Assembly (NCBI RefSeq): GCF_016612545.1
Contig: NZ_JAENRY010000005.1
Coordinates: 1 to 64,000 of the forward strand
Direction: 5' to 3'
Source: Streptomyces sp. MBT65
GTDB taxonomy: Bacteria; Actinomycetota; Actinomycetes; Streptomycetales; Streptomycetaceae
Length of the DNA: 64,000 bases
Shown here piece by piece: positions 1-64,000 of this stretch. Each line of letters begins with the position of its first letter. Within the stretch, counting starts at the first letter, position 1. The translations under genes and the position numbers were made by a program. The notes below the pieces were generated by a model, which worked only from the letters and a program-made list of their open reading frames with translations, did no database searches and had not been told where the DNA came from.

Positions 1-99
1 GCGCCACGGCGTCCGCGAGGTCATGCGCCGCCTGCCGCCCGGATGCCGCGGCGCGCGCCGGGCGGCAGGCGGCGCATGACCTCGCGGACGCCGTGGCGC
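1..99. repeat. 42-bp perfect inverted repeat (fold-back) at window edge
   Basis: Bases 1-42 are the exact reverse complement of bases 58-99, with a 15-base loop (43-57). The right arm is the coding sequence of the glycosyltransferase C-terminus on the minus strand. The left arm supplies that gene's last codons and stop. A perfect palindrome inside coding sequence at the very start of the window suggests a contig end or fold-back sequencing artefact. A real hairpin or replicon-end structure is possible but less likely. Confidence 0.85.
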
Positions 100-1673
100 A
101 GGCGGTGGTCGGCGGTGGTGCGCAGCAGGAGTCGGCGGGTGGTGCCGATCCGGCCGGGAGTGCCGACGGCGAGCCGGAGTTGGCCGCCGGGGCCGGCCCA
201 GGTGGGCGAGACGAGGCGCGCGGGCGCGCCCACGGCGACGGTGCCGAGGAGGATGCGGGCGCTGCCCGGGGTGGCGGCCAGCCGGGGACGGCGGCCGACG
301 CCCAACAGCTGCGCGCTGGCCCAGACTTGATAGGCGCCGGGTCCCATGGGCGCGTCACCGGAGAGGGTCAGCGGGTCGATGACCGTCTCACCGGCGACCA
401 CGACCCGGTGCCGACCGCCGCCGAGCGGTTCCAGCGCCGGGGTCAACTCCCCGTCGGGGTACCACCAGTGGTTGTCGGCGGTGTCGTGCACGACGAGTTC
501 CCCGTACGCGTACGAGAAGGGGTCCGGGACCTCCCAGTCCTCGGCTCCCCTGATGCCGTCCAGGAGTTCGGGGTCCAGCAGCATCCGCCCGCCGCGCTCC
601 ACGACGGTCAGCGGCTCGCCGTCGGCCCGGACCATGCCGACCCGGCTCCGGATCACCAGCCTGCCGTTCCGCCAGCGCATGTCCTCCACCTCGACCCGCG
701 CCCTGATCTGCTCGGTGCGGCGGGCGAGTTCGACCAGGGAGTCCAGCCGCCCCCGCACGAGCAGCTCCGCCCGCAGCCGGCTGATCGCCGGAAGTCCCTC
801 GCTCACCCCCGGCGGATAACTCGTCATCGCCATCCTGCGGACGGTGGTGAAGTACTCCTCCAGATCCTTCCCGGTACGCCGCAGCACCCGCGGCTCGCTC
901 ACCGGCCGCAACAGCTCCACCCGGTACGAACGGCGCAGCAGCCGGTCCTGGAGATCGCCGGGCGGGGTGCCCTCCTTGATCGCCTCGACCACATTGCCCA
1001 GGTGGCCGTAGTAGTCGTCGGCGGTGATCCGGCGACTGCTGTTGTTGCCGCCGTCCTCCCGCCGATTCCATTGGTAACAGGGGTAGTTGCCGAGTATCGA
1101 CACCGTCCTGGCCCGTACGTAGGTGCGCGCCATGAACAACTGGTCCTCCAGCCGGACCCGCCCCTCCGGGAAACGGATCCCGTGCTCCCGCAGGAACTCC
1201 CGGCGGAACATCTTGTGCGGCGTCAGACTCTCGAAGAGCGGCGCGTCGGCGGCGGTGCACCGCTCGACCGTCCGCTTGAACACGTTGCTGGGCCCCTGCA
1301 TCGTCCCGTGCACCTTGCCCAGCACGATGTCCGACCCGTTCCGCTCCGCCAGGGCGTACAGCCGCTCCAGCGCCTCGTACGACAACTCGTCGTCCTGGTC
1401 GACGAATTGGACGTACTTCCCCTTGGCCCGGTCCACCCCCACGTTCCGCGGCTTGCCCGGCCAGCCGGAGTTCTCCTGCCGGAAGACCCGGACATGCGCG
1501 TGTTCCTCGGCCAGCCGCCCGAGCCGCTCGGCGGAGTCGTCCGTCGACCCGTCGTCGACATACACCACCTCGTACGCGTCCGCCCCCAGGCTCTGGTTGA
1601 CGAGCGACGGCGCACAACGGTCAATGTAGGAACCGGCGTTGTACACGGGCACGACAACGCTTACCTTGATCAA
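21..1673 (-). CDS. GT2-family glycosyltransferase, 3' end uncertain
   Basis: The N-terminal ~220 residues are a GT-A family 2 glycosyltransferase domain. The nucleotide-binding start is VSVVVPVYN, an acidic VDDGS lies near residues 39-43, and the metal-binding DQDD is at 92-95. Such enzymes move a sugar from a nucleotide donor onto glycans or wall polymers in the cytoplasm. The C-terminal ~330 residues resemble the beta-rich extensions of actinobacterial teichoic-acid-type transferases, but I cannot place them firmly. The start is TTG behind GGGGGG; an upstream ATG is closed by an immediate stop. The last seven codons come from the far arm of the palindrome at 1-99, so the true C-terminus probably differs. 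No partner gene except the upstream co-directional GH43 gene. Confidence 0.8.
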   Translation of the reverse strand: MIKVSVVVPVYNAGSYIDRCAPSLVNQSLGADAYEVVYVDDGSTDDSAERLGRLAEEHAHVRVFRQENSGWPGKPRNVGVDRAKGKYVQFVDQDDELSYEALERLYALAERNGSDIVLGKVHGTMQGPSNVFKRTVERCTAADAPLFESLTPHKMFRREFLREHGIRFPEGRVRLEDQLFMARTYVRARTVSILGNYPCYQWNRREDGGNNSSRRITADDYYGHLGNVVEAIKEGTPPGDLQDRLLRRSYRVELLRPVSEPRVLRRTGKDLEEYFTTVRRMAMTSYPPGVSEGLPAISRLRAELLVRGRLDSLVELARRTEQIRARVEVEDMRWRNGRLVIRSRVGMVRADGEPLTVVERGGRMLLDPELLDGIRGAEDWEVPDPFSYAYGELVVHDTADNHWWYPDGELTPALEPLGGGRHRVVVAGETVIDPLTLSGDAPMGPGAYQVWASAQLLGVGRRPRLAATPGSARILLGTVAVGAPARLVSPTWAGPGGQLRLAVGTPGRIGTTRRLLLRTTADHRLRHGVREVMRRLPPGARRGIRAAGGA

Positions 1674-1819
1674 AACATCCCCCCCGGGACAAGTGCGGTT
1701 TCCCTACGAGACACTTGTTGTTGGGGATTAGTTGTACGGCTCTTGGTGTGCGCCTTACGGAACGTGCCCGCCGTACGGGACGTGCGAGCGTCCGGCGGAT
1801 CGCCCTCCGCCCGCCGCCG

Positions 1820-2848
1820 TCAGCCGCCGCCGTCCAGATCGGTCCGCTGCCGCAGCACCCGCAGTTCGTGGCCGTCGAGTTCCATCTCGTACACCTTGCC
1901 GCGCGCGTTCTCGAACGGACGGTGCAGGATCATCGTCAACTGCCCCTCGAACGTGCGGAACAGCATCCCGTGCCCGCTGTCCTCCCGCACCAGCGGCCGC
2001 CGCTGTTGCCAAGGCCCTTCTATCGCACCGGACTTGGAGACGGCGTAGGTCTGGACGTACCCACCGGTGAGGGTGCCGTCCGCGCCGGGCACGTTCTTCT
2101 CGTACGTCGACCACAGCATGAGCAGCGACCCGTCGGGGGTGCGGTACACCTGCGGTCCGTCCGTGACGTAGGGCGGGAGTTGGTGCGGCACGCCGGCCGG
2201 GATCTCCTCGCCGATCCAGGGCGCGTCCGAGGCCTTGAACAGGAAGACGGGGTCGCCGATCGTGCCGGTGAGGTCCGGGGCCAGCCGGATCGCCTCCATC
2301 GTGCCGTCGACGGTCTGCAGCCACTCGTGCGCGTACACCATCCACGGCTGCCCGGACGGGTCGACGTACAGCGTGCCGTCCAGGGTCATGAGGTGCCCGG
2401 GCGGGGTGGGGCGTGCGGGGTCGACCGACGTGAAGGGGCCCAGCAGTGATTCGGACACGGCCGTGATCGTGCCGCGCCGATGGTTCGCGAGCCGGAACGG
2501 CGTGCCCCACCGGCCGGTTGGAGGCACCGGAAGCGGGCTGTCCTCGTCGTGCAGCGTGGTGAACAGGTAGTACCGGCCGCCCCACGCGTGCACCTCCGGC
2601 GCCCAACCCCCGTCGCTCGCCCACGGATTGGGCTGCTCCGCCGCCCGGAACACCACGACCGGACGCGTCCACTCCCGCAGGTCACGGCTGCGGTAGACCA
2701 TCGTGCCGACGCCCTCCACACCCGACACGGACGGGTCGTTGGACGTGTAGAGGTGATAGGTGCGGGTCGTGTCGTCGGCCACGACGAACGGATCGTGCAA
2801 CGGCATGTCGGGAAGCAGCATCGGCTCGCCCACGGGATCGGTCGCCAT
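1820..2848 (-). CDS. Glycoside hydrolase family 43 enzyme
   Basis: 342 residues with a GH43 five-bladed-propeller pattern. HDPFVV near residues 18-23 carries the candidate catalytic base Asp19. WAPEVHAWGGRYYLF around 82-96 is the family's typical blade-2 motif. GH43 enzymes hydrolyse arabinan, xylan or related side chains. There is no signal peptide, so it probably acts in the cytoplasm on imported oligosaccharides. The start is the ATG at 2848; an upstream in-frame extension is rich in Cys and Pro and does not look coding. It is divergent from the ABC exporter at 2991 and lies upstream of the glycosyltransferase. The sugar importer and lyases nearby support a role in plant or algal polysaccharide use. 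Exact substrate unknown. Confidence 0.82.
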   Translation of the reverse strand: MATDPVGEPMLLPDMPLHDPFVVADDTTRTYHLYTSNDPSVSGVEGVGTMVYRSRDLREWTRPVVVFRAAEQPNPWASDGGWAPEVHAWGGRYYLFTTLHDEDSPLPVPPTGRWGTPFRLANHRRGTITAVSESLLGPFTSVDPARPTPPGHLMTLDGTLYVDPSGQPWMVYAHEWLQTVDGTMEAIRLAPDLTGTIGDPVFLFKASDAPWIGEEIPAGVPHQLPPYVTDGPQVYRTPDGSLLMLWSTYEKNVPGADGTLTGGYVQTYAVSKSGAIEGPWQQRRPLVREDSGHGMLFRTFEGQLTMILHRPFENARGKVYEMELDGHELRVLRQRTDLDGGG

Positions 2849-2990
2849 GGAGTCACCGTAGGTCCCATGAACCCCGTGCGCATCACCGCTGTCGGGCGAA
2901 AAACGCTTGGACCGCACGGGCGTCGGCGCGGGACACTGCCACTTCTGGCCTGTGCACATACCGGGCCGTCATCGATATCACGGGGTGGGG

Positions 2991-4808
2991 ATGGGATCGC
3001 CTGAATCGCGGGACGTCGGGCCGCGCAAGGGCTCGGTGTTACTCGCTCTTCGCTACTACGGACGGGAGTCGCTCCGGCTGCGCCGGTGGACCGCGCCCGC
3101 CACACTGCTGCCCGCGCTGGGCAACATCGGAATCAACTACATCGCACCGCTGATCGTCGCCAAGCTGGTCGGCCGGATCGCGGGCGACGCGGACATCAGC
3201 GTCCGTACGACACTGCCGTACGTCCTCGGGTTCGCCGGAGTCCTGCTGCTCGCCGAGGTGTTGTGGCGCCTGGGACTGCACTGTCTGAACCGGCTGGACG
3301 CGCTCGGCATCGAGCACCTCTACGTGATCGGCATGGACGAACTCTTCGCCAAGGACGCCGCGTTCTTCCACGACAACTTCGCCGGGTCCCTCACCAAGCG
3401 GGTGTTGAGCTTCGCCTCCCGCTTCGAGGAGTTCGTCGACACGATGACGTTCCAGGTGGTGGGCAGCCTGGTGCCGCTGCTGTTCGGTTCCGTCGTGCTG
3501 TGGCGCTACGAACCGCTGCTCGTCGTGGGCCTGTTGGCGATGATCGCGCTCACCGCCCTGGTCGTCGCGCCCCTCATCCGGCGCCGCCAGGCACTCGTCG
3601 ACCTGCGCGAGGAGGCCATCGCCCGGGTCTCCGGCCATGTCGCCGACAGCCTGATGAACATGGACACGGTCCGCGCGTTCGCCGCCGAGGAACGCGAGGC
3701 CGCCGAACACCGGTCCCGCGTAGCCCAGTCGAGGCGGCTCACGCTGCGCTCCTGGGACTACGGCAACCTCCGCATCGACACCCTGGTCGCACCGCTCTCC
3801 GTGCTCACCAACGCGCTCGGACTGCTGCTCGCGGTGGCCCTCGGCGGCGGAACTCACGGCGTGGAGGCGGTGGTTGTGGCCTTCACGTACTACACGAACG
3901 CGACCCGGATCATGTTCGAGTTCAACCAGATCTACCGGCGCCTGGAAAGCTCGATGACCGAAGCCGCCCAGTTCACCGAGCTGTTGATGGCACCGCCCAC
4001 CGTCGTCGACCCGGTCTCGCCCGAGCCCCTGCGGACCCGGGCCACCGACGTCCGCTTCGAGAACGTGACCTTCGCCCACGCGGGCGCGGACACCCTCTTC
4101 GACGGACTCGAGCTGACCGTCCCCGGCGGCACGAAGGTCGGCCTCGTCGGCCGGTCCGGCGGCGGCAAGACCACCCTCAGCCGACTGCTGCTGCGGATGA
4201 CCGACATCGACGCCGGCCGCATCATGATCGGCGGCCAGGACATCAGCAGACTGCGCCAGACCGACCTGCGCAGCCTGATCGCCTACGTGCCGCAGGACCC
4301 GGCGATGTTCCACCGCACCCTGCGCGAGAACCTCACCTTCGCCCGCCCCGACGCCACCGAGGCCGAGGTCCGCCGGGCGGCCGAGGCCGCGCACGTCACC
4401 GAGTTCGCCGACGCGCTGCCGGACGGCTTCGAGACGATGGTGGGGGAGCGGGGGGTGAAGCTCTCCGGCGGCCAGCGCCAACGCGTCGCCCTCGCCCGGG
4501 CGATCCTGCGCGACGCCCCGATCCTGCTGCTCGACGAGGCCACCAGCGCCCTCGACTCCGAGAGCGAGATCCTCGTCCAGGAGGCGCTGTGGCGGCTCAT
4601 GGAGGGCCGCACCGCACTCGTCGTCGCACACCGGCTGAGCACCGTCGCCGGCATGGACCGCCTCGTCGTCCTCGACCGCGGCCGGATCGTCGAACAGGGC
4701 ACGCACCAGGAGCTGTTGGCGGCCGAGGGCGCCTACGCGAAGCTGTGGCTGCACCAGTCGGGCGGCTTCCTCGACGAGAGCCCGGAGCAGGCCGCCGACC
4801 TGCACTGA
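2991..4808 (+). CDS. ABC exporter, fused membrane and ATPase domains
   Basis: 605 residues. The N-terminal ~330 carry about six membrane helices of an ABC type-1 exporter. The C-terminal nucleotide-binding domain has Walker A GRSGGGKTT (about 387), the signature LSGGQ (about 491), Walker B ILLLDEATSALD (about 510-521) and the switch His in VAHRLST. One chain is a half-transporter expected to homodimerise and export a lipid, peptide or drug. The ATG at 2991 follows GGGGTGGGG; the longer reading upstream is unlikely. Codon 17 is a TTA (3039-3041), a rare Leu codon that in Streptomyces needs the bldA tRNA, so translation may be developmentally timed. No adjacent partner identifies the cargo. Confidence 0.85.
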   Translation: MGSPESRDVGPRKGSVLLALRYYGRESLRLRRWTAPATLLPALGNIGINYIAPLIVAKLVGRIAGDADISVRTTLPYVLGFAGVLLLAEVLWRLGLHCLNRLDALGIEHLYVIGMDELFAKDAAFFHDNFAGSLTKRVLSFASRFEEFVDTMTFQVVGSLVPLLFGSVVLWRYEPLLVVGLLAMIALTALVVAPLIRRRQALVDLREEAIARVSGHVADSLMNMDTVRAFAAEEREAAEHRSRVAQSRRLTLRSWDYGNLRIDTLVAPLSVLTNALGLLLAVALGGGTHGVEAVVVAFTYYTNATRIMFEFNQIYRRLESSMTEAAQFTELLMAPPTVVDPVSPEPLRTRATDVRFENVTFAHAGADTLFDGLELTVPGGTKVGLVGRSGGGKTTLSRLLLRMTDIDAGRIMIGGQDISRLRQTDLRSLIAYVPQDPAMFHRTLRENLTFARPDATEAEVRRAAEAAHVTEFADALPDGFETMVGERGVKLSGGQRQRVALARAILRDAPILLLDEATSALDSESEILVQEALWRLMEGRTALVVAHRLSTVAGMDRLVVLDRGRIVEQGTHQELLAAEGAYAKLWLHQSGGFLDESPEQAADLH

Positions 4809-4855
4809 CGGCCCGAACACGGTCCCGGTTCCCGGGACTTCGGCCCGGCCCGCTG

Positions 4856-4993
4856 GACAACCGGTTTCTAGCACACCGCGTTCCAGCGCCGTCTCATCGA
4901 GGTTACCCAGTCTTTTCGAAAGTTCGCCCAAGGTCTTGACGCCGTTTCCAAGCCGGAAGAAGCTCTGCCCCAACGCGTGACAACCGGTTTCTA
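4856..4993. repeat. Two 15-bp direct repeats upstream of the sugar operon
   Basis: GACAACCGGTTTCTA occurs exactly twice, at 4856-4870 and 4979-4993. Each copy contains the palindrome AACCGGTT. They are 123 bases apart between the exporter stop and the binding-protein start, and the second is 17 bases before that ATG, over the ribosome-binding region. This is what a pair of operators for a sugar-responsive repressor would look like. No regulator gene lies next to it. The 202-base gap holds no other gene. Confidence 0.5.
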
Positions 4994-5010
4994 TTGGAGG
5001 TGGTGCGGTC

Positions 5011-6360
5011 ATGCACCCACGTGCTGGTGCTCCCCTGAGCCGCCGACGATTTCTCGCCCTCTCGGCAACCGGTGCGGGTCTCGGCGCGGCGGCTCTGAAC
5101 GGCTGCGCCCTCCAGGTCTCGACCGGGGTGAGCGGAGCGGGGGAGACCGTGACGGTGATGGTCAAGGACGGGGACATCACCACCGACCAGGTCACGCAGG
5201 CCTACAAGGACATCGGCATCAAGATCCACCTGGTGCGCTACGACCTCACCAAGCTCATCGCGATGATGACCACCGGCGCCCCACCGGACCTCGTGCGCGG
5301 TGTCGGCGCCGTGGACGCCCCGTACTTCGCCGCCCGGGACGTGGCGGAGAACCTCGATCCGTACTTCGCCGCGAGCGGCGTTCTCAGGGCCGGCGACCTG
5401 GATCCGGTCAACGACCTGTGGCGCTACGACGGCCGCACCCAGGGCAAGGGCCCGCGCTACGGCATGGCGAAGGACTTCTCCCAGGACTCCATGTACTGGT
5501 ACAACACCGAGCACTTCGACAAGGCGGGCGTCGCGCACCCGCCGGAGACCGAACCGGTCACCTATGAACAGTGGTTGGCGGACGCCGAACGGCTCACGCG
5601 GCGCAGCAACGGGCAGACGACCGTCTTCGGCGGCAGCTACAACGGGCTCAGCGCCCCGGGTCTGCTCGTCGGCCTGACGGCCGCCGCGGGCGGCAGCCTC
5701 TTCAGCGACGACTTCTCCCGGGTCGACTTCACCACCCCCGAGGCCCGCAGGGCGCTGGCCTGGTACATCGACTACTGCCGGGCCAGGGTCGGCCCGAGTC
5801 TGATCCAGCCCGACCCCAACGGGTGGGACGGGCCCACCTACCAGGCCGGCCGGATGGCCATGGCGGGTGACGGCTACTGGCTCGGCGGCATGATCGACAC
5901 CGACAGGAAGCTGGCCCGGGTGTCGCGGCTCGCCCCGGCCCCGGTCTTCGCGGGTGGCCCACGGCTCAGCCCCTGCCAGGGCGGCACCGGCCTGTGGATG
6001 CCGAAGAAGGCCCGCAACAAGGACGCCGCCTGGCGGGTCTTCGAGTGGTTCTTCGGCGAGGAGCCGGCCAAGGCGCGCGCGTCGAGCGGCTGGGGCATCC
6101 CGAGCCTGAAGTCTCTGAGATCACTGATGCCCACTCAGGAGCCGTACCAGAAAAAGGCGTTGAGAGTGCAGAAGGCCGAACTGAGGCACTTCTCGGTGAC
6201 AGCGTTCACGCCCTACGCAACGGTGGACGCTCTCGCCGCCCTCTTCAACCAGGCCGCCCCCGCGGCGATGTCGGGCGGGATCTCCGTCGACACCCTCGCG
6301 GGCCGGCTGAACTCGTCCATGAACGAGCAGCTCGAACGCGGTAAGGAGCAGGTGGCATGA
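5011..6360 (+). CDS. Sugar ABC transporter substrate-binding lipoprotein
   Basis: 449 residues of the extracellular solute-binding protein family 1 type. The N-terminus has a twin-arginine run (RRRF, 11-14), a hydrophobic stretch and a lipobox ending in Cys32 (LNGC), so it should be Tat-exported and lipid-anchored outside the membrane. It captures oligosaccharide for the two permeases that follow; its stop overlaps the next start (ATGA). No ATPase is encoded in the operon, as is usual in Streptomyces, where a shared MsiK-type ATPase drives many sugar importers. Downstream lyases suggest a uronic-acid oligosaccharide as ligand; that is inference. ATG at 5011 follows GGAGGTGG. Confidence 0.88.
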   Translation: MHPRAGAPLSRRRFLALSATGAGLGAAALNGCALQVSTGVSGAGETVTVMVKDGDITTDQVTQAYKDIGIKIHLVRYDLTKLIAMMTTGAPPDLVRGVGAVDAPYFAARDVAENLDPYFAASGVLRAGDLDPVNDLWRYDGRTQGKGPRYGMAKDFSQDSMYWYNTEHFDKAGVAHPPETEPVTYEQWLADAERLTRRSNGQTTVFGGSYNGLSAPGLLVGLTAAAGGSLFSDDFSRVDFTTPEARRALAWYIDYCRARVGPSLIQPDPNGWDGPTYQAGRMAMAGDGYWLGGMIDTDRKLARVSRLAPAPVFAGGPRLSPCQGGTGLWMPKKARNKDAAWRVFEWFFGEEPAKARASSGWGIPSLKSLRSLMPTQEPYQKKALRVQKAELRHFSVTAFTPYATVDALAALFNQAAPAAMSGGISVDTLAGRLNSSMNEQLERGKEQVA

Positions 6361-7355
6361 CGGTCGATCAGATCACCTCGGCCACGGACCGGCCGGGACC
6401 GGCCGCGCGCGCCGAGCGGGCCCGGGCGACCCGGCAGCCCCGGACCACCGCGACCGGGCGCAGACACCGGGCGTTCTACCTGTTCACCTCGCCCTGGATC
6501 GCCGGGTTCCTGCTGCTGACGGTCGTCCCCATGGCGTACGCGCTGTGGCTGAGCTTCACCACATACGACGGCATCTCCCCGCACTGGCACTACGTCGGCC
6601 TCGGCAACTACCGCGAACTGTTCTCCGACGCGGTGACCTGGCACGCCCTGGGCCGCACCGGACTGTTCGCGGTGACCTCGGTCCCGCTGTCGATCGCGGC
6701 CGGACTCGGACTCGCGGTCCTGGTCAACCGGCCGTTGAAGGCGCGTGGTCTGTTCCGCACCCTGCTCTATCTGCCCGCTGTGGTGCCGCCGGTCGGCGCG
6801 GGCATCGCCTTCAAGCAGCTCTTCGACCAGAACTCCGGTGCCGCCAACGGGGTGTTGAACATCTTCGGCGTCAACGCCCTTGGCTGGCTGGCGGATCCGT
6901 ACGCCCGCTACGTGCTGCTGATGAGCGTGCTGTGGACCGCCGGAAACGTCATGATCATCTCGCTGGCCGGACTCCAGGACGTGCCTCGTGAACTCCATGA
7001 GGCTGCCCGGATCGACGGGGCGAGCGCCTGGCGGACCTTCCGCAGCATCACCGTGCCGCTGCTGTCGCCGGTGCTGCTCTTCCAGACCGTGACCGGCGTG
7101 ATCGCCTCGGTGCAGACCATCATGCCCCTGCTGCTGGCACCCGACGGCACCACGGGCGGTGTCACCGCGATCCCGCAGTCCACCTACCTCTACATGATGC
7201 ACGTGTTCGCGGAGTACTTCGCGCTCGGTCGCTACGGCTACGCCTCCGCACTGCTGTGGGTGCTCTTCGTCCTGATCCTCGTCGTGACCGGACTCATCTT
7301 CAGGTTCACGTCCGGCGTGGTCTTCTACAACGTCGACCCGGAGGCCAAGAAGTGA
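6357..7355 (+). CDS. Sugar ABC transporter permease (MalF type)
   Basis: 332 residues with about six membrane helices. The cytoplasmic loop EAA motif, from EAARIDGASAWRTF (about 213-226) onwards, docks the ATPase. The hydrophilic N-terminal 35 residues are followed by FYLFTSPWIAGFLLL, the first helix. It overlaps the binding-protein stop by four bases and its own stop overlaps the next GTG, so the three importer genes are translationally coupled. It forms the heterodimeric channel with the following permease. Family assignment is strong; the sugar is not known. Confidence 0.9.
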   Translation: MTVDQITSATDRPGPAARAERARATRQPRTTATGRRHRAFYLFTSPWIAGFLLLTVVPMAYALWLSFTTYDGISPHWHYVGLGNYRELFSDAVTWHALGRTGLFAVTSVPLSIAAGLGLAVLVNRPLKARGLFRTLLYLPAVVPPVGAGIAFKQLFDQNSGAANGVLNIFGVNALGWLADPYARYVLLMSVLWTAGNVMIISLAGLQDVPRELHEAARIDGASAWRTFRSITVPLLSPVLLFQTVTGVIASVQTIMPLLLAPDGTTGGVTAIPQSTYLYMMHVFAEYFALGRYGYASALLWVLFVLILVVTGLIFRFTSGVVFYNVDPEAKK

Positions 7356-8209
7356 GCGCCACCAGCCCGTTCACGAAGTCACCGGTCCGCGTGCGGGTCA
7401 ACCGCCTCGTCCTCTACACCGCCCTGGTCGCGATCACGGGCCTGTTCCTCGGCCCCTTCGGCTGGCTCGTCCTGGCCGGTCTGAAGACCCCGGCCGAACT
7501 CGCCGCCTCGCCTGTGCACTGGCTGCCCCACCCCGTCCAGTGGCACAACTTCGCCGACGCCTACCGGCTCATCGACTTCCTCGGCTACGCCCGCAACTCC
7601 CTGATCATCGCGACCATTTACGCGACTCTCGTCACCCTCAGCGCGGCCTGGGTCGGCTTCGGATTCGCCCGCCTCTCCGCGCCCGGCAAGAAGACCCTCT
7701 TCGGCATCCTGCTCGGCTCGATGATGCTGCCCCAGATGATCACCCTGCTGCCGACCTACCTGATCTTCGCCAAGCTCGGCATGGTCGACACCTACTGGCC
7801 GTGGGTGCTGTGGGGGCTGGCCGCGACGCCGTATCTCGTCTTCCTCTTCCGGCAGTTCTTCGCCGGACTGCCCCGCGAGCTGGAGGAGGCCGCGATCGTC
7901 GACGGGTGCGGCTACGCCACCATCTTCTGGCGGATCTTCCTGCCGCAGTCCTGGCCGGTCCTCAGCGCCAGTTTCGTGATCGCGTTCACCTGGACCTGGG
8001 GTGACTACATAGCCCCGCAACTCCTGCTGTCCACCGACCGCACCACCCTCGCGGTCGCCGTCATGTCCACCTACGTCACCTCGGCCGGCACCCCCGTCGC
8101 CGACCTCCAGGCCGCGGCCTCCGTGATGTACGTCGTACCGATCCTCCTGATCTTCCTCGTCGCCCAGCGCGGGTTCGTCGCCGGGATGTCGACGAGCGGC
8201 CTCAAGTAG
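7352..8209 (+). CDS. Sugar ABC transporter permease (MalG type)
   Basis: 285 residues, six predicted helices, with the EAA loop EEAAIVDGCGYATIFWRIF at about 176-194. The GTG at 7352 overlaps the previous stop as GTGA; longer readings run into the preceding gene in another frame. Partner channel subunit of the preceding permease. It ends 34 bases before the beta-helix enzyme gene, so import and depolymerisation genes are probably one transcript. Confidence 0.9.
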   Translation: MSATSPFTKSPVRVRVNRLVLYTALVAITGLFLGPFGWLVLAGLKTPAELAASPVHWLPHPVQWHNFADAYRLIDFLGYARNSLIIATIYATLVTLSAAWVGFGFARLSAPGKKTLFGILLGSMMLPQMITLLPTYLIFAKLGMVDTYWPWVLWGLAATPYLVFLFRQFFAGLPRELEEAAIVDGCGYATIFWRIFLPQSWPVLSASFVIAFTWTWGDYIAPQLLLSTDRTTLAVAVMSTYVTSAGTPVADLQAAASVMYVVPILLIFLVAQRGFVAGMSTSGLK

Positions 8210-8243
8210 CCCCTCTTTTCGCCCTGTTGCAAGGAGTCGCACC

Positions 8244-9773
8244 ATGAACACGCCCCTGTCCCGTCGTACGGCCCTCCAGGCCGCCGGTGCCACCGCGCTC
8301 GCCGCCGGTCTGACCGGGCTGACCGCCACGGCGGCGCACGCCGGTGGCGGCCACAACTCCCGCCCCGAGCTGGTCACTTACCCGCGCCCCGCGACCATGC
8401 CGACGAACACCAGCTTCCAGGTACGGGTGCGCACCGCCCCCGACGGCGCGTGGCAGACCCTCGACATCTACCGGCCGCAGTTCGAGGAGATCAACGCCAC
8501 CACCGGGTCGGGCAAGGTCTACAGCTCGTCGATGGCGTACTTCGACTTCAACGGCTCGGTGGAGATCGAGGTGACGTACCTCAAGGGCGGCACCACCAAG
8601 GCCCGGGTGAGACCGGACGTGCTGGGCATCAAGCCCGAACTCCTCGGCGACACCCTGCGGTTCACCCTCGACGAGCCCAAGGACGTCGTCGTCCAGATCA
8701 ACGACGAGATCTTCGACGCCCTGCATCTGATCACCAACCGCGTCGAGCACCACGCCCCGTCCCCCGACGACCCGGACGTCATCTACTTCGGCCCCGGCGT
8801 CCACACCGTCACCGGCAACGTCCTCCTGGTCCCCAGCGGCAAGACCGTCCACCTCGCGGGCGGCGCCGTCCTGACCGCACAGGTCTACTTCAAGGACGTG
8901 GAGAGGTCCCGCCTCACCGGCCACGGAGTGCTCTACAACAACCCCGGCGGCGCGATCCTCTGCGAGGGCAGCAAGAACATCCGCGTCGAGAACGTCATCA
9001 TCCTCAACCCGTCCGGCTACGCGGGCACGTTCGCGGAGAGCGACAACGTCCACATCAAGAAGGCGCGCGCGTTCAGTTCGAAGGGCAACGGCGACGGATT
9101 CGACGTCTTCTCCTCGACCGGGATCACCTTCGACGGCTGCTTCATGCGCAACTCGGACGACTGCATCGCCATTTACTGCCACCGCTGGAACTACTACGGC
9201 GACACCCGCGACATCACCGTCAAGAACTGCACCCTGTGGGCGGACGTGGCGCACCCGATCAACGTCGGCACGCACGGCAACACCGACGCGCCCGAGACGA
9301 TCGAGAACCTCGTCATCAAGAACATCGACATCCTCGACCACCGCGAACCCCAGATGAACTACCAGGGCTGCATCGCCCTCAACCCCGGCGACTCCAACCT
9401 GATCAAGAACGTCCGCATCGAGGACGTGCGGATCGAGGACTTCCGCTGGGGCCAGGTCATCTACATGAAGGTGATGTTCAACCCGAAGTACAACACCTCG
9501 GTCGGCCGCGGCATCGACGGCGTCTACGTCAAGAACCTCAGCTACACGGGCACCCACGCCAACCCGTCGCTCTTCCTCGGCTACGACGCCGAACACGCCA
9601 TCACCAACGTCACGTTCGAGAACCTGGTGATCAACGGGCTGGTCGTCGCCGACTCGATGAAGAAGCCGAGTTGGTACTACACCACCGACGCCATCCAGTG
9701 GTTCTACAACGAGCACGTCACCAACCTGAAGTTCCTCACCACCGCCGAGGCCGAGGCGGCCGCCGCGTCATGA
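8244..9773 (+). CDS. Secreted GH28-like right-handed beta-helix enzyme
   Basis: 509 residues with a Tat-type leader (SRRTALQAAGATALAAG, cleavage near AHA). The body repeats short hydrophobic coils (NIRVENVIILN, ITFDGCFMRNS, IENLVIKNIDIL), typical of a right-handed parallel beta-helix. NGDGFD (282-287) and NSDDC (303-307) match the catalytic Asp spacing of family 28 polygalacturonases (usually NTDG and DDC). The later GHG and RIK motifs of classical GH28 are not clear, so a divergent hydrolase of pectin-like or other polymers is the best reading. RBS AAGGAG precedes the ATG. The stop overlaps the next start. Confidence 0.75.
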   Translation: MNTPLSRRTALQAAGATALAAGLTGLTATAAHAGGGHNSRPELVTYPRPATMPTNTSFQVRVRTAPDGAWQTLDIYRPQFEEINATTGSGKVYSSSMAYFDFNGSVEIEVTYLKGGTTKARVRPDVLGIKPELLGDTLRFTLDEPKDVVVQINDEIFDALHLITNRVEHHAPSPDDPDVIYFGPGVHTVTGNVLLVPSGKTVHLAGGAVLTAQVYFKDVERSRLTGHGVLYNNPGGAILCEGSKNIRVENVIILNPSGYAGTFAESDNVHIKKARAFSSKGNGDGFDVFSSTGITFDGCFMRNSDDCIAIYCHRWNYYGDTRDITVKNCTLWADVAHPINVGTHGNTDAPETIENLVIKNIDILDHREPQMNYQGCIALNPGDSNLIKNVRIEDVRIEDFRWGQVIYMKVMFNPKYNTSVGRGIDGVYVKNLSYTGTHANPSLFLGYDAEHAITNVTFENLVINGLVVADSMKKPSWYYTTDAIQWFYNEHVTNLKFLTTAEAEAAAAS

Positions 9774-12700
9774 GTGCCCCCGCACCGAGCCGCCGGGGCT
9801 TCCTCGGCGGCACCGCGGCCCTGCTGCTGGCCTCCGGCGCGAGCGGACTGCTCGTGCCCGGCCGGGCCGCCGCCCAGGACGCCACCGAGGTGACCTTCAC
9901 CCACCCCGGCCTGCTGCACACCACCGACGACCTCGCCCGCATGAAAGCGGCGGTCACCACCAAGCAATCCCCGGTCTACGACGGCTACTTGGCGCTCGCG
10001 GCCCACGCCCGCTCCTCCGCGTCGTACGCCGTGCAGAACACCGGCCAGATCACCACCTGGGGCCGAGGCCCCGCCAACTACCAGAACCAGGCCGTCGCCG
10101 ACTCGGCCGCCGCCTACCAGAACGCCCTCATCTGGTCCGTCACCGGCGACACCGCACACGCCGACAAGGCCCGCGACATCCTCAATGCCTGGTCCGCCTC
10201 GCTCACCGCCGTCACCGGAGCCGACGGCCCGCTCGGCGCGGGCCTCCAGGCCTTCAAGTTCGTCAACGCGGCCGAACTCCTGCGCCACACCGGCTACGAC
10301 GGCTGGAGCGCCGCCGACATCGCCCGCTGCGAGGACTCCTTCCTCCGCGTCTGGTACCCGGCGCTCTCCGGCTACACCCTCTACGCCAACGGCAACTGGG
10401 ACCTGACGTCCCTTCAATCCCTCCTGGCCATAGGCGTGTTCTGCGAGGAACCCACCCTCTTCCACGACGCGCTCCGCTTCGCCGCGGCCGGCGCCGGCAA
10501 CGGCAGCGTCCTCCACCGCATCGTCACCGCCGCCGGCCAGGGCCAGGAGAGCGGCCGGGACCAGGGCCACGAACAACTCGCCGTCGGCCTCCTCGCGGAC
10601 GCGGCGCAGGTCGCCTGGAACCAGGGCATCGACCTCTGGGGCTTCGACGACAACCGCATCCTCGCCAACGTCGAGTACGCCGCCCGCTACAACCTCGGCG
10701 GCGACGTCCCCTTCGTCCCCGACCTCGACCGCACCGGCAAGTACATCAAACTGACCGTCTCGGCCACCTCGCGCGGCACCCTGCCACCCATCTACGAGAT
10801 GGCGTACGCGCATTACTCCGGTGTGCGCGGCCTGGACACCCCGTACACGAAAAATGCCGTCTTCCGCGGCACCGGCGGCACCCGGATCGTCGAGGGCAGC
10901 AACGACGACCTGCCGAGCTGGGGCACCTTCGCCTACGCCGGGGCCATCGCATTGAAGCCGACTGTGCCGACACCACCGGCCGGTGTCACGGCCGTGGGCA
11001 ACGACCGTTCCGTGCAGGTGAGTTGGTTGCCCTCTACCTGGGCCGACTCCTACACGGTCCTGCGGGCGACCGACGTGGACGGCCGCTACGAGAAGATCGC
11101 GGCCGGGGTCGGCCAACCGACGTACAGCGACCGGGACGTACACGCCGGACGGGCGTACTACTACACGGTCACCGCCTCCAACACCCTTGGGGAGAGCGGT
11201 AGTTCGGCATGGGCGGCAGCCGCCGCAGGTCTCCCCGGACCCTGGTCGACCCAGGACGTGGGGGACATGAAGATCCCCGGTTCCACCACCTTCGACGGCG
11301 AGCGCTTCGTCCTGGAGGCGAGCGGCACCGCCGACACCTACCGGCTCGTCCACCTCCCGCTGCGCGGCGACGGCACGGTGACCGCGCGGATCGTGTGGCC
11401 GGTCAGCTCGCAGTACTCCAAGATCGGCGTCACCGTCCGGGCCTCCCTCGACGCGGACGCGGCACACGCCTCGATGCTCATCCAGGGGCTGCCGCTGCAC
11501 ACCTGGAGCGGGGTGTTCTCCACCCGGCCCGCTGCCGGCGCCGAGGTCTCCGCGACCGGCAGCACGCCCGTACCGCCCTCGCAGCAACAGGCGATCACGA
11601 CGTCGGCCGCCTTCCCGATCTCCAGCCTCGGCACCCTGCCCGAGTCGGCGACCCCGCTGGAGGCCCCGTACGTCGAGGGCGCGGGCGACGGCTACCGGCT
11701 GCGGAAGCCCTACTGGGTGCGGGTGACCCGGAAGGGCGCGCGCTGCACCGGCGCCATCTCGCCGGACGGCGACCACTGGACCGAAGTCGGCGTGTCCGAC
11801 GTCGAGTTGGGGCGCACCGCGTACGCGGGACTCGCCCTCACCTCCTGCCTCGGAGTCGACGAGGACTACGCCGAGACCGGCACCGGCGCCTTCGACAACG
11901 TCAGCGTGACGTCCGTGAAAGGCACGGTCTGGCAGGTGCCCCGCCCGGCCCGCACCGCCACCGACCTGCGGGCCGAATCCGGGGCCGACGCCGTCGAGTT
12001 GGCCTGGAGCGACCCGGACCTGTCCGCCGAGTACACGGTCCTGCGCGCCACCCGCGCGACCGGGCCGTACCGGACCCTCGCCACCCGCGTCGGCCCGGTC
12101 GGCTTCGGCACCCGCGTCCGGTACACCGACGCAACAGGGACGCCCGGAACGACGTACCACTACACGGTCGCGAAGACCAACGCCGGTGGACACGGGCCGC
12201 GTTCGGCACCGGCGCGGGCCGAGATGCCGACCCCTTCCGCTCCCCAACTCACCTCCGCCACCGCCGTGTTCACCAACCAGGGTGCCGACCTCCGGTATCT
12301 GCTGCGTGCCTCGCACGAGCCCGTGCGGTTCACCGCGGACGGGCTCCCCACCGGTCTGCGTATCGACCGGCGCACCGGGCTGGTCTCCGGAATCCCCACG
12401 GAGACAGGGGAGTTCACGGTCGCGACGACCGCCTCCAACGCCTCCGGCACCGCGACCGGCACCCTCGCCCTCACGGTGGGCACCGCCCCGCCCGCGCCGT
12501 GGACGTACGGCGATCTCGGTGACACCGTGCTCGACGACCGTGCCTTCGGGACGCTGGGCGTGGTGGCGATCACCACGCCGGGCAGCACGTCGTACGACGG
12601 CGGGACCTTCACCGTGCGCGGCGCGGGCGTCGACCTGAACGCCAACGGCCAGGGAATGACAGGGCAGTTCGTACGGCGGCCGGTCAGCGGTGACTGCGAG

Positions 12701-13096
12701 GTCGTCGCCCGGCTCGTCTCCCGGACCGGTGTCACCACCGACCGGGTCGGGCTGCTCATGGCGAAGTCGCTGTCGCCGTTCGACCAGGCGGCGGGCTTGA
12801 TCGTCACCGGCGGGACCACCGGCCAGCTCCTGCTCCGCAGGACCGTGGCCGGTGCCTCCGCCTTCACCGGTGGCGCCACCGTCACCCTCCCCGCCCTGCT
12901 GCGGCTGAAGCGCGTCGGGACCGCGTTCAGCGCAGCCCTGTCCACCGATGACGGTGTCACCTGGACCCCCCTCGCCGACGGAGAGATCCCCGGCTTCGGT
13001 GACGCCCCTTATCACGTCGGCCTGGTGGTCTGCTCGCGCAGTCAACCGGTCCGCTGCACCACGGAGTTCGACGAGGTGAGCATCACGCCCACCTGA
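9770..13096 (+). CDS. Large secreted alginate-lyase-family protein with FN3 modules
   Basis: 1108 residues starting at the ATG that overlaps the previous stop (ATGA). Tat-type leader (SRRGFLGGTAALLLASG). Residues about 40-360 are an alginate-lyase superfamily domain with NGNWDL and QESGRDQGH, both shared with the next gene. The rest is modular: fibronectin type III domains at about 402-487 and 727-819, a putative Ig-like domain (about 833-903), and two concanavalin-like or DUF1349-like segments around 500-720 and 910-1108, likely for carbohydrate binding. Probable role: extracellular cleavage of a uronic-acid polymer by beta-elimination while bound to it. Substrate unproven. Confidence 0.75.
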   Translation: MSAPAPSRRGFLGGTAALLLASGASGLLVPGRAAAQDATEVTFTHPGLLHTTDDLARMKAAVTTKQSPVYDGYLALAAHARSSASYAVQNTGQITTWGRGPANYQNQAVADSAAAYQNALIWSVTGDTAHADKARDILNAWSASLTAVTGADGPLGAGLQAFKFVNAAELLRHTGYDGWSAADIARCEDSFLRVWYPALSGYTLYANGNWDLTSLQSLLAIGVFCEEPTLFHDALRFAAAGAGNGSVLHRIVTAAGQGQESGRDQGHEQLAVGLLADAAQVAWNQGIDLWGFDDNRILANVEYAARYNLGGDVPFVPDLDRTGKYIKLTVSATSRGTLPPIYEMAYAHYSGVRGLDTPYTKNAVFRGTGGTRIVEGSNDDLPSWGTFAYAGAIALKPTVPTPPAGVTAVGNDRSVQVSWLPSTWADSYTVLRATDVDGRYEKIAAGVGQPTYSDRDVHAGRAYYYTVTASNTLGESGSSAWAAAAAGLPGPWSTQDVGDMKIPGSTTFDGERFVLEASGTADTYRLVHLPLRGDGTVTARIVWPVSSQYSKIGVTVRASLDADAAHASMLIQGLPLHTWSGVFSTRPAAGAEVSATGSTPVPPSQQQAITTSAAFPISSLGTLPESATPLEAPYVEGAGDGYRLRKPYWVRVTRKGARCTGAISPDGDHWTEVGVSDVELGRTAYAGLALTSCLGVDEDYAETGTGAFDNVSVTSVKGTVWQVPRPARTATDLRAESGADAVELAWSDPDLSAEYTVLRATRATGPYRTLATRVGPVGFGTRVRYTDATGTPGTTYHYTVAKTNAGGHGPRSAPARAEMPTPSAPQLTSATAVFTNQGADLRYLLRASHEPVRFTADGLPTGLRIDRRTGLVSGIPTETGEFTVATTASNASGTATGTLALTVGTAPPAPWTYGDLGDTVLDDRAFGTLGVVAITTPGSTSYDGGTFTVRGAGVDLNANGQGMTGQFVRRPVSGDCEVVARLVSRTGVTTDRVGLLMAKSLSPFDQAAGLIVTGGTTGQLLLRRTVAGASAFTGGATVTLPALLRLKRVGTAFSAALSTDDGVTWTPLADGEIPGFGDAPYHVGLVVCSRSQPVRCTTEFDEVSITPT

Positions 13097-13123
13097 TCCT
13101 CCACGGATTGGAGATGCACAGCA

Positions 13124-14374
13124 ATGAGCCGCACTTCCCCCCACGAGCACCTCCGCAGCACAGAGTTGAGCCGCCGCGGTCTGTTGAGGACCGCCGGCGG
13201 GCTCACCGCGGCCGTCGCCCTCGGCGGCGCCACCGTGGCCACGACCGCGCACGCGGCCCCGGCCACCTTCACCCACCCCGGCATGCTGCACAACGCCGGA
13301 GACATCAACCGGGCCAAGGTCAGGGTCGCGGCGGGAACCGACCCCTGGCTGTCCGGCTGGAACAGGCTGATTGCCAACTCCCATGCGCAGTCCACCTGGA
13401 CGAACCGGGCGACGGCCACGATCGTCCGGGGCGGCGACGGCCAGAACTACAGCCTGCTCTACAACGACATCGCCGCCGCCTACCAGAACGCCCTGCGCTG
13501 GAAGGTCGGCGGCACCGAGGCGAACGCCGTGTGCGCCGCGAACATCCTCAACGCCTGGTCGACCACGCTGACTACGGTCACCGGCAACGCCGACCGGTTC
13601 CTCGCGGCCGGCCTCTACGGCTGGCAGTTCGCCAACGCCTGCGAACTCATGCGGGACTACAGCGGGTTCAACCTGTCTGCTGCCCAGCAGATGCTGGCGA
13701 ACGTCTTCTACCCGCTCAACAACAGCTTCCTCACCAACCACAACGACGCCTGCATCACCAACTACTGGGCCAACTGGGACCTCTGCACCATGGCCTCGAT
13801 CCTGGCCATCGGCATCCTCAACGAGGACAGCGCCAAGTACGACCAGGCCGTCACGTACTTCAAGTCCGGTGCGGGCAACGGCTCGATCGCGCACGCCGTG
13901 CCGTACCTGTACACCGACTCGGACGGCTACGCGCTCGGCCAGTGGCAGGAATCCGGCCGCGACCAGGGGCACACCGTCCTCGGCATGGGCCAGATGGGCG
14001 CGATCTGCGAGATGGCGTGGAACCAGGGCGACGACGTGTACTCCTACGACAGCCGCCGCTTCATGAAGGCCGCCCAGTACGTCGCGAAGTACAACAGCGG
14101 CGGCGACGTGCCCTTCACCACCTACACCTGGGGCACCGGGCAGAGCTGCGCCTCGTCCTCCCAGACGGTGATCTCCGCCGCCTCGCGCGGCCAGATCCGG
14201 CCGGTGTGGGCGATGCTCCATTTCCACTACAACCGGCGGATCGGCCTCGACGACAAGTACATCTCGGCCATGTACTACGACCTCGTCGCGCCCGAGGGCG
14301 GGGGAGGTGACTACGGCTCCGACAGCGGCGGCTACGACCAGCTCGGTTTCGGCACGCTGATGTACGCGAAGTAG
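13124..14374 (+). CDS. Secreted alginate-lyase-family protein (paralogue)
   Basis: 416 residues: Tat leader (SRRGLLRTAGGLTAAVALGG, cleavage near AHA) and one alginate-lyase-family domain. It is a clear paralogue of residues 30-380 of the preceding protein. Shared features are FTHPGMLHNAGDI against FTHPGLLHTTDDL, ANWDL, QESGRDQGH (about 275-283) and the ending KYNSGGDVPF. It lacks the FN3 and binding modules, so it may be the mobile enzyme and the large one the anchored enzyme. Last gene before the hairpin at 14384-14424. Confidence 0.8.
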   Translation: MSRTSPHEHLRSTELSRRGLLRTAGGLTAAVALGGATVATTAHAAPATFTHPGMLHNAGDINRAKVRVAAGTDPWLSGWNRLIANSHAQSTWTNRATATIVRGGDGQNYSLLYNDIAAAYQNALRWKVGGTEANAVCAANILNAWSTTLTTVTGNADRFLAAGLYGWQFANACELMRDYSGFNLSAAQQMLANVFYPLNNSFLTNHNDACITNYWANWDLCTMASILAIGILNEDSAKYDQAVTYFKSGAGNGSIAHAVPYLYTDSDGYALGQWQESGRDQGHTVLGMGQMGAICEMAWNQGDDVYSYDSRRFMKAAQYVAKYNSGGDVPFTTYTWGTGQSCASSSQTVISAASRGQIRPVWAMLHFHYNRRIGLDDKYISAMYYDLVAPEGGGGDYGSDSGGYDQLGFGTLMYAK

Positions 14375-14383
14375 TGGCGCGAG

Positions 14384-14424
14384 GCGTCCACGGACCGGGC
14401 CTGTGGTGCCCGGTCCGTGGACGC
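14384..14424 (+). terminator. Strong hairpin terminator after the polysaccharide operon
   Basis: A 17-bp perfect stem (14384-14400 with 14408-14424) and a 7-base loop lie 10 bases after the last lyase stop, followed by CCTCTT. Rho-independent-like end of the 5011-14374 transcript. Confidence 0.8.
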
Positions 14425-14524
14425 CCTCTTGACCTCCAGCGGCGCCGGATCGACACTCCAGTAGGGAATCCTAGTGAACAGGTAGGGAAACATGGGGCGC
14501 CTTGAGCCGGTCACCACCACTCGC

Positions 14525-14605
14525 GTGGACCGTTCGCCCCTTCTGACCTCCCGCCGTCACATCGATCTGCTGCGGGTCTGCAGCGCCATGAACCCACTGC
14601 GCTGA
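14525..14605 (+). CDS. Short sulfur-type leader peptide
   Basis: 26 codons from GTG, ending in SRRHIDLLRVCSAMNPLR. The core RRHIDLLRV matches a leader peptide family seen upstream of sulfur metabolism genes in Streptomyces, usually with Cys near the end (here Cys19). It sits 67 bases before the GST-like gene. Presumed role: cysteine starvation stalls the ribosome on the leader and changes downstream expression. No clear Shine-Dalgarno site. Family match is by recall of the motif; mechanism is inference. Confidence 0.7.
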   Translation: MDRSPLLTSRRHIDLLRVCSAMNPLR

Positions 14606-14671
14606 GCCCCTCCACCGCTCGACGACGCTTCCGCCGCGCGTACGTCCACGCGCCCGTACCCGGGGAGTCCC

Positions 14672-15556
14672 ATGTCCGTAACGCCTCTCGCCGCCGTCCC
14701 CTCACCCCGATCCGCGCCTCAGTTCCGGGGCCGGATCGGGAGCGACGCGCGCAGCGGGCACTACGCCGTGCCGCGCCGCTACCGCCTCCATCTGTCCACC
14801 GCCTGCGCCGACGGCCTGCGCATCGCCGTCACCCACAGCCTGCTCGGCCTCGACGAGAGCTGTCCGGCCGTGTTCCTGTCCGCCGTACCCGACTGTCCGA
14901 GTGGTGGACACTCCGCGCTGCGTCCGCTCTACGAGGCGAGCGCGCACCGCTACTCCGGACCGGCCGCCGCGCCGGTGCTCAGCGACGACTGGTCCGGCCG
15001 GATCGTCAGCACCCACGCCCCCGACATCATGCGCGACCTCGCCCGGCACTTCGGCGAGTGCGGGCCCCAGCTGTACCCGTGCGGCGCCGAGTCGGAGATC
15101 GAGGCCGTCGAGCGGCTCTGCGCGCAGGGCATCGAGGACGCCGCGCAGCGCGCCGGCGCGGCCGGTGGCGAGCAGGAGGAGCACGAGGAGGCGCTCGGTC
15201 GACTGCTGGAGACGCTGGGCTCGCTGGACCGCTGGCTGGACGGCCGCGAGCACATGATCCGGGACGAACTCACCGCCGCCGACGTCGAGTTGTGGGTGTC
15301 CCTGGTCCAACTCGACACCGTGCACCGCTATCACCTGGACGCCGCCGCAGTGCAGCGCATCGCCGACCACCCCCACCTGTGGGCCTACGCGCGCCGGCTG
15401 GCCGCCCACCCGGCCTTCGGCGCCCACCTCGACCTCGACGGCATCGCCCGCCGCCACCACGCCCGTTGCCGGGGCCTGGAGGCCGCCGGCGCCGCTGTCC
15501 AGATCCTGGACTGGGCAGCGCACGCGGCGGACGAAACGGGAGCTTGCCGCAGTTGA
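14672..15556 (+). CDS. Glutathione S-transferase-like (Xi-class related) protein
   Basis: 294 residues. The start (FRGRIGSDARSGHYAVPRRY) and the C-terminal helical half (TAADVELWVSLVQLDTVHRYHL) resemble glutathionyl-hydroquinone reductases of the Xi GST class. The usual CPWAHR active-site stretch is replaced by a sequence reading STACADGLRI. One Cys is retained but the Pro-Trp is lost, and the protein is shorter than the usual ~320-330. Actinobacteria use mycothiol rather than glutathione, so the thiol substrate is open. RBS GGGGAG precedes the ATG. Its position behind a sulfur leader suggests expression under cysteine limitation. Confidence 0.65.
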   Translation: MSVTPLAAVPSPRSAPQFRGRIGSDARSGHYAVPRRYRLHLSTACADGLRIAVTHSLLGLDESCPAVFLSAVPDCPSGGHSALRPLYEASAHRYSGPAAAPVLSDDWSGRIVSTHAPDIMRDLARHFGECGPQLYPCGAESEIEAVERLCAQGIEDAAQRAGAAGGEQEEHEEALGRLLETLGSLDRWLDGREHMIRDELTAADVELWVSLVQLDTVHRYHLDAAAVQRIADHPHLWAYARRLAAHPAFGAHLDLDGIARRHHARCRGLEAAGAAVQILDWAAHAADETGACRS

Positions 15557-15590
15557 GCGGGGTCTCGGCCGTCCGAGTGCTGGACAGGCA

Positions 15591-15620
15591 TTGACATCCG
15601 TTCGGACAATTGTCTTAACT
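15591..15620 (+). promoter_or_regulatory. Candidate promoter of the SAM-IV controlled operon
   Basis: TTGACA at 15591-15596 and TTAACT at 15615-15620 with an 18-base spacer, just upstream of the riboswitch. Matches a housekeeping sigma promoter. Confidence 0.6.
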
Positions 15621-15632
15621 TGCGAACCAGAA

Positions 15633-15712
15633 CGGTCATGAGTGTCAGCGACAAGCCCTGGCTTGCTGACCGGCAACCCTCGCACGCGGTGGGGTGCCCC
15701 AGGTGACGACCG
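15633..15712 (+). promoter_or_regulatory. SAM-IV riboswitch
   Basis: The sequence carries the conserved elements of the actinobacterial SAM-IV aptamer. P1 pairs CGGTC (15633-15637) with GACCG (15708-15712). P2 pairs GTCAGC (15644-15649) with GCTGAC (15665-15670), with an inner helix AAGCC/GGCTT. The CCGGCAACCCTC and GCGGTGGGGTGCCCC blocks follow. It senses S-adenosylmethionine. Location upstream of an amino-acid ABC importer fits repression when methionine or SAM is plentiful. Confidence 0.88.
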
Positions 15713-15775
15713 GACCGGATGACGTTTCGGTAAGCGCGAGGCCCTGCGGGGCCGGAACAGTGACGGGTGACGGAC

Positions 15776-15934
15776 ATGTACGCAGCTCTCCGGACGGCGA
15801 CACGCCGCTCCCCGGGCTGCGTACAGCTGTGCACGAACCCGCTGGTCGCCGACCGCGCCGTCGACCTGCTCCGCGTCAACAGCGCACTGTGTAGCACGTG
15901 TACCGCTTCGGGCTTCGCCCGCTGTCGAGGCTGA
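15776..15934 (+). CDS. Cys-rich leader peptide downstream of riboswitch
   Basis: 52 codons from ATG containing DRAVDLLRVNSALC (residues 26-39), a variant of the sulfur leader core, and five Cys in all (15, 19, 39, 42, 50). It lies between the SAM-IV aptamer and the permease start, so one transcript carries two sulfur-responsive elements. Weak Shine-Dalgarno (GGGTGACGG). The rest of the 545-base gap 15557-16101 holds only the promoter and riboswitch. Confidence 0.6.
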   Translation: MYAALRTATRRSPGCVQLCTNPLVADRAVDLLRVNSALCSTCTASGFARCRG

Positions 15935-16101
15935 CGACTCCTCCTCGTAGTCCTCGCGTCCCGCGTTCCTGACGAACACCGCCCGTGCGGTGTGCCGTTG
16001 TCCGCCCAGCCCCCGGTCCCGTGCGTTTCCCGCCGTGTGCGTCGCGCCAGCCACGCCCAGGTGTCGCGACCCGGGGTGTCCGACTTCCGCCGGAGCCCTC
16101 C

Positions 16102-17082
16102 ATGAGTGAACCCCCAGGCACCACCGTGTCCCTGGCCGACGCCCCCGCAGCCGACGCCCCGTCAAAACCCCTCACCGCACAGCGGGTTCAGCCGCTGCGC
16201 CGGCCCGGCCGGTGGATCGTCACGCTGGTCGTGCTGGTGGTGGTCGCCCAGTTCGTCCACGGACTGGTCACCAACTCCTTCTACCAGTGGGACCGCTTCG
16301 GCTACTGGTTCCTGCGCCCGACGATCCTCGACGGACTCGTCATAACCCTCGAAGTGGCGGCGCTCAGCGCGGTGTTGGGCCTCCTCGGCGGCATCCTGCT
16401 CGCCCTGGCCCGACTCTCGAAGAGCCCGGTACTGCGCGCGGCGAGCTGGACCTACGTATGGGCCCTGCGCTCCATCCCGCTCATCGTGGTGCTGATCTTC
16501 CTCTACAACTTCAGCGCCCTGTACCAGACGCTCAGCATCGGCGTCCCCTTCGGCCCCGCCTTCTTCTCCTTCGACGAGTCGAAGCTCGCCACCGACATGG
16601 CCGTGGCTGTGGTCGGCCTCAGCCTCAACGAGGCGGCGTACGCGGCCGAAGTGGTCCGCGGCGGCATCCTCTCCGTCGACCAGGGCCAGCACGAGGCGGC
16701 CTCCGCCCTCGGCCTGCCGAAGAGCTACCAGTTCCGCAGGATCGTCTTCCCGCAGGCACTGCGCTCCATCACCCCGAACTACGTCAACCAGCTGATCGGC
16801 CTGATCAAGAGCACCTCACTGGTCTTCTACGTCTCGCTGCTCGACCTGTTCGGCTCCGCGCAGACGATGGGCTCGACCTACCCCGGCGACATCGTGCCGC
16901 TGCTCCTGGTCGTCACCGTCTGGTACCTGATCCTGACCAGCGTCGTGTCCGTCATCCAGTTCTACGTCGAACGGCACTACGCCCGGGGCGCCACCCGCAA
17001 CCTGCCGCCCACCCCGATCCAGAAACTCCGCGCCGGTGTCACCGATCTGCGGGCCCGCATCCGCAGGGAGACCGCGATATGA
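16102..17082 (+). CDS. Amino-acid ABC transporter permease
   Basis: 326 residues of the polar amino-acid (HisM/GlnP) permease family. About five helices follow a hydrophilic 40-residue N-terminus. The loop EVVRGGILSVDQGQHEAASA with LGLPKSYQFRRIVFPQALR is the family EAA motif. The ATG at 16102 follows CGGAGC; extending upstream gives Pro/Arg-rich non-coding-like sequence. It overlaps the ATPase by four bases. Substrate is likely cystine, methionine or a related sulfur amino acid, judged from the riboswitch and leader. Confidence 0.85.
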   Translation: MSEPPGTTVSLADAPAADAPSKPLTAQRVQPLRRPGRWIVTLVVLVVVAQFVHGLVTNSFYQWDRFGYWFLRPTILDGLVITLEVAALSAVLGLLGGILLALARLSKSPVLRAASWTYVWALRSIPLIVVLIFLYNFSALYQTLSIGVPFGPAFFSFDESKLATDMAVAVVGLSLNEAAYAAEVVRGGILSVDQGQHEAASALGLPKSYQFRRIVFPQALRSITPNYVNQLIGLIKSTSLVFYVSLLDLFGSAQTMGSTYPGDIVPLLLVVTVWYLILTSVVSVIQFYVERHYARGATRNLPPTPIQKLRAGVTDLRARIRRETAI

Positions 17083-17876
17083 CCGCGAAGACCGCCGAAC
17101 CGCTCGCGGACATCACCCCCGCCGCCGTGGAAGTGCACGACGTGCACAAGTGGTACGGCGCCCACCGGGTCCTGGACGGCGTCGACCTCACCGTGCGGCC
17201 CGGCGAGGTCACCGTGATCCTCGGCCCGTCCGGCTCCGGCAAGTCCACGCTGCTGCGGGTCATCAACCACCTGGAGAAGCCCGAGATCGGCTACGTCAGC
17301 GTCAACGGCGAACTGATCGGAGTGAAGCAACAGGGCGGAAGGCTCAAGGAGTTGAGCGAGCGCGCCATCCTCACCCAGCGCGCCCGGATCGGGTTCGTCT
17401 TCCAGAACTTCAACCTCTTCCCGCACCTGACCGTCCTCGACAACGTGGCCGCCGCCCCCGTCGCCACCGGCAGGCTCGGCAAGCCCGAAGCCCAGGAACT
17501 GGCAAGGGAGTTGCTCGGCCGCGTCGGTCTCGCCGAGAAGACCGGCGCCTACCCCAGGCAGCTCTCCGGCGGCCAGCAGCAGCGCGTCGCCATCGCGCGC
17601 GCCCTCGCCCTGCGCCCCGGCGTGATCCTCTTCGACGAGCCGACCTCCGCCCTCGACCCCGAACTCGTCGGCGAAGTCCTCGCCGTCATCAAGGACTTGG
17701 CGACCAGCGGCACCACCCTCGTCATCGTCACCCACGAGATCGGCTTCGCCCGCGAGGTCGCCGACCGGGTGGTCTTCATCGACGGCGGAAAGATCGTCGA
17801 GCAGGGCCCGCCGCACGAGGTCCTCGACAAGCCACAGCACGAACGGACCAGGGACTTCCTCAGCAAGGTCCTCTGA
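17079..17876 (+). CDS. Amino-acid ABC transporter ATP-binding protein
   Basis: 265 residues with Walker A GPSGSGKST, Q-loop FVFQNFNLFPHLTVLDNV, signature LSGGQQQRVAIARAL, Walker B VILFDEPTSALDPE and switch H in VTHEIGFAREVADRV: the canonical polar amino-acid importer ATPase. Starts in ATGA overlap with the permease. Energises uptake of the ligand bound by the next gene product. Confidence 0.92.
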   Translation: MTAKTAEPLADITPAAVEVHDVHKWYGAHRVLDGVDLTVRPGEVTVILGPSGSGKSTLLRVINHLEKPEIGYVSVNGELIGVKQQGGRLKELSERAILTQRARIGFVFQNFNLFPHLTVLDNVAAAPVATGRLGKPEAQELARELLGRVGLAEKTGAYPRQLSGGQQQRVAIARALALRPGVILFDEPTSALDPELVGEVLAVIKDLATSGTTLVIVTHEIGFAREVADRVVFIDGGKIVEQGPPHEVLDKPQHERTRDFLSKVL

Positions 17877-17925
17877 GCCCGACCCGCAGTTTCGACAACC
17901 CTGAACACCGAGCCTAGGAACAGCC

Positions 17926-18954
17926 ATGTCTACGCCCAGCCTTCGCAGCAGAATCACTCGCGGACTCACCGCGGGAACCGTCCTCGCCTCCCTCGCCGGT
18001 GGTCTCGCGGCCTGCGGCGGCGACAGTGACGCGGCCACCACGTCCGGCAACGCCGCCTCCGGCACGGTCACCGTGGGCGCGCTCTCCCTCGGCGCCGCCA
18101 AGGAAGCGACGCTCAAGGTCGCCGAAGTGAAGTCGATCAGCGCCGAGTTGCCCAAGGCGATAGCGAAGAGCGGCAAGCTGGAGATCGGCGTCGGCTTCCT
18201 GCCCGCCGGCTCCCCGCCGCTCGGCTACGTCGGCTCGGACCAGAAGACCCTCACCGGTTCGGAGACCGACATCGCCCGCCTGGTCGCCGCCGTCCTCGGC
18301 CTCAAGCCCGAGCTGAAGAACTCCACGTGGGAGAACCTCTTCATCGGCCTCGACAGCGGCAAGGTCAATGTCGCCTTCTCCAACGTCACCGACACCGAGG
18401 AGCGCAAGGCGAAGTACGAGTTCGCCTCCTACCGCGAGGACAACCTCGGCTTCGCGGTGAAGGCCGACAACTCCTGGAACTTCGACGGCAATTACGAGAA
18501 CCTCGCCGGCAAGACCGTCGCCGTGGGCGCCGGCACCAACCAGGAGCGGATCCTCCTGGAGTGGAAGAAGAAGCTGGCCGCCGAGGGCAAGAAGGCGCTC
18601 ACGGTCAAGTACTTCCAGGACAACAACAGCACCTACCTCGCGCTGGCCTCCGGAAAGATCGACGCCTACCTCGCCCCGAACCCCTCGGTCGCCTACCAGG
18701 TCTCCTCGACCAAGGGCACGGCCAAGGCGGTCCGCAACGCGGGCACCTACTCCGGCGCCGGATCCTCCCTCCAGGGCCTGATCGCGGCCACCGCGAAGAA
18801 GGACAGCGGCCTGGCCAAGCCGCTCGCGGACGCCATCAACTACCTGATCAAGAACGGCCAGTACGCCAAGTGGCTGGCCGCCTGGAACCTCTCCAACGAG
18901 GCCGTCGCCAAGTCCGAGGTCAACCCGCCCGGACTGCCCCTCAGCGACTCCTGA
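17926..18954 (+). CDS. Amino-acid-type ABC substrate-binding lipoprotein
   Basis: 342 residues, family 3 solute-binding protein. Lipobox LAACGG near residue 29 gives a membrane-anchored lipoprotein. Two-lobe pattern with LEIGVGFLPAGSPPLGYVG and TDIARLVAAVLGLKPE in lobe one and AGKTVAVGAGTNQERILLEW opening lobe two. The same stretch of domain is seen in cystine and histidine binders. RBS AGGAA. Third member of the riboswitch-controlled importer, followed by a hairpin. Sulfur amino acid specificity is inferred only from regulation. Confidence 0.85.
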   Translation: MSTPSLRSRITRGLTAGTVLASLAGGLAACGGDSDAATTSGNAASGTVTVGALSLGAAKEATLKVAEVKSISAELPKAIAKSGKLEIGVGFLPAGSPPLGYVGSDQKTLTGSETDIARLVAAVLGLKPELKNSTWENLFIGLDSGKVNVAFSNVTDTEERKAKYEFASYREDNLGFAVKADNSWNFDGNYENLAGKTVAVGAGTNQERILLEWKKKLAAEGKKALTVKYFQDNNSTYLALASGKIDAYLAPNPSVAYQVSSTKGTAKAVRNAGTYSGAGSSLQGLIAATAKKDSGLAKPLADAINYLIKNGQYAKWLAAWNLSNEAVAKSEVNPPGLPLSDS

Positions 18955-18970
18955 CCCACCCTCTCGGCCA

Positions 18971-19001
18971 GGGGACCCCGCCGCGTCACGACGGGGTCCC
19001 C
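18971..19001 (+). terminator. Hairpin after the amino-acid importer
   Basis: GGGGACCCCG (18971-18980) pairs perfectly with CGGGGTCCCC (18992-19001), 16 bases after the binding-protein stop. No T-run, so termination strength is uncertain. Confidence 0.55.
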
Positions 19002-19033
19002 ACCCGCGCGACCAGTACTGGAGCCGTCACCCG

Positions 19034-19771
19034 ATGTCTTCCACCGCCAGTATCGAAACCACCACGTCCCATGTCCTGGACAACCCCGCCTGGGCCGCGC
19101 TCACCGGCCCGCACGCCCACTTCGCCGAGCGCGTCGGCCGCGCCGCCCGCTACCCCGTCGACGTCGCCGGCTTCAACGCCATCACCGACAACGACGACCC
19201 ACGCGCCTGGGCGGACCTTGCCGCCCTCGTCGGTCCCGGCGGCTCGGCCGCGGTGCGCGGGGTGAGCGATACCCCGGACGGCTGGGAGATCGTCCGTTCC
19301 GGACAGGGTGTCCAGCTCGTGGACACCGGGCTGCGCGCTGAACCCGACCCCGAGGCCGTCCTCCTCGGCCCCGACGACGTCCCCGAGATCCTCGACCTGG
19401 TCGCCCGCACCGAACCCGGTCCCTACCTGCCCCGCACCGTCGAACTGGGCACCTACCTCGGCATCCGCCACGACGGCCGGCTCATCGCGCTCGCCGGTGA
19501 GCGCCTCCACCCGCCCGGCTGGACCGAGATCAGCGCGGTGTGCACCGACCCCGACCACCGCGGCCGGGGCCTCGCCACCCGCCTGGTCCGCGCCGTGGCC
19601 GCCGGCATCAAGGAACGCGGCGAGCGCCCCTTCCTGCACGCGGCGGCCAACAACACCAACGCGATCCGCCTGTACGAGTCGATCGGCTTCACACTGCGCG
19701 CCCGTACGGTCTTCTCACTCGTCCGGTACATCGGTCCGACTGCCGCCGCCGATCCGGAAGAAACGGTGTAG
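19034..19771 (+). CDS. GNAT-family N-acetyltransferase
   Basis: 245 residues. The C-terminal ~100 are a GNAT/FR47-like fold: ISAVCTDPDHRGRGLATRL carries the acetyl-CoA pyrophosphate loop (R/Q-x-x-G-x-G/A form HRGRGLA), and AAANNTNAIRLYESIGF is the conserved end motif. The N-terminal 130 residues are a less conserved lobe. Role: acetylation of a small amine or thiol compound, target unknown. Placed between two sulfur-controlled operons; a mycothiol- or cysteine-conjugate substrate is possible but speculative. Confidence 0.8.
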   Translation: MSSTASIETTTSHVLDNPAWAALTGPHAHFAERVGRAARYPVDVAGFNAITDNDDPRAWADLAALVGPGGSAAVRGVSDTPDGWEIVRSGQGVQLVDTGLRAEPDPEAVLLGPDDVPEILDLVARTEPGPYLPRTVELGTYLGIRHDGRLIALAGERLHPPGWTEISAVCTDPDHRGRGLATRLVRAVAAGIKERGERPFLHAAANNTNAIRLYESIGFTLRARTVFSLVRYIGPTAAADPEETV

Positions 19772-19818
19772 CCGTGCCGTTGCCCCTAAAGAAGCCGGAT
19801 TCCGTGGAGGTGGAGCAC

Positions 19819-19908
19819 ATGTGTGGCGCCCACGTTCTCCATGTGCGACTCACCACACGGCAGCACATAGATCTGCTGCGTGTCGCCGGCGCGCTCTGTC
19901 GCCCCTGA
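19819..19908 (+). CDS. Short sulfur-type leader peptide
   Basis: 29 codons from ATG ending in TTRQHIDLLRVAGALCRP, the typical core plus the terminal ALCR Cys codon. GGAGGTGGAG ribosome-binding site just upstream. It lies 75 bases before the first flavin monooxygenase, suggesting cysteine-responsive control of the four-gene oxygenase operon. Confidence 0.75.
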   Translation: MCGAHVLHVRLTTRQHIDLLRVAGALCRP

Positions 19909-19983
19909 CCCGTTGCCCCAGCCGCCGTGCGCCCGCTTCCTCGGGCCGGCGATCTCGTACGGACCTCCAGGAAGGCACCACTC

Positions 19984-21204
19984 GTGTCATCGACCTCCCC
20001 TTCTCCGCTGCATCTCGCCGTCGCCCTCGACGGCACCGGCTGGCACCCGGCCTCCTGGCGTGAGCCGGGGGCCCGGCCCCGGGACCTGTTCACCGCCGGG
20101 TACTGGGCCGACCAGGTCGCCGAGGCCGAGCGCGGTCTGCTCGACTTCGTGACCTTCGAGGACGGCCTCGGCCTCCAGTCCTCGTACTACGGCGAACTGG
20201 ACGGCCGTACCGACCAGGTCCGCGGCCGCCTCGACGCCGTACTCGTCGCGGCCCGCATCGCACCGCTCACCAGCCACATAGGCCTGATCCCGACGGTGGT
20301 GTCCACGCACACGGAGCCGTTCCACATATCCAAGGCGATCGCCACCCTCGACTACGTCAGCACCGGCCGAGCCGGTGTACGGGTGCAGCTCTCCGCCCGG
20401 CCGCACGAGGCCGACCACTTCGGCCGCCGCACCTTCGAGCCGATCAGCCTGGAGAGCCTGCGGACCGAGGCCGGACAGCAGCGGCTCACCGAGCACTTCG
20501 ACGAGGCCGCCGACTACATCGAGGTCGTGCGCCGCCTCTGGGACAGCTGGGAGGACGACGCCGAGATCCGGGACATCGCCACCGGCCGCTTCGTCGACCG
20601 CGACAAGCTGCACTACATCGACTTCGAGGGCCGGCACTTCAGCGTCAAGGGCCCCTCCATCACGCCCCGGCCGCCGCAGGGCCAGCCGATCGTCAGCTCC
20701 CTGGCCCACCAGACGGTCCCGTACCGGCTGGTGGCCCGCGCCACCGACATCGGCTACGTCACCCCGCACGACACCGACGACGCACGCGCGATCGTCGCCG
20801 AGATCCGCGCCGAGCAGGACGCGGCGGGCCGCGCCGACGAGCCGCTGCACATCTTCGGCGACCTGGTGGTCTTCCTCGACGACGACGAGGCAACAGCGGT
20901 TGCCCGCCGCGAGCGCCTCGACGCCCTCGCGGGGGAGCCGTACACCAGCGACGCCCGGATCTTCGCCGGTACGCCCGCCCAACTCGCCGATCTGCTCCAG
21001 GAGTTGCAGTCGACCGGGCTGACCGGCTTCCGGCTGCGGCCCGCCGTCGCCGGACACGACCTCCCGGCGATCACCCAGGGCCTGGTCCCCGAACTCCAGC
21101 GCCGGAACGCCTTCCGCCGCGCCTACGAGGCCGACACCCTGCGCGGACTGCTGGGGCTCGCCCGCCCCGCCAACCGCTACGCCGCTGCCGCAGCCACCGC
21201 CTGA
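19984..21204 (+). CDS. Luciferase-like FMN monooxygenase 1
   Basis: 406 residues of the bacterial luciferase-like monooxygenase family (FMNH2-dependent TIM barrel). DFVTFEDGLGLQSS, ARIAPLTSHIGLIPTV and SKAIATLDYVSTGRAGVRVQ match the family's strand-loop pattern (often LDxLSxGR in relatives). The GTG at 19984 follows AGGAAGG. Uses reduced flavin and oxygen to oxidise a small organic, most likely an organosulfur compound given the leader and neighbours. First of four tandem paralogues of different subfamilies. Confidence 0.85.
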   Translation: MSSTSPSPLHLAVALDGTGWHPASWREPGARPRDLFTAGYWADQVAEAERGLLDFVTFEDGLGLQSSYYGELDGRTDQVRGRLDAVLVAARIAPLTSHIGLIPTVVSTHTEPFHISKAIATLDYVSTGRAGVRVQLSARPHEADHFGRRTFEPISLESLRTEAGQQRLTEHFDEAADYIEVVRRLWDSWEDDAEIRDIATGRFVDRDKLHYIDFEGRHFSVKGPSITPRPPQGQPIVSSLAHQTVPYRLVARATDIGYVTPHDTDDARAIVAEIRAEQDAAGRADEPLHIFGDLVVFLDDDEATAVARRERLDALAGEPYTSDARIFAGTPAQLADLLQELQSTGLTGFRLRPAVAGHDLPAITQGLVPELQRRNAFRRAYEADTLRGLLGLARPANRYAAAAATA

Positions 21205-21222
21205 GCCGGAGGACCGTACGAC

Positions 21223-22596
21223 ATGAGCAAGCCCCTGAAGCAGATCCACCTGGCCGCCCACTTCCCCGGTGTCAACAACACCACGGTCTGGAGCGACCCC
21301 GCGGCCGGCAGCCACATCGAGTTCAGCTCCTTCGCGCACTTCGCGAAGACCGCCGAACGCGCCAAGTTCGACTTCCTCTTCCTCGCCGAAGGCCTGCGGC
21401 TGCGCGAACAGGGCGGAAAGATCTACGACTTGGACGTGGTCGGCCGCCCCGACACCTTCACGATCCTTGCCGCGCTCGCCGCCGTCACCGAGCACCTCGG
21501 CCTGACCGGCACCATCAACTCCACCTTCAACGAGCCCTACGAGGTGGCCCGCCAGTTCGCCAGTCTCGACCATCTCTCCGACGGCCGCGCGGCCTGGAAC
21601 GTCGTCACCTCCTGGGACGCGTTCACCGGCGAGAACTTCCGCCGCGGCGGCTTCCTGCCGCAGGACGAGCGCTACTCCCGGGCCAAGGAGTTCCTCGCCA
21701 CCACCAACGAACTCTTCGACTCCTGGCACGGCGACGAGATCGTGGCCGACCAGGCGAGTGGCGCCTTCCTGACCGACGCCAAGGCCGGGGCCTTCGTCCA
21801 CCAGGGCCAACACTTCGACATCCAGGGCCAGTTCAACGTCCCGCGCTCCCCGCAGGGCCGCCCGGTGATCTTCCAGGCGGGAGACTCCGACGAGGGCCGT
21901 GAGTTCGCCGCGTCGAGCGCCGACGCCATCTTCAGCCGGTACAGCACCCTCACCGAGGGCCAGGCCTTCTACACCGACGTCAAGTCCCGCCTCGCCAAGT
22001 ACGGCCGCAGGTCGGACCAGTTGCTGATCCTCCCGGCCGCGACCTTCGTGCTCGGCGACACCGACGCCGAGGCGGAGGACCTCGCGAAGGAGGTGCGCCG
22101 CCAGCAGGTCAGCGGTGCCACGGCCATCAAGCACCTCGAGTTCGTCTGGAACCGGGACCTGTCCGGCTACGACCCGGAGGGCCCGCTGCCCGACATCGAC
22201 CCGGACGTCAGCGAGAACCACATCTCCAAGGGCCGCGCCCAAGTACGCATGTACCGCGACCCGTTGGCCACCGCCCGCGAGTGGCGCGAGCGGGCCGCCG
22301 CCAACAACTGGTCCATCCGCGACCTGGTCATCGAGACCGGCAACCGGCAGGCCTTCATCGGCTCCCCGTCGACGGTCGCGAAGACCATCAACGACTTCGT
22401 GCAGGCCGACGCCAGCGACGGCTTCATCCTCGTCCCGCACATCACGCCGACCGGACTCGATCCGTTCGCCGACAAGGTCGTCCCGCTGCTTCAGGAACAG
22501 GGCGTCTTCCGCACCGAGTACGAGGGCCCGACCCTGCGCGACCACCTCGGCCTGGCTCACCCCGACGAGGTGCGCGAGGAACGGGCGGCCTCGTGA
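21223..22596 (+). CDS. Luciferase-like monooxygenase 2 (NtaA/SnaA/DszA type)
   Basis: 457 residues, the long subfamily that includes nitrilotriacetate, pristinamycin and dibenzothiophene-sulfone monooxygenases. GVNNTTVWSDP, FDFLFLAEGL, TGTINSTFNEPYEVARQFAS, LDHLSDGRAAWNVVTS and RGGFLPQDERY are hallmark stretches. Requires FMNH2 from a separate reductase. RBS CCGGAGGA. The stop overlaps the next GTG, so enzymes 2 and 3 are coupled. C-S bond oxidation is a reasonable inference. Confidence 0.88.
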   Translation: MSKPLKQIHLAAHFPGVNNTTVWSDPAAGSHIEFSSFAHFAKTAERAKFDFLFLAEGLRLREQGGKIYDLDVVGRPDTFTILAALAAVTEHLGLTGTINSTFNEPYEVARQFASLDHLSDGRAAWNVVTSWDAFTGENFRRGGFLPQDERYSRAKEFLATTNELFDSWHGDEIVADQASGAFLTDAKAGAFVHQGQHFDIQGQFNVPRSPQGRPVIFQAGDSDEGREFAASSADAIFSRYSTLTEGQAFYTDVKSRLAKYGRRSDQLLILPAATFVLGDTDAEAEDLAKEVRRQQVSGATAIKHLEFVWNRDLSGYDPEGPLPDIDPDVSENHISKGRAQVRMYRDPLATAREWRERAAANNWSIRDLVIETGNRQAFIGSPSTVAKTINDFVQADASDGFILVPHITPTGLDPFADKVVPLLQEQGVFRTEYEGPTLRDHLGLAHPDEVREERAAS

Positions 22597-23684
22597 AGTT
22601 CCTCGCGATCACCCTCATCGTCCACCGCCCCGACCCGATCACGGGTGTACAGAAGTCGACCCACGAGCGCTTCCGTGAGGTCCTCGACAACGCGGTGCTG
22701 GCCGAGGAGTTGGGCTTCGACGGCTTCGGCGTGGGGGAGCGGCACGAGCGCCCCTTCATCTCCTCCTCGCCGACCGTCGTCCTCAGCCACGTCGCCGCGC
22801 TCACCCGCCGCATCCGCCTCTTCACGGCGGTCACCACGCTGAGCCTCCTCGACCCGGTGCGCGCCTACGAGGACTACGCCACGCTCGACCACCTCTCCGG
22901 CGGACGCCTCGACCTGATCATCGGGAAGGGCAACGGCACGGCCCAGCGCGAGCTGTTCCACGTCACGCCCGAGGACCAGTGGGAGCGCAACGCCGAGAGC
23001 TACGAGGTGTTCCGGCAGCTCTGGCGCCAGGACAAGGTGACGGCGAAGACGCGCTTCCGTCCGGAACTGAAGGACGCGGAGGTGTGGCCGAAGCCGTACC
23101 AACAACCCATCCGGGTCTGGCACGGCAGTGCGACGAGCAAGGAGAGCGTCGACCTGGCCGCCCGCTACGGCGACCCGCTGTTCTCCGCGAACGTCACCAA
23201 CCCCATAGAGCCCTATGCCGAGTTGATCCGCTACTACCGGGAGCGCTGGGAGCACTACGGCCACGACCCGGCGGACATCGCGGTCGGCGCCGGCACGGCG
23301 GGCCTCTACGTAGCTCCCACGACCCAGGAGGCGGTGACCGCCTACCGTCCGGTCTTCGAGAGCAACCTCGCCTTCCAGAAGCAGGTGGGCCTGCCCATCG
23401 TCTTCGAGACCCTGGAGGACTACGTCGAGCGCAGCTCCGCGCTGATCGGCAGCCCGCAGCAGGTCATCGACAAAGTGCACCGCTATCACGAGCAGTTCGG
23501 CCACACGGTCCTCCATCTCCACGCGGACGCCAGTGGCTTGACGGACCGTCAGCACCGGGACTCGCTGGAGCTGTTCCAGTCGGCGGTGACTCCAGTGCTG
23601 CGCAAGGACATCCCGGACCCGCCGTTCGCCTGGGGCCCGGTATTGCCGGAGGCGTCCACCAGTGAGGAGCCCGCGCATGCCTGA
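22593..23684 (+). CDS. Luciferase-like FMN monooxygenase 3
   Basis: 363 residues, luciferase-like family. It starts at the GTG overlapping the previous stop. GFDGFGVGERHERPFISSSP and YATLDHLSGGRLDLIIGKGN match alkanal-monooxygenase-type members. The translation begins MKFLAITLIVHRPDP, so there is no export signal. Partner enzymes on both sides are co-transcribed. Substrate unknown. Confidence 0.87.
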   Translation: MKFLAITLIVHRPDPITGVQKSTHERFREVLDNAVLAEELGFDGFGVGERHERPFISSSPTVVLSHVAALTRRIRLFTAVTTLSLLDPVRAYEDYATLDHLSGGRLDLIIGKGNGTAQRELFHVTPEDQWERNAESYEVFRQLWRQDKVTAKTRFRPELKDAEVWPKPYQQPIRVWHGSATSKESVDLAARYGDPLFSANVTNPIEPYAELIRYYRERWEHYGHDPADIAVGAGTAGLYVAPTTQEAVTAYRPVFESNLAFQKQVGLPIVFETLEDYVERSSALIGSPQQVIDKVHRYHEQFGHTVLHLHADASGLTDRQHRDSLELFQSAVTPVLRKDIPDPPFAWGPVLPEASTSEEPAHA

Positions 23685-24813
23685 CATCCCTCTCGGTGTC
23701 CTCGACCTGGTCCCGATCTCCTCCGGCTCCAGCGCGCCCCAGGCGCTGCGCAACTCCATCCAACTCGCCCAGCGGGCCGAGGAGTTCGGCTACGCCCGCT
23801 ACTGGTTCGCCGAGCACCACCTCAACCCGGGCGTGGCGGGCACGTCCCCCGCGGTCGTCCTCGCGCTGACGGCCGCCGCGACCTCCACCATCCGGCTCGG
23901 CTCCGGCGCCGTCCAACTCGGCCACCGCACCGCGCTGTCCACGGTGGAGGAGTTCGGCCTGCTCGACGCGCTGCACCCCGGCCGCTTCGACCTGGGTCTG
24001 GGCCGATCCGGGGGCCGACCCTCGCCTCCGCTCCCGTCGGCGACCCCGGTCGTCGACGGCCGGGCCCCCAACGGGCTGCGCATCCCGCCCCGTTTCTCCT
24101 TCGAGTTCCTCCTCGGCTCACCCAGGATCGCCCTCCAACGCAAGCTGCTCCTGCTGCCCAACGCCGAGTCCCAGGAGTACGGCGAGCAGATCGACGACGT
24201 CCTCGCGCTGCTGGCCGGCACCTACCGCTCCCCGGACGGCGTCGAGGCGCACGTCGTACCCGGCGAGGGCGCCGACGTCGAGCTGTGGATCCTGGGCAGC
24301 AGCGGTGGCACCAGCGCCGAGGTTGCGGGCCGCAACGGCCTCCGCTTCGCGGCGAATTACCACGTCAGCCCCGCCACCGTCCTTGAGGCGGCGGACGGTT
24401 ACCGTGCCGCCTTCCAGCCCTCCGACGTCCTCGACAAGCCGTACGTCAGCGTGTCTGTGGACGTCGTAGTCGCCGAGGACGACTCGACGGCCCGCGAACT
24501 CGCCACCGGCTACGGCCTGTGGGTGCGCTCCATCCGTACGGCGCGAGGCGCCATCCAGTTCCCGACCCCCGCCGAGGCACGCGCCCACGTGTGGACGGAC
24601 GAGGACCGCGCGTTGGTCCAAGACCGCATCGACACCCAGTTCGTCGGCTCACCCGCCCGAGTCGCCGACCAACTGGAACAACTCCAAGAGGCAACGGACG
24701 CCGACGAGTTGCTCATCACCACCATCACCCACGCCCATACGGACCGAGTCCGCTCGTACGAACTCCTCGCCCAGGAATGGCGCCGCCGGGGTCACTCCGC
24801 CCAGTCGAGCTGA
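23677..24813 (+). CDS. Luciferase-like FMN monooxygenase 4
   Basis: 378 residues of the MsnO8-like luciferase subgroup: PLGVLDLVPISSGSS, YARYWFAEHHLNPGVAGTSP and ALHPGRFDLGLGRS. The ATG at 23677 lies seven bases after GAGGAG and overlaps gene 3 by eight bases. Last member of the array; its 3' end overlaps the convergent small gene by 22 bases. No flavin reductase gene accompanies the four, so reduced flavin must come from elsewhere. Confidence 0.87.
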   Translation: MPDIPLGVLDLVPISSGSSAPQALRNSIQLAQRAEEFGYARYWFAEHHLNPGVAGTSPAVVLALTAAATSTIRLGSGAVQLGHRTALSTVEEFGLLDALHPGRFDLGLGRSGGRPSPPLPSATPVVDGRAPNGLRIPPRFSFEFLLGSPRIALQRKLLLLPNAESQEYGEQIDDVLALLAGTYRSPDGVEAHVVPGEGADVELWILGSSGGTSAEVAGRNGLRFAANYHVSPATVLEAADGYRAAFQPSDVLDKPYVSVSVDVVVAEDDSTARELATGYGLWVRSIRTARGAIQFPTPAEARAHVWTDEDRALVQDRIDTQFVGSPARVADQLEQLQEATDADELLITTITHAHTDRVRSYELLAQEWRRRGHSAQSS

Positions 24814-25166
24814 TGCTCCGGGGTCCCCACGGAACGCCCGTACGCAACCGCTTCGGCGCGGCCCGCTTCGTCGCCGCGCCGATAGCGGAACACCTTCCGG
24901 GCGAAGACGACCACGTGCTCATCGCCGACCGTGAAGTCGGCGTACCAGCCGTTGGCCGGCTCCAGAGCGGCGGCGAGCGCGTCCGCGATCTGCCCTGAGA
25001 CACTGTCGTCGTCGGTCTCCCACTCGACGAACGTCCAGGCGTCGGGCTGCCCGGCCGTCGCACTCGCCGAGTTGTCGACCCGCTCGACCTTGCGGATGCG
25101 CAGCCCGTGCGGCGCGAACACGGCACCAGGGCGCAGGCTCTCACCGAGAACGTAACCCGTGATCAT
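24792..25166 (-). CDS. Conserved hypothetical protein, 124 aa
   Basis: The ATG at 25166 follows AAGGAG. The product begins MITGYVLGESLRPGAVFAP and has aromatic, acidic middle segments (WTFVEWETDDD, NGWYADFTVGDEHVVVFA). No signal peptide or membrane segment. I do not recognise the family; composition fits a soluble single-domain protein. Divergent from the GNAT gene at 25216 and overlapping the monooxygenase end. Confidence 0.65.
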   Translation of the reverse strand: MITGYVLGESLRPGAVFAPHGLRIRKVERVDNSASATAGQPDAWTFVEWETDDDSVSGQIADALAAALEPANGWYADFTVGDEHVVVFARKVFRYRRGDEAGRAEAVAYGRSVGTPEHQLDWAE

Positions 25167-25215
25167 GACCCGTCTCCTTCTCGACTTCGTACGGCTCTCT
25201 GCCATGATCGATACC

Positions 25216-25689
25216 ATGACCGTCCGCATCGAGTCCGCCGATGTCACCGACCTCCACCAGGTCCTGGAGGACCACCCCCGCTACTGGGGAGAGCGTGACC
25301 TCCGCGCGCTCCATCTCACCGCGCTGGTGCAGGAGTTCGGGTCCACCTGTCTGGTCGCCCGCGCCGCCGACGGCATCCGTGGCTACCTCTTCGGGTTCGT
25401 CACGCCCGACCACACCGGATACGTGCACCTGATCGCGACCCGGGACGACGCACGCGGCACCGGTCTCGGCCGCAGCCTGTACACGGCCTTCATCGAGGCC
25501 GCCGGACGCCAGGGCGCGGTCCGCCTCAAGGCCATCACCTCGGTCACCAACGAGGGGTCGATCGCCTTCCACCGCACCCTCGGTTTCGACGCGCGTGTCG
25601 TCGAGGACTACGACGGGCCGGGCCGGCCTCGTGTCGTCTTCACCCGCGAACTACCGTCCGGTCAGGGCTTCGAGAAGCGAAGCCAGTGA
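25216..25689 (+). CDS. GNAT-family N-acetyltransferase
   Basis: 157 residues, a single GNAT domain. LIATRDDARGTGLGRSLYTAF holds the acetyl-CoA loop (ARGTGLG), and TSVTNEGSIAFHRTLGFDA is the C-terminal motif. The start could be the ATG at 25204 or 25216; 25216 gives the tidy N-terminus MTVRIESADVTDL. No Shine-Dalgarno in either case, so it may be leaderless. Its end overlaps the convergent kinase gene by 39 bases. Substrate unknown. Confidence 0.78.
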   Translation: MTVRIESADVTDLHQVLEDHPRYWGERDLRALHLTALVQEFGSTCLVARAADGIRGYLFGFVTPDHTGYVHLIATRDDARGTGLGRSLYTAFIEAAGRQGAVRLKAITSVTNEGSIAFHRTLGFDARVVEDYDGPGRPRVVFTRELPSGQGFEKRSQ

Positions 25690-26154
25690 GTCCTCCGGGC
25701 CCTGACCCGCGGTGTCGACCACGATGCGGTCGCGGTTCCACGACTCGTACTCCCGGCCGACGACCTGCTCCCAGTCGGGCAACGGCAGGTCCGGGATGTC
25801 GACCGACCGCGAGGCCACGCGCCGCCGGTGCTCTTCCGGGTCGGAGCAGACGATCTCGATCTCCACGGCGGGCACACCCGCCCGCACAGCCGTGTCGCGC
25901 CAGGCGTCCCGCGTGACGGTCAGCGGATTGACGGACTCGGCGAGCACGGTCAGCCCCTGGCGCAGATGTTCCTCGGCCAGGGCGTATCCCACGAGATAGC
26001 CCACCGGACCCACCGGATGACGGGCCACCCCGGAGCGGACGATGGCCTGCTCGATGGTGTCGACCCGGAGGTGGACGGCACCGATGCGGGCCGCGAGGAG
26101 ACGCGCCAGCGTGGTCTTGCCGGTGGCAGGGAGGCCGCCGATGCTGATCAGCAT
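25651..26154 (-). CDS. AAA/P-loop small-molecule kinase-like protein
   Basis: 167 residues with a Walker A loop GGLPATGKTT near residues 6-15 and RVDTIEQAIVRSG following, as in the zeta-toxin/chloramphenicol-phosphotransferase-like P-loop kinases. EIVCSDPEEHRRRVASR is the lid-type region. It would phosphorylate a small molecule in the cytoplasm. The start ATG overlaps the end of the phosphotransferase gene upstream, so it is the distal member of the 30830-25651 operon. Confidence 0.72.
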   Translation of the reverse strand: MLISIGGLPATGKTTLARLLAARIGAVHLRVDTIEQAIVRSGVARHPVGPVGYLVGYALAEEHLRQGLTVLAESVNPLTVTRDAWRDTAVRAGVPAVEIEIVCSDPEEHRRRVASRSVDIPDLPLPDWEQVVGREYESWNRDRIVVDTAGQGPEDSLASLLEALTGR

Positions 26155-27227
26155 GCGGGTACCCGGCGCCGCAGCAGATCCAGCAGTCGCCGTCCGCTCT
26201 CCCCGGCGAACCACTCCGCGTGGCCCACGTAGTACTCGTACGCCAGCCGGGTGTTCTCCGCCGAGTGCGTGACGCCGTGGAAGTAGCCCAGCTCGGAGAG
26301 GGCGAACTCGGCGTGCACCAGGGGGAGTAGCGCGGGGAGTGCCTTCGACTCGGGCGGGGTGAGTGGGCGTAGGGACTGATAGCCGTCCAGAAGTTCCAGC
26401 GCGTCGGCCTCGCGGACCGGGAAGCCGGGCTGGAGCCACTGGACCGTGTTGCGTTCGATGGCTGTGGCGAGGTCGTGCACGGCTGTCGTGCGGTCGCTCA
26501 TGCCGAAGTCGAGGGCCGTGGCGACCGAACCGTCCTCGTTCCAGAGGAGGTTGGAGGCGTGCCAGTCGTTGTGGGTCCACAGGGGGGCGAGCCCGGGGAG
26601 GTGCGGGGCCAGTTCCTCGTGCAGGGGGAGCAGGGCGCGTTGCGTGTCCTCCCGCCATGGGAAGTCCGCCAGGCCGTTTGCCAGTTGGGGGCGTTCGGCC
26701 ACGTATCGCTCCAGCTCCGCCTGCGGGTCGGGTGAGGCGAACACCGTGAACGACGCGACCAGCGGCTGCACTTGACGGCGCGGGGCGTCGAAGCCCTCCG
26801 CCGCCAGGTGCAGGCGGGCCAGCGCTTCGCCGGCCGCCCTCGCGTGGGCTGAGGTGTGGAACGGGGACCAGGACAGAGCGTCGCGGTAGAGGTCCGTGCC
26901 GGTGCCGGTCGAGTGCACCTCGTACGTCCACTCGCCACGCGTCGCCGCGTCCAACACCTCGACGACCGGGGCCCCTTGGCGCCGCAGGTGTCGTAGGAAG
27001 GCGTGCTCCTCGGTCAGGCCCTCCACCGTGCGGACGGAGACGTGGTGGCGCTTCACGAACAGGTGGCGTCCGTCCCGTTCCACCACGGCCGCCGCCGACA
27101 AGGGGCGTGGGCTGCGCCAGATCACCCGGGCCGGGCCCACGATGTCCGTGACCTCGGTGTCCGTCAGGGGTGGCCAGTCGGGTTCGACCGGGTCGGTGCC
27201 CAGGCCGTGGGCGAGGTGTGAACTCAC
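26148..27227 (-). CDS. Aminoglycoside-phosphotransferase-family kinase
   Basis: 359 residues, protein-kinase-like APH fold. HLFVKRHHVS supplies the ATP-binding Lys, THNDWHASNLLWN is the Brenner catalytic loop, and ATALDFGMS gives the metal-binding Asp. The GTG at 27227 overlaps the ABC ATPase stop (GTGA). Such enzymes phosphorylate amino-sugars, choline, homoserine or similar. Being coupled to an ABC importer, it may modify the imported compound. Confidence 0.8.
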   Translation of the reverse strand: MSSHLAHGLGTDPVEPDWPPLTDTEVTDIVGPARVIWRSPRPLSAAAVVERDGRHLFVKRHHVSVRTVEGLTEEHAFLRHLRRQGAPVVEVLDAATRGEWTYEVHSTGTGTDLYRDALSWSPFHTSAHARAAGEALARLHLAAEGFDAPRRQVQPLVASFTVFASPDPQAELERYVAERPQLANGLADFPWREDTQRALLPLHEELAPHLPGLAPLWTHNDWHASNLLWNEDGSVATALDFGMSDRTTAVHDLATAIERNTVQWLQPGFPVREADALELLDGYQSLRPLTPPESKALPALLPLVHAEFALSELGYFHGVTHSAENTRLAYEYYVGHAEWFAGESGRRLLDLLRRRVPAC

Positions 27228-27985
27228 GCTGTCCTCACCGCCGTTGTGCCGCGCAGGGCGTCCAGGACGCGGCGTTCGGTCGACGCGAAGTCCGGGTTCG
27301 TGAAGTCGTCCGCGCCGCGTGGGCGGGGCAGGGGGACCTCGACGCGGTCGACGATCGTGGCCGGGCGGGGGGACAGGACGTGGACCGTGTCCGCGAGCAG
27401 GACCGCCTCGCGGATGTCGTGGGTGACCAACACGACGGTCCAGCGGTGGCGTTGCCACATGCCGGCCAGCCACAGCTGCATCTCGGTGCGGGTGAGGGAG
27501 TCGAGCGCGCCGAACGGCTCGTCGAGCAGGAGGACCGGGCGTTCCAGGACCACCGTGCGCAACAGGGCCGCGCGTTGCCGCATACCGCCGCTGAGTTGGG
27601 CCGGGTACGCCTTCTGGAAGCCGTCGAGGCCGAAGTCCGCGAAGAGCGCGTCGGCCCGCTGCCGTGCCTCCTTCTTTCTGACTCCCTGCGCCTCCAGGCC
27701 CAGTGCCGTGTTGTCGAGCACGGTCCGCCAGGGGAAGAGAAGGTCCTTCTGCGGCATGTAGGCGACCTTGCCGGACTCCACTCCTGCCGCCTCGCCCTCC
27801 ACCAGTACCTGGCCCGACGTGGGCCGGTCGAGGCCGGAGACGAGATTGAACAACGTGCTCTTGCCGCTGCCGCTCGGTCCGATGACGGCCGCGAACTCGC
27901 CAGGCTCCACGATGAGTTGGAGGTCCCGCAGCACTTCCAACTCACCGAAGGACTTGCCGACGTTCTCGATGCGCAGACTGCTCAT
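27224..27985 (-). CDS. Sulfonate/nitrate-type ABC ATP-binding protein
   Basis: 253 residues with Walker A GPSGSGKST, signature LSGGMRQRAALLRT (the GGM variant typical of SsuB/TauB), Walker B VLLLDEPFGALDSLT and switch VTHDIREAVLLAD. These features place it in the nitrate/sulfonate/taurine/thiamine-precursor importer family. ATGA overlap with the permease. The regulator leaders upstream point to a sulfur compound. Confidence 0.9.
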   Translation of the reverse strand: MSSLRIENVGKSFGELEVLRDLQLIVEPGEFAAVIGPSGSGKSTLFNLVSGLDRPTSGQVLVEGEAAGVESGKVAYMPQKDLLFPWRTVLDNTALGLEAQGVRKKEARQRADALFADFGLDGFQKAYPAQLSGGMRQRAALLRTVVLERPVLLLDEPFGALDSLTRTEMQLWLAGMWQRHRWTVVLVTHDIREAVLLADTVHVLSPRPATIVDRVEVPLPRPRGADDFTNPDFASTERRVLDALRGTTAVRTA

Positions 27986-28755
27986 GACGACCTGTCCTCC
28001 TTCAACGCCCGTTCCCACGGGAGTACCAGCCGTTGCAGCAGATAGGTGGCTCCGAACAGGGCGATGCTCAGCGCGGCCGTCACCGCGACCGCCGCGAACA
28101 CCAGGTCCGTGCGGAACGCGCTCTTCTGCGCCTGCATATAGATCCCGAGGCCCGCCTCCGCGCCCGCGTACTCCGCGAACACGGCGCCGACGACGGCGTA
28201 GGTGATGCTGACCCGCAGCCCGGCGAAGAAGTACGGCATCGCGCTCGGCACCCGGACCAGCCGGAAGGTCCGCCAGCGGCCCGCGCCGAGCGAGCGCAGC
28301 AGCCTCATCGCCTCGCGGTCGGTCGCCGCGAAGCCCGCCGCGAGGTTCGCGGCGAGCGGGAAGAACGTCGTCAGCGTCACCACCAGCATCTTCGGCAGCA
28401 GCCCGAAACCGAACCAGATGATCAACAGCGGCGCGACGGCCACGATCGGGATGGTCTGCGAGGCGACGAGCAGCGGGTACAGGCCCCGGCGGGCCGCCGG
28501 GGAGAAGTCGAGGAGGACGGCGACCAGCCAGGCCGCCGCGAACGACAGCGCGAAGCCGAGCAGCGTCTCCTGGAGGGTGGGCAGCGTCTGGTCCCACAGG
28601 TCCTGGCGGTTCAGCCAGCCCTGCTCCACCACCCGGGCTGGGGAGGGGAGCGTCGTCGGATCGACGCTGGCGGCGGTGACGTAGAGCTGCCAGCCGCCGA
28701 GGACCACGGTCAGGACGAGGAGCGGCGGCCACAACGACCGCAGCAGCGGCCTCAC
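27982..28755 (-). CDS. Sulfonate-type ABC permease
   Basis: 257 residues, six helices, SsuC/TauC-like. LPSPARVVEQGW after the first helix is the family signature. TDREAMRLLRSLGAGRWRTF is the ATPase-docking loop, and SITYAVVGAVFAEYAGAEAGLG follows it. Start overlaps the binding-protein stop, end overlaps the ATPase start, so stoichiometric translation is expected. Confidence 0.9.
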   Translation of the reverse strand: MRPLLRSLWPPLLVLTVVLGGWQLYVTAASVDPTTLPSPARVVEQGWLNRQDLWDQTLPTLQETLLGFALSFAAAWLVAVLLDFSPAARRGLYPLLVASQTIPIVAVAPLLIIWFGFGLLPKMLVVTLTTFFPLAANLAAGFAATDREAMRLLRSLGAGRWRTFRLVRVPSAMPYFFAGLRVSITYAVVGAVFAEYAGAEAGLGIYMQAQKSAFRTDLVFAAVAVTAALSIALFGATYLLQRLVLPWERALKEDRSS

Positions 28756-29780
28756 TTGGCGTCCGGGAGGTAGGCGTTGGTGAAGAACGTCGACGCCTTC
28801 GGAGCGGACGTGAGCTTCTTGCCGTCGGCGTCGACCAGCAGGCCCGCCTTGTACTCGAAGTCCGCGAAGGCCTGCCAGCGCTCCGCGCTCTGCGTGCCGA
28901 TCGAACCGTCCGCGCCCTTGTAGTACTCCTTGGCCAGCAGCGCCTCGCTCTCCTGCACCAGCTTGGTGTTGGTCAGGACGCTCTTGTTCGCGGAGATCAG
29001 CAAGTCGGCCGCCTGGGACGGGTGTTCGGCGGCATAGCGGTAGCCCTTGTCGACGGCCGCCAGGAACTTCCTCGCGGTCTCCGGGTTCTTCTTCAGGAAC
29101 TGGTCCGAGGACGCGACGAGCGTCGAGTAGATCGCCGGGAAGCCGTAGTCGGAGAGCTGGAAGTTCTTCAGCGGCTTGCCGCTCAGCTTCGCCTCCAGGC
29201 CCTCCCAGGTCGGCATCGGCATCGCGAAGTCCGCCTTGCCCGCGTAAAGCGCCGCGTACGCCGAGGTGTTGAGGGTGATCTGCTTGAAGTCGCCCTTGCC
29301 GCCCGCGTTCTGGATCACCTTCCGCAGCAGCGGCTTCTCGTACGGCGCGCCGAAACCGGCGTACGTCTTGCCGTCCAGGTCCTTCGGTGAGCTGATGTCG
29401 CTGCGGTCGGCGCGCACGGCGATCGTCACGTCCGTCTTCTGCGTCACCGCGTAGACGGAGGTGATGTCCTGGCCGGCCGCCCGGGCCGTGGTGATGCCCT
29501 CCTGGTACGAGATCCCGAAGTCCGCCTTGTGGTTGGCGATCAGGGTCTCGGGCGCGGTCGAGCCGTACGGCACGATCTTCACGTCGATCCCGGCGGCCTT
29601 GAACCAGCCCTTGGCCTGGGCGACGTAGATCCCGGTGTGGTTGGTGTTGGGCGTCCAGTCCAGGGCGAGGGTGACGGTCGTGGTGCCGTCCTTCGCGGCG
29701 GCCGTGGAGTCGGCGGAGCAGCCGGTGACGGCGAGGAGGGCGGTCGCGGCGATGGCGGTCAGGGTGGTACGGCGCTGCAT
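28752..29780 (-). CDS. NMT1/THI5-type ABC substrate-binding lipoprotein
   Basis: 342 residues. Signal ends in a lipobox LAVTGCS (Cys21). LDWTPNTNHTGIYVAQAKGW is the NMT1/THI5-like opening shared by sulfonate and thiamine-pyrimidine-precursor binders. YAGFGAPYEKPLLRKVI lies at the domain crossing. A ThiY-like role in thiamine-precursor uptake is the main alternative to sulfonate uptake; I see no TPP riboswitch, and Cys leaders favour a sulfur ligand. Located 43 bases after the leader at 29824-29913. Confidence 0.82.
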   Translation of the reverse strand: MQRRTTLTAIAATALLAVTGCSADSTAAAKDGTTTVTLALDWTPNTNHTGIYVAQAKGWFKAAGIDVKIVPYGSTAPETLIANHKADFGISYQEGITTARAAGQDITSVYAVTQKTDVTIAVRADRSDISSPKDLDGKTYAGFGAPYEKPLLRKVIQNAGGKGDFKQITLNTSAYAALYAGKADFAMPMPTWEGLEAKLSGKPLKNFQLSDYGFPAIYSTLVASSDQFLKKNPETARKFLAAVDKGYRYAAEHPSQAADLLISANKSVLTNTKLVQESEALLAKEYYKGADGSIGTQSAERWQAFADFEYKAGLLVDADGKKLTSAPKASTFFTNAYLPDAK

Positions 29781-29823
29781 GTCGGGTCCTTCGAGGGGTG
29801 GGAGGGCTGGCGGGTCGGTCCGG

Positions 29824-29913
29824 TCAGGGCCGACACAGCGCGCTGCCCACCCGCATGAAGTCGACGGCGAGACGCCGGGTCAGCGTCCGCGCCTGGCAGG
29901 CCAGGGCTCTCAT
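29824..29913 (-). CDS. Short sulfur-type leader peptide
   Basis: 29 codons from ATG ending in TLTRRLAVDFMRVGSALCRP. It keeps the R-x-VD-x-x-RVxSALCR pattern of the other leaders. It begins in ATGA overlap with the stop of the upstream SBP-like gene and ends 43 bases before the lipoprotein gene, so ribosomes leaving the first gene can enter the leader directly. Confidence 0.72.
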   Translation of the reverse strand: MRALACQARTLTRRLAVDFMRVGSALCRP

Positions 29914-30830
29914 GTGGCCACGTCCAGCAGGCCGTTGGTGAACGACTTCGCCCAGTCCCGGTCGTCCGGGATCGCGCCGTTCTCGGCGAGCCAGTGCGCG
30001 TACGGGCCCATCCGGCCCTCGTCGATGACACCCCAACGGCCGTCCCTGTCCGTCCAGGTGGGCGCGATCAGTGCCAGGGAACGGGCGATCAGGGGGCGCG
30101 GGAAGTACGGGATGACCCGTTCCAGCAACTCCAGTGTGGCGTCGGTCTCTTGGGCGGCGGCCGCGTAGCCGCGGGCCGTGACGGCGAGGAAGTCCCGTAC
30201 GAGGGAGGGGTGTTGGTCGAGCAGCGTCTCGCTCGTGCCGAGCAGATAGCTGTGGTAGCTCGGGGCGCCGATCTCGTCGACCGGCCAGGTCAGCCGCTGC
30301 TCCTCGGGCAGATCGCCGCGCAGCGCGTCCCAGGACCAGTAGTTGCCGAAGGTCGCGTCCGCCTCGCCCGCCACGATGTCGTCGACGGTCAGCTCCCGCG
30401 CGCCGGCGTCGATCCCGATCACGGCGTCCGGGTCGCCGCCGTCGGCGGCCACCAGATGGCGCACCATGGCCCGGCCGCGCGGGGTCGGATTGAAGGCGAT
30501 ACGGCGGCCGGCCAGCTCGCGGGGGCGGGTGATGCCGGTCGAGGTGGTGGTCTGGATCGCCTCCAGTCCCCGATGGTTGATCGCGGCCACGGCGATCAGC
30601 GGCTGGCCGTGCTCCGCCCGCCGGGCCAGCAGCCGGTTCGGCGGGAAGATCCCGAAGTCCACCTCGCCCCGCGCCAGATATTCGAGGGTGTCCCCGCGTC
30701 CCGGATCCTGGACCACCAGCTCGACATCCAGACCGGCCTCGGCGTACCAGCGGCGGGCGCGGGCGACGTACAGACCGGCCGAATTGGGCCACGGGTGGAA
30801 ATAGTCGAGCATGACCCGTATGTGCGGCAT
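29910..30830 (-). CDS. NMT1/THI5-like protein without signal peptide
   Basis: 306 residues with the same opening as substrate-binding proteins: VMLDYFHPWPNSAGLYVARA, GEVDFGIFPPNRLLARR, and the hinge ELAGRRIAFNPTPRGRAMV. The start MPHIRV has no signal or lipobox. It could be a cytoplasmic enzyme-like or sensor member of the family, or its export signal has been lost. First gene after the polycysteine leader and first of the importer operon. RBS CGGAG. Confidence 0.75.
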   Translation of the reverse strand: MPHIRVMLDYFHPWPNSAGLYVARARRWYAEAGLDVELVVQDPGRGDTLEYLARGEVDFGIFPPNRLLARRAEHGQPLIAVAAINHRGLEAIQTTTSTGITRPRELAGRRIAFNPTPRGRAMVRHLVAADGGDPDAVIGIDAGARELTVDDIVAGEADATFGNYWSWDALRGDLPEEQRLTWPVDEIGAPSYHSYLLGTSETLLDQHPSLVRDFLAVTARGYAAAAQETDATLELLERVIPYFPRPLIARSLALIAPTWTDRDGRWGVIDEGRMGPYAHWLAENGAIPDDRDWAKSFTNGLLDVAT

Positions 30831-30902
30831 GGGGGTACTCCGAAACGTGCGCAGGCGTGACGGCGCCTGAAGGGAGGGGAGGGGGTGCGCGAAGGCGGTG
30901 GA

Positions 30903-30980
30903 TCAGTGCATGCGACAACAACAGGAGCGGCGCGCCGGGGAGTTGACCACCGGGTGCTGGGGCTCGACTGCTGAAGACAC
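30903..30980 (-). CDS. Polycysteine leader peptide
   Basis: 25 codons from GTG behind AGGAG. Residues 17-25 read RRSCCCRMH, with three consecutive TGT Cys codons just before the stop. It is 72 bases upstream of the SBP-like gene. Consecutive Cys codons in a short ORF are the classical design for cysteine attenuation, known from mycobacterial polycysteine leaders. Differs from the RRHIDLLRV family of the other leaders. Confidence 0.7.
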   Translation of the reverse strand: MSSAVEPQHPVVNSPARRSCCCRMH

Positions 30981-31117
30981 GTGAACTCCTACGCGGGCGC
31001 TGAGGCGCGAGTGGTGCGGTCGGCGTCCCCGTGGGGGCCGGACTCTCGACGAGCCGGTCCCAGACGCCCTCTCAGCCCAACCGGGTAGGGGCTCCCGCGT
31101 AGATGGCCGAACGATAA

Positions 31118-31152
31118 CCGGACCACCCGGATTCTGTGCAAGCGTGGTCCGG
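31118..31152. promoter_or_regulatory. Inverted repeat, candidate operator
   Basis: CCGGACCAC (31118-31126) and GTGGTCCGG (31144-31152) form perfect 9-bp arms around a 17-base spacer, 63 bases before the rhodanese start and in the divergent control region. Confidence 0.45.
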
Positions 31153-31214
31153 AATATGGGACGTGCCTGCCCGAGGAATGAGACGCCCAGGTCGCGGGCG
31201 TACGATCGGCGGCC

Positions 31215-32099
31215 ATGACCACCTCCCTGCTGCCCGGCCCGCTGGTCGACGACACCTGGCTCGCCGCGCGTCTCGACGATCCCCGGCTGGTCGTCCTCGA
31301 CGCCACCACGCTCCTGCCCTCACCCCGCGAGGACGGTGACCACCGCTCCGCGAGCGGGCGCGGGACCTGGGTCGAACGGCATGTCCCCGGATCGCGACAC
31401 GCCGACCTGACCGGCGACCTCTCCGACCACGACGCGCCGTACCACTTCGCCGTACCGTCCCCCGAGGCCCTCGCCGCCGCCCTGGCCGAGCTGGGCGTGG
31501 GGGAGGGCGTCGAGGTGGTCACGTACGACGGCGGCGGTGGGATCTGGGCGGCCCGCCTGTGGTGGATGCTCCGGGCGATCGGCGTACCGGCGGCAGTTCT
31601 GGACGGCGGTCTCGAAGGGTGGGAGGCAGCCGGGCGTGCGCTCGCCTCCGGCGACGACAGCGGTCCGGTGCCGGCCGTCCGCCCCGTGACACCCGTCGTA
31701 CGACCGGATCTGTGGTCCGGCATCGAGGACGTGGCCGCCATCAGTCGCGGCGAGCGCCCCGGCACCCTCGTGTGCGCGCTGCCCACCGGCGGCTACGACG
31801 GCTCCGCGCCCACCCGCTACAGCCGCCGCGGCCACATCCCCGCCAGCCGCAGCCTCCCGGGCCGGAGTCTCCTCGACGACTCCGGGCACGTCCTGCCCCT
31901 CGACGAACTCGCGGCGCGGGTCGGCGCGGTCCTCGACGCCGAGGACTCGCCGGTCGTCCTGTACTGCGGCGGCGGCATCTCGGCGGCGGGCGCCGCACTC
32001 GCGCTCACGCTGCTCGGCCGTACGGACATATCCGTCTACGACGGCTCACTGGAGGAGTGGTCCAAGGACCCTGTCAGGCCACTGGAGTCGGGGGTCTGA
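31215..32099 (+). CDS. Rhodanese-type thiosulfate/3-mercaptopyruvate sulfurtransferase
   Basis: 294 residues forming two rhodanese domains. The N-terminal one lacks the active Cys (VTYDGGGGIWAARL in its place); the C-terminal one has YCGGGISAAG with Cys251, the persulfide-carrying nucleophile. It transfers sulfane sulfur to a thiol acceptor in the cytoplasm. HVPGSRHADLTGDLSD is the conserved inter-strand motif. The CGGGIS loop fits the sulfurtransferase class. Location beside organosulfur uptake and leader peptides supports a role in sulfur assimilation or detoxification. Confidence 0.88.
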   Translation: MTTSLLPGPLVDDTWLAARLDDPRLVVLDATTLLPSPREDGDHRSASGRGTWVERHVPGSRHADLTGDLSDHDAPYHFAVPSPEALAAALAELGVGEGVEVVTYDGGGGIWAARLWWMLRAIGVPAAVLDGGLEGWEAAGRALASGDDSGPVPAVRPVTPVVRPDLWSGIEDVAAISRGERPGTLVCALPTGGYDGSAPTRYSRRGHIPASRSLPGRSLLDDSGHVLPLDELAARVGAVLDAEDSPVVLYCGGGISAAGAALALTLLGRTDISVYDGSLEEWSKDPVRPLESGV

Positions 32100-32120
32100 G
32101 CGACCACCCCCAGAACGGCG

Positions 32121-32164
32121 TGGTCGCGGATGTCTCCCTCCCCCGAAGGCGACATCCGCGACCA
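32121..32164. terminator. Bidirectional hairpin between convergent genes
   Basis: A 14-bp perfect stem (32121-32134 with 32151-32164) with a 16-base loop, between the rhodanese and metalloprotease 3' ends. Confidence 0.7.
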
Positions 32165-32220
32165 TTCCCCCGGCGCCGGACTGGTGGGTCCGTTCGTCCG
32201 CGTGCGCTGTACACATGCTG

Positions 32221-33327
32221 TTACCAGCACATCACCGCGGTTTCCCCCGAACCCCACGTGGAGTACAGGCGCACACGGACGAAGTAGCGGCGGCCCTTGA
32301 CGAGCCGGACCTTGAGTGTGGCGTTGTGGGGCGTTCCCCCGTCGTCCTGACCGGCGAGGAAGCGCGGTTCGCCGTCCCGTTCCTCGAAGACCACGACGAC
32401 CGTGTCGCTGTCCCCGAAGGTGCCGACGGCGTACTCGCGCGTCTGCGTCGGCTCGATGGCGAAGTCGGCCTGCTCACCCGGTCCCAGACGCAGCGGCGCC
32501 GACCGGAACGGCACCAGCTCGGCCGGCCGGGGAGGGCCGGCGGGCGGGTACCAGCGCAGGACGAACTCCTTGTCGGAGGGGGAGAGGCTGCCGTGCGGGT
32601 GCAGACCCGTGCGGTACTCCTCCGGCTCCAGGATCAGTCCCGACGCGAACGGGTACTCCATGATCGACTGCGGGTCCCAGACGGAGCCGTTGACCTCGTC
32701 CGGGTCGAGCTTGCGCAGGATGTTGAACCGCGTCCTGTCCCGGCTCCAGAAGTTCGGCGGGCCCGCCAGCTCGGCGTACACGGCCTCGTCGTCCCAGTGG
32801 ATACCGGCGAACGGGCTCTGGTGCTCGTGCAGCAGACCCAGCGCGTGCCCGATCTCGTGCAGAGCCGTGCAGCGCTGCCCGGGCACGGTCAGGTCCCAGC
32901 CGAAGTTCATGGTGCGGTCGGACAGACCGACCGTGAGAGCGTCGCGACCCACCGTCGACCAGGAGCCGTCACCGGACTGGAACCCGATGCGCAGCTCCGC
33001 CTCCGACCGGTCGCCGACCTCGGCGAAGCCGAGCCCGATGCCGAGGCCCTGCCACTCACGGAAGCACTCGCGTACGACGTCCTGCTGCTCCTTGGCACCG
33101 CCCCACGGCACCCGCCGCAGCTCGCCGGTCCCGGGCACCGGGATGACGGAGGTGTCGGTCGCGGCCGTGTTCTCGGGGTTGTCGGTGTCGAAGAAGTAGT
33201 AGTGCAGGACCGTGCCGTTGACCCACATCCGGCTGCCGCCGATGAGCGCACCGCGCCGCTCGGCGGCCAGTCCCGGTCGGAACTCCGGGGCCGGCTGCTG
33301 CGCGAGGGAGCAGTAGCGAGCGGTCAT
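32221..33327 (-). CDS. Astacin-like (M12A-type) zinc metalloprotease without signal peptide
   Basis: 368 residues. Zinc motif HEIGHALGLLHEH (H157, E158, H161, H167) and Met-turn SIMEYP (221-226) define a metzincin of the astacin/M12A kind. The N-terminal 30 residues have no signal peptide, unlike usual secreted astacins, so it probably acts inside the cell. The C-terminal ~110 residues are a beta-rich domain (YFVRVRLYSTWGSGETAVMC). Divergent from the AAA-LuxR regulator and next to two other intracellular proteases. Substrate unknown. Confidence 0.82.
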   Translation of the reverse strand: MTARYCSLAQQPAPEFRPGLAAERRGALIGGSRMWVNGTVLHYYFFDTDNPENTAATDTSVIPVPGTGELRRVPWGGAKEQQDVVRECFREWQGLGIGLGFAEVGDRSEAELRIGFQSGDGSWSTVGRDALTVGLSDRTMNFGWDLTVPGQRCTALHEIGHALGLLHEHQSPFAGIHWDDEAVYAELAGPPNFWSRDRTRFNILRKLDPDEVNGSVWDPQSIMEYPFASGLILEPEEYRTGLHPHGSLSPSDKEFVLRWYPPAGPPRPAELVPFRSAPLRLGPGEQADFAIEPTQTREYAVGTFGDSDTVVVVFEERDGEPRFLAGQDDGGTPHNATLKVRLVKGRRYFVRVRLYSTWGSGETAVMCW

Positions 33328-33370
33328 GCGACCAGATTGCCGTCGACCGTTCCCCGGCGCCTGAGTCGAG

Positions 33371-33407
33371 GGCTACTCAAGTCACCCTGTATCAAGCGTG
33401 AGTAGCC
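33371..33407. promoter_or_regulatory. Inverted repeat between metalloprotease and LuxR gene
   Basis: GGCTACTCA (33371-33379) and TGAGTAGCC (33399-33407) are perfect 9-bp arms with a 19-base spacer that includes CTGTATCAAG (33387-33396), a 10-mer repeated at 38109-38118 in the CHAT/S8 control region. Candidate operator, perhaps of the adjacent regulator itself. Confidence 0.5.
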
Positions 33408-33424
33408 GGAGTCATATCTGCGTG

Positions 33425-35317
33425 ATGACTTTCGAACAGGACGCGAAGACCCTCGAACTGCCCTGGCCGTTCACCGGCCGGGCGGACGAACTCGAGCTCA
33501 TCCGCGGCTCGTTGACGGCCGGCCGGCCCGGCATCGTGGTGACCGGCCCGGCCGGCCGGGGCAAGACCCGGCTGGTCACCGAGGCCGTCCGGGGCAGCGA
33601 CTGCGCCAAGGTCACCGGGACGCCCGAGACGCGCGGGATCGCCTTCGCCGCGTTCGCGCACCTGCTCCCCGAGAGCGTCACCCTGCACCGCGCGGTCCAA
33701 CTCCTGTCCTGCGTCCGGCTGTTGCTCGTCGACGACGCCCATCTGCTCGACGGCTCCTCGGCCGCCCTGGTCCACCAGCTCGCCGTGCACGGGCGGACCC
33801 GTCTGGTGGTCGTGGTGACCGACGGCGACCCGGTACCCGGTGCGGTGTCGCGTCTGTGGACGGGCGAACTGCTGCCGCGCCTCGCGCTGGAGCCGCTGCC
33901 CCGGGAGGAGACGGCGCAGTTGCTGGCCCTGGGCGCCGGCGGGCCGCTGGAACCCCTCACCGTGAACCGCCTGGACGGCCTCTGCCAGGGTGATCTGCGG
34001 CTGCTGCGCGACCTGTTCGGCGCGGTGCGCGAACGCGGGCTGCTGACCCGGGCGACCGACTCCGACGAGTGGACCTGGCGCGGCCCGGTACCGGTCACCG
34101 CGACGGTCCGTGAACGCACCGCGCACGTCCTCGCCCGCACCGGCCCCGAGGAGCGCGAGAACCTCGAACGCCTCGCGTTCGCCGAGCCGTTGGCGGCGCC
34201 GCTGGACGACTTCGACCTCGACGTCCTCGAGCGCCTGGAGACCGAGGCCCTGATCCACGTCGACGACCGGGGCGCCGTCCGCCTCGCCCACCCGCTGCAC
34301 GGTCCCGCGCTGCGCGCCGCGGCCGGCCGGCTCCGGGCCCGCCGACTGGCCCGCACCCCGGACCAGTGCGCCCCGGCCCTGGCGGCCGAACGGGCCGCGC
34401 TGACCGATCGCATCGACCGCACCGACGTACGCCCGCTGCCGACGCCCGTGGGGGAGTGGCTGGTGGCGGAGGGCGCACCCGTACCGGCCGGGTACGCCGC
34501 CGTCCGCGCCCGGTTCGCAAGGCTGCGCGGGGAGCTGCGCGAGGCGGCGGCCTGGGCGCGGGAGGGCTTGCGGGAGTCCCCGGGAGACCAGGCCTGCGCG
34601 GTCGAACTCGCCCTGGCCGCCGCCCAGTCGGGCGACGTCCCGGCCACCGACGAGGCGCTGGCCCGCCCCGCGTCGGACGACGCGGGCGGCTGGCTCGCGG
34701 CGGCACGGGGCGATGTGGAGACGGCGCGCGAGGCCGCGGCCGACCGCTGGAAAGAGGGTGAGGGGAGCAGCGGCCCCACCGCCGAGGACGGCAGGCCCGC
34801 CGCGTACGTCCTCTACGACGCCGTACGCCTCGGTGCTCCCGAACAGGTCGCCGGACGGCTCGCCCGACTGCCCGGCGACGGACCGGCCGTCCTCGCCCGG
34901 CACGCGGAGGCCCTGGTCGACGGGGACGGTCCCGCGCTGGACCGGGTGGCCGGGGAACTGGAGCAGCGCGGCTTCCTGCTGTTCGCGGCCGAGGCGCACG
35001 CCCAGGCCGTACGCGCGCACCGCGACCCGCGCGCCGCCCGCATGTCCCGCACCCGCGCGGTCGCCCTCGCCCGCCGCTGCCAGGGCGCCCGCACCCCGGC
35101 CCTGTCCGGCCTGGTCCTGGGCGAACTCACCGCCCGCCAGCGCCAGATCGTCACCCTCGCCGCCGCAGGCCTCAGCAACCGCCAGATCGCCGACCGCCTC
35201 ACCCTCTCCGTCCGCACCGTCGGCAACCACCTCTACAGCGCCTACACCCGCCTCGGCGCAAGCGACCGCGGCGCGTTGCCGTGGCTGGTGGAACTGCCGA
35301 CGACGCGGTCAGCCTGA
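33425..35317 (+). CDS. AAA-ATPase LuxR-family transcriptional regulator
   Basis: 630 residues. An N-terminal STAND/AAA-type ATPase has FTGRADELELI and Walker A GPAGRGKT (41-48), with Walker B-like RLLLVDDAHL. The middle is helical. The C-terminal LuxR helix-turn-helix is [20 protein letters not shown] and following (about 565-615), ending RTVGNHLYSAYTRLG. It resembles LAL-type regulators but is shorter than their usual 900 residues. The start may also be the adjacent GTG. Probably senses a signal through the middle region and controls nearby protease genes and itself; inference. Confidence 0.82.
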   Translation: MTFEQDAKTLELPWPFTGRADELELIRGSLTAGRPGIVVTGPAGRGKTRLVTEAVRGSDCAKVTGTPETRGIAFAAFAHLLPESVTLHRAVQLLSCVRLLLVDDAHLLDGSSAALVHQLAVHGRTRLVVVVTDGDPVPGAVSRLWTGELLPRLALEPLPREETAQLLALGAGGPLEPLTVNRLDGLCQGDLRLLRDLFGAVRERGLLTRATDSDEWTWRGPVPVTATVRERTAHVLARTGPEERENLERLAFAEPLAAPLDDFDLDVLERLETEALIHVDDRGAVRLAHPLHGPALRAAAGRLRARRLARTPDQCAPALAAERAALTDRIDRTDVRPLPTPVGEWLVAEGAPVPAGYAAVRARFARLRGELREAAAWAREGLRESPGDQACAVELALAAAQSGDVPATDEALARPASDDAGGWLAAARGDVETAREAAADRWKEGEGSSGPTAEDGRPAAYVLYDAVRLGAPEQVAGRLARLPGDGPAVLARHAEALVDGDGPALDRVAGELEQRGFLLFAAEAHAQAVRAHRDPRAARMSRTRAVALARRCQGARTPALSGLVLGELTARQRQIVTLAAAGLSNRQIADRLTLSVRTVGNHLYSAYTRLGASDRGALPWLVELPTTRSA

Positions 35318-35458
35318 GCGACGGGGACGGCCGTCGGCCGGGTCGCCCGCACGGCGCGATGACCGGCGGCCGGGTTTGCCTGCCTGGCGGGAACGATTTA
35401 TGGCCTGGCCTGCCTACACGGCGGGACGTTCAACAACCCGATCCGCTCACCCGACAGG

Positions 35459-38071
35459 TCACGCCGCCCCGAACGCCGTGAAAGCCCACCCCGTCGCCTG
35501 GTGCATCGCGTCCACCGGCAGAGCCGCCCGCGCGTCTCGCAGGGCCTCCGCCAAGGAGAGGCCTGTGCTGAGGCCCTTGTGCAGGGTGAGCATCAGGGGG
35601 ACCACTGCCGCGTCGTTGACCGGGGCGCTGCTCGCCACCACGCCTGCCGTGCCCAGGGGGAGCAACGCCGTGACCAGGCCCAGGAGTTCATCGGCTCCGA
35701 CCGAGGCCAGACGGGCGGTGTCGCAGCTGGAGAGGATGATGCGGTACGGGCTGCGGGCGAGGCGTTCGAAGTCGTGGACGATGAGCGGGCCGTCGGCCAT
35801 GCGGAGGGACGAGAACAGGGGGCTGTCCGCGCGGAACGTGCCGTGGGCCGCGATGTGGGCCAGGGTCGCACCGTCCAACTCGGCCAGTACCCGGGGGACT
35901 TCGGCGCCGTCGTGCTCCAGGACCGTGGGCCTGCCGTAGCGGCCGGCCAGGTCGGGGACCTCGGCGCCGCCGGTCGCGAGGCCGGGCCCGCGGACCAGGA
36001 CGTGCCGGCCGCCGGACGGCGGTTCGGTGTCCAGGGAGCGCAGCCAACTGCCCGCCGACGGCGACACACTGAGCACCCGCTCGCGCAGCGAGGGCAGCAA
36101 CGCCCAGGGAACGCGGTGGAGTCGGCCCGGCGGGACCACCACCACCGGCCCGGAGCCGAGGTGTTGAGCGGCCTCGCCGAGGAGCAGCTCCTCCAGGCGC
36201 CGGCCCGCCGCCTCCACCACCGGGAGCCTTGCCTCCGCCCCCGGATGCGCGAGCCGCCGTAGCCCCGCCTGTACGTGTTCCGCCTCGGCCATCGCCTCCG
36301 CGAGCAGGCCCGCCTCGAAGCGGCGGACCCGGCCCGCCCCGCACAGCAGGGCGTGCACCCGGCCGTCCACGACGGCGAGTTCGACCAGCCGCCCCTCGCC
36401 GAGGCGGGCCAGCAGGCGGGTCGGATCGAAGCGGTCGCCCTCGCCGGGGGCGTCCCCGCGCATATGGAGGGTGCGGGAGCGGATCTCCCGTTCCAGGCGC
36501 CGCTGTTCGCGTTCCAGGGCCGGTACCGGGCGGCCGTCCATGCGGGCCTGCTCCGCGCGGGCGGCGATCTCGCGGAACGCCGTCAGATCGGTGAGCAGCA
36601 CCGGGTCGGCGGGCGGCCGGGTGGGCGGAGTGGACAGCGCGGTCGCCCGCCAGCGCTCGCTCCACACCAACAGCCGCCGCGGGCCGCCGGAGACGAGGCT
36701 CGCGCGCTGGGCCAGCGCCGCCAGCTCGGCGCCCTGCGCGGTCGCCCGCGCCCGCAACTCCGAGGCGCCCAGGGTCGTACGGTGATCGTCCAGGACGTCG
36801 AGCCCGCGCCGGCACGCCTCCAGCACCCCGCGCCCGGAACCCGCCGCCTGCGCGCGCAACGCCTGTGCCGCCCAGCCGGTCATCCGGGCCAGCGGCGGGC
36901 CGCCGCGCCTGCTGCGGGCGGCCACCGCCAAGTGCCGCTCCGCGTCCGCCGTCCAGCCCAGTTCCAGCGCGATCCGGCCCGCGAGCAGCGAGGCCTCCGG
37001 AGCGGACGGCGAACCGAAGCCCGCCAGCCGGTCGGCCACCGCCGCGGCGTCCGCCACCAGCCGCCCCGACGCCCGCCCGGCCGCCAACCGGGCCTCGATC
37101 AGCACCAGTTGGGCATGCGTCTGCCACCAGGTGCGCCGCTGCGCGGCGAACAGCCGTACCGCCACGGCCGCGCGCGCGATCGCCCGCTGCGGATCGTCCG
37201 CGAGCCGCGCGGCCCGGGCGGCCACGAGCAGCAACTCCGCCTTGCGCGTGGACTGGCCGCCGATGCCGTCGAGCAGCCCGACCGCCGTGTCCGCGTGCGC
37301 CAGCGCCTCCCCAGCAAGACCCGCGCTCATCAGCACCTCGCAGCGGCGGATGGTCAGCATGAACGTCGGGGTGGCCAGCTTGGCGTACATCTCCTCTGCC
37401 TCGTCGAGCAGTTGGAGCGCCACCGGGATGTCCCCCGAGCGGAACGCGGCCAGCCCCCGGCTCTCCACCGCGTCCGCCTTGTCGTGCTCCTGGCCGGTGG
37501 TCTCCCACAGCGACTCGGCCGCCGTGAAGTCCGCTTCGGCCCGGTCCACCGCACCGAGCGCCAGGTGCACGGTCGCCCGCAGGGTGAGCGCCCGCGCCGT
37601 CCAGATCGTGTCGTCCACCTGCCGCAGCACGGGAATCGCCCGCCGTACGTCGTCCAGCGCCTCGGAGTGATGGCCCAGTACCCACCAGACGTACGCCCGC
37701 CGGTACAGCACCCGCGCCCGGGTCTGCCCCGTGCCCCGGGCGATGCCCCGCTCGAAGGCGGCCAGGCCCTGCCGGGTACGGCCGGCGTGCACCAACGCCA
37801 CGCCCAGTGTGCCGAGGACGTCCGCCTCCCGGTCCGCCGAATCCGCGCGGGCCGCCAGGTCACGGGCGCGCCGCAGATGACGCAGGGCGAGCCGGAGATC
37901 GCCGAAGTCCCGCTGCCAGATGCCGATCACATGGTGGGCCACGGAGGCCTGGAACGGCGTCGGATCGCCGTCGAGGACCTCCCGCGCACCGGCCAGCGCC
38001 TCGCTCGGAGCCGCGAACACCATCGGCAGGAGGTCGAGAACCGAGTCGCTTCCCGCTGTCACTCCTCCCAT
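35459..38071 (-). CDS. TPR-CHAT caspase-like protease
   Basis: 870 residues. The N-terminal ~500 are repeated helical pairs (tetratricopeptide-like: LRLALRHLRRARDLAARADS, GLAAFERGIARGTGQTRARV). The C-terminal ~350 are a CHAT domain with the caspase-type dyad His743 (HIAAHG) and Cys783 (SSCDTA). CHAT proteases are activated by partner signals bound to the repeats and cut specific proteins, as in TPR-CHAT Craspase. No signal peptide. The start may be leaderless; 38071 is preferred. Divergent from S8 peptidase and sigma genes, with which it probably acts. Confidence 0.85.
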   Translation of the reverse strand: MGGVTAGSDSVLDLLPMVFAAPSEALAGAREVLDGDPTPFQASVAHHVIGIWQRDFGDLRLALRHLRRARDLAARADSADREADVLGTLGVALVHAGRTRQGLAAFERGIARGTGQTRARVLYRRAYVWWVLGHHSEALDDVRRAIPVLRQVDDTIWTARALTLRATVHLALGAVDRAEADFTAAESLWETTGQEHDKADAVESRGLAAFRSGDIPVALQLLDEAEEMYAKLATPTFMLTIRRCEVLMSAGLAGEALAHADTAVGLLDGIGGQSTRKAELLLVAARAARLADDPQRAIARAAVAVRLFAAQRRTWWQTHAQLVLIEARLAAGRASGRLVADAAAVADRLAGFGSPSAPEASLLAGRIALELGWTADAERHLAVAARSRRGGPPLARMTGWAAQALRAQAAGSGRGVLEACRRGLDVLDDHRTTLGASELRARATAQGAELAALAQRASLVSGGPRRLLVWSERWRATALSTPPTRPPADPVLLTDLTAFREIAARAEQARMDGRPVPALEREQRRLEREIRSRTLHMRGDAPGEGDRFDPTRLLARLGEGRLVELAVVDGRVHALLCGAGRVRRFEAGLLAEAMAEAEHVQAGLRRLAHPGAEARLPVVEAAGRRLEELLLGEAAQHLGSGPVVVVPPGRLHRVPWALLPSLRERVLSVSPSAGSWLRSLDTEPPSGGRHVLVRGPGLATGGAEVPDLAGRYGRPTVLEHDGAEVPRVLAELDGATLAHIAAHGTFRADSPLFSSLRMADGPLIVHDFERLARSPYRIILSSCDTARLASVGADELLGLVTALLPLGTAGVVASSAPVNDAAVVPLMLTLHKGLSTGLSLAEALRDARAALPVDAMHQATGWAFTAFGAA

Positions 38072-38171
38072 GCTAGTGGTCCCGGGTGCGGACCTCACAG
38101 GTTTGGTGCTGTATCAAGTAGCGGTCCGGCGGCTCTGATTGACGACCGCCGCCGTAGTGGGAGGACACGCC

Positions 38172-39608
38172 ATGGCACCACAGCGATTCCACGAGCAGTT
38201 CGACCAGATCCAACGCTCGATGCCCGACATCCCCCTGGCGATGGGGCCGGACGACTCAGCCGAGTTCTTCTACGAGAAGGGCGTCGTGCTCGCCCGCGAC
38301 GGCGAGGAGGCCCGCCTCGTCGAGGACACCGTCCGCACGCACTTCACCGCCGCCCCCGACCTCACCCCGGACTCCGTGCGCCGGGCGGGCCCCGAGACCA
38401 ACCGGTCCGGCATCACCCGCATCCAGGTCGGCGACCCGGGCCAGGGCGACCGGCGCGGCGACCACGCCGTGGCGAACGCGCTGCGCGCCCTGCGTGAACC
38501 GGAGGGCCGCACCGGCCGCCGACTCGTCAGTCGCAACCACGTGGTGTCGATCGCCGTGAACGCCTGTCCCGGCGACGAACCCGTCCCCGCCCCGCGCTCC
38601 GAAGGGGCCAACCCGGCGCCCGCGGAGGCCGGTTACGACCCCGACACCGCCGTCGGCGTCCTCGTCATCGACACCGGGCTCATGCACGACTACCGGTCCT
38701 ACCCGCTGCTGGCCCACGTCCAGGGCGACCCGCAGATCAGGGAGACCGACGACGCGGGAGTGCTCCAACAGTACGTAGGACACGGCACGTTCATCGCCGG
38801 CATCGTCGCGGCCGTCTCGCCCAACACCGAGGTGACGGTCCGCAACACCCTCAACGACGCGGGCGCCATCCTCGAATCGGACTTCGGCGAGGCCCTGTTC
38901 GCCGCCGTCGACCAGCACGGCTGGCCCGACGTCATCAGCCTCTCCGCCGGCACCTCCAACGGCCGCACCGACGGACTCCTCGGCGTCGAGGGCTTCATGC
39001 AGGCCCTGCGCGGACAGCGCACCCTCCTCGTCGCCGCCGCGGGCAACAACGCCAGCGCCACCCCCTTCTGGCCCGCCGCCTACGCCGACCTGCCCGACTA
39101 CCAGGACGTCGTCCTCTCGGTCGGCGCGCTGCGCAGCGACGGCGAGTTCGGCGCCTGCTTCAGCAACCACGGCGCCTGGGTCAAGGCCTACGCCCCCGGC
39201 GAGCGGCTCATCGGCCCCCTCACCGGCTTCGACACCCCCACGCCGTACGCCTACCAGCACACCACCTACGACGCGTGCCGGTTCGGGTTCACCTACACCT
39301 GCACCTGCCAATCGCCCGCCCACAAGGGTGTGTTGAGCCAGGCCGGGGACGCCGAGCCGGGCAGCCCGGACCAGGTGACCTTCGACGGGTTCGCGCACTG
39401 GAGCGGCACCTCGTTCGCCGCTCCCGTCGCCGCCGGCATGGTCGCCGCCTTCATGACGGCGAACAAGGAGACCGACGCGCGTGCCGCCCGCGGCCAACTC
39501 CTCGCGGCCAACGCGGAGTACGCCGAAGTGCGCGGGGCGCACGTACCGGCGCTGCGCCCGCCCACCTGGCGCCCGGTCCCCGTCGTACCGCTCTCCCCTC
39601 CGGCATGA
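38172..39608 (+). CDS. Intracellular S8 subtilisin-like serine peptidase
   Basis: 478 residues with the full triad: Asp167 (VLVIDTGL), His204 (VGHGTFIAG) and Ser414 (SGTSFAAPVA), plus an oxyanion Asn near 292 (AAAGNNAS). An N-terminal ~155-residue region precedes the catalytic domain. There is no signal peptide, propeptide pattern or membrane segment, so it is likely cytoplasmic and regulated rather than secreted. A Cys cluster at 369-379 lies in a loop before the Ser. GGGAGG ribosome-binding site before the ATG. Stop overlaps a possible sigma-gene start. Part of the CHAT-subtilase-sigma module. Confidence 0.87.
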   Translation: MAPQRFHEQFDQIQRSMPDIPLAMGPDDSAEFFYEKGVVLARDGEEARLVEDTVRTHFTAAPDLTPDSVRRAGPETNRSGITRIQVGDPGQGDRRGDHAVANALRALREPEGRTGRRLVSRNHVVSIAVNACPGDEPVPAPRSEGANPAPAEAGYDPDTAVGVLVIDTGLMHDYRSYPLLAHVQGDPQIRETDDAGVLQQYVGHGTFIAGIVAAVSPNTEVTVRNTLNDAGAILESDFGEALFAAVDQHGWPDVISLSAGTSNGRTDGLLGVEGFMQALRGQRTLLVAAAGNNASATPFWPAAYADLPDYQDVVLSVGALRSDGEFGACFSNHGAWVKAYAPGERLIGPLTGFDTPTPYAYQHTTYDACRFGFTYTCTCQSPAHKGVLSQAGDAEPGSPDQVTFDGFAHWSGTSFAAPVAAGMVAAFMTANKETDARAARGQLLAANAEYAEVRGAHVPALRPPTWRPVPVVPLSPPA

Positions 39609-39613
39609 GGGCC

Positions 39614-39640
39614 GGAACCCTCCCCTCCACGGCGTACGAT
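39614..39640 (+). promoter_or_regulatory. Weak ECF-like promoter before the sigma gene
   Basis: GGAACC (39614-39619) and TACGAT (39635-39640), spacer 15. Resembles a sigma-autoregulated promoter but the spacing is short. Low certainty. Confidence 0.3.
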
Positions 39641-39667
39641 GACATGCCGTACACGAGGGGTGGCACA

Positions 39668-40243
39668 GTGGACCGTGCAGAGGTCGGCGCGCTCGTCCAG
39701 TCCGCCGTCGACGGCGACGCTGCGGCCTGGAAGGCGCTCGTGGAGGGTCTGAGCCCCCTGGTCTGGTCCGTGGTGCGCGCCCACCGGCTCTCCGACGCCG
39801 ACGGCCACGAGGTGTACCAGACCGTGTGGTTGCGCTTCTCCCAGCACTTGCGGCGCATCCGGGAACCGGAGAAGGCCGGCTCCTGGCTGGCGTCCACCGC
39901 GCGCAACGAATGCCTGAAGGTGATCAAGAGCCTACGGCGGCTGATGCCCACGGACGATCCCCAACTCCTCGACCGCGTCAGCGAGGAGCGCACCCCCGAG
40001 CAGTCGCTGATCGACTCGGAGGAGGCGGCCTCCGACGCCGAGCGCATCCGGCGGCTGTGGCAGGAGTTCGAGGAACTGGGCGAGCGGTGCAGGCAGTTGC
40101 TGCGGGTGCTGATGGCCTCGCCGCCGCCCAGCTATCAGGAGGTGTCCGCCGGTCTGGGGATCGCCGTCGGCAGCATCGGCCCGATGCGCCAGCGCTGCCT
40201 GCGCCGGCTGCGGGCCCGACTCGACGCCCGGGGGGCGGTGTGA
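39668..40243 (+). CDS. Sigma-70-family RNA polymerase sigma factor
   Basis: 191 residues with region 2 (SPLVWSVVRAHRLSDADGHE, then VYQTVWLRFSQHL) and region 4 helix-turn-helix (SYQEVSAGLGIAVGSIGPMR). Group-4-like in size. I chose the GTG at 39668 behind AGGGGTGG; ATG 39605 (overlapping the S8 stop) and ATG 39644 are alternatives. It directs RNA polymerase to an unknown regulon. Co-translated with the small acidic protein that follows (GTGA), the usual arrangement for a sigma factor and its inhibitor. Confidence 0.87.
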   Translation: MDRAEVGALVQSAVDGDAAAWKALVEGLSPLVWSVVRAHRLSDADGHEVYQTVWLRFSQHLRRIREPEKAGSWLASTARNECLKVIKSLRRLMPTDDPQLLDRVSEERTPEQSLIDSEEAASDAERIRRLWQEFEELGERCRQLLRVLMASPPPSYQEVSAGLGIAVGSIGPMRQRCLRRLRARLDARGAV

Positions 40244-40791
40244 ACGGCATGCACGACGACGGACCCGACGCGTTCGACGCCTTCGGCCAGGACCCCTTCG
40301 ACGACGAGGAGTTCGACGACCAGGAGGGCGAACAGGGCGACGACGGCGGGGAGTTCGACGACGCGCTCCTGGAGGAGGAGCTGCGCCAGGCGGCCGCCGT
40401 CCTGGACCCGGTCCCCGCCGAGCTGCGCCAACTCGCCATGGACGCCTACGCGTTCCACGACCTGGACGGCCGGCTCGCGGAGCTCACCTTCGACTCCCTG
40501 GTCGACGCGATCCCGATCAGAGGAGCCACGGACGTCCCCCGCATGCTCACCTTCACCGCGGGCGCCCTCAGCATCGACGTGGAGGTGACCAGCGAGGGCC
40601 TGATGGGCCAGGTGATGCCGCCCCAACCGGCCGGCATCGAGATCCTCGGCGGCTCCCAGGCGCTGCGTCCCCCCACCCTCACGGCCGACGCCATGGGTCG
40701 CTTCACCGGCGACACGCCACCGACCGGCCCCTTCGCGCTACGGCTGCGGGCCGGCGGGGAGGTCGTCGTCACGGAGTGGCTGCGGGCCTGA
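40240..40791 (+). CDS. Acidic sigma-linked protein, candidate anti-sigma
   Basis: 183 residues. The first ~45 are very acidic (DPFDDEEFDDQEGEQGDDGG). A short helical piece follows (PAELRQLAMDAYAFHDLDGRL), then a beta-rich C-terminal half (LSIDVEVTSEGLMGQVMPPQ, then PTGPFALRLRAGGEV). No membrane segment and no zinc-binding HxxxCxxC of ZAS anti-sigma factors. Overlaps the sigma stop by four bases. The AELTFDS segment and gene order recur, as I recall, beside sigma genes of actinobacteria. Role as inhibitor or adaptor is inference. Confidence 0.65.
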   Translation: MNGMHDDGPDAFDAFGQDPFDDEEFDDQEGEQGDDGGEFDDALLEEELRQAAAVLDPVPAELRQLAMDAYAFHDLDGRLAELTFDSLVDAIPIRGATDVPRMLTFTAGALSIDVEVTSEGLMGQVMPPQPAGIEILGGSQALRPPTLTADAMGRFTGDTPPTGPFALRLRAGGEVVVTEWLRA

Positions 40792-40799
40792 ACACCGGT

Positions 40800-40837
40800 G
40801 CGCGAGGACGGAGTCGACAACACCTCCGTCCTCGCGC
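40800..40837. terminator. Bidirectional hairpin between acidic protein and P450 genes
   Basis: A 13-bp perfect stem (40800-40812 with 40825-40837) with a 12-base loop, between two convergent genes. Confidence 0.72.
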
Positions 40838-40845
40838 GTGAGCCG

Positions 40846-42069
40846 CTACCAGGTCACCGGCAAGGTCTGCGGCCCCCGGATCATGGTCTTCCGGCGCCAG
40901 ACGATCTCCTCGGCGGGCACGGCGAGTTGGAGCCCCGGGAGACGGTCCAGCAGGGTGTCGACGAGGAGTTCGGTCTGGAGCCGGGCCAGTACGGCGCCGG
41001 TGCAGTAGTGCGCGCCGTTGCCGAGGGCCAGGTGCGGGTTGGGATCGCGGTCGACGTCGATGCGCTCCGGGTCCGGGAACACGGCCGGGTCGCGGTTCGC
41101 GGCGAGATAGGAGACGTAGACCGGGTCGCCCGCGCTGATGCGCAGACCGTGCAACTCGACGTCCTCCAGGGCGATCCGGGCCAGGCCGACCGAGGAGCGG
41201 TGCGGGATGTAGCGCAGGAGTTCGTCCAACGCGGCGTCCCTGCACTCGGGTTGGCCGCGCAGTCGCTCCAGCAGTTCGGGGCGGGTGAGCATCAGGTAGA
41301 GCATCTGGCCGCAGTTGTGGGTGACCGCCTCGCCGCCGATCTGCAGCGGGCCCGCCACCCCGGCCGCCTCCGGCTCACTGATGTCGCCCCGGGCCACGGC
41401 GTTGCCGAGCAGGGAGTACACATCGGTGCCGTCGCTGTCGGCGCGGGCGCGGATGGTGTCGGTGATCCACGCGTACATGCCGTTCTTGGCGCGGTCGGCG
41501 GCCTCGGCGCCGCCGGACGTGGAGATGATCTGCCGCGTCCAGGCGTGCACCTGGTCCCGGTCCTCGGCGGGCACCCCCATGACCTCGCTGACCACGGTGA
41601 TCGGGAAGGGCTCCAGGACCCGCTCGATCAGATCGGCCGGGGGCCCGTCCGCCACGACGCCGTCCACCAGCGCGTCGAGCAGTGACTGCGCCCGGGGCCG
41701 CAGCCGCTTCATCGCGCCGACCGTGAACGCGCCCGCGATCGCCTTGCGCAGCCGGTTGTGGTCCGGCTGGTCGGCGAACGCCAGTGACCCCGGGCGCGGC
41801 TTGAAGTGCGGGGCCATGCGCGTCACTTGACGCGTGGTGACCTCCGCGCGGCCGAACCGTGGATCGTTGGTGATCATCTTCACGTCGTCGTAGCGGGTGG
41901 CCAGCCACGCCCAGCCCTCGCCGTGCGGCAGCCGGATCCGGTTCAGCGGGCCCTCGCGCATCAGTTCCGCGAGGACCGGGTCGAACTCCGTCCCGGTCAG
42001 GTCGAGCGGGGGCCAGTCCCGGACGGGGGGCGGGGCCTGGCCGGTCAGCGTGGTGGTCTCCTCGGTCAT
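40846..42069 (-). CDS. Cytochrome P450 with unusual I-helix
   Basis: 407 residues. Heme ligand Cys356 sits in LGNGAHYCTG (usually FGxGxHxCxG; Phe is replaced by Leu). ExxR is ELLR (283-286). The I-helix reads GGEAVT (245-250); aligned to AGHETT, the acid-alcohol pair is replaced by Ala-Val. This suggests altered oxygen activation, as in some coupling P450s. RWAPE-type details and substrate are unknown. No ferredoxin or biosynthetic core gene is adjacent; the upstream neighbour is an N-formylglutamate amidohydrolase. Confidence 0.85.
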   Translation of the reverse strand: MTEETTTLTGQAPPPVRDWPPLDLTGTEFDPVLAELMREGPLNRIRLPHGEGWAWLATRYDDVKMITNDPRFGRAEVTTRQVTRMAPHFKPRPGSLAFADQPDHNRLRKAIAGAFTVGAMKRLRPRAQSLLDALVDGVVADGPPADLIERVLEPFPITVVSEVMGVPAEDRDQVHAWTRQIISTSGGAEAADRAKNGMYAWITDTIRARADSDGTDVYSLLGNAVARGDISEPEAAGVAGPLQIGGEAVTHNCGQMLYLMLTRPELLERLRGQPECRDAALDELLRYIPHRSSVGLARIALEDVELHGLRISAGDPVYVSYLAANRDPAVFPDPERIDVDRDPNPHLALGNGAHYCTGAVLARLQTELLVDTLLDRLPGLQLAVPAEEIVWRRKTMIRGPQTLPVTW

Positions 42070-42127
42070 GCCGTCCACCCTCGTACGCTTCCGGCCGCCT
42101 GTCCTGCGGGGCTGCTCCAGCCGGAGG

Positions 42128-42949
42128 TCAGTCGCTCACGGTGGTCACCAGCGCCGCCAGCGCGGCGGCGAGCCGGGCCACGCCGGGGCCGTCGGCCGGG
42201 CCGCCGGGCTCCGTCATGTAGGTGTCCCGGCGGATCTCCACCATCAGGGCGCCGACGGCCGGCTCCGTGCCGTAGAACTCCAGCGGGACGTAGACCCCCC
42301 GGAACGGGCTGTCGAGCCCGGTCTCCCCGCATTCCGCGAACGCTTCCCGGGCCGCCGACAGCAGTGCGGGCGGGGTGTGGAAGGGGTCGGTGCCCAGGCA
42401 GACGGCCGGGCGGGGGTCGGTGCCGTGCAGTTCGTAGGGGAGCGCGGCGGTGGGGTAGGAGTGCAGGTCGACGAGGACGGCCCGGCCGGTCGCGGCCAGC
42501 CGGTCGGCGACGGCCTCCGTCATCGCGCGGGCGTACGGGCGGAAGTAGCGCTCGACCAGCGGCTCGGGGTCGTGGTCGGCGGGCCGTAGGTCGGCGTGGT
42601 GCGTGGTGCGGGTGTAGACCGCGCCCATGCCCACGGAGAGCATCTCCTCCCGCTCGTCCGGGAAGCGTTCCGGATCGACGACCAGGCGTGAGAGCCGGTT
42701 GACGAACCGCCACGGCGCGACGGCACACGCGCGTACTGCCTCGGCGGCGATCCGGGCGGTGTGGCTGTCGGTGATGTGGTCCAGTTCGCGCTCGAGCGCC
42801 GGGTCGTCCAGGAGGAGGTCCGCGCGGACGTCGGCCGGTATCTCCCGCGCGGAGTGCGGCACATGGAGGATCACGGGCGAGTCGGCGGCGCCGGGCAGCA
42901 GCTCGAAGGACGGCGAGGAGGGCGAGGACGGCGCGGAGGGTGGGGACAC
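42128..42949 (-). CDS. N-formylglutamate amidohydrolase-family protein
   Basis: 273 residues. ILHVPHSAREIP near residues 27-38, DHITDSHT, RFVNRLSRLVVDPERF and VLVDLHSYPTA are the conserved metal-binding blocks of the family. Reaction: hydrolysis of N-formyl-L-glutamate to formate and glutamate in histidine degradation, or a related amide. No histidine-utilisation genes accompany it. GTG start behind GGGAG; the first 14 residues are low-complexity Ser/Pro. 58 bases upstream of the P450 gene, probably co-transcribed. Confidence 0.83.
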   Translation of the reverse strand: MSPPSAPSSPSSPSFELLPGAADSPVILHVPHSAREIPADVRADLLLDDPALERELDHITDSHTARIAAEAVRACAVAPWRFVNRLSRLVVDPERFPDEREEMLSVGMGAVYTRTTHHADLRPADHDPEPLVERYFRPYARAMTEAVADRLAATGRAVLVDLHSYPTAALPYELHGTDPRPAVCLGTDPFHTPPALLSAAREAFAECGETGLDSPFRGVYVPLEFYGTEPAVGALMVEIRRDTYMTEPGGPADGPGVARLAAALAALVTTVSD

Positions 42950-43034
42950 GGGCGGCTCCCGGGGGCGTTGTCAGTGGCGTGGTGCAGGATCAAGGTATCC
43001 GCAGCGACGATCACGGACCGGGGGGAGCACCACC

Positions 43035-43376
43035 ATGCCCGTCAGCAACGAGCAGATCACCGAGCACGCCTTTCTGCGCGGGCTGTACCGGGACGCCTAC
43101 TACCCCGACCACGTCGTGGACCTCGGCACGACGATCCTGCTGCGCCTGTGCGAGCGCATCGAGACCGAGTGCCCCGCCGACCTGCCCGCGCTGTACGCGC
43201 TCACCGAGGTCGCCACCGAGGAGTTCAACGCGCTCCAGGACGACTTCGAGGCGGCCGACAGCGAGATCGAGACCGTCGCCCGCGAGGAGATAGCCGAGGA
43301 CTTCTGGTTCGTGGCCAAGACGTACGGCTTCGCCGATGCGGATGTGGAAGAGCTGATCGCGGTGCGGGACTGGTGA
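43035..43376 (+). CDS. DUF5713-like small protein
   Basis: 113 residues: FLRGLYRDAYYPDHVVDLG, ATEEFNALQDDFEAADSEIE and FADADVEELIAVRDW. All-helical, acidic, soluble. I recall this pattern as DUF5713, function unknown. GGGGGAGC before the ATG. Isolated gene, divergent from the amidohydrolase. Confidence 0.7.
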   Translation: MPVSNEQITEHAFLRGLYRDAYYPDHVVDLGTTILLRLCERIETECPADLPALYALTEVATEEFNALQDDFEAADSEIETVAREEIAEDFWFVAKTYGFADADVEELIAVRDW

Positions 43377-43475
43377 GCTGCGCCGGTCGGGGCCGGTGAG
43401 CGGTGCTCTGCCCGGCGTCGGCGGCCGGCTGAGGTTCCGGCACGGGTGAGCGCCCGACCGTTCCCCGGAACGCGG

Positions 43476-43509
43476 CCGCCCCGGCCGGAGAAGACCCCGG
43501 CCGGGGCGG
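43476..43509. terminator. Hairpin between convergent genes
   Basis: CCGCCCCGGCCGG (43476-43488) pairs perfectly with 43497-43509; 8-base loop. Serves the DUF5713-like gene and the isocitrate dehydrogenase. Confidence 0.7.
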
Positions 43510-43539
43510 AGGGACAGGTGTCCCTTCAGGCTTCGTGCG

Positions 43540-45759
<2,220 letters not shown>

Positions 45760-45794
45760 CGGTGCTCCGCTCCACGTCTGCAACATTGCTCGAC

Positions 45795-45812
45795 ATCAAG
45801 ATATCTCGTGAT
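45795..45812. promoter_or_regulatory. Palindromic site upstream of icd
   Basis: AGATATCT (45799-45806) is a perfect palindrome flanked by ATCA and TGAT, 36-53 bases before the icd start and in the divergent gap to the aminopeptidase. AT-rich against the background; candidate operator or promoter element. Confidence 0.35.
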
Positions 45813-45969
45813 GCGGTACCGCTCGACAGCGGTCCGTCCGCACTGCGCGAACACCAGTCCGACGATCAAGGGCAACCGTTCGGCCGATCCCGTGGTCAGT
45901 AACGGGTGGATCACCTTCACTGACCGACGGCCGGAGCCGACCACCCGGCCGCCCGAGCGAAAGCGGATC

Positions 45970-47568
45970 ATGAGAAATCGCACCAGAGTGACGGCCCCGG
46001 TGGCCGCGATCATCGGTACGGCCACGGCACTGACCGTGGGTTCCCCGGCCTTCGCGGCCGGACGGGGGAGCGGCGACGCGGTGATCGGAGGGGGGAACGG
46101 CGACACCGCGACCGGACGGGAGACGGGCGACGAGGGCGCCGAGACCCTCGGCGACCCGGTGTACCCGAGCCTCGGCAACGACGGCTACCGCGTCCGGTCC
46201 TACGACCTCGACCTCGCCTACGACGCGACGACGAAGCTCGTCGACGGCACGGTCACGATAGAACTGCGCACCACCGAGGCCCTGACCCGGTTCTCCCTCG
46301 ACGCCCTCGGCCTCGACATCCACGAGGTCCGCGTCCAGGGCCGTAGAACCGATTTCGAGCAGGCCGGCGCGAAGCTGCGGATCACGCCCGCCAGGACGCT
46401 CCCGGCCAAGGCCCGGGTCACCGTCCGCGTGGAGTACTCCGCCGACCCGGCCCGCGCCGCCGCGCCCACCGGCGGCTGGGTCCTCACCCCCGACGGTTTC
46501 GCGGTGTGCGGTCAGCCGAACCTGGCGCACACCGTCTTCCCCTGCAACGACCACCCCAGCGACAAGGCCGACTTCACGTTCCGGATCACCGTCCCGGACG
46601 GGCTGCGCGGGGTCGCGAACGGTCAACTGGTCTGCACCGAGCGGCTGGACGGCGACCGGACCGCGTTCGGCTACCGCTCGCGCTCGCCGATGGCGACCGA
46701 GCTGGTGCAGCTCACCGTCGGCGACTACGTCGTCAAGGAGCGCCGCGGCCCGCACGGGCTGGCGCTGCGGGACATCGTGCCCACCGCGCGCGCCGCCGCC
46801 CTGGAACCGGCGCGCGCGCTGACGCCGGGCCAGGTGGACTGGCTGGAGCAGCGGCTCGGGGCGTTCCCGTTCGAGACGTACGGACTGCTGCCCTGCAACT
46901 CCGACAGCCCGACCGCCTTTGATTTCACGGGACTCGAGACCCAGACCCTCACCCTCTACAAGCCGAACTTCCTGCTCCAGGAGGAGAGCAAGATCGGCTC
47001 GCACATGATGCACGAGCTGGTCCACTCCTGGTTCGGCAACAGCGTCAGCCCCGCCACCTGGGCCGACCTCTGGCTGAACGAGGGCCACGCGGACTTCTAC
47101 GGCCTGCTCTACCGCTACGAGCGCGGCTGGCCCGACTCCCTCGGCCTCACCACGATGGAGGCCCGCATGAAGAACACCTACGCGCGCGGCGACCAGTGGC
47201 GCCACGACTCCGGCCCGGTCGCCGCCCCCAACGAGGCCAACCTCTTCGACAACCAGCGCTACCTGGGCGGTGTCCTGGTCCTGTACGCCCTGCGTGAGTT
47301 GATCGGCGAGGGCACCTTCCACGCCGTGGAGCGCGCCTTCCTCGCCCGGTACCGCGACTCCTCGGCGACGACGGAGGACTACATCGCCGTCGCGTCGAAG
47401 GTCTCCGGCCAGAACCTGTCCGGCTTCCTGCGGGACTGGCTCTACGGTACGGCGACGCCGCGCATGCCCGGTCATCCGGACTGGACGGTGACGCCGGTGA
47501 ACCCGTCCCTCGCCGCCCCGCACAGCCGGACCGGCGGGCACTACCGCGACAACTCGGCGACGCTGTGA
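45970..47568 (+). CDS. Secreted M1-family metallopeptidase
   Basis: 532 residues. Sec-type leader (APVAAIIGTATALTVGSPAF, cleavage near FAA). Gluzincin motif HELVH (348-352, in HELVHSWFGN) with the third ligand Glu 19 residues later (WLNEGHADF). ETQTLTLYKPNF stands where many M1 enzymes have GAMEN, so the exopeptidase GxMEN loop appears altered; aminopeptidase activity may differ. A Gly-rich linker follows the leader. Divergent from icd. Confidence 0.85.
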   Translation: MRNRTRVTAPVAAIIGTATALTVGSPAFAAGRGSGDAVIGGGNGDTATGRETGDEGAETLGDPVYPSLGNDGYRVRSYDLDLAYDATTKLVDGTVTIELRTTEALTRFSLDALGLDIHEVRVQGRRTDFEQAGAKLRITPARTLPAKARVTVRVEYSADPARAAAPTGGWVLTPDGFAVCGQPNLAHTVFPCNDHPSDKADFTFRITVPDGLRGVANGQLVCTERLDGDRTAFGYRSRSPMATELVQLTVGDYVVKERRGPHGLALRDIVPTARAAALEPARALTPGQVDWLEQRLGAFPFETYGLLPCNSDSPTAFDFTGLETQTLTLYKPNFLLQEESKIGSHMMHELVHSWFGNSVSPATWADLWLNEGHADFYGLLYRYERGWPDSLGLTTMEARMKNTYARGDQWRHDSGPVAAPNEANLFDNQRYLGGVLVLYALRELIGEGTFHAVERAFLARYRDSSATTEDYIAVASKVSGQNLSGFLRDWLYGTATPRMPGHPDWTVTPVNPSLAAPHSRTGGHYRDNSATL

Positions 47569-47610
47569 GGGAGTTGACCGATCAGGGCGGGCCGAGCCGG
47601 CCTTGACCCG

Positions 47611-48708
47611 TCAGTCGAGCCGGGTGGAGGGGACTTCGCCCGGCTCGTCCTCCGGGATCCGCTGCTGCGGTATGGCGATGGACCCCTGCTGGAGCGCCAC
47701 CGTCCGGGTCGGTGCCGGAATGCGGATGCCCTCCTCCCGGTACCGCCTGTGCAGGCGCTTGATGAACTCGTGCTTGATACGGAACTGGTCGCTGAACTCG
47801 CCCACCCCCAGGATCACCGTGAAGCCGATCCGCGAGTCGCCGAACGTGTGGAAGCGGATGGCCGGTTCGTGCTCCGGGATCGCGCCGGTGATGTCGGTCA
47901 TGACCTCGGCGATGACCTCCATGGTCACCTCCTCGACATGCTCCAGGTCGCTGTCGTAGCCGACGCCCACCTGGACCAGGATCGTCAACTCCTGCTCAGG
48001 ACGCATGAAGTTGGTCATGTTCGTCTTGGCGAGCTGGCCGTTCGGTATCACGACGAGGTTGTTGGAGAGCGCCCGTACGGTCGTCTGGCGCCAGTTGATG
48101 TCCTCGACGTAGCCCTCCTCGCCGCTGCTCAACTTGATGTAGTCGCCGGGCTGGACGGTCTTGGAGGCGAGGATGTGGATGCCCGCGAACAGGTTGGCGA
48201 GGGTGTCCTGAAGAGCGAGCGCCACGGCGAGACCGCCGACGCCGAGGGCGGTGAGCATCGGCGCTATCGAGATGCCCAGGGTCTGGAGCATCACCAGGAA
48301 GCCGATGGCCAGGACCAGTATCCGGGTGATGTTGACGAAGATCGTGGCCGAACCGGCCACCCCGGAGCGGGAGTTGGTGACCGCCCGGACGAGCCCCGCT
48401 ATCACCCGGGCCGCCGACACCGTCACGGCGAGGATGATCAGCACCTTGAGGCTCTGGTTGACCTGGTGCTGGACCGTGTGCGTCAACGGCAGCGCCGCCC
48501 CCGCGACCGCCGCGCCACCGGCGATCGCCGACCACGGCAGCGCGGTCCGCAGCGCGTCCACCATCACGTCGTCGCCGCTCCACCGCGTACGGTCGGCGTG
48601 CTTGCCGAGCCAGCGCAGCAGCACCCGCAGCAGAAACGCCGCCAACAGGCCCGAGGCCAGCGCTATTCCGGCGAGCATGAAGTCGTCCAGGGTCGGCGTG
48701 CGGTTCAT
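47611..48708 (-). CDS. MscS-family mechanosensitive ion channel
   Basis: 365 residues. N-terminal membrane helices (MLAGIALASGLLAAFLLRVL, then SAIAGGAAVAGAALPL and TRILVLAIGFLVMLQTLGI). The pore helix TALGVGGLAVALALQDTLAN and the beta-domain start FAGIHILASKTVQPGDYIKL are the MscS signature. Releases solutes on osmotic downshock. RBS GGAGGTGA just upstream of the ATG. Stand-alone gene. Confidence 0.9.
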   Translation of the reverse strand: MNRTPTLDDFMLAGIALASGLLAAFLLRVLLRWLGKHADRTRWSGDDVMVDALRTALPWSAIAGGAAVAGAALPLTHTVQHQVNQSLKVLIILAVTVSAARVIAGLVRAVTNSRSGVAGSATIFVNITRILVLAIGFLVMLQTLGISIAPMLTALGVGGLAVALALQDTLANLFAGIHILASKTVQPGDYIKLSSGEEGYVEDINWRQTTVRALSNNLVVIPNGQLAKTNMTNFMRPEQELTILVQVGVGYDSDLEHVEEVTMEVIAEVMTDITGAIPEHEPAIRFHTFGDSRIGFTVILGVGEFSDQFRIKHEFIKRLHRRYREEGIRIPAPTRTVALQQGSIAIPQQRIPEDEPGEVPSTRLD

Positions 48709-49123
48709 CGGTCACCTCCGGGAAGGGAAACGGTGGCGAAGGGCGCCGCCGATGGCCGGATGTGAAGTGTCGTCACGTTGTCCACCTGCTCGAAGTGCGG
48801 GCATTGCGGGTACTGCCGTCGCGCCGGCCGAGACGTTGCCTCGCGTCGACGCGACCACTCATCCTGCCGTATCCGGACGGGGGGTTCGTACCTGGTCCGG
48901 GGCTGTGAGCACGGCTTTCGGACGAGTGACTCGGTGAGCATCAGGACACGGGTCCCCCGGCCGTCGCCCGAGGGCACGCCGAAATCGTCGAGTTGCTACC
49001 CGAGGAGGCGAGTCATCCCCAACTGGGCAGATATATCTACGAGTTGATCGATGATCAGAAACGCTTGACGCGGTGTGCGACCCGGCGGCAGGCTGTCGGG
49101 CGTTGATCTACGAGAGGGGTGGT
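48709..49123. other. Intergenic region, possible gene remnant
   Basis: 415 bases between MscS and the FGGY kinase. On the plus strand, about 48932-49108 can be read as an open frame without a start codon containing HAEIVELLPEEASHPQLGRY; it may be the tail of a decayed gene. No terminator, RNA or repeat stands out. Confidence 0.35.
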
Positions 49124-50563
49124 ATGACGGGACCGGTACTCGCCGTCGACCAGGGAACATCCGGCACGAAGGCCCTGGTGATCTGTCCCGAACGTGGAGT
49201 GATCGGCACCGGGTTCGTCTCGGTGGGGACCCGTCGGCTGCCGGGCGGCCTGGTCGAGGCCGACCCCGAGGAACTGTACGAGTCGGTGATCGTCGCCGGG
49301 CGTCGCGCGCTCGCCGAGGCCGACGAACCCGTGACGGCGCTGGGCCTCGCCAACCAGGGCGAGACGGTCCTCGCCTGGGACCCCGACACGGGGATGCCGC
49401 TCACCGACGCCATCGTCTGGCAGGACCGGCGGGCCGAGAGCGTCTGCGCCGAACTCGCCGAGCACGCCGACGAGTTGCGCCGGATCACCGGTCTGCCGCT
49501 CGACCCGTATTTCGCCGCACCCAAGATGGCCTGGATCCGCCGCCACCTCACCCGCGACGGCATGGTCACCACCAGCGACTCCTGGCTCGTCCACCGCCTC
49601 ACCGGCACCCACGTAACCGACGCCGCCACCGCCGGCCGCACCCAACTCCTCGACCTGGACAAGGCCGCTTGGTCGCCCCGCGCCCTCGACCTCTACGGAC
49701 TCGTGGACGAACGTCTCCCGGGAGTCGTCGACTGCGCCCGACTCATCGGTACGACCACCGCGTTCGGCGCGGAGATACCCCTCACCGGACTCGTCGTGGA
49801 CCAGCAGGCCGCGCTGCTCGCCCAGCGCGTCACCGCGCCCGGCGCCGCCAAGTGCACCTACGGCACCGGGGCGTTCCTCCTCGCGCATACCGGTGACACC
49901 CCCCGGCGCGGGGACTCCGGACTGGTGAGCTGTGTCGCGTGGCGGCTCGGCGGGCGGACCAGTTACTGCCTCGACGGGCAGGTGTACACGGCCGCGTCCG
50001 CCGTCCGCTGGCTCACCGACCTCGGCGTCATCACCGGCCCCGCCGACCTCGACCGCGTCGGAAGCACCGTCCCCGACAACGGCGGTGTCACCTTCGTCCC
50101 CGCCCTCGCCGGGCTCGCCGCCCCCTGGTGGCGCGGCGACCTGCGCGGCTCCCTCACCGGACTCGCCCTCGACACCACCTCCGGACACCTCGTACGCGCC
50201 CTCTGCGAGGGCCTCGCCGCGCAGGTCGTCGAACTCGCCGAAGCCGCCGCGACCGACCTCGGCACGCCTCTGGACGTGCTGCGCGTCGACGGCGGTCTGA
50301 CCCGCTCGGCCCTGCTCATGCAGACCCAGGCCGACCTCCTGCAACGCCCCGTCGAGGTGTCCGCGCTGCCCGACGCGACCGCCCTCGGCGTGGGCGCCCT
50401 GGCCCGACTCGGCGCGGAACCGGGGCTGACACTCGCCGACGCCCTCCCCGACTGGAAACCCGCCGCCGTCTACGAACCACGCATCACCCCCGACCACGCG
50501 GCCGAACGCCTCGCCGCCTTCCGCACCGAGGTCACCGCCCTGCTCGACCGGGCACCCGTATGA
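49124..50563 (+). CDS. FGGY-family carbohydrate (glycerol-type) kinase
   Basis: 479 residues. Phosphate-1 loop VLAVDQGTSGTKALV near the N-terminus, IVWQDRRAESVC, phosphate-2 KCTYGTGAFLLAHTG, and adenosine motif LDVLRVDGGLTRSALLMQTQ. Closest by eye to glycerol kinase (GlpK) but divergent. GAGAGGGG precedes the ATG. It overlaps the GlpA-like oxidoreductase, so the expected pathway is polyol to polyol phosphate to ketone phosphate. The polyol may not be glycerol. Confidence 0.83.
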   Translation: MTGPVLAVDQGTSGTKALVICPERGVIGTGFVSVGTRRLPGGLVEADPEELYESVIVAGRRALAEADEPVTALGLANQGETVLAWDPDTGMPLTDAIVWQDRRAESVCAELAEHADELRRITGLPLDPYFAAPKMAWIRRHLTRDGMVTTSDSWLVHRLTGTHVTDAATAGRTQLLDLDKAAWSPRALDLYGLVDERLPGVVDCARLIGTTTAFGAEIPLTGLVVDQQAALLAQRVTAPGAAKCTYGTGAFLLAHTGDTPRRGDSGLVSCVAWRLGGRTSYCLDGQVYTAASAVRWLTDLGVITGPADLDRVGSTVPDNGGVTFVPALAGLAAPWWRGDLRGSLTGLALDTTSGHLVRALCEGLAAQVVELAEAAATDLGTPLDVLRVDGGLTRSALLMQTQADLLQRPVEVSALPDATALGVGALARLGAEPGLTLADALPDWKPAAVYEPRITPDHAAERLAAFRTEVTALLDRAPV

Positions 50564-51963
50564 CGGTCACGCTCAACGGACCGCTGCCGTCGGGGAGTTA
50601 CGACGTGGCGGTGGTCGGCGCAGGTGTGGTCGGCTGCGCGATCGCCCGCGAACTCGCCCGCCGTCCACACCTGCGCGTGGCCCTCGTCGAGGCACAGGAC
50701 GACGTCGGCCAGGGCACCTCGAAGGCGAACACCGCGATCCTGCACACCGGCTTCGACGCGGTACCGGGCTCCCTGGAAGCACGCCTCGTCCGGGAGGGGG
50801 CACGCCAACTCGCCGCGTACGCCGCCGAGTCGGGCATTGCCGTCGAGCCGGTGGGCGCGCTGCTCGTCGCCTGGGACGAGGAACAACTCGCCGTGCTACC
50901 GCACTTGGCGGAGAAGGCCGCACGAAATGAATACGCCCACGCCCGCCTGATCGACCCTTCCGAACTCTACGAACGCGAACCGCACCTCGGCCCGGGCGCG
51001 CTCGGCGCCCTGCACGTGCCCGGCGAGAGCGTCATCTGCCCCTGGACGACGACTCTGGCGTACGCGACCCAGGCCGTCCGGCACGGCGTCGACCTGCACC
51101 TCAACTCGCCGGTCAACGGGGTCAGTTACCGCGAGGGCGGGCACCTCCTCAGCACCGCCCGGGGAACCCTCCGCACCCGCCGGCTCGTCAACGCGGCCGG
51201 ACTGCACGCCGACACCCTCGACCGCCACCTGGGGCACCACGACTTCACCGTCACCCCGCGCCGGGGCCAGCTCATCGTCTTCGACAGGTTCGCCCGCGAT
51301 CTGCTCCACCACATCCTCCTGCCCGTCCCCACGGCGCGCGGAAAAGGGGTCCTCGTCGCCCCGACCGTCTACGGCAACCTGCTCCTCGGGCCCACCGCCG
51401 AGGACCTGGACGACAAGCGCGCGACCGGTTCGACCGCCGAAGGCCTCGCCCTGCTGCGGGAGTTGGGCGCGCGCATCCTCCCCGCGCTCCTCGACGAGGA
51501 GGTAACCGCCGTCTACGCCGGCCTGCGCGCCGCCACCGAACAGGACGACTACCGCATCACCGCCCACCCCGAGCAGGCTTACGTCACGGTCGGCGGCATC
51601 CGCTCCACCGGACTGACCGCATCCCTCGCCATCGCCTCCCATGTCACCGCGCTGCTGGCCGACACGGGCCTCGATCTCGGCCCGTCGCGGGCCCTGGCAC
51701 CGGTCCGTATGCCGAACCTCGGTGAGACCCACCCGCGCCCCCACCGGAACGCCCGACTCGTCGCCGCCGACCCGGAGTACGGCACCCTCGTCTGCCACTG
51801 CGAGCGCGTCTCACGCGGCGAGATACGGGACGCGCTCGCCAGTACGGTGCCACCGCGCAACCTCGACGGACTGCGGCGGCGGACCCGGGCCCGGGCGGGG
51901 CGCTGTCAGGGGTTCTACTGCGGCGCGGCCGTACGGGAGTTGTTCGAAGGGGCAGGTGCGTGA
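50560..51963 (+). CDS. GlpA-like FAD-dependent dehydrogenase with [2Fe-2S] C-terminus
   Basis: 467 residues. Rossmann FAD motif VAVVGAGVVGCAIARELAR (17-35); DAO-type body (RRLVNAAGLHADTLDRHL, VTVGGIRSTGLTASLAIASH). The C-terminal BFD-like domain has Cys412, Cys414 (VCHCERV), Cys449 and Cys454 (GRCQGFYC), ligands for a [2Fe-2S] cluster. Matches anaerobic-type glycerol-3-phosphate dehydrogenase subunit A. ATGA overlap with the kinase, GTGA overlap with the next gene. Confidence 0.85.
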   Translation: MTVTLNGPLPSGSYDVAVVGAGVVGCAIARELARRPHLRVALVEAQDDVGQGTSKANTAILHTGFDAVPGSLEARLVREGARQLAAYAAESGIAVEPVGALLVAWDEEQLAVLPHLAEKAARNEYAHARLIDPSELYEREPHLGPGALGALHVPGESVICPWTTTLAYATQAVRHGVDLHLNSPVNGVSYREGGHLLSTARGTLRTRRLVNAAGLHADTLDRHLGHHDFTVTPRRGQLIVFDRFARDLLHHILLPVPTARGKGVLVAPTVYGNLLLGPTAEDLDDKRATGSTAEGLALLRELGARILPALLDEEVTAVYAGLRAATEQDDYRITAHPEQAYVTVGGIRSTGLTASLAIASHVTALLADTGLDLGPSRALAPVRMPNLGETHPRPHRNARLVAADPEYGTLVCHCERVSRGEIRDALASTVPPRNLDGLRRRTRARAGRCQGFYCGAAVRELFEGAGA

Positions 51964-53189
51964 CCCGCCCGACGCGCGAAGTCGACGTCCTCGTCGTCGG
52001 TGCGGGACCCGCCGGACTCGCCACCGCCGCACGCCTCGCCACGGCCGGAGTTGCCAGGGTCGAAGTCCTGGACCGGGAACAGCACGCAGGGGGAGTGCCC
52101 CGGCACTCCCACCACGGCGGCTTCGGCACCTGGACGCATCCGCTCACCGGACCCGCGTACGCCCGCCTGCTCCACACCGCCGCCGTACGGTCCGGTGCCG
52201 TTGTCCGTACCGGGACCACGGCCCTCGACTGGTCGGGACCCCTTGCCCTCGACACCGCGGGTCCGCAGGGCCCGGAGACCGTCCGCGCGCAGGCCGTCGT
52301 GCTCGCCACCGGTGCCCGCGAACGGCCGCGCGCGGCCCGGCTGGTGCCGGGCACGCGCCCCGACGGGGTGTACACCACAGGGGAGTTGCAGCAGGCGGTG
52401 CATCTCCACGGGCAGCGGATCGGGACCCGGGCCGTCGTGGTCGGAGCGGAGAGCGTCTCCTACGCCGCCGCCGACGCCGTACGGGCCGCCGGGGCCCAAG
52501 TCGTCGCCATGGTCACCGAGTTGCCCGTCCCCCAGACGACAGCCACCCGGGCCCACGACGCCCGCCTCCGCCACCGCATCCCGCTCCTCACCGACACCAC
52601 GGTCAGCGAACTCCTCGGCCACGGACGGCTGTCCGGCGTCCGCGTCCGGCACCGGGACGGCCGTAGCGTCCGACTGGTCTGTGACACCGTCGTGTTCACC
52701 GGTGACTTCGTGCCCGAGCACGAACTCGCCCGGCGGGGACGCCTCGACCTGGACCATGGCACCCGGGGGCCCGCCGTCGACGGGAACCTGCGCACCTCCC
52801 GGCCCGGGGTGTTCGCCGCCGGCAGTGTGCTGCACCCCGTGGAGGGCGCGGCCACCGCCGCCCGCGAGGGGGCCCAAGTCGCTGCCGGTGTTATGGAGTT
52901 GCTCGCCGGTGCCGAGTGGTCCCGCGCCACCGTTCCCCTGCTCGTCGAGGCGCCCCTGCGCTGGATCGCCCCGAACCGGGTCGCCCCGGGCGACGACCGA
53001 CCGTACGTCCTGCGGACCTCGGCCCTGGTCGACCGGCCGGTGCTGCGCGTTGTCCAGGACGGGCGGCCACTGCATCAGGAACGTCTGCGGACGGCCGTGC
53101 CGAATCGCACGCTGACCCTGGCAGCGGGCTGGACCCGGCTCGTCGACACGGCCGGTGGGCCGGTGCGGGTGATGCTCTCCGGGCGCTGA
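51960..53189 (+). CDS. FAD-dependent pyridine-nucleotide oxidoreductase (GlpB-position)
   Basis: 409 residues. FAD loop VLVVGAGPAGLATAARLA near the start; second Rossmann motif VVVGAESVSYAAADAVRAAG; ATGARERPRAARL; terminal FAD motif NLRTSRPGVFAAGSVLHPVE. Similar to the small-chain oxidoreductases paired with GlpA-like or hydrogen-cyanide-synthase-like subunits. No Cys pair for disulfide chemistry. Probably passes electrons from the GlpA-like partner. Last gene of the three-gene operon. Confidence 0.82.
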   Translation: MTRPTREVDVLVVGAGPAGLATAARLATAGVARVEVLDREQHAGGVPRHSHHGGFGTWTHPLTGPAYARLLHTAAVRSGAVVRTGTTALDWSGPLALDTAGPQGPETVRAQAVVLATGARERPRAARLVPGTRPDGVYTTGELQQAVHLHGQRIGTRAVVVGAESVSYAAADAVRAAGAQVVAMVTELPVPQTTATRAHDARLRHRIPLLTDTTVSELLGHGRLSGVRVRHRDGRSVRLVCDTVVFTGDFVPEHELARRGRLDLDHGTRGPAVDGNLRTSRPGVFAAGSVLHPVEGAATAAREGAQVAAGVMELLAGAEWSRATVPLLVEAPLRWIAPNRVAPGDDRPYVLRTSALVDRPVLRVVQDGRPLHQERLRTAVPNRTLTLAAGWTRLVDTAGGPVRVMLSGR

Positions 53190-53279
53190 GTTCGGACAAC
53201 CGGGCGCTCAACCTGCCGCAGTAGGCGCCCACTTCACACATTCCGCGCTCCTCGGGCCCTCCCGTGTCCCGATACGACG

Positions 53280-54449
53280 ATGACCGACGCAACCACGACA
53301 ACGACCGTCCCGGCCGTTCAGGTGCGCGACCGGGCCACCTGGGCGGAGCTCTTCTTCGATCTGGTCCTCGCGTTCGGCGTGGGCCAGATCGCGCACCTGC
53401 TCGCCGGACACGCCACCTGGCCCGTGCTGGGACAGTGCCTGCTCGTACTCGTCCCGCTGTGGTGGGCCTGGGTGGACGTCGTCATGGCGATGAACGCCGT
53501 ACAGGAGACCAGTCTGCAGCGGGTGTTCCTGATGCTGACCGCGCTCGCCGTCTACGGCATGGCCGTCGCCGCCCCGCAGGCCCTCGACGACCGGGAACAG
53601 GCCCTGCTGTACGCGGGCAGTTACCTCGCCCTGCGCCTGCTCATCGGCGAGGCCATCCGCCGGGAGTGCGCCCTCTACACCATCCACCCCTACCGGGCCG
53701 GACTCGCCTTCGCGCTCGTGCTGTTCGCCGCCGCCAACCTCCCCGTCCCCTGGCGCGAGGTGTGCTGGGCGGTCGCGGTGGTCGCCGAGCTCGCGGCACC
53801 CGTCCTGCTCAGCGGCCATCTGCGGCGGCTGGCCTTCGGCGTCAACCATCTCCCGGAAAGATTCGGCCTGTTCATCATCATCGCCCTCGGCGAGAACATC
53901 TTCTCCGTCGGCGCCGGAGTCGCCAAAGGCCCGCTCGACCCGGTCAGTCTGACCGCGCTCGTCCTCGCCTTCCTCATCGGCTGCGCCCTGTGGTGGCTTT
54001 ACTTCCATCTCGTCGCCTCGGCCGTCGCCCACGCCCTGCGCACCCACCCCACCCCCGCCGTCGTCGTCCGCGATGTCCTCAGCTACGGCCATCTCGTCCT
54101 GGTGGCAGGGCTGTTGCTGGTCTCCGTCGGCGCCGTACGGACCGTCCACGAGCCGCTGCGGACCCCGCACTCCGGTGCCGCCGGACTGCTGCCCGTCGGC
54201 GCCGCCCTGATCCTGCTGACGTTCTGCTACACGCGCCGCCGGATGTTCGGCGCCGCGTCCGCCACCCGCTTCTACTGCGGCCTCGTGCTCCTGGCCGCGG
54301 CCGCCGTGGCACCCCTCCTGCCGGCCCTCGCCGTACTGGCCCTCACCTCCCTGCTGCTCCTGCTGGTCAACGGCGTGGAGCACTGGCTGATCAGCTCCGG
54401 CCGCAGGGTGCCGCTGGTGCTGCGCGCACGCTCGTTCGGCACGACCTGA
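53280..54449 (+). CDS. LtrA-family (low temperature requirement A) membrane protein
   Basis: 389 residues with about ten to twelve hydrophobic helices. RATWAELFFDLVLAFGVGQI (17-36) is the family opening. ERFGLFIIIALGENIFSVG is the second conserved block. Function is unknown in biochemical terms. No Shine-Dalgarno; GATACGAC just before the ATG suggests a leaderless transcript. Independent of neighbours. Confidence 0.85.
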   Translation: MTDATTTTTVPAVQVRDRATWAELFFDLVLAFGVGQIAHLLAGHATWPVLGQCLLVLVPLWWAWVDVVMAMNAVQETSLQRVFLMLTALAVYGMAVAAPQALDDREQALLYAGSYLALRLLIGEAIRRECALYTIHPYRAGLAFALVLFAAANLPVPWREVCWAVAVVAELAAPVLLSGHLRRLAFGVNHLPERFGLFIIIALGENIFSVGAGVAKGPLDPVSLTALVLAFLIGCALWWLYFHLVASAVAHALRTHPTPAVVVRDVLSYGHLVLVAGLLLVSVGAVRTVHEPLRTPHSGAAGLLPVGAALILLTFCYTRRRMFGAASATRFYCGLVLLAAAAVAPLLPALAVLALTSLLLLLVNGVEHWLISSGRRVPLVLRARSFGTT

Positions 54450-54570
54450 CGTAGTGCGGGGCCGGACCCCGGGCAGTGCCGGGGTCCTCCTCGCGACGCG
54501 CGCGAGGGGGCTCAGGGCGCTCCTACGGTCGCCGTATGCAACTTTCCCGTTCGGAAGAGGAGGTGGCGTG

Positions 54571-55767
54571 ATGCCGAACCGCAACGCCTTACCGGCCTTG
54601 CTGTCGCTGTCACTCGGCTACTTCAGCCTGGGGACGATCTCGCTGGCGGTCGTCGGCCTCAACGGTCCGATCGGGGACGATCTGCACGTCCAGCCCGCCT
54701 CGGTGGGCATCCTCGTCACCGTCTTCGCGCTGACCTTCGCCGTGTTCGCGCCCAGCGCCCCCATCCTGCTGCGCCGCTGGAACCGCAAGCGCGTCCTCCT
54801 CGTCGGCATCGGGCTGCTCACCGTCGGCGCCGTGCTCGGGGCCGTGGCCCCCAACTACGGCTTCCTCACGGTCACTCGGGTCCTCGCCGCGATGGGCGCC
54901 GCCGTCTTCGGACCCGGCGCCTCGGCGGCCGGCGCGCTCATCGTCCCGCCGGAGCGCCGGCAGCGGGCGCTGGCCACCGTCTTCGGCGGGATGACGGCCG
55001 CCGCCGTGCTCGGGGTGCCGCTGGCCTCGTTCCTCGGCGGCAGCCTCGGCTGGCGTCCGGCCCTGCTCGGCGTGGCCGCGCTCTCCGCGATCGCCTTCGT
55101 CACGGTGTTCGTGTTCGTCCCCGAGATCCCGGCCGGCGAACCCCCCACCGTGCAGGCCTACCGGGGTGCGCTGCACACCCCAGCCACCGTGGCCACCGTC
55201 TCGACGACCCTGCTGTTCATGGCCGCCCAGTTCACCGTCTACGGCATCGCGGGCGCCTATCTGAAGGACCGCTTCGACGCGTCGTCCGGACTGATCTCCG
55301 TGACCCTGCTCGCCTTCGGCGTCATCGGGGTCGCGGGCAACGCGTCCGCGCCGAGGATCGCCGAACGGATCGGCGGCGACCGCACCGTGGGCCTCGCCGT
55401 CACCGGACTCGCGGTGGGCTTCGCCCTGTTGCTGGTCGCCCCGCACTCCCGTGCGGGGCTCGTCTTCTTCGCGTTCTGGGCCTTCTTCAGCCAGCTCTAC
55501 CAGGCCCCGCAACAGGCCCGGCTGGTCGAACTGGTGCCCCTGCAACCGGGGTTGATCCTCGCCCTCAACGCCGCCGCGCTCTACCTCGGGATGAGCCTCG
55601 GCAGCTTCATCGGCAGCTCCCTGCTGCCGGGCGTGGGCGCGGGCCCCATCCCGGCCGCGGCCCTGGGCGTGCTCGTCCTCGCCGCGCTGGCCCATCTGCT
55701 GTCCGTCCGGCAGGTGTCGGCGGCCAAGGCCGCCGAGCAGCCCGCCACACCTGTACACATCAGTTAG
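54571..55767 (+). CDS. MFS transporter, probable drug/metabolite exporter
   Basis: 398 residues, twelve helices, DHA1-like. The loop 2-3 region is APILLRRWNRKRVLLVGIGL. Helix 4-5 has LAAMGAAVFGPGASAAGALI and VFGGMTAAAVLGVPLASFLG, like the antiporter motif C area. RBS AGAGGAGG. Codon 7 is TTA (54589-54591), so translation should depend on the bldA tRNA. First gene of the terminal redox cluster; 13 bases before the SnoaL-like gene. Confidence 0.88.
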   Translation: MPNRNALPALLSLSLGYFSLGTISLAVVGLNGPIGDDLHVQPASVGILVTVFALTFAVFAPSAPILLRRWNRKRVLLVGIGLLTVGAVLGAVAPNYGFLTVTRVLAAMGAAVFGPGASAAGALIVPPERRQRALATVFGGMTAAAVLGVPLASFLGGSLGWRPALLGVAALSAIAFVTVFVFVPEIPAGEPPTVQAYRGALHTPATVATVSTTLLFMAAQFTVYGIAGAYLKDRFDASSGLISVTLLAFGVIGVAGNASAPRIAERIGGDRTVGLAVTGLAVGFALLLVAPHSRAGLVFFAFWAFFSQLYQAPQQARLVELVPLQPGLILALNAAALYLGMSLGSFIGSSLLPGVGAGPIPAAALGVLVLAALAHLLSVRQVSAAKAAEQPATPVHIS

Positions 55768-55780
55768 CCAAGGAGAACTC

Positions 55781-56155
55781 ATGAGCAGCCACCAGGTGCA
55801 CTTCGTGCGCGAATACCTGGAGACCGTCTGGAACCAGGGGGAGGTCGAGCTGGCCGACAAGTACCTGGCCGCGGACCTCATCCAGCACAACCCGAACCTG
55901 CCCGACGGACGGGAGCCGCTGGTCGAGTTCATCAAGGGCTTCCGCAAGCAGCTCCCCGACGCACGGTTCGAGATCAAGCGCGCGGCGGGCTCGGGCGACC
56001 TGGTCTTCGTGCACACCCACTTCCGCGCCACCGCGACGGACCGGGGCTCCGTCGTCGTGGAGATCTTCCGGCTCGAAGGCGGACTCATCGTCGAGCACTG
56101 GGACGTCCGCGACGAGATCCCGGAGACCACGGTCAGCGGACACGACGTCGTCTGA
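55781..56155 (+). CDS. SnoaL/NTF2-like protein
   Basis: 124 residues of the SnoaL-like polyketide cyclase/NTF2 fold: VREYLETVWNQGEVELADKY opening, IQHNPNLPDGREPLVEFI, and ending VVEIFRLEGGLIVEHWDVRD. Small dimeric cup proteins acting as cyclases, isomerases or hydratases. AAGGAG before the ATG. Probably co-transcribed with the MFS gene and followed by a canonical terminator. Confidence 0.83.
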   Translation: MSSHQVHFVREYLETVWNQGEVELADKYLAADLIQHNPNLPDGREPLVEFIKGFRKQLPDARFEIKRAAGSGDLVFVHTHFRATATDRGSVVVEIFRLEGGLIVEHWDVRDEIPETTVSGHDVV

Positions 56156-56169
56156 CGCCCCCTCAACTC

Positions 56170-56211
56170 CTGCCGCCCAGAAGGCTCCCGGCCTCCTGGG
56201 CGGCAGTTTTT
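56170..56211 (+). terminator. Rho-independent terminator with T-run
   Basis: CTGCCGCCCAG (56170-56180) pairs with 56196-56206, followed at once by five T. Ends the MFS-SnoaL transcript. Confidence 0.88.
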
Positions 56212-56243
56212 CGTCCAGCCACCAGAAGACGAAGGAGACAGCA

Positions 56244-57869
56244 GTGACACAACGACAACCCGACCGGCGCCCGGCCGCCGGCCTCACCCGGCGCGGCCTC
56301 CTCGGCACCGCGACCGCCGTGGGGATCGGCGCGGCCGTGGTCCCCACCCGCGCCCTGGCCGCCGACAACACGGTCACCACCACTCCCGCCGCGGTCACCG
56401 TAGGACCGTCGGACGCCCGCTATCTCGACCTCACCTCCCGCGGCTACAACGCGAGATTCACCGCCGCCCCCGACTCGATACGGCTCGTCCACACCACCGC
56501 GCAGGTGGTGTCCGTCGTCCAGGAGGCGGTCGACGCCGGCAGGCGCATCGGGGTGCGCGGCGGCGGGCACTGCCTGGACGGACTCGTCGACGACCCGGAC
56601 GTACGGACACTCGTCGACATGTCCGAGATGGACACGGTCCGCTACGACCCCGCCCGCCGCGCCTTCCTCGTCGAGGGCGGCGCCACACTCGGCCACGTCT
56701 ACCGCACCCTGTACCTGGAGTGGGGCGTGTCCCTGCCCGGCGGGACCTGCCCGACCGTCGGCGTCGGCGGCCATGTCACCGGCGGTGGCTACGGCGCGAT
56801 GTGCCGCCAGTACGGTGCCGTCGTCGACCACCTCCACGCCGTGGAGGTCGTCGTGGTCGACGCCTCCGGCACCGCCCGTGCCGTGGTCGCCACCCGCGAG
56901 GCCGACGACCCGCACCGCGACCTGTGGTGGGCCCACACGGGCGGCGGCGGAGGCACCTTCGGCATCGTCACCCGCTACTGGTTCCGCGCCCCCGACGCCA
57001 CCGGCAGTGACCCCTCGACCCTGCTTCCCAGACCGCCGAAGACCCTGCTGAAGTCGACGGTCGCCATCAAGTGGAGCGACCTGACGGAGGCCGCCTTCAC
57101 CGCGCTGATCGCCAACCACGGCGCCTGGCACGCCCGCAACAGCGTCGCCGGTTCGTCCTACGACAGCCTGCACAGCGTCCTGATCCTCTACAACCGGATC
57201 CAGGGCAGCCTCGTCCTCAACACCCAGATGGACGGCACCCGTTCGGACGCCTCTGCTCTCCTCGACGCCTACGTCACGGCGGTGACCGGCGGCATCGGAG
57301 TCCCGTACACCGACGCCCGCTCCTCCTGGCCCTGGCTCAAGACCACCCTCAAGGACCCCTACGACACCGGTCTTTACAACCGCACGAAGTCCAAGGGCGC
57401 CTATCTGCGCCAGGGTTGGTCCGCCGCACAGGCCCGCACGCTCTACGGCTATCTCTCCGACGCCACCTACGACGGACATGCCGGCATCCTGCTCTACTCC
57501 TACGGCGGCAAGGTCAACACCGTGTCGCCCACGGCCACCGCGCTCGCCCAGCGGGACTCGGTCCTCAAGGCCAACTTCACGACGTACTGGCCCGATCCGA
57601 CCCAGGACGACCGGCACGTGGCCTGGATGCGCGCCCTGTACCGCGACCTCTACGCGGACACCGGTGGCGTGCCGGTGCCCAACGACACCAACGACGGCTC
57701 GTACATCAACTACCCCGACACCGACCTCACCGACCCGGCCTGGAACACCTCCGGCGTGCCCTGGCAGACCTTGTACTTCAAGGGAAACCTCGCCAAGTTG
57801 CGCCAGGTGAAGGCCACTTGGGACCCGGGCAACGTGTTCCACCACAAGCTGTCCGTCACCGCGAACTAG
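56244..57869 (+). CDS. Tat-secreted berberine-bridge-type FAD oxidase
   Basis: 541 residues. Tat signal TRRGLLGTATAVGIG with cleavage after ALAA (~40). FAD_binding_4 domain with H109 in RGGGHC and C187 in YGAMCRQYG, the two residues used for bicovalent 8-alpha/6-S-cysteinyl FAD. BBE C-terminus with YINYPDTDLTDPAW and WDPGNVFHHKLS. Such enzymes oxidise sugars or secondary metabolites with oxygen. GTG start behind AAGGAG. Own transcription unit between two terminators. Confidence 0.88.
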   Translation: MTQRQPDRRPAAGLTRRGLLGTATAVGIGAAVVPTRALAADNTVTTTPAAVTVGPSDARYLDLTSRGYNARFTAAPDSIRLVHTTAQVVSVVQEAVDAGRRIGVRGGGHCLDGLVDDPDVRTLVDMSEMDTVRYDPARRAFLVEGGATLGHVYRTLYLEWGVSLPGGTCPTVGVGGHVTGGGYGAMCRQYGAVVDHLHAVEVVVVDASGTARAVVATREADDPHRDLWWAHTGGGGGTFGIVTRYWFRAPDATGSDPSTLLPRPPKTLLKSTVAIKWSDLTEAAFTALIANHGAWHARNSVAGSSYDSLHSVLILYNRIQGSLVLNTQMDGTRSDASALLDAYVTAVTGGIGVPYTDARSSWPWLKTTLKDPYDTGLYNRTKSKGAYLRQGWSAAQARTLYGYLSDATYDGHAGILLYSYGGKVNTVSPTATALAQRDSVLKANFTTYWPDPTQDDRHVAWMRALYRDLYADTGGVPVPNDTNDGSYINYPDTDLTDPAWNTSGVPWQTLYFKGNLAKLRQVKATWDPGNVFHHKLSVTAN

Positions 57870-57885
57870 CACCCGCACACCACGA

Positions 57886-57917
57886 AGCCCCCGCCTCGCG
57901 TGCACGAGGCGGGGGCT
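57886..57917. terminator. Bidirectional terminator hairpin
   Basis: A 13-bp perfect stem (57886-57898 with 57905-57917), 6-base loop, between the convergent oxidase and SDR genes. Confidence 0.75.
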
Positions 57918-57937
57918 CGGTGTTGCCCGGCGCGGGG

Positions 57938-58771
57938 TCAGACGAGTTCGGCCGGGAAGCTCACCCCGGTCAGCGACTCGCTCAGCGCGCGCAGCCGGGC
58001 GCGGTCGCGCTCGTCGTAGGCCTGGGCGCCCGCCCGGGACCGCTGGGTGCGGTTGAAGTAGGCGCCCGTCACGGTGTCCAGGGCCGGATCGGTGATCATG
58101 CGCAGGGTGCTGTGCACGCCCTCCTCGACCGTGGACTGCGGGGTGAAGAGGTTCACCACCATCTTCGTCGGCATGTACGACGCAGGGTGCAGGGCGTTGA
58201 CCGTCACCCCGGTGCCGTGCAGCCGCTCGGCCAGGTCGAAGGTCAGGCTGATCTGGGCGAGCTTCGCCTGGCAGTAGGCCTGCACCCCGTCCCAGTTCCG
58301 CTCCAGCATCACGTCACGGAAGTCGATCGGCGCCTGGCCCGCGGAGCTGACGTTGACGATACGGGCCGGGGCCGAGCGCACCAGCAGCGGCGCGAGCCGG
58401 CAACTGAGCATGTAGGCCGCCAAGTAGTCGACCTGGAAGGTGAGTTCCAGTCCGTCCTGGCTTTCGTGCCGGGCCAGCTCGACCCCGATGCCGGCATTGT
58501 TCACCAGCGCGTCGAGCCGGTCGTGGGTGGAGAGGATCCGGTCGGCGAGCTTGCGGATGTCCTCCAGCGAGGAGAAGTCGGCCAGTTCGTAGCTCAGCCG
58601 TTCGTTGCCGGTGGACGCGCGCAGTTCCGCCAGCAGCTCGGCGCCCTTGGTCGCGCTGCGGCCGTGCAGGATCAACGACGCCCCGTGCGCGGCGAGTTCA
58701 CGGGCCAGCTCACGGCCCATGCCGTCGGTGGCGCCGGTGAGGAGGATGGTCTGGTCGGGGACGGGCCTCAT
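57938..58771 (-). CDS. Short-chain dehydrogenase/reductase
   Basis: 277 residues. TGATDGMGRELARELA is the cofactor glycine motif (variant TGxxxGMG), NNAGIG, INVSSAG-type Ser (IVNVSSAG) and YCQAK giving the YxxxK pair. The HGRS after strand 2 favours NADP. Oxidises or reduces a carbonyl. ATG 58771 behind AGGAGA; the upstream extension is not convincing. Last gene of the minus-strand series 62547-57938. Confidence 0.88.
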   Translation of the reverse strand: MRPVPDQTILLTGATDGMGRELARELAAHGASLILHGRSATKGAELLAELRASTGNERLSYELADFSSLEDIRKLADRILSTHDRLDALVNNAGIGVELARHESQDGLELTFQVDYLAAYMLSCRLAPLLVRSAPARIVNVSSAGQAPIDFRDVMLERNWDGVQAYCQAKLAQISLTFDLAERLHGTGVTVNALHPASYMPTKMVVNLFTPQSTVEEGVHSTLRMITDPALDTVTGAYFNRTQRSRAGAQAYDERDRARLRALSESLTGVSFPAELV

Positions 58772-58788
58772 GGTGGTGCACTCTCCTG

Positions 58789-59238
58789 TCAGGCGTACGT
58801 GGCCAGTTCGTCGGTGGACTGATCGGTGTATCCCTGGCTGACCTCCAGCACGACGCCGTCCGGGTCGGACACCCACACGGTCTTCCAGCCGGGGATGAAC
58901 GCGTCGAAGGTCAACGGGCCGAGCAGCGGCTCCAGTTCGCCGCCGGCCGCGGCGAGGAACGCGTCCACGTCGTCGACCTGGAAGGCGAGATGGCGTGCCG
59001 TGCCGGGGTTGTCGGGACCGTCCTTCGCCGTGGTGAACAGGGCGTCCGCGTCGGTCGCGAACAGCTCCAGATAGACCGGGCCGTTGCGCAGGAACACCAC
59101 GCGGACCCCGTCGGCCTCCACCACCCGGGCCCGGGCGAACCCGAAGTGCCGGGTGTAGAAGTCCTCCGTGGCCTTCTGGTCACGGCAGTTGAGGCCGACG
59201 TGCGACCAGCGCAGGCCGGCCGGGGCGGAAGTCGTCAT
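58789..59238 (-). CDS. VOC-family (glyoxalase/dioxygenase-fold) protein
   Basis: 149 residues. RWSHVGLNCRDQKATEDFY, ARHLAFQVDDVDAFLAAAGG and TVWVSDPDGVVLEV are the paired beta-alpha-beta-beta-beta modules. Candidate metal ligands are His in SHVGL, His in RHLAF and Glu in VLEVS. Function may be lyase, isomerase or dioxygenase. Five bases after the SnoaL-like gene, so coupled. Confidence 0.83.
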   Translation of the reverse strand: MTTSAPAGLRWSHVGLNCRDQKATEDFYTRHFGFARARVVEADGVRVVFLRNGPVYLELFATDADALFTTAKDGPDNPGTARHLAFQVDDVDAFLAAAGGELEPLLGPLTFDAFIPGWKTVWVSDPDGVVLEVSQGYTDQSTDELATYA

Positions 59239-59243
59239 CGCCG

Positions 59244-59615
59244 TCACGTCCCGGTGACCGCGGCGAACGGCACACTGTCGTGGAAGTTCGCGAAGTACGT
59301 GATGAGGCCGCCGGTGACGCGGAAGTAGTTGCACACCTTGGCCTCGACGGTGACACCGTCATGGGTGCGGCCGGTGATGTCGGAGACCACCGCGGCCTGC
59401 TCGCCGTCCACGACCACGTGCCGGGGGACGTTGGCGAAGGAGGCGTACATCTCCGGGAAGCCCTTCATCATCTCCCGGAGGGTCTCGCGGCCCTCGACAT
59501 GACCGGCCAACTGCTCGTCCATGGTCTGGTCGACGGCGAACAGGTCGCACCAGGCGTCCCACTCGCCGGAGTTGGCCAGCCGGTAGTACGTGTCGACCAC
59601 TTCTCGGGTGTTCAT
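59244..59615 (-). CDS. SnoaL/NTF2-like protein
   Basis: 123 residues: VVDTYYRLANSGEWDAWCDL, DQTMDEQLAGHVEGRETL, and VCNYFRVTGGLITYFANFHD. Typical single NTF2 domain. Coupled to the VOC gene. Probably an isomerase, cyclase or hydratase of the cluster's substrate. Confidence 0.83.
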   Translation of the reverse strand: MNTREVVDTYYRLANSGEWDAWCDLFAVDQTMDEQLAGHVEGRETLREMMKGFPEMYASFANVPRHVVVDGEQAAVVSDITGRTHDGVTVEAKVCNYFRVTGGLITYFANFHDSVPFAAVTGT

Positions 59616-59658
59616 GCGCCCGTCCTTTCCTGTGGCTGTTGCGCGGGTACGGGATCGA

Positions 59659-60477
59659 TCAGGGGAGCGGGACGCCGACCTGGCGCATCAGGCCCGCGGT
59701 GTCGGCCTGCACCCAGCGCTCGACGACCTTGCCGTCCTCCAGCCGGTAGACCTCCAGGCTGGTCCAGGAGACCTCCCTGCCGGTGGGCTCCTGGCCGAAG
59801 AACGGTGCGATGTGCTTGCCGTGGAAGGTGATGTGCATGATCACCTTGTCGGGCGCGGCGGGGTACAGCGCGTCGAGGCCCACGCGGAAGTCGAGCCCGT
59901 CGTAGGCGCCCTGGATGATCCCCTTGAGCTCCTCCAGGCTCTCGCAGCTCCACGCCGGGTTGTTGTCGTGGAACGTCGGCCCGAACAGGTCGTCGAGGGC
60001 GTCCAGACGGCGCTGGTTGACGGCGTCGCTGACCTGCTGGACGACGGCCAGGTTCAGGGCGTCCGAGGAGATCTGCTCGCGCAGGCCGAGCATGTCGTCC
60101 TGTGCCCAGCGCTCCACGAACAGGCCGTTCTCGACCCGCCAGATCTCGGTGGTGGACCACTCCACCTTGCGGCCCGTGGCCGGGAAGCCGAGCAGCGGCG
60201 CGAGATGCGTGCCGGTCAGCTTGACCCGGGTCAGCACCCGGTCCTCGCCGAGCGCCGACAGCTCGTCCAACTCGCCTTTCAGATCAAGGGAGTTGTACGC
60301 CCCGCGCAGCGCCTCCAGGTAGGAGTCGATGCCGGTGATGTCGAACCCGGGGTGGTGGTCGGTGAAGCCGGCGGCGATGACCCGGGGGATCTCCGCCAGG
60401 TCACCGGAGTTGAACGCTTCGAGGAAGCGCCGGTACAGCTGAAGGTTCTCCTGCTGGGACTGGTCGAGGTCGGACAT
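59659..60477 (-). CDS. Tandem double SnoaL/NTF2-domain protein
   Basis: 272 residues made of two NTF2 domains in tandem. Residues ~10-130 contain GTHLAPLLGFPATGRKVEW and NGLFVERWAQDDMLGLREQ; residues ~140-272 contain GKHIAPFFGQEPTGREVSW and DGKVVERWVQADTAGLMRQ, which align closely. An internal duplication of a normally single domain, so a pseudo-dimer is likely. Sits directly downstream of the GMC oxidoreductase. Confidence 0.84.
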   Translation of the reverse strand: MSDLDQSQQENLQLYRRFLEAFNSGDLAEIPRVIAAGFTDHHPGFDITGIDSYLEALRGAYNSLDLKGELDELSALGEDRVLTRVKLTGTHLAPLLGFPATGRKVEWSTTEIWRVENGLFVERWAQDDMLGLREQISSDALNLAVVQQVSDAVNQRRLDALDDLFGPTFHDNNPAWSCESLEELKGIIQGAYDGLDFRVGLDALYPAAPDKVIMHITFHGKHIAPFFGQEPTGREVSWTSLEVYRLEDGKVVERWVQADTAGLMRQVGVPLP

Positions 60478-60487
60478 GGTGCATCCC

Positions 60488-62107
60488 CTAGCTCAAGTGG
60501 ACGTCGGACAGGGACGGTTGGGAGTCGGCCGCGGCGGCCGTCTCGCGGACGAACGCCGCCGCGCGCTCGCCGATCAGCACGGCCGGCGCGTGCGTGTTGC
60601 CCGCGGTGATCGACGGCATCACGGACGCGTCGGCTATCCGCAGCCCCGCGATGCCGTGCACACGCAGCTCCGGGTCCGTGACGGCGTCCGGGCCCGTGCC
60701 CATCCGGCAGGTGCCGGCCGGGTGCCACAGGGTGGTCGCGTTCGCGGCGATGTACCGGCGCAGCTCCTCGGGCCCGGTGATGTCCTTGCCGGGGCCCAAC
60801 TCGTCGCCGCGGAACGGGTCGAAGGCACGGGTGGCGGCCAGCTCGCGCGCCAACCGCACGCCGTGCACGAGGACATCGAGGTCGGCCGTGGAGGTGAGGT
60901 AGCCGGCGCTGATGACGGCGTTGGACTCCGGGCTGCTGCCGCGCAGCCGTACCCGGCCCCGGCTCTGCGGCCGCAGCGCGATCGGCGCGAAGGTGAAGCC
61001 GGGCCCCTCCCACTGGTCGGCGGGGGCGTCGGCCGGCAGGAACTTGATGGGACCGAAGGTGAATTGGAGGTCGGGGGAGTCCTCGGGACCGGCCTCGCGG
61101 GTGTGGGTGAACAGCCCCGCCTCGGACAGCAGCGCCCCGTCCGGGTGCTCCTGGAGCGACTGGTAGCAGATCGGCACGAACAGGTGGTCCTGAAGTCCGG
61201 CGCCGACCCCGGGCAGATCCTGCACACAGCGGATGCCGTGCTCCCGCAGATGCGCGGCCGGACCGATCCCGGACAGCATCAGCAGCTTCGGCGTCTCGAA
61301 CGCCCCGGCGGACACGATGACTTCACCCTCGGCGCGCAGTTCGCGCCGGGTGCCCTCGTGGACGTACTCGACACCCGTGGCCCGCGCCCCGGAGAGCAGC
61401 AGCCGGGTGACCAGGGTGTCCGTCAGCACGGTCAGGTTGGGGCGCCCGAGGGCCGGGCGCAGATAGGCGTCGGCGGTGCTGCACCGGTGGCCCGCGTCGT
61501 CGCGGAACGTCTGGTACAGGAAGCCGAAGCCCTCCTGCCGGGCCCCGTTGTAGTCCCCGTCGGTTTCTGTGGCGTACCCGAGTTCACCGGCACCCGCCAC
61601 GAACGCCCGGGCGATCGGCGCGGGCCGGTCTAGCTGCCGCAGCCGGACCGGACCGCCCGCGCCGCGGAACTCGTCGGCGCCGCCCGAGTAGTCCTCGGCC
61701 TTGCGGAAGAACGGCAGGACGTCCTCGTACGACCATCCGGTGGCGCCCTCGGCGACCCAGCGGGTGTAGTCGTGGCGGCTGCCGCGCACCCACATCAGGG
61801 CGTTGACGGAACTGCACCCGCCGACGACCTTGCCACGGGCCACGGGGACACGGCGGCCCTCCATGCCCGCCTCGGACTCGGTGACGTAGCCCCAGTCGAT
61901 CTCGCCGCGCCACTCGGCGGTGAGCAGCGAGAGGACCGAGGCCGCGTCGGCCCGGTGGATCTCGGGGCGCTCGTCCCAGCCGCCCGCCTCCAGCAGGACC
62001 ACGCTCACGGACGGGTCCTCGCTCAGCCGGGCCGCGACCGCACAGCCGGCCGAGCCGGCGCCGACGACGATGTAATCGGCCCCGAGGGGCACCGACTTCG
62101 ACGGCAT
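60488..62107 (-). CDS. GMC-family FAD-dependent oxidoreductase
   Basis: 539 residues. FAD loop YIVVGAGSAGCAVAARLSE (12-30), GGCSSVNALMWVRGSRHDY, GAFETPKLLMLSGIGP (GMC signature 2), and catalytic end LWHPAGTCRMG with ITAGNTHAPAVLIGE. Closest to choline/alcohol dehydrogenase-like members. Oxidises an alcohol to aldehyde or ketone. The ATG at 62107 is the only sensible start. Central enzyme of the minus-strand set. Confidence 0.9.
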   Translation of the reverse strand: MPSKSVPLGADYIVVGAGSAGCAVAARLSEDPSVSVVLLEAGGWDERPEIHRADAASVLSLLTAEWRGEIDWGYVTESEAGMEGRRVPVARGKVVGGCSSVNALMWVRGSRHDYTRWVAEGATGWSYEDVLPFFRKAEDYSGGADEFRGAGGPVRLRQLDRPAPIARAFVAGAGELGYATETDGDYNGARQEGFGFLYQTFRDDAGHRCSTADAYLRPALGRPNLTVLTDTLVTRLLLSGARATGVEYVHEGTRRELRAEGEVIVSAGAFETPKLLMLSGIGPAAHLREHGIRCVQDLPGVGAGLQDHLFVPICYQSLQEHPDGALLSEAGLFTHTREAGPEDSPDLQFTFGPIKFLPADAPADQWEGPGFTFAPIALRPQSRGRVRLRGSSPESNAVISAGYLTSTADLDVLVHGVRLARELAATRAFDPFRGDELGPGKDITGPEELRRYIAANATTLWHPAGTCRMGTGPDAVTDPELRVHGIAGLRIADASVMPSITAGNTHAPAVLIGERAAAFVRETAAAADSQPSLSDVHLS

Positions 62108-62133
62108 GTCAGCCTCCAAAAGGTGACGGGGAA

Positions 62134-62547
62134 TCAGATGGCGGCCGGCTCGCCGACCCGGTAGTCGACGATCAGCGGACGGGCACCCGGCTCGGGGCGC
62201 TCCAACTGCCACTTCTGGTTGATCCGGAAGGACGAAACGGTGCCGTCCGCGGTCGACTTGGCGGTCCACACCACCGTGACGTCGAGGTCGATACGGGTGC
62301 CGTCCTCCTGCTGAACGACCTTCTCCACGGTGTGACTCTGGTCGGTGTAGGCCTCGCCGACGGCCGTGTACCAGTCGAGGAAGTCCGCGTGGCTGTACAG
62401 GGTCCGCTCCGGGAAGGCCATCACCAGGCCCTGGTCGGCGACGAAGGGCAGCAGCTCCTCGACCGGGGCGTGCTCGCTCAGCAGGTCGTACCAGCGCTGC
62501 ACGAACTCGGCGATCTCCCGGTCGGAGCCGGTCTGTTCGCTCGGCAT
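62134..62547 (-). CDS. SnoaL/NTF2-like protein
   Basis: 137 residues: EIAEFVQRWYDLLSEHAPVE, FPERTLYSHADFLDWYTAVG, and FRINQKWQLERPEPGARPL. An NTF2-type fold. First gene of the minus-strand operon, 26 bases before the GMC gene. Confidence 0.8.
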   Translation of the reverse strand: MPSEQTGSDREIAEFVQRWYDLLSEHAPVEELLPFVADQGLVMAFPERTLYSHADFLDWYTAVGEAYTDQSHTVEKVVQQEDGTRIDLDVTVVWTAKSTADGTVSSFRINQKWQLERPEPGARPLIVDYRVGEPAAI

Positions 62548-62865
62548 GAATGTCTCCGCTCATCGGGGTTCCGCTCCCGGGGTCCGGAAGCGACACACGA
62601 CCGATGACCCCACAACCGCGCCCGCCCCGGCCGCCCGTGCGCGCGGACGGGCCGCACTGTGCGAAGTCGCCGCCGCAGCTGCGGCAACTCCCGGCGGAAG
62701 CCGTCGAGTCCACACGTCGAAGATCGATGGCCAGGACATGCCGTAGTGCGTTCGGCCACTTGAGGATGTGCCGCGACCCGGGCCCCGCCGACGACCGGCG
62801 CGAACGACCGCGACGTACACAGGAATTCGCCAGTCGGCACCGTCCCGCCGAACGGGAGGAACCCC
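62548..62865. other. Divergent control region
   Basis: 318 bases between the SnoaL-GMC operon and the DJ-1/ThDP operon, with no gene. It holds a perfect 14-bp palindrome at 62672-62685 and otherwise GC-rich sequence; no clear promoter consensus was found. Confidence 0.5.
62672..62685. promoter_or_regulatory. 14-bp palindrome in divergent promoter region
   Basis: GCCGCAGCTGCGGC is self-complementary and near the centre of the divergent gap. Candidate operator for both operons; chance in GC-rich DNA is possible. Confidence 0.35.
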
Positions 62866-63705
62866 ATGAGCAAGCGCATTCTGGTCGTCCTGTCCGAATA
62901 CGGTTACTGGGGTGAGGAGTTGATCGGCCCCCTGGAGACCTTCGACCAGGCCGGCTACCACCTCACCTTCGCCACCGCGACCGGCAAGCGCCCGCACGCG
63001 CTGCCGCCGAGCATGGACCCCGAGTACGTCGACCCGCCCCTCGGCCGCTCCGTCACCACGCCCGAGACGGCCGCCAAGGTGCGGAAGGTCGAGGCCTCCG
63101 ACCGCCTCGACAACCCGCTCGACCTGTCGTCCTGGCTGCCCGACCGGCCCTACCGGTCCAAGCCGTACTTCCTGCGCGACTGGGAGGCCTACAACACCCG
63201 TCTGGAGCAGGTGCGTTCACAGATCGCCGACCGCTACGACGCGCTCCTCATCGTCGGCGGCAGCGGACCGATCGTCGACCTCGCCAACAACTGGCGCGTC
63301 CACGACCTGATCCTCGCCTTCCACGCACTGGACCGGCCGATCGCCGCCGAGTGCTACGGCGTCGCCTGCCTCGCCTTCGCCCGCGACCAGGAGACCCGCG
63401 TCTCCCTCATCCGCGGCAAGCACGTCACCGGCCACTGCATCGAGTACGACTACAAGGACGGCACCGGTTTCCTCGGCACCGACTTCGTGATGGGCCCGCC
63501 GCCCTACCCGCTGGAGTACATCCTGCGCGACGCCACCGCGCCCGGCGGCGCCTACCACGGGAACTTCGGCAAGGAGACCTCCGTCATCGTCGACTACCCG
63601 TTCATCACGGGCCGTTCGACGCCCGACTCCTACCTGACCGGACAGAAGACCGTCGAGGTCCTCGAAGAGGGCCTGCGGCAGTGGGGGTTCACGGCGACCG
63701 CCTGA
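62866..63705 (+). CDS. DJ-1/PfpI-family protein
   Basis: 279 residues. RILVVLSEYGYWGEELIGPL start, LLIVGGSGPIVDLANN, and nucleophile elbow AECYGVACLAF with Cys163. Longer than the usual ~190 residues, with insertions near 45-105 and a C-terminal tail. The family includes chaperone-hydrolases, isonitrile hydratases and amidotransferase-like enzymes. GGGAGGA before the ATG. Followed 41 bases later by the ThDP enzyme. Confidence 0.82.
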   Translation: MSKRILVVLSEYGYWGEELIGPLETFDQAGYHLTFATATGKRPHALPPSMDPEYVDPPLGRSVTTPETAAKVRKVEASDRLDNPLDLSSWLPDRPYRSKPYFLRDWEAYNTRLEQVRSQIADRYDALLIVGGSGPIVDLANNWRVHDLILAFHALDRPIAAECYGVACLAFARDQETRVSLIRGKHVTGHCIEYDYKDGTGFLGTDFVMGPPPYPLEYILRDATAPGGAYHGNFGKETSVIVDYPFITGRSTPDSYLTGQKTVEVLEEGLRQWGFTATA

Positions 63706-63746
63706 GGCCGCCGCGATCCCCTTTGCTCCGACGAGAGGTGAGCACG

Positions 63747-64000
63747 ATGGACAGCAGGCCCGCGCGGATCGCGCTGCTCGAACAACTGCAGGCCGAAGGG
63801 GTCCGGTTCATGTTCGGCAACCCCGGCACGGTCGAGCAGGGGTTCCTCGACGAACTGCGCTCCTTCCCCTCGATCCAGTACATCCTGGCCCTCCAGGAGT
63901 GCACGGCCGTCGGAATGGCGGACGGCTACGCACGCGCCACCCGCACCCCGGCGGTCCTGCAACTCCACTCCGGAGTAGGGCTCGGCAACGGCATCGGCAT
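63747..64000 (+). CDS. ThDP-dependent enzyme, benzoylformate-decarboxylase-like (partial)
   Basis: The N-terminal 84 residues are visible; the gene runs off the window. VRFMFGNPGTVEQGFLDEL, YILALQECTAVGMADGYARA and AVLQLHSGVGLGNGIG match the PYR domain of benzoylformate decarboxylase and related enzymes. Glu51 is the ThDP-activating glutamate. Start ATG behind GAGAGGTGAG. Would decarboxylate or carboligate a 2-keto acid. Confidence 0.85.
   Translation, partial: MDSRPARIALLEQLQAEGVRFMFGNPGTVEQGFLDELRSFPSIQYILALQECTAVGMADGYARATRTPAVLQLHSGVGLGNGIG

Follow-up and report, generated by a model that had tools for sequence, protein, structure and literature searches.

We analyzed a 64,000-nucleotide stretch of the genome of Streptomyces sp. 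MBT65 (hereafter, the window), in which the following genes and features occupy positions 32,221 to 40,791.

32221-33327, minus strand: AbsR1-family gene with the metzincin-like zinc motif HEIGHALGLLHEH (NCBIfam NF050131)
33388-33414, plus strand: predicted SIG-dependent absR2 promoter, with a -35 element TGTATCA (33388-33394), a 16-base spacer and a -10 element GTCA (33411-33414)
33425-35317, plus strand: AbsR2-family AAA-LuxR (LAL) regulator (NCBIfam NF050132), with a longer frame from GTG 33398
35459-38098, minus strand: TPR-CHAT caspase-like protein (Pfam CHAT and TPR_12), possible start GTG 38062, divergent from the S8 gene
38110-38136, plus strand: predicted SIG-dependent promoter of the S8-SIG-ACID operon, with TGTATCA (38110-38116), a 16-base spacer and CTCT (38133-38136)
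38172-39608, plus strand: S8 subtilase (Pfam Peptidase_S8) without a visible export signal
39668-40243, plus strand: ECF sigma factor SIG (Sigma70_r2, TIGR02937), very likely of group ECF54
40240-40791, plus strand: ACID, an acidic partner with an acidic tail, two helices and a CarboxypepD_reg-like beta-sandwich

All six genes are found where the first-pass annotation of this DNA had placed them; SIG and ACID, which were missed by our GC-based gene-finding script, were placed by reading the DNA. These two genes overlap, stop to start, by 4 bases in the window, and the start codon of ACID possibly overlaps the SIG stop in 70 of the 80 named loci. Since ATG 33425 lies downstream of the predicted promoter, it is a likelier start of absR2 than GTG 33398. 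By Pfam, the genes flanking the locus appear to serve metabolism and transport.

The metzincin and the AAA-LuxR protein score above the equivalog cut-offs of the NCBIfam models for AbsR1 (716 bits against 650) and AbsR2 (1031 bits against 850), and they also match Pfam Astacin (27.3 bits) and GerE (47.1 bits), respectively; judged by sequence, they are the known AbsR1/AbsR2 pair, which has the same divergent arrangement in S. coelicolor (SCO6992/SCO6993) as described in the available text of PMC9705864 and PMC9628970. The former source also states that SCO6992, the counterpart of AbsR1, lacked protease activity when assayed, and reports a beta-glucuronidase activity for it. The HExxHxxGxxH motif is missing from the best aligned stretch in 19 of the 54 AbsR1 matches among the named loci, and one more match is short. 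As SCO6992 is without protease activity, two of the three proteases proposed earlier, CHAT and S8, are well supported, and the third belongs to the AbsR1 family. The CHAT domain (Pfam 90.7 bits, 1.5e-25) keeps His752 and Cys792 in 45 of 46 aligned homologues, the remaining row having a gap at that point, and the subtilase (66.2 bits, 4e-18) keeps D167, H204, N292 and S414 in 46 of 46, when frames shorter than 600 aa (CHAT) and 330 aa (S8) are excluded. The proteases had been described as lacking export signals, which agrees with our hydrophobicity-window analysis: a hydrophobic N-terminus was not seen, the maximum 19-residue mean within the first 70 residues being 1.36 (CHAT). In the AF2 model of TPR-CHAT, the TPR array is confident and large parts of the CHAT half have pLDDT below 50; the CHAT half was therefore left out of the fold search.

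The set that recurs across Actinomycetes consists of four genes, namely, TPR-CHAT, the S8 subtilase, SIG and ACID. We detected ACID in 68 of 296 genomes of the class, and a CHAT gene is present in all 68 of these, compared by eye with 88 of the 228 genomes without ACID; Fisher values for this co-occurrence ignore shared ancestry. SIG is a tighter partner of ACID than CHAT or S8, as it is present in 72 of 75 ACID loci, while outside the family f19 the fetched stretch contains CHAT at 49 of 57 loci, S8 at 46 and both at 43. The order of the core genes differs between families, and in f19 the set is split, such that CHAT and S8 form a divergent pair away from SIG-ACID in all 15 readable loci. Single gene-order rows are blurred in some loci (e.g., L031, L032, L065 and L074), where the SIG profile chose a wrong frame or stretch. 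Within Streptomyces (a genus inferred for the sampled genomes from named relatives), 35 of the 36 genomes with a CHAT orthologue have ACID, and in the remaining genome a contig ends there. The conserved set is thus real and not a product of chance. The neighbourhood search that the first-pass annotation had proposed therefore finds CHAT, S8, the sigma factor and the acidic partner together across actinobacteria, and since these genes co-occur, its idea of a system does not fail for rarity of co-occurrence. The grouping of all three proteases in a single set does not hold, however: the metzincin and the LuxR protein are the named AbsR1/AbsR2 pair, and AbsR1 and AbsR2 occur in only 8 and 10, respectively, of the 75 fetched stretches of the class sample. 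For this reason we rejected the astacin gene as a core member and consider the pair an accessory of the core. In Streptomyces, AbsR2 is nearly tied to the module, being found in 31 of the 36 genomes with a CHAT orthologue and in one of the 85 others. The single AbsR2-positive genome among those 85 comes from an assembly broken into about 1420 contigs.

SIG is a protein of 191 aa with sigma2 and sigma4 regions and no long extension, and it matches TIGR02937 (65.7 bits against a cut-off of 42.9, 3.8e-18) and Pfam Sigma70_r2 (37.3 bits, 2.5e-9). We place it very likely in group ECF54 by analogy of its neighbourhood, because the core loci match the context described in the available text of PMC8999054, where an ECF sigma factor is accompanied by a subtilase, CHAT and a 'carboxypeptidase'-type domain. 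Very likely, this 'carboxypeptidase' corresponds to ACID, which has a beta-sandwich and shows no signs of a peptidase: 16 of 29 ACID members match CarboxypepD_reg (E<=0.1; best 8.2e-5), and the window's ACID has no such match. No relative of the sandwich can be assigned confidently, as Foldseek returned nothing at E<=0.001 and the top-ranking rows of VIA-align (Z 7.4, rmsd 2.8, 73 aligned) share their rank with unrelated proteins. No recognised anti-sigma domain was found in ACID by Pfam or by a family-wide profile search. Anti-sigma genes often lie in an autoregulated operon with the sigma gene, as ACID does with SIG, and ACID is a candidate for a soluble anti-sigma factor or a cleaved partner.

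We found a new bipartite promoter, TGTATCA-N16-[C/G]TC, which, like the conserved set and the intact catalytic residues, was computed directly together with its location. In module-bearing Streptomyces it lies 5' of the S8-SIG-ACID operon in 35 of 35 readable genomes, and 5' of absR2 in all 31 that carry this gene; among the named loci it is present at S8 in 73 of 79 and at absR2 in 56 of 58. Outside the Streptomyces group, in which L041 was placed although it is of another family, the 63 loci contain 30 copies of TGTATCA. CTC is found at a spacing of 16 in 21 of them, compared with 0 to 4 at each of 19 other spacings, and for 19 of these 21 sites a module gene lies on the same strand at most about 1 kb further downstream. 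Furthermore, SIG is closer to the window's SIG in loci that carry the site (Mann-Whitney p 0.0017). When matches were counted by hand in 121 Streptomyces genomes, the pattern gave 108 in the 36 module-bearing and 41 in the 85 module-free genomes, and its reversed control 117 and 222, respectively. As the total of 108 does not exceed that of the control in module-bearing genomes, the case rests on where the matches lie and on how module-bearing genomes differ from module-free ones. Shuffling the window by itself gave as high a count of the core element in 3 of 100 trials. The exact promoter is absent from the fetched stretch in 43 of the 63 loci outside the Streptomyces group, including 15 of 18 f19 loci, while three f19 SIG loci (L067, L077 and L086) have the standard site. 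TGTATCA occurs in none of the 18 f19 CHAT loci, and alignments inspected by eye revealed no motif common to the f19 CHAT-S8 and SIG promoters. Accordingly, either the specificity of SIG differs in f19 and the other families that lack the site, or the motif is that of a different regulator. We nevertheless infer strongly that SIG reads TGTATCA-N16-[C/G]TC. A conserved TACGAT-like block 5' of SIG may be a separate promoter. A class of sites at TetR genes (L119-L123) fits the pattern and was not counted among SIG targets, since these loci carry a palindrome of their own. In the window's genome, a further pattern match lies inside a frame (L124) and another on contig C15.

In half of the module-bearing genomes (18 of 36), the promoter also stands directly 5' of a G-rich stretch that contains ACGGGGGA-like units. 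Of these 18 cases, 14 were established by reading the sequence, where the number of exact units is sometimes below three, and the other 4 from coordinates; a 19th (G354) is unconfirmed. In the 26 module-free genomes with pattern matches, no match adjoins any of the arrays listed, as judged by eye from the listing rather than from the sequences. We rejected the idea that the repeat RNA belongs specifically to the sigma factor, because 72 of 121 Streptomyces genomes have three-unit arrays, among them genomes without the module. The window's own genome has no three-unit array. An Rfam search of six of the fourteen loci gave two matches, both far under the threshold and located away from the RNA.

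These observations can be read as a cytoplasmic, protease-gated, self-amplifying switch of the ECF54 type with an output that includes the antibiotic repressor AbsR2, in which ACID holds SIG and CHAT senses; we give this reading about an even chance. ACID, co-translated with SIG, would keep SIG inactive, while TPR-CHAT, divergently transcribed and outside the loop, would serve as the sensor protease. A signal at the TPR array would activate CHAT, and we infer that ACID would then be cut, either by CHAT itself or by S8 once CHAT has activated it, and SIG freed. SIG would amplify its own S8-SIG-ACID operon through TGTATCA-N16-[C/G]TC and, in Streptomyces, switch on absR2, and AbsR2 would then damp antibiotic activators; according to the literature, SCO6993 represses actII-ORF4 and redD. 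The first-pass annotation had suspected a protease-sigma link without CRISPR, and this idea gains from both the co-occurrence of the core genes and the common promoter of S8 and absR2. A reading closer to Craspase is possible but tentative: CHAT would cut ACID, and the freed SIG would drive S8 and AbsR2, as well as a short, G-rich non-coding RNA with ACGGGGGA-like repeats in roughly half of the sampled module-bearing Streptomyces species (the window's genome not among them).

As far as the available text of PMC10028731 describes it, the Craspase/CASP system (Cas7-11, Csx29, Csx30 and CASP-sigma) shares with the window a TPR-CHAT protease, an ECF-like sigma factor and a partner protein, and the fusion of TPR to a CHAT domain with a His/Cys dyad is present here as well. 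In contrast, S8 is an extra component in the window, the ACID family matches CarboxypepD_reg, and a Csx30-like inhibition of SIG by ACID is by analogy only a candidate function. No Cas7-11 or CRISPR array was found beside the locus: 19 proteins compared with Pfam and 16 with PADLOC gave no Cas match except CARF3 over an HTH region, and positions 24000-50000 contain no close direct repeats of at least 22 bases. The EACC2-caspase systems likewise tie a caspase-like protein genetically to an ECF sigma factor, but the description in the available text of PMC8195603 sets them apart by a different domain set, including a DUF1822 TPR protein. As for whether the set had been named, which was left open earlier, the answer is in part yes, through the ECF54 neighbourhood and through absR1/absR2. 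The gene grouping itself is therefore already in print, and the promoter and the suggested control of absR2 by SIG are new, as is the identification of ACID with the 'carboxypeptidase'; the ECF54 review, in its available text, assumes that there is no anti-sigma factor. Our analysis also adds the link between AbsR1/AbsR2 and the sigma module, as SCO6994, SCO6995 and SCO6996 have no occurrences in the main texts of PMC9705864 and PMC9628970.

The view of ECF54 as lacking an anti-sigma factor leads to a rather doubtful alternative, in which SIG itself is the target of the proteases and is thereby kept at a low level, with ACID serving as scaffold or cofactor. Proteolysis of the sigma factor is indeed proposed in the available text of PMC8999054, and ACID has no known anti-sigma domain; however, the proteolytic 'carboxypeptidase' invoked there is likely ACID, whose matches are to the non-catalytic CarboxypepD_reg, and SIG keeps nearer company with ACID than CHAT or S8 does. 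An unlikely reading makes S8 the main effector, its zymogen being activated by CHAT in caspase style and the enzyme degrading cell proteins in development or death, while SIG-ACID only tunes its amount. It is favoured by the CHAT/S8 pair remaining divergent neighbours in f19 even with SIG-ACID elsewhere, by the roughly 165 residues ahead of the catalytic Asp of S8 and by the reported AdpA dependence of SCO6995 mRNA in S. coelicolor, but S8 is absent from the fetched stretch at six loci beyond the Streptomyces group that do carry SIG, ACID and CHAT, and two of these stretches span about 10.5 kb. Chance or common ancestry alone is hardly credible as the reason for this neighbourhood: gene content is indeed almost uniform among the named loci, of which 79 of 80 come from Streptomyces, but the order is shuffled across families, the genes have a promoter in common, and in f19 the set is split yet kept.

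A very unlikely role is that of an anti-phage or abortive-infection system, defence having been among the roles raised in the first-pass annotation. The CHAT domain resembles the Craspase protease, with a weak sequence match (E 0.046-0.053), and S8 matches the subtilase model (1.2e-8) and IetS (0.0098) in PADLOC-DB 2.0.0, which was used as profiles only, without system rules. On the other hand, the other PADLOC matches are confined to AbsR2, whose HTH region is hit by CARF3-type models (8.8e-9), and to one oxidoreductase model among the ten flanking proteins, with none for CHAT, SIG, ACID or AbsR1, and the metabolic and transport flanks and the lack of close repeats also argue against this role. 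ACID was without matches in phages and had a single one in a 'plasmid' record of chromosome size, and no SIG relatives were found in viral contigs. We therefore dropped the defence island as the default reading, on the PADLOC, flank and phage/plasmid results. The words 'sigma' and 'CHAT' have no occurrences in the available text of the conflict-system survey PMC7159879.

The protease-gated switch would turn an annotated sigma group, for which we found no experiments in the literature examined, into a circuit with a promoter, a candidate inhibitor and an output, AbsR2, for which repression of actinorhodin and undecylprodigiosin has been published. If true, it would bring together separate reports on SCO6992, SCO6993, SCO6995 and SCO6996, the last of which is termed a sigma factor in the literature, and would represent a CRISPR-free, protease-gated transcription switch with caspase-like control in antibiotic-producing bacteria.

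SIG, an ECF sigma factor very likely of group ECF54, has its nearest named match in S. prunicolor (98%), and 79 of the 80 named loci come from Streptomyces, so the host, with a genome of 11.25 Mb, is very probably a Streptomyces. The window encodes SIG among the following genes, in which CHAT is a caspase-like protein, S8 a subtilase, ACID a small partner of SIG, AbsR1 metzincin-like and AbsR2 an AAA-LuxR antibiotic repressor:

31215-32099, + strand, sulfurtransferase (rhodanese)
32221-33327, - strand, AbsR1
33398/33425-35317, + strand, AbsR2
35459-38098, - strand, TPR-CHAT (CHAT)
38172-39608, + strand, S8
39668-40243, + strand, SIG
40240-40791, + strand, ACID
40846-42078, - strand, P450
42128-42949, - strand, N-formylglutamate amidohydrolase family

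CHAT/S8 and AbsR1/AbsR2 are divergent pairs, there is a four-base overlap between SIG and ACID, and we read S8, SIG and ACID as a single operon. An amidohydrolase-family gene like that at 42128-42949 lies near the module (CHAT, S8, SIG and ACID) in 75 of the 80 named loci, and a rhodanese gene in 7 of 75 loci (31215-32099 in the window, L056, L060, L072, L088, L089 and L104).

Of 296 genomes of the class, 68 (from 37 of 114 genera) have ACID and 156 have CHAT (PF12770), including all 68 with ACID when the two genome lists were matched up by eye (Fisher 1.5e-23, uncorrected for ancestry). We fetched the stretches around 74 ACID matches beyond the window (75 loci with it) and searched their frames with iterated profiles. 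SIG was detected in 72 of the 75; outside one family, f19, the fetched stretch contains CHAT in 49 and S8 in 46 of 57 loci, and, among the 42 such stretches of at least 16 kb, in 39 and 36, respectively. The arrangement varies by family (CHAT<S8>SIG>ACID>; S8>SIG>ACID>CHAT>; SIG>ACID>S8<CHAT>; SIG>ACID>CHAT>S8<; SIG>ACID>S8>CHAT>; and others). In f19 (18 genomes), neither S8 nor a module-type CHAT was found near SIG-ACID in the fetched stretch; CHAT is encoded in all 18 genomes, and a long TPR-CHAT frame adjoins a divergent S8 gene at all 15 loci with a readable flank, two of the other three stopping at a contig end and one being a different CHAT. Since the module is shuffled and split across families and still kept, its members are best read as a functional set. 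L069, L085 and L045 carry ACID and S8, with no SIG detected in the fetched stretch.

Asp167, His204, Asn292 and Ser414 of S8 are conserved in 46 of 46 aligned homologues, and His752 and Cys792 of CHAT in 45 of 46, the remaining one being gapped there. A simple hydropathy scan found no hydrophobic N-terminus in any of the six window proteins (AbsR1, AbsR2, CHAT, S8, SIG and ACID); among the best PDB matches of S8 by sequence, AK.1 protease and CylA rank above intracellular serine proteases.

No Pfam family is matched by ACID of the window, but CarboxypepD_reg is matched by 16 of 29 diverse members (E<=0.1, best 8.2e-5). Its AlphaFold2 model (mean pLDDT 76.4, pTM 0.57) has an unstructured acidic tail, two helices (33-51, 57-71) and a beta-sandwich (98-175) that is modelled mostly with confidence; the tail is long in Streptomyces members, and in many members elsewhere the core is reached after a few residues. 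Because of these matches and the beta-sandwich, ACID is very likely the protein that the review on ECF54 (PMC8999054) lists as a 'carboxypeptidase', and we saw no sign of a peptidase. From its position, its possible co-translation with SIG (70 of 80 named loci) and autoregulation, we propose that ACID is the missing anti-sigma factor or cut partner. Among papers that mention both a CHAT domain and a sigma factor, the relevant ones concern the type III-E CRISPR complex.

An autoregulated ECF promoter typically looks like two short blocks at fixed spacing ahead of the factor's operon, and this is the form seen here. Alignment of the Streptomyces loci revealed TGTATCA in both divergent intergenic regions; extended by one base at either end, it has only two copies in the 64 kb window, both of them there (0.21 expected; two copies reached in 3 of 100 shuffles). 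Across all 75 loci, CTC or GTC follows 16 bases after TGTATCA in 42 of 52 copies. If the Streptomyces group (which includes L041, of another family) is set aside, 63 loci remain, and there CTC stands at spacing 16 in 21 of 30 copies, while the other spacings between 8 and 27 give 0-4 each; per locus, the spaced pair occurs in 20 of 63, and any other spacing in 0-4. At 19 of the 21 spaced sites, an S8, SIG, ACID or AbsR2 gene follows on the same strand at a distance of up to about 1 kb, and SIG is closer to the window's SIG in loci with the spaced pair (p 0.0017). A CGTACnATG block upstream of SIG (39633-39641), conserved in 12 Streptomyces-type loci, is possibly a second promoter within the operon.

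Among 121 Streptomyces genomes, the predicted promoter (TGTATCA-N16-[C/G]TC) precedes S8 in all 35 module-bearing genomes with the region assembled and absR2 in all 31 with a CHAT orthologue and absR2, as read off by eye. In named genomes, it stands at 73 of 79 S8 genes, five of the rest lacking it and one lying at a contig edge, and at 56 of 58 absR2 genes, where one lacks it and one is at an edge. A count by hand gave 108 matches to the pattern in 36 module-bearing versus 41 in 85 module-free genomes, against 117 and 222 for a reversed control. The total in module-bearing genomes does not exceed the control, a result that counts against the circuit proposed here. Allowing at most one mismatch, a pattern ending CTCT has 14 matches in the window's genome and 8 in a close relative; besides the S8 site, two look alike in both, one of them within a frame (L124), and a third pair is similar. 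One copy with a single mismatch, kept in both, lies at G000:C363:1236-1262 in the window's genome and at G360:C1:4773710-4773736 in the relative.

In five module-bearing genomes (L119-L123; G000:C153:8476-8502 in the window's genome), a match lies 31-40 bases before the predicted start of a TetR-family-like gene with palindrome CGGACCGCGGTCC; a similar match occurs in a sixth genome, G399. The promoter also precedes, outside the module, a short G-rich stretch that is non-coding and carries ACGGGGGA-like units in module-bearing Streptomyces (L105-L118; e.g. L105 around 4080 and L111 around 4057, both - strand), with a strong GC hairpin and a T- or A-rich stretch upstream of the promoter; Rfam returned nothing there in the six of fourteen loci searched. 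Since arrays of at least three ACGGGGGA units occur in 72 of the 121 genomes (a reversed control pattern in 2), the window's own not among the 72, they seem to be an RNA or leader element common in Streptomyces at large.

The promoter is kept in loci without absR2 (e.g. L035, L037), which makes AbsR2 an unlikely reader. The published AbsR2 footprint on its own promoter spans -54 to -37 (PMC9705864/PMC9628970), and the end of that sequence, CGCCTGAGTC, lies in the window directly upstream of the -35 block. Beyond the gene set, catalytic residues and promoter, which the computation shows, we strongly infer that SIG would read this promoter, amplifying S8-SIG-ACID and AbsR2; more tentatively, ACID may inhibit SIG and be removed by CHAT or S8. 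Against the circuit, the exact promoter was not found in 43 of those 63 loci that lie beyond the Streptomyces group, nor S8 in the fetched stretch of six. Judging from shared annotation and locus numbers, SCO6992-SCO6996 would be the S. coelicolor version of the locus. The proposed output fits the repression of antibiotic activators by AbsR2 (PMC9705864/PMC9628970) and the drop in antibiotic production when SCO6995 is expressed (PMC2936110/PMC9739823). We consider the circuit real and interesting, its component parts having been named previously, each separately; what is new is the predicted promoter (although an ECF54 motif was possibly printed earlier), the link to AbsR2, the new identity given to the 'carboxypeptidase' and the splitting of the set in f19.
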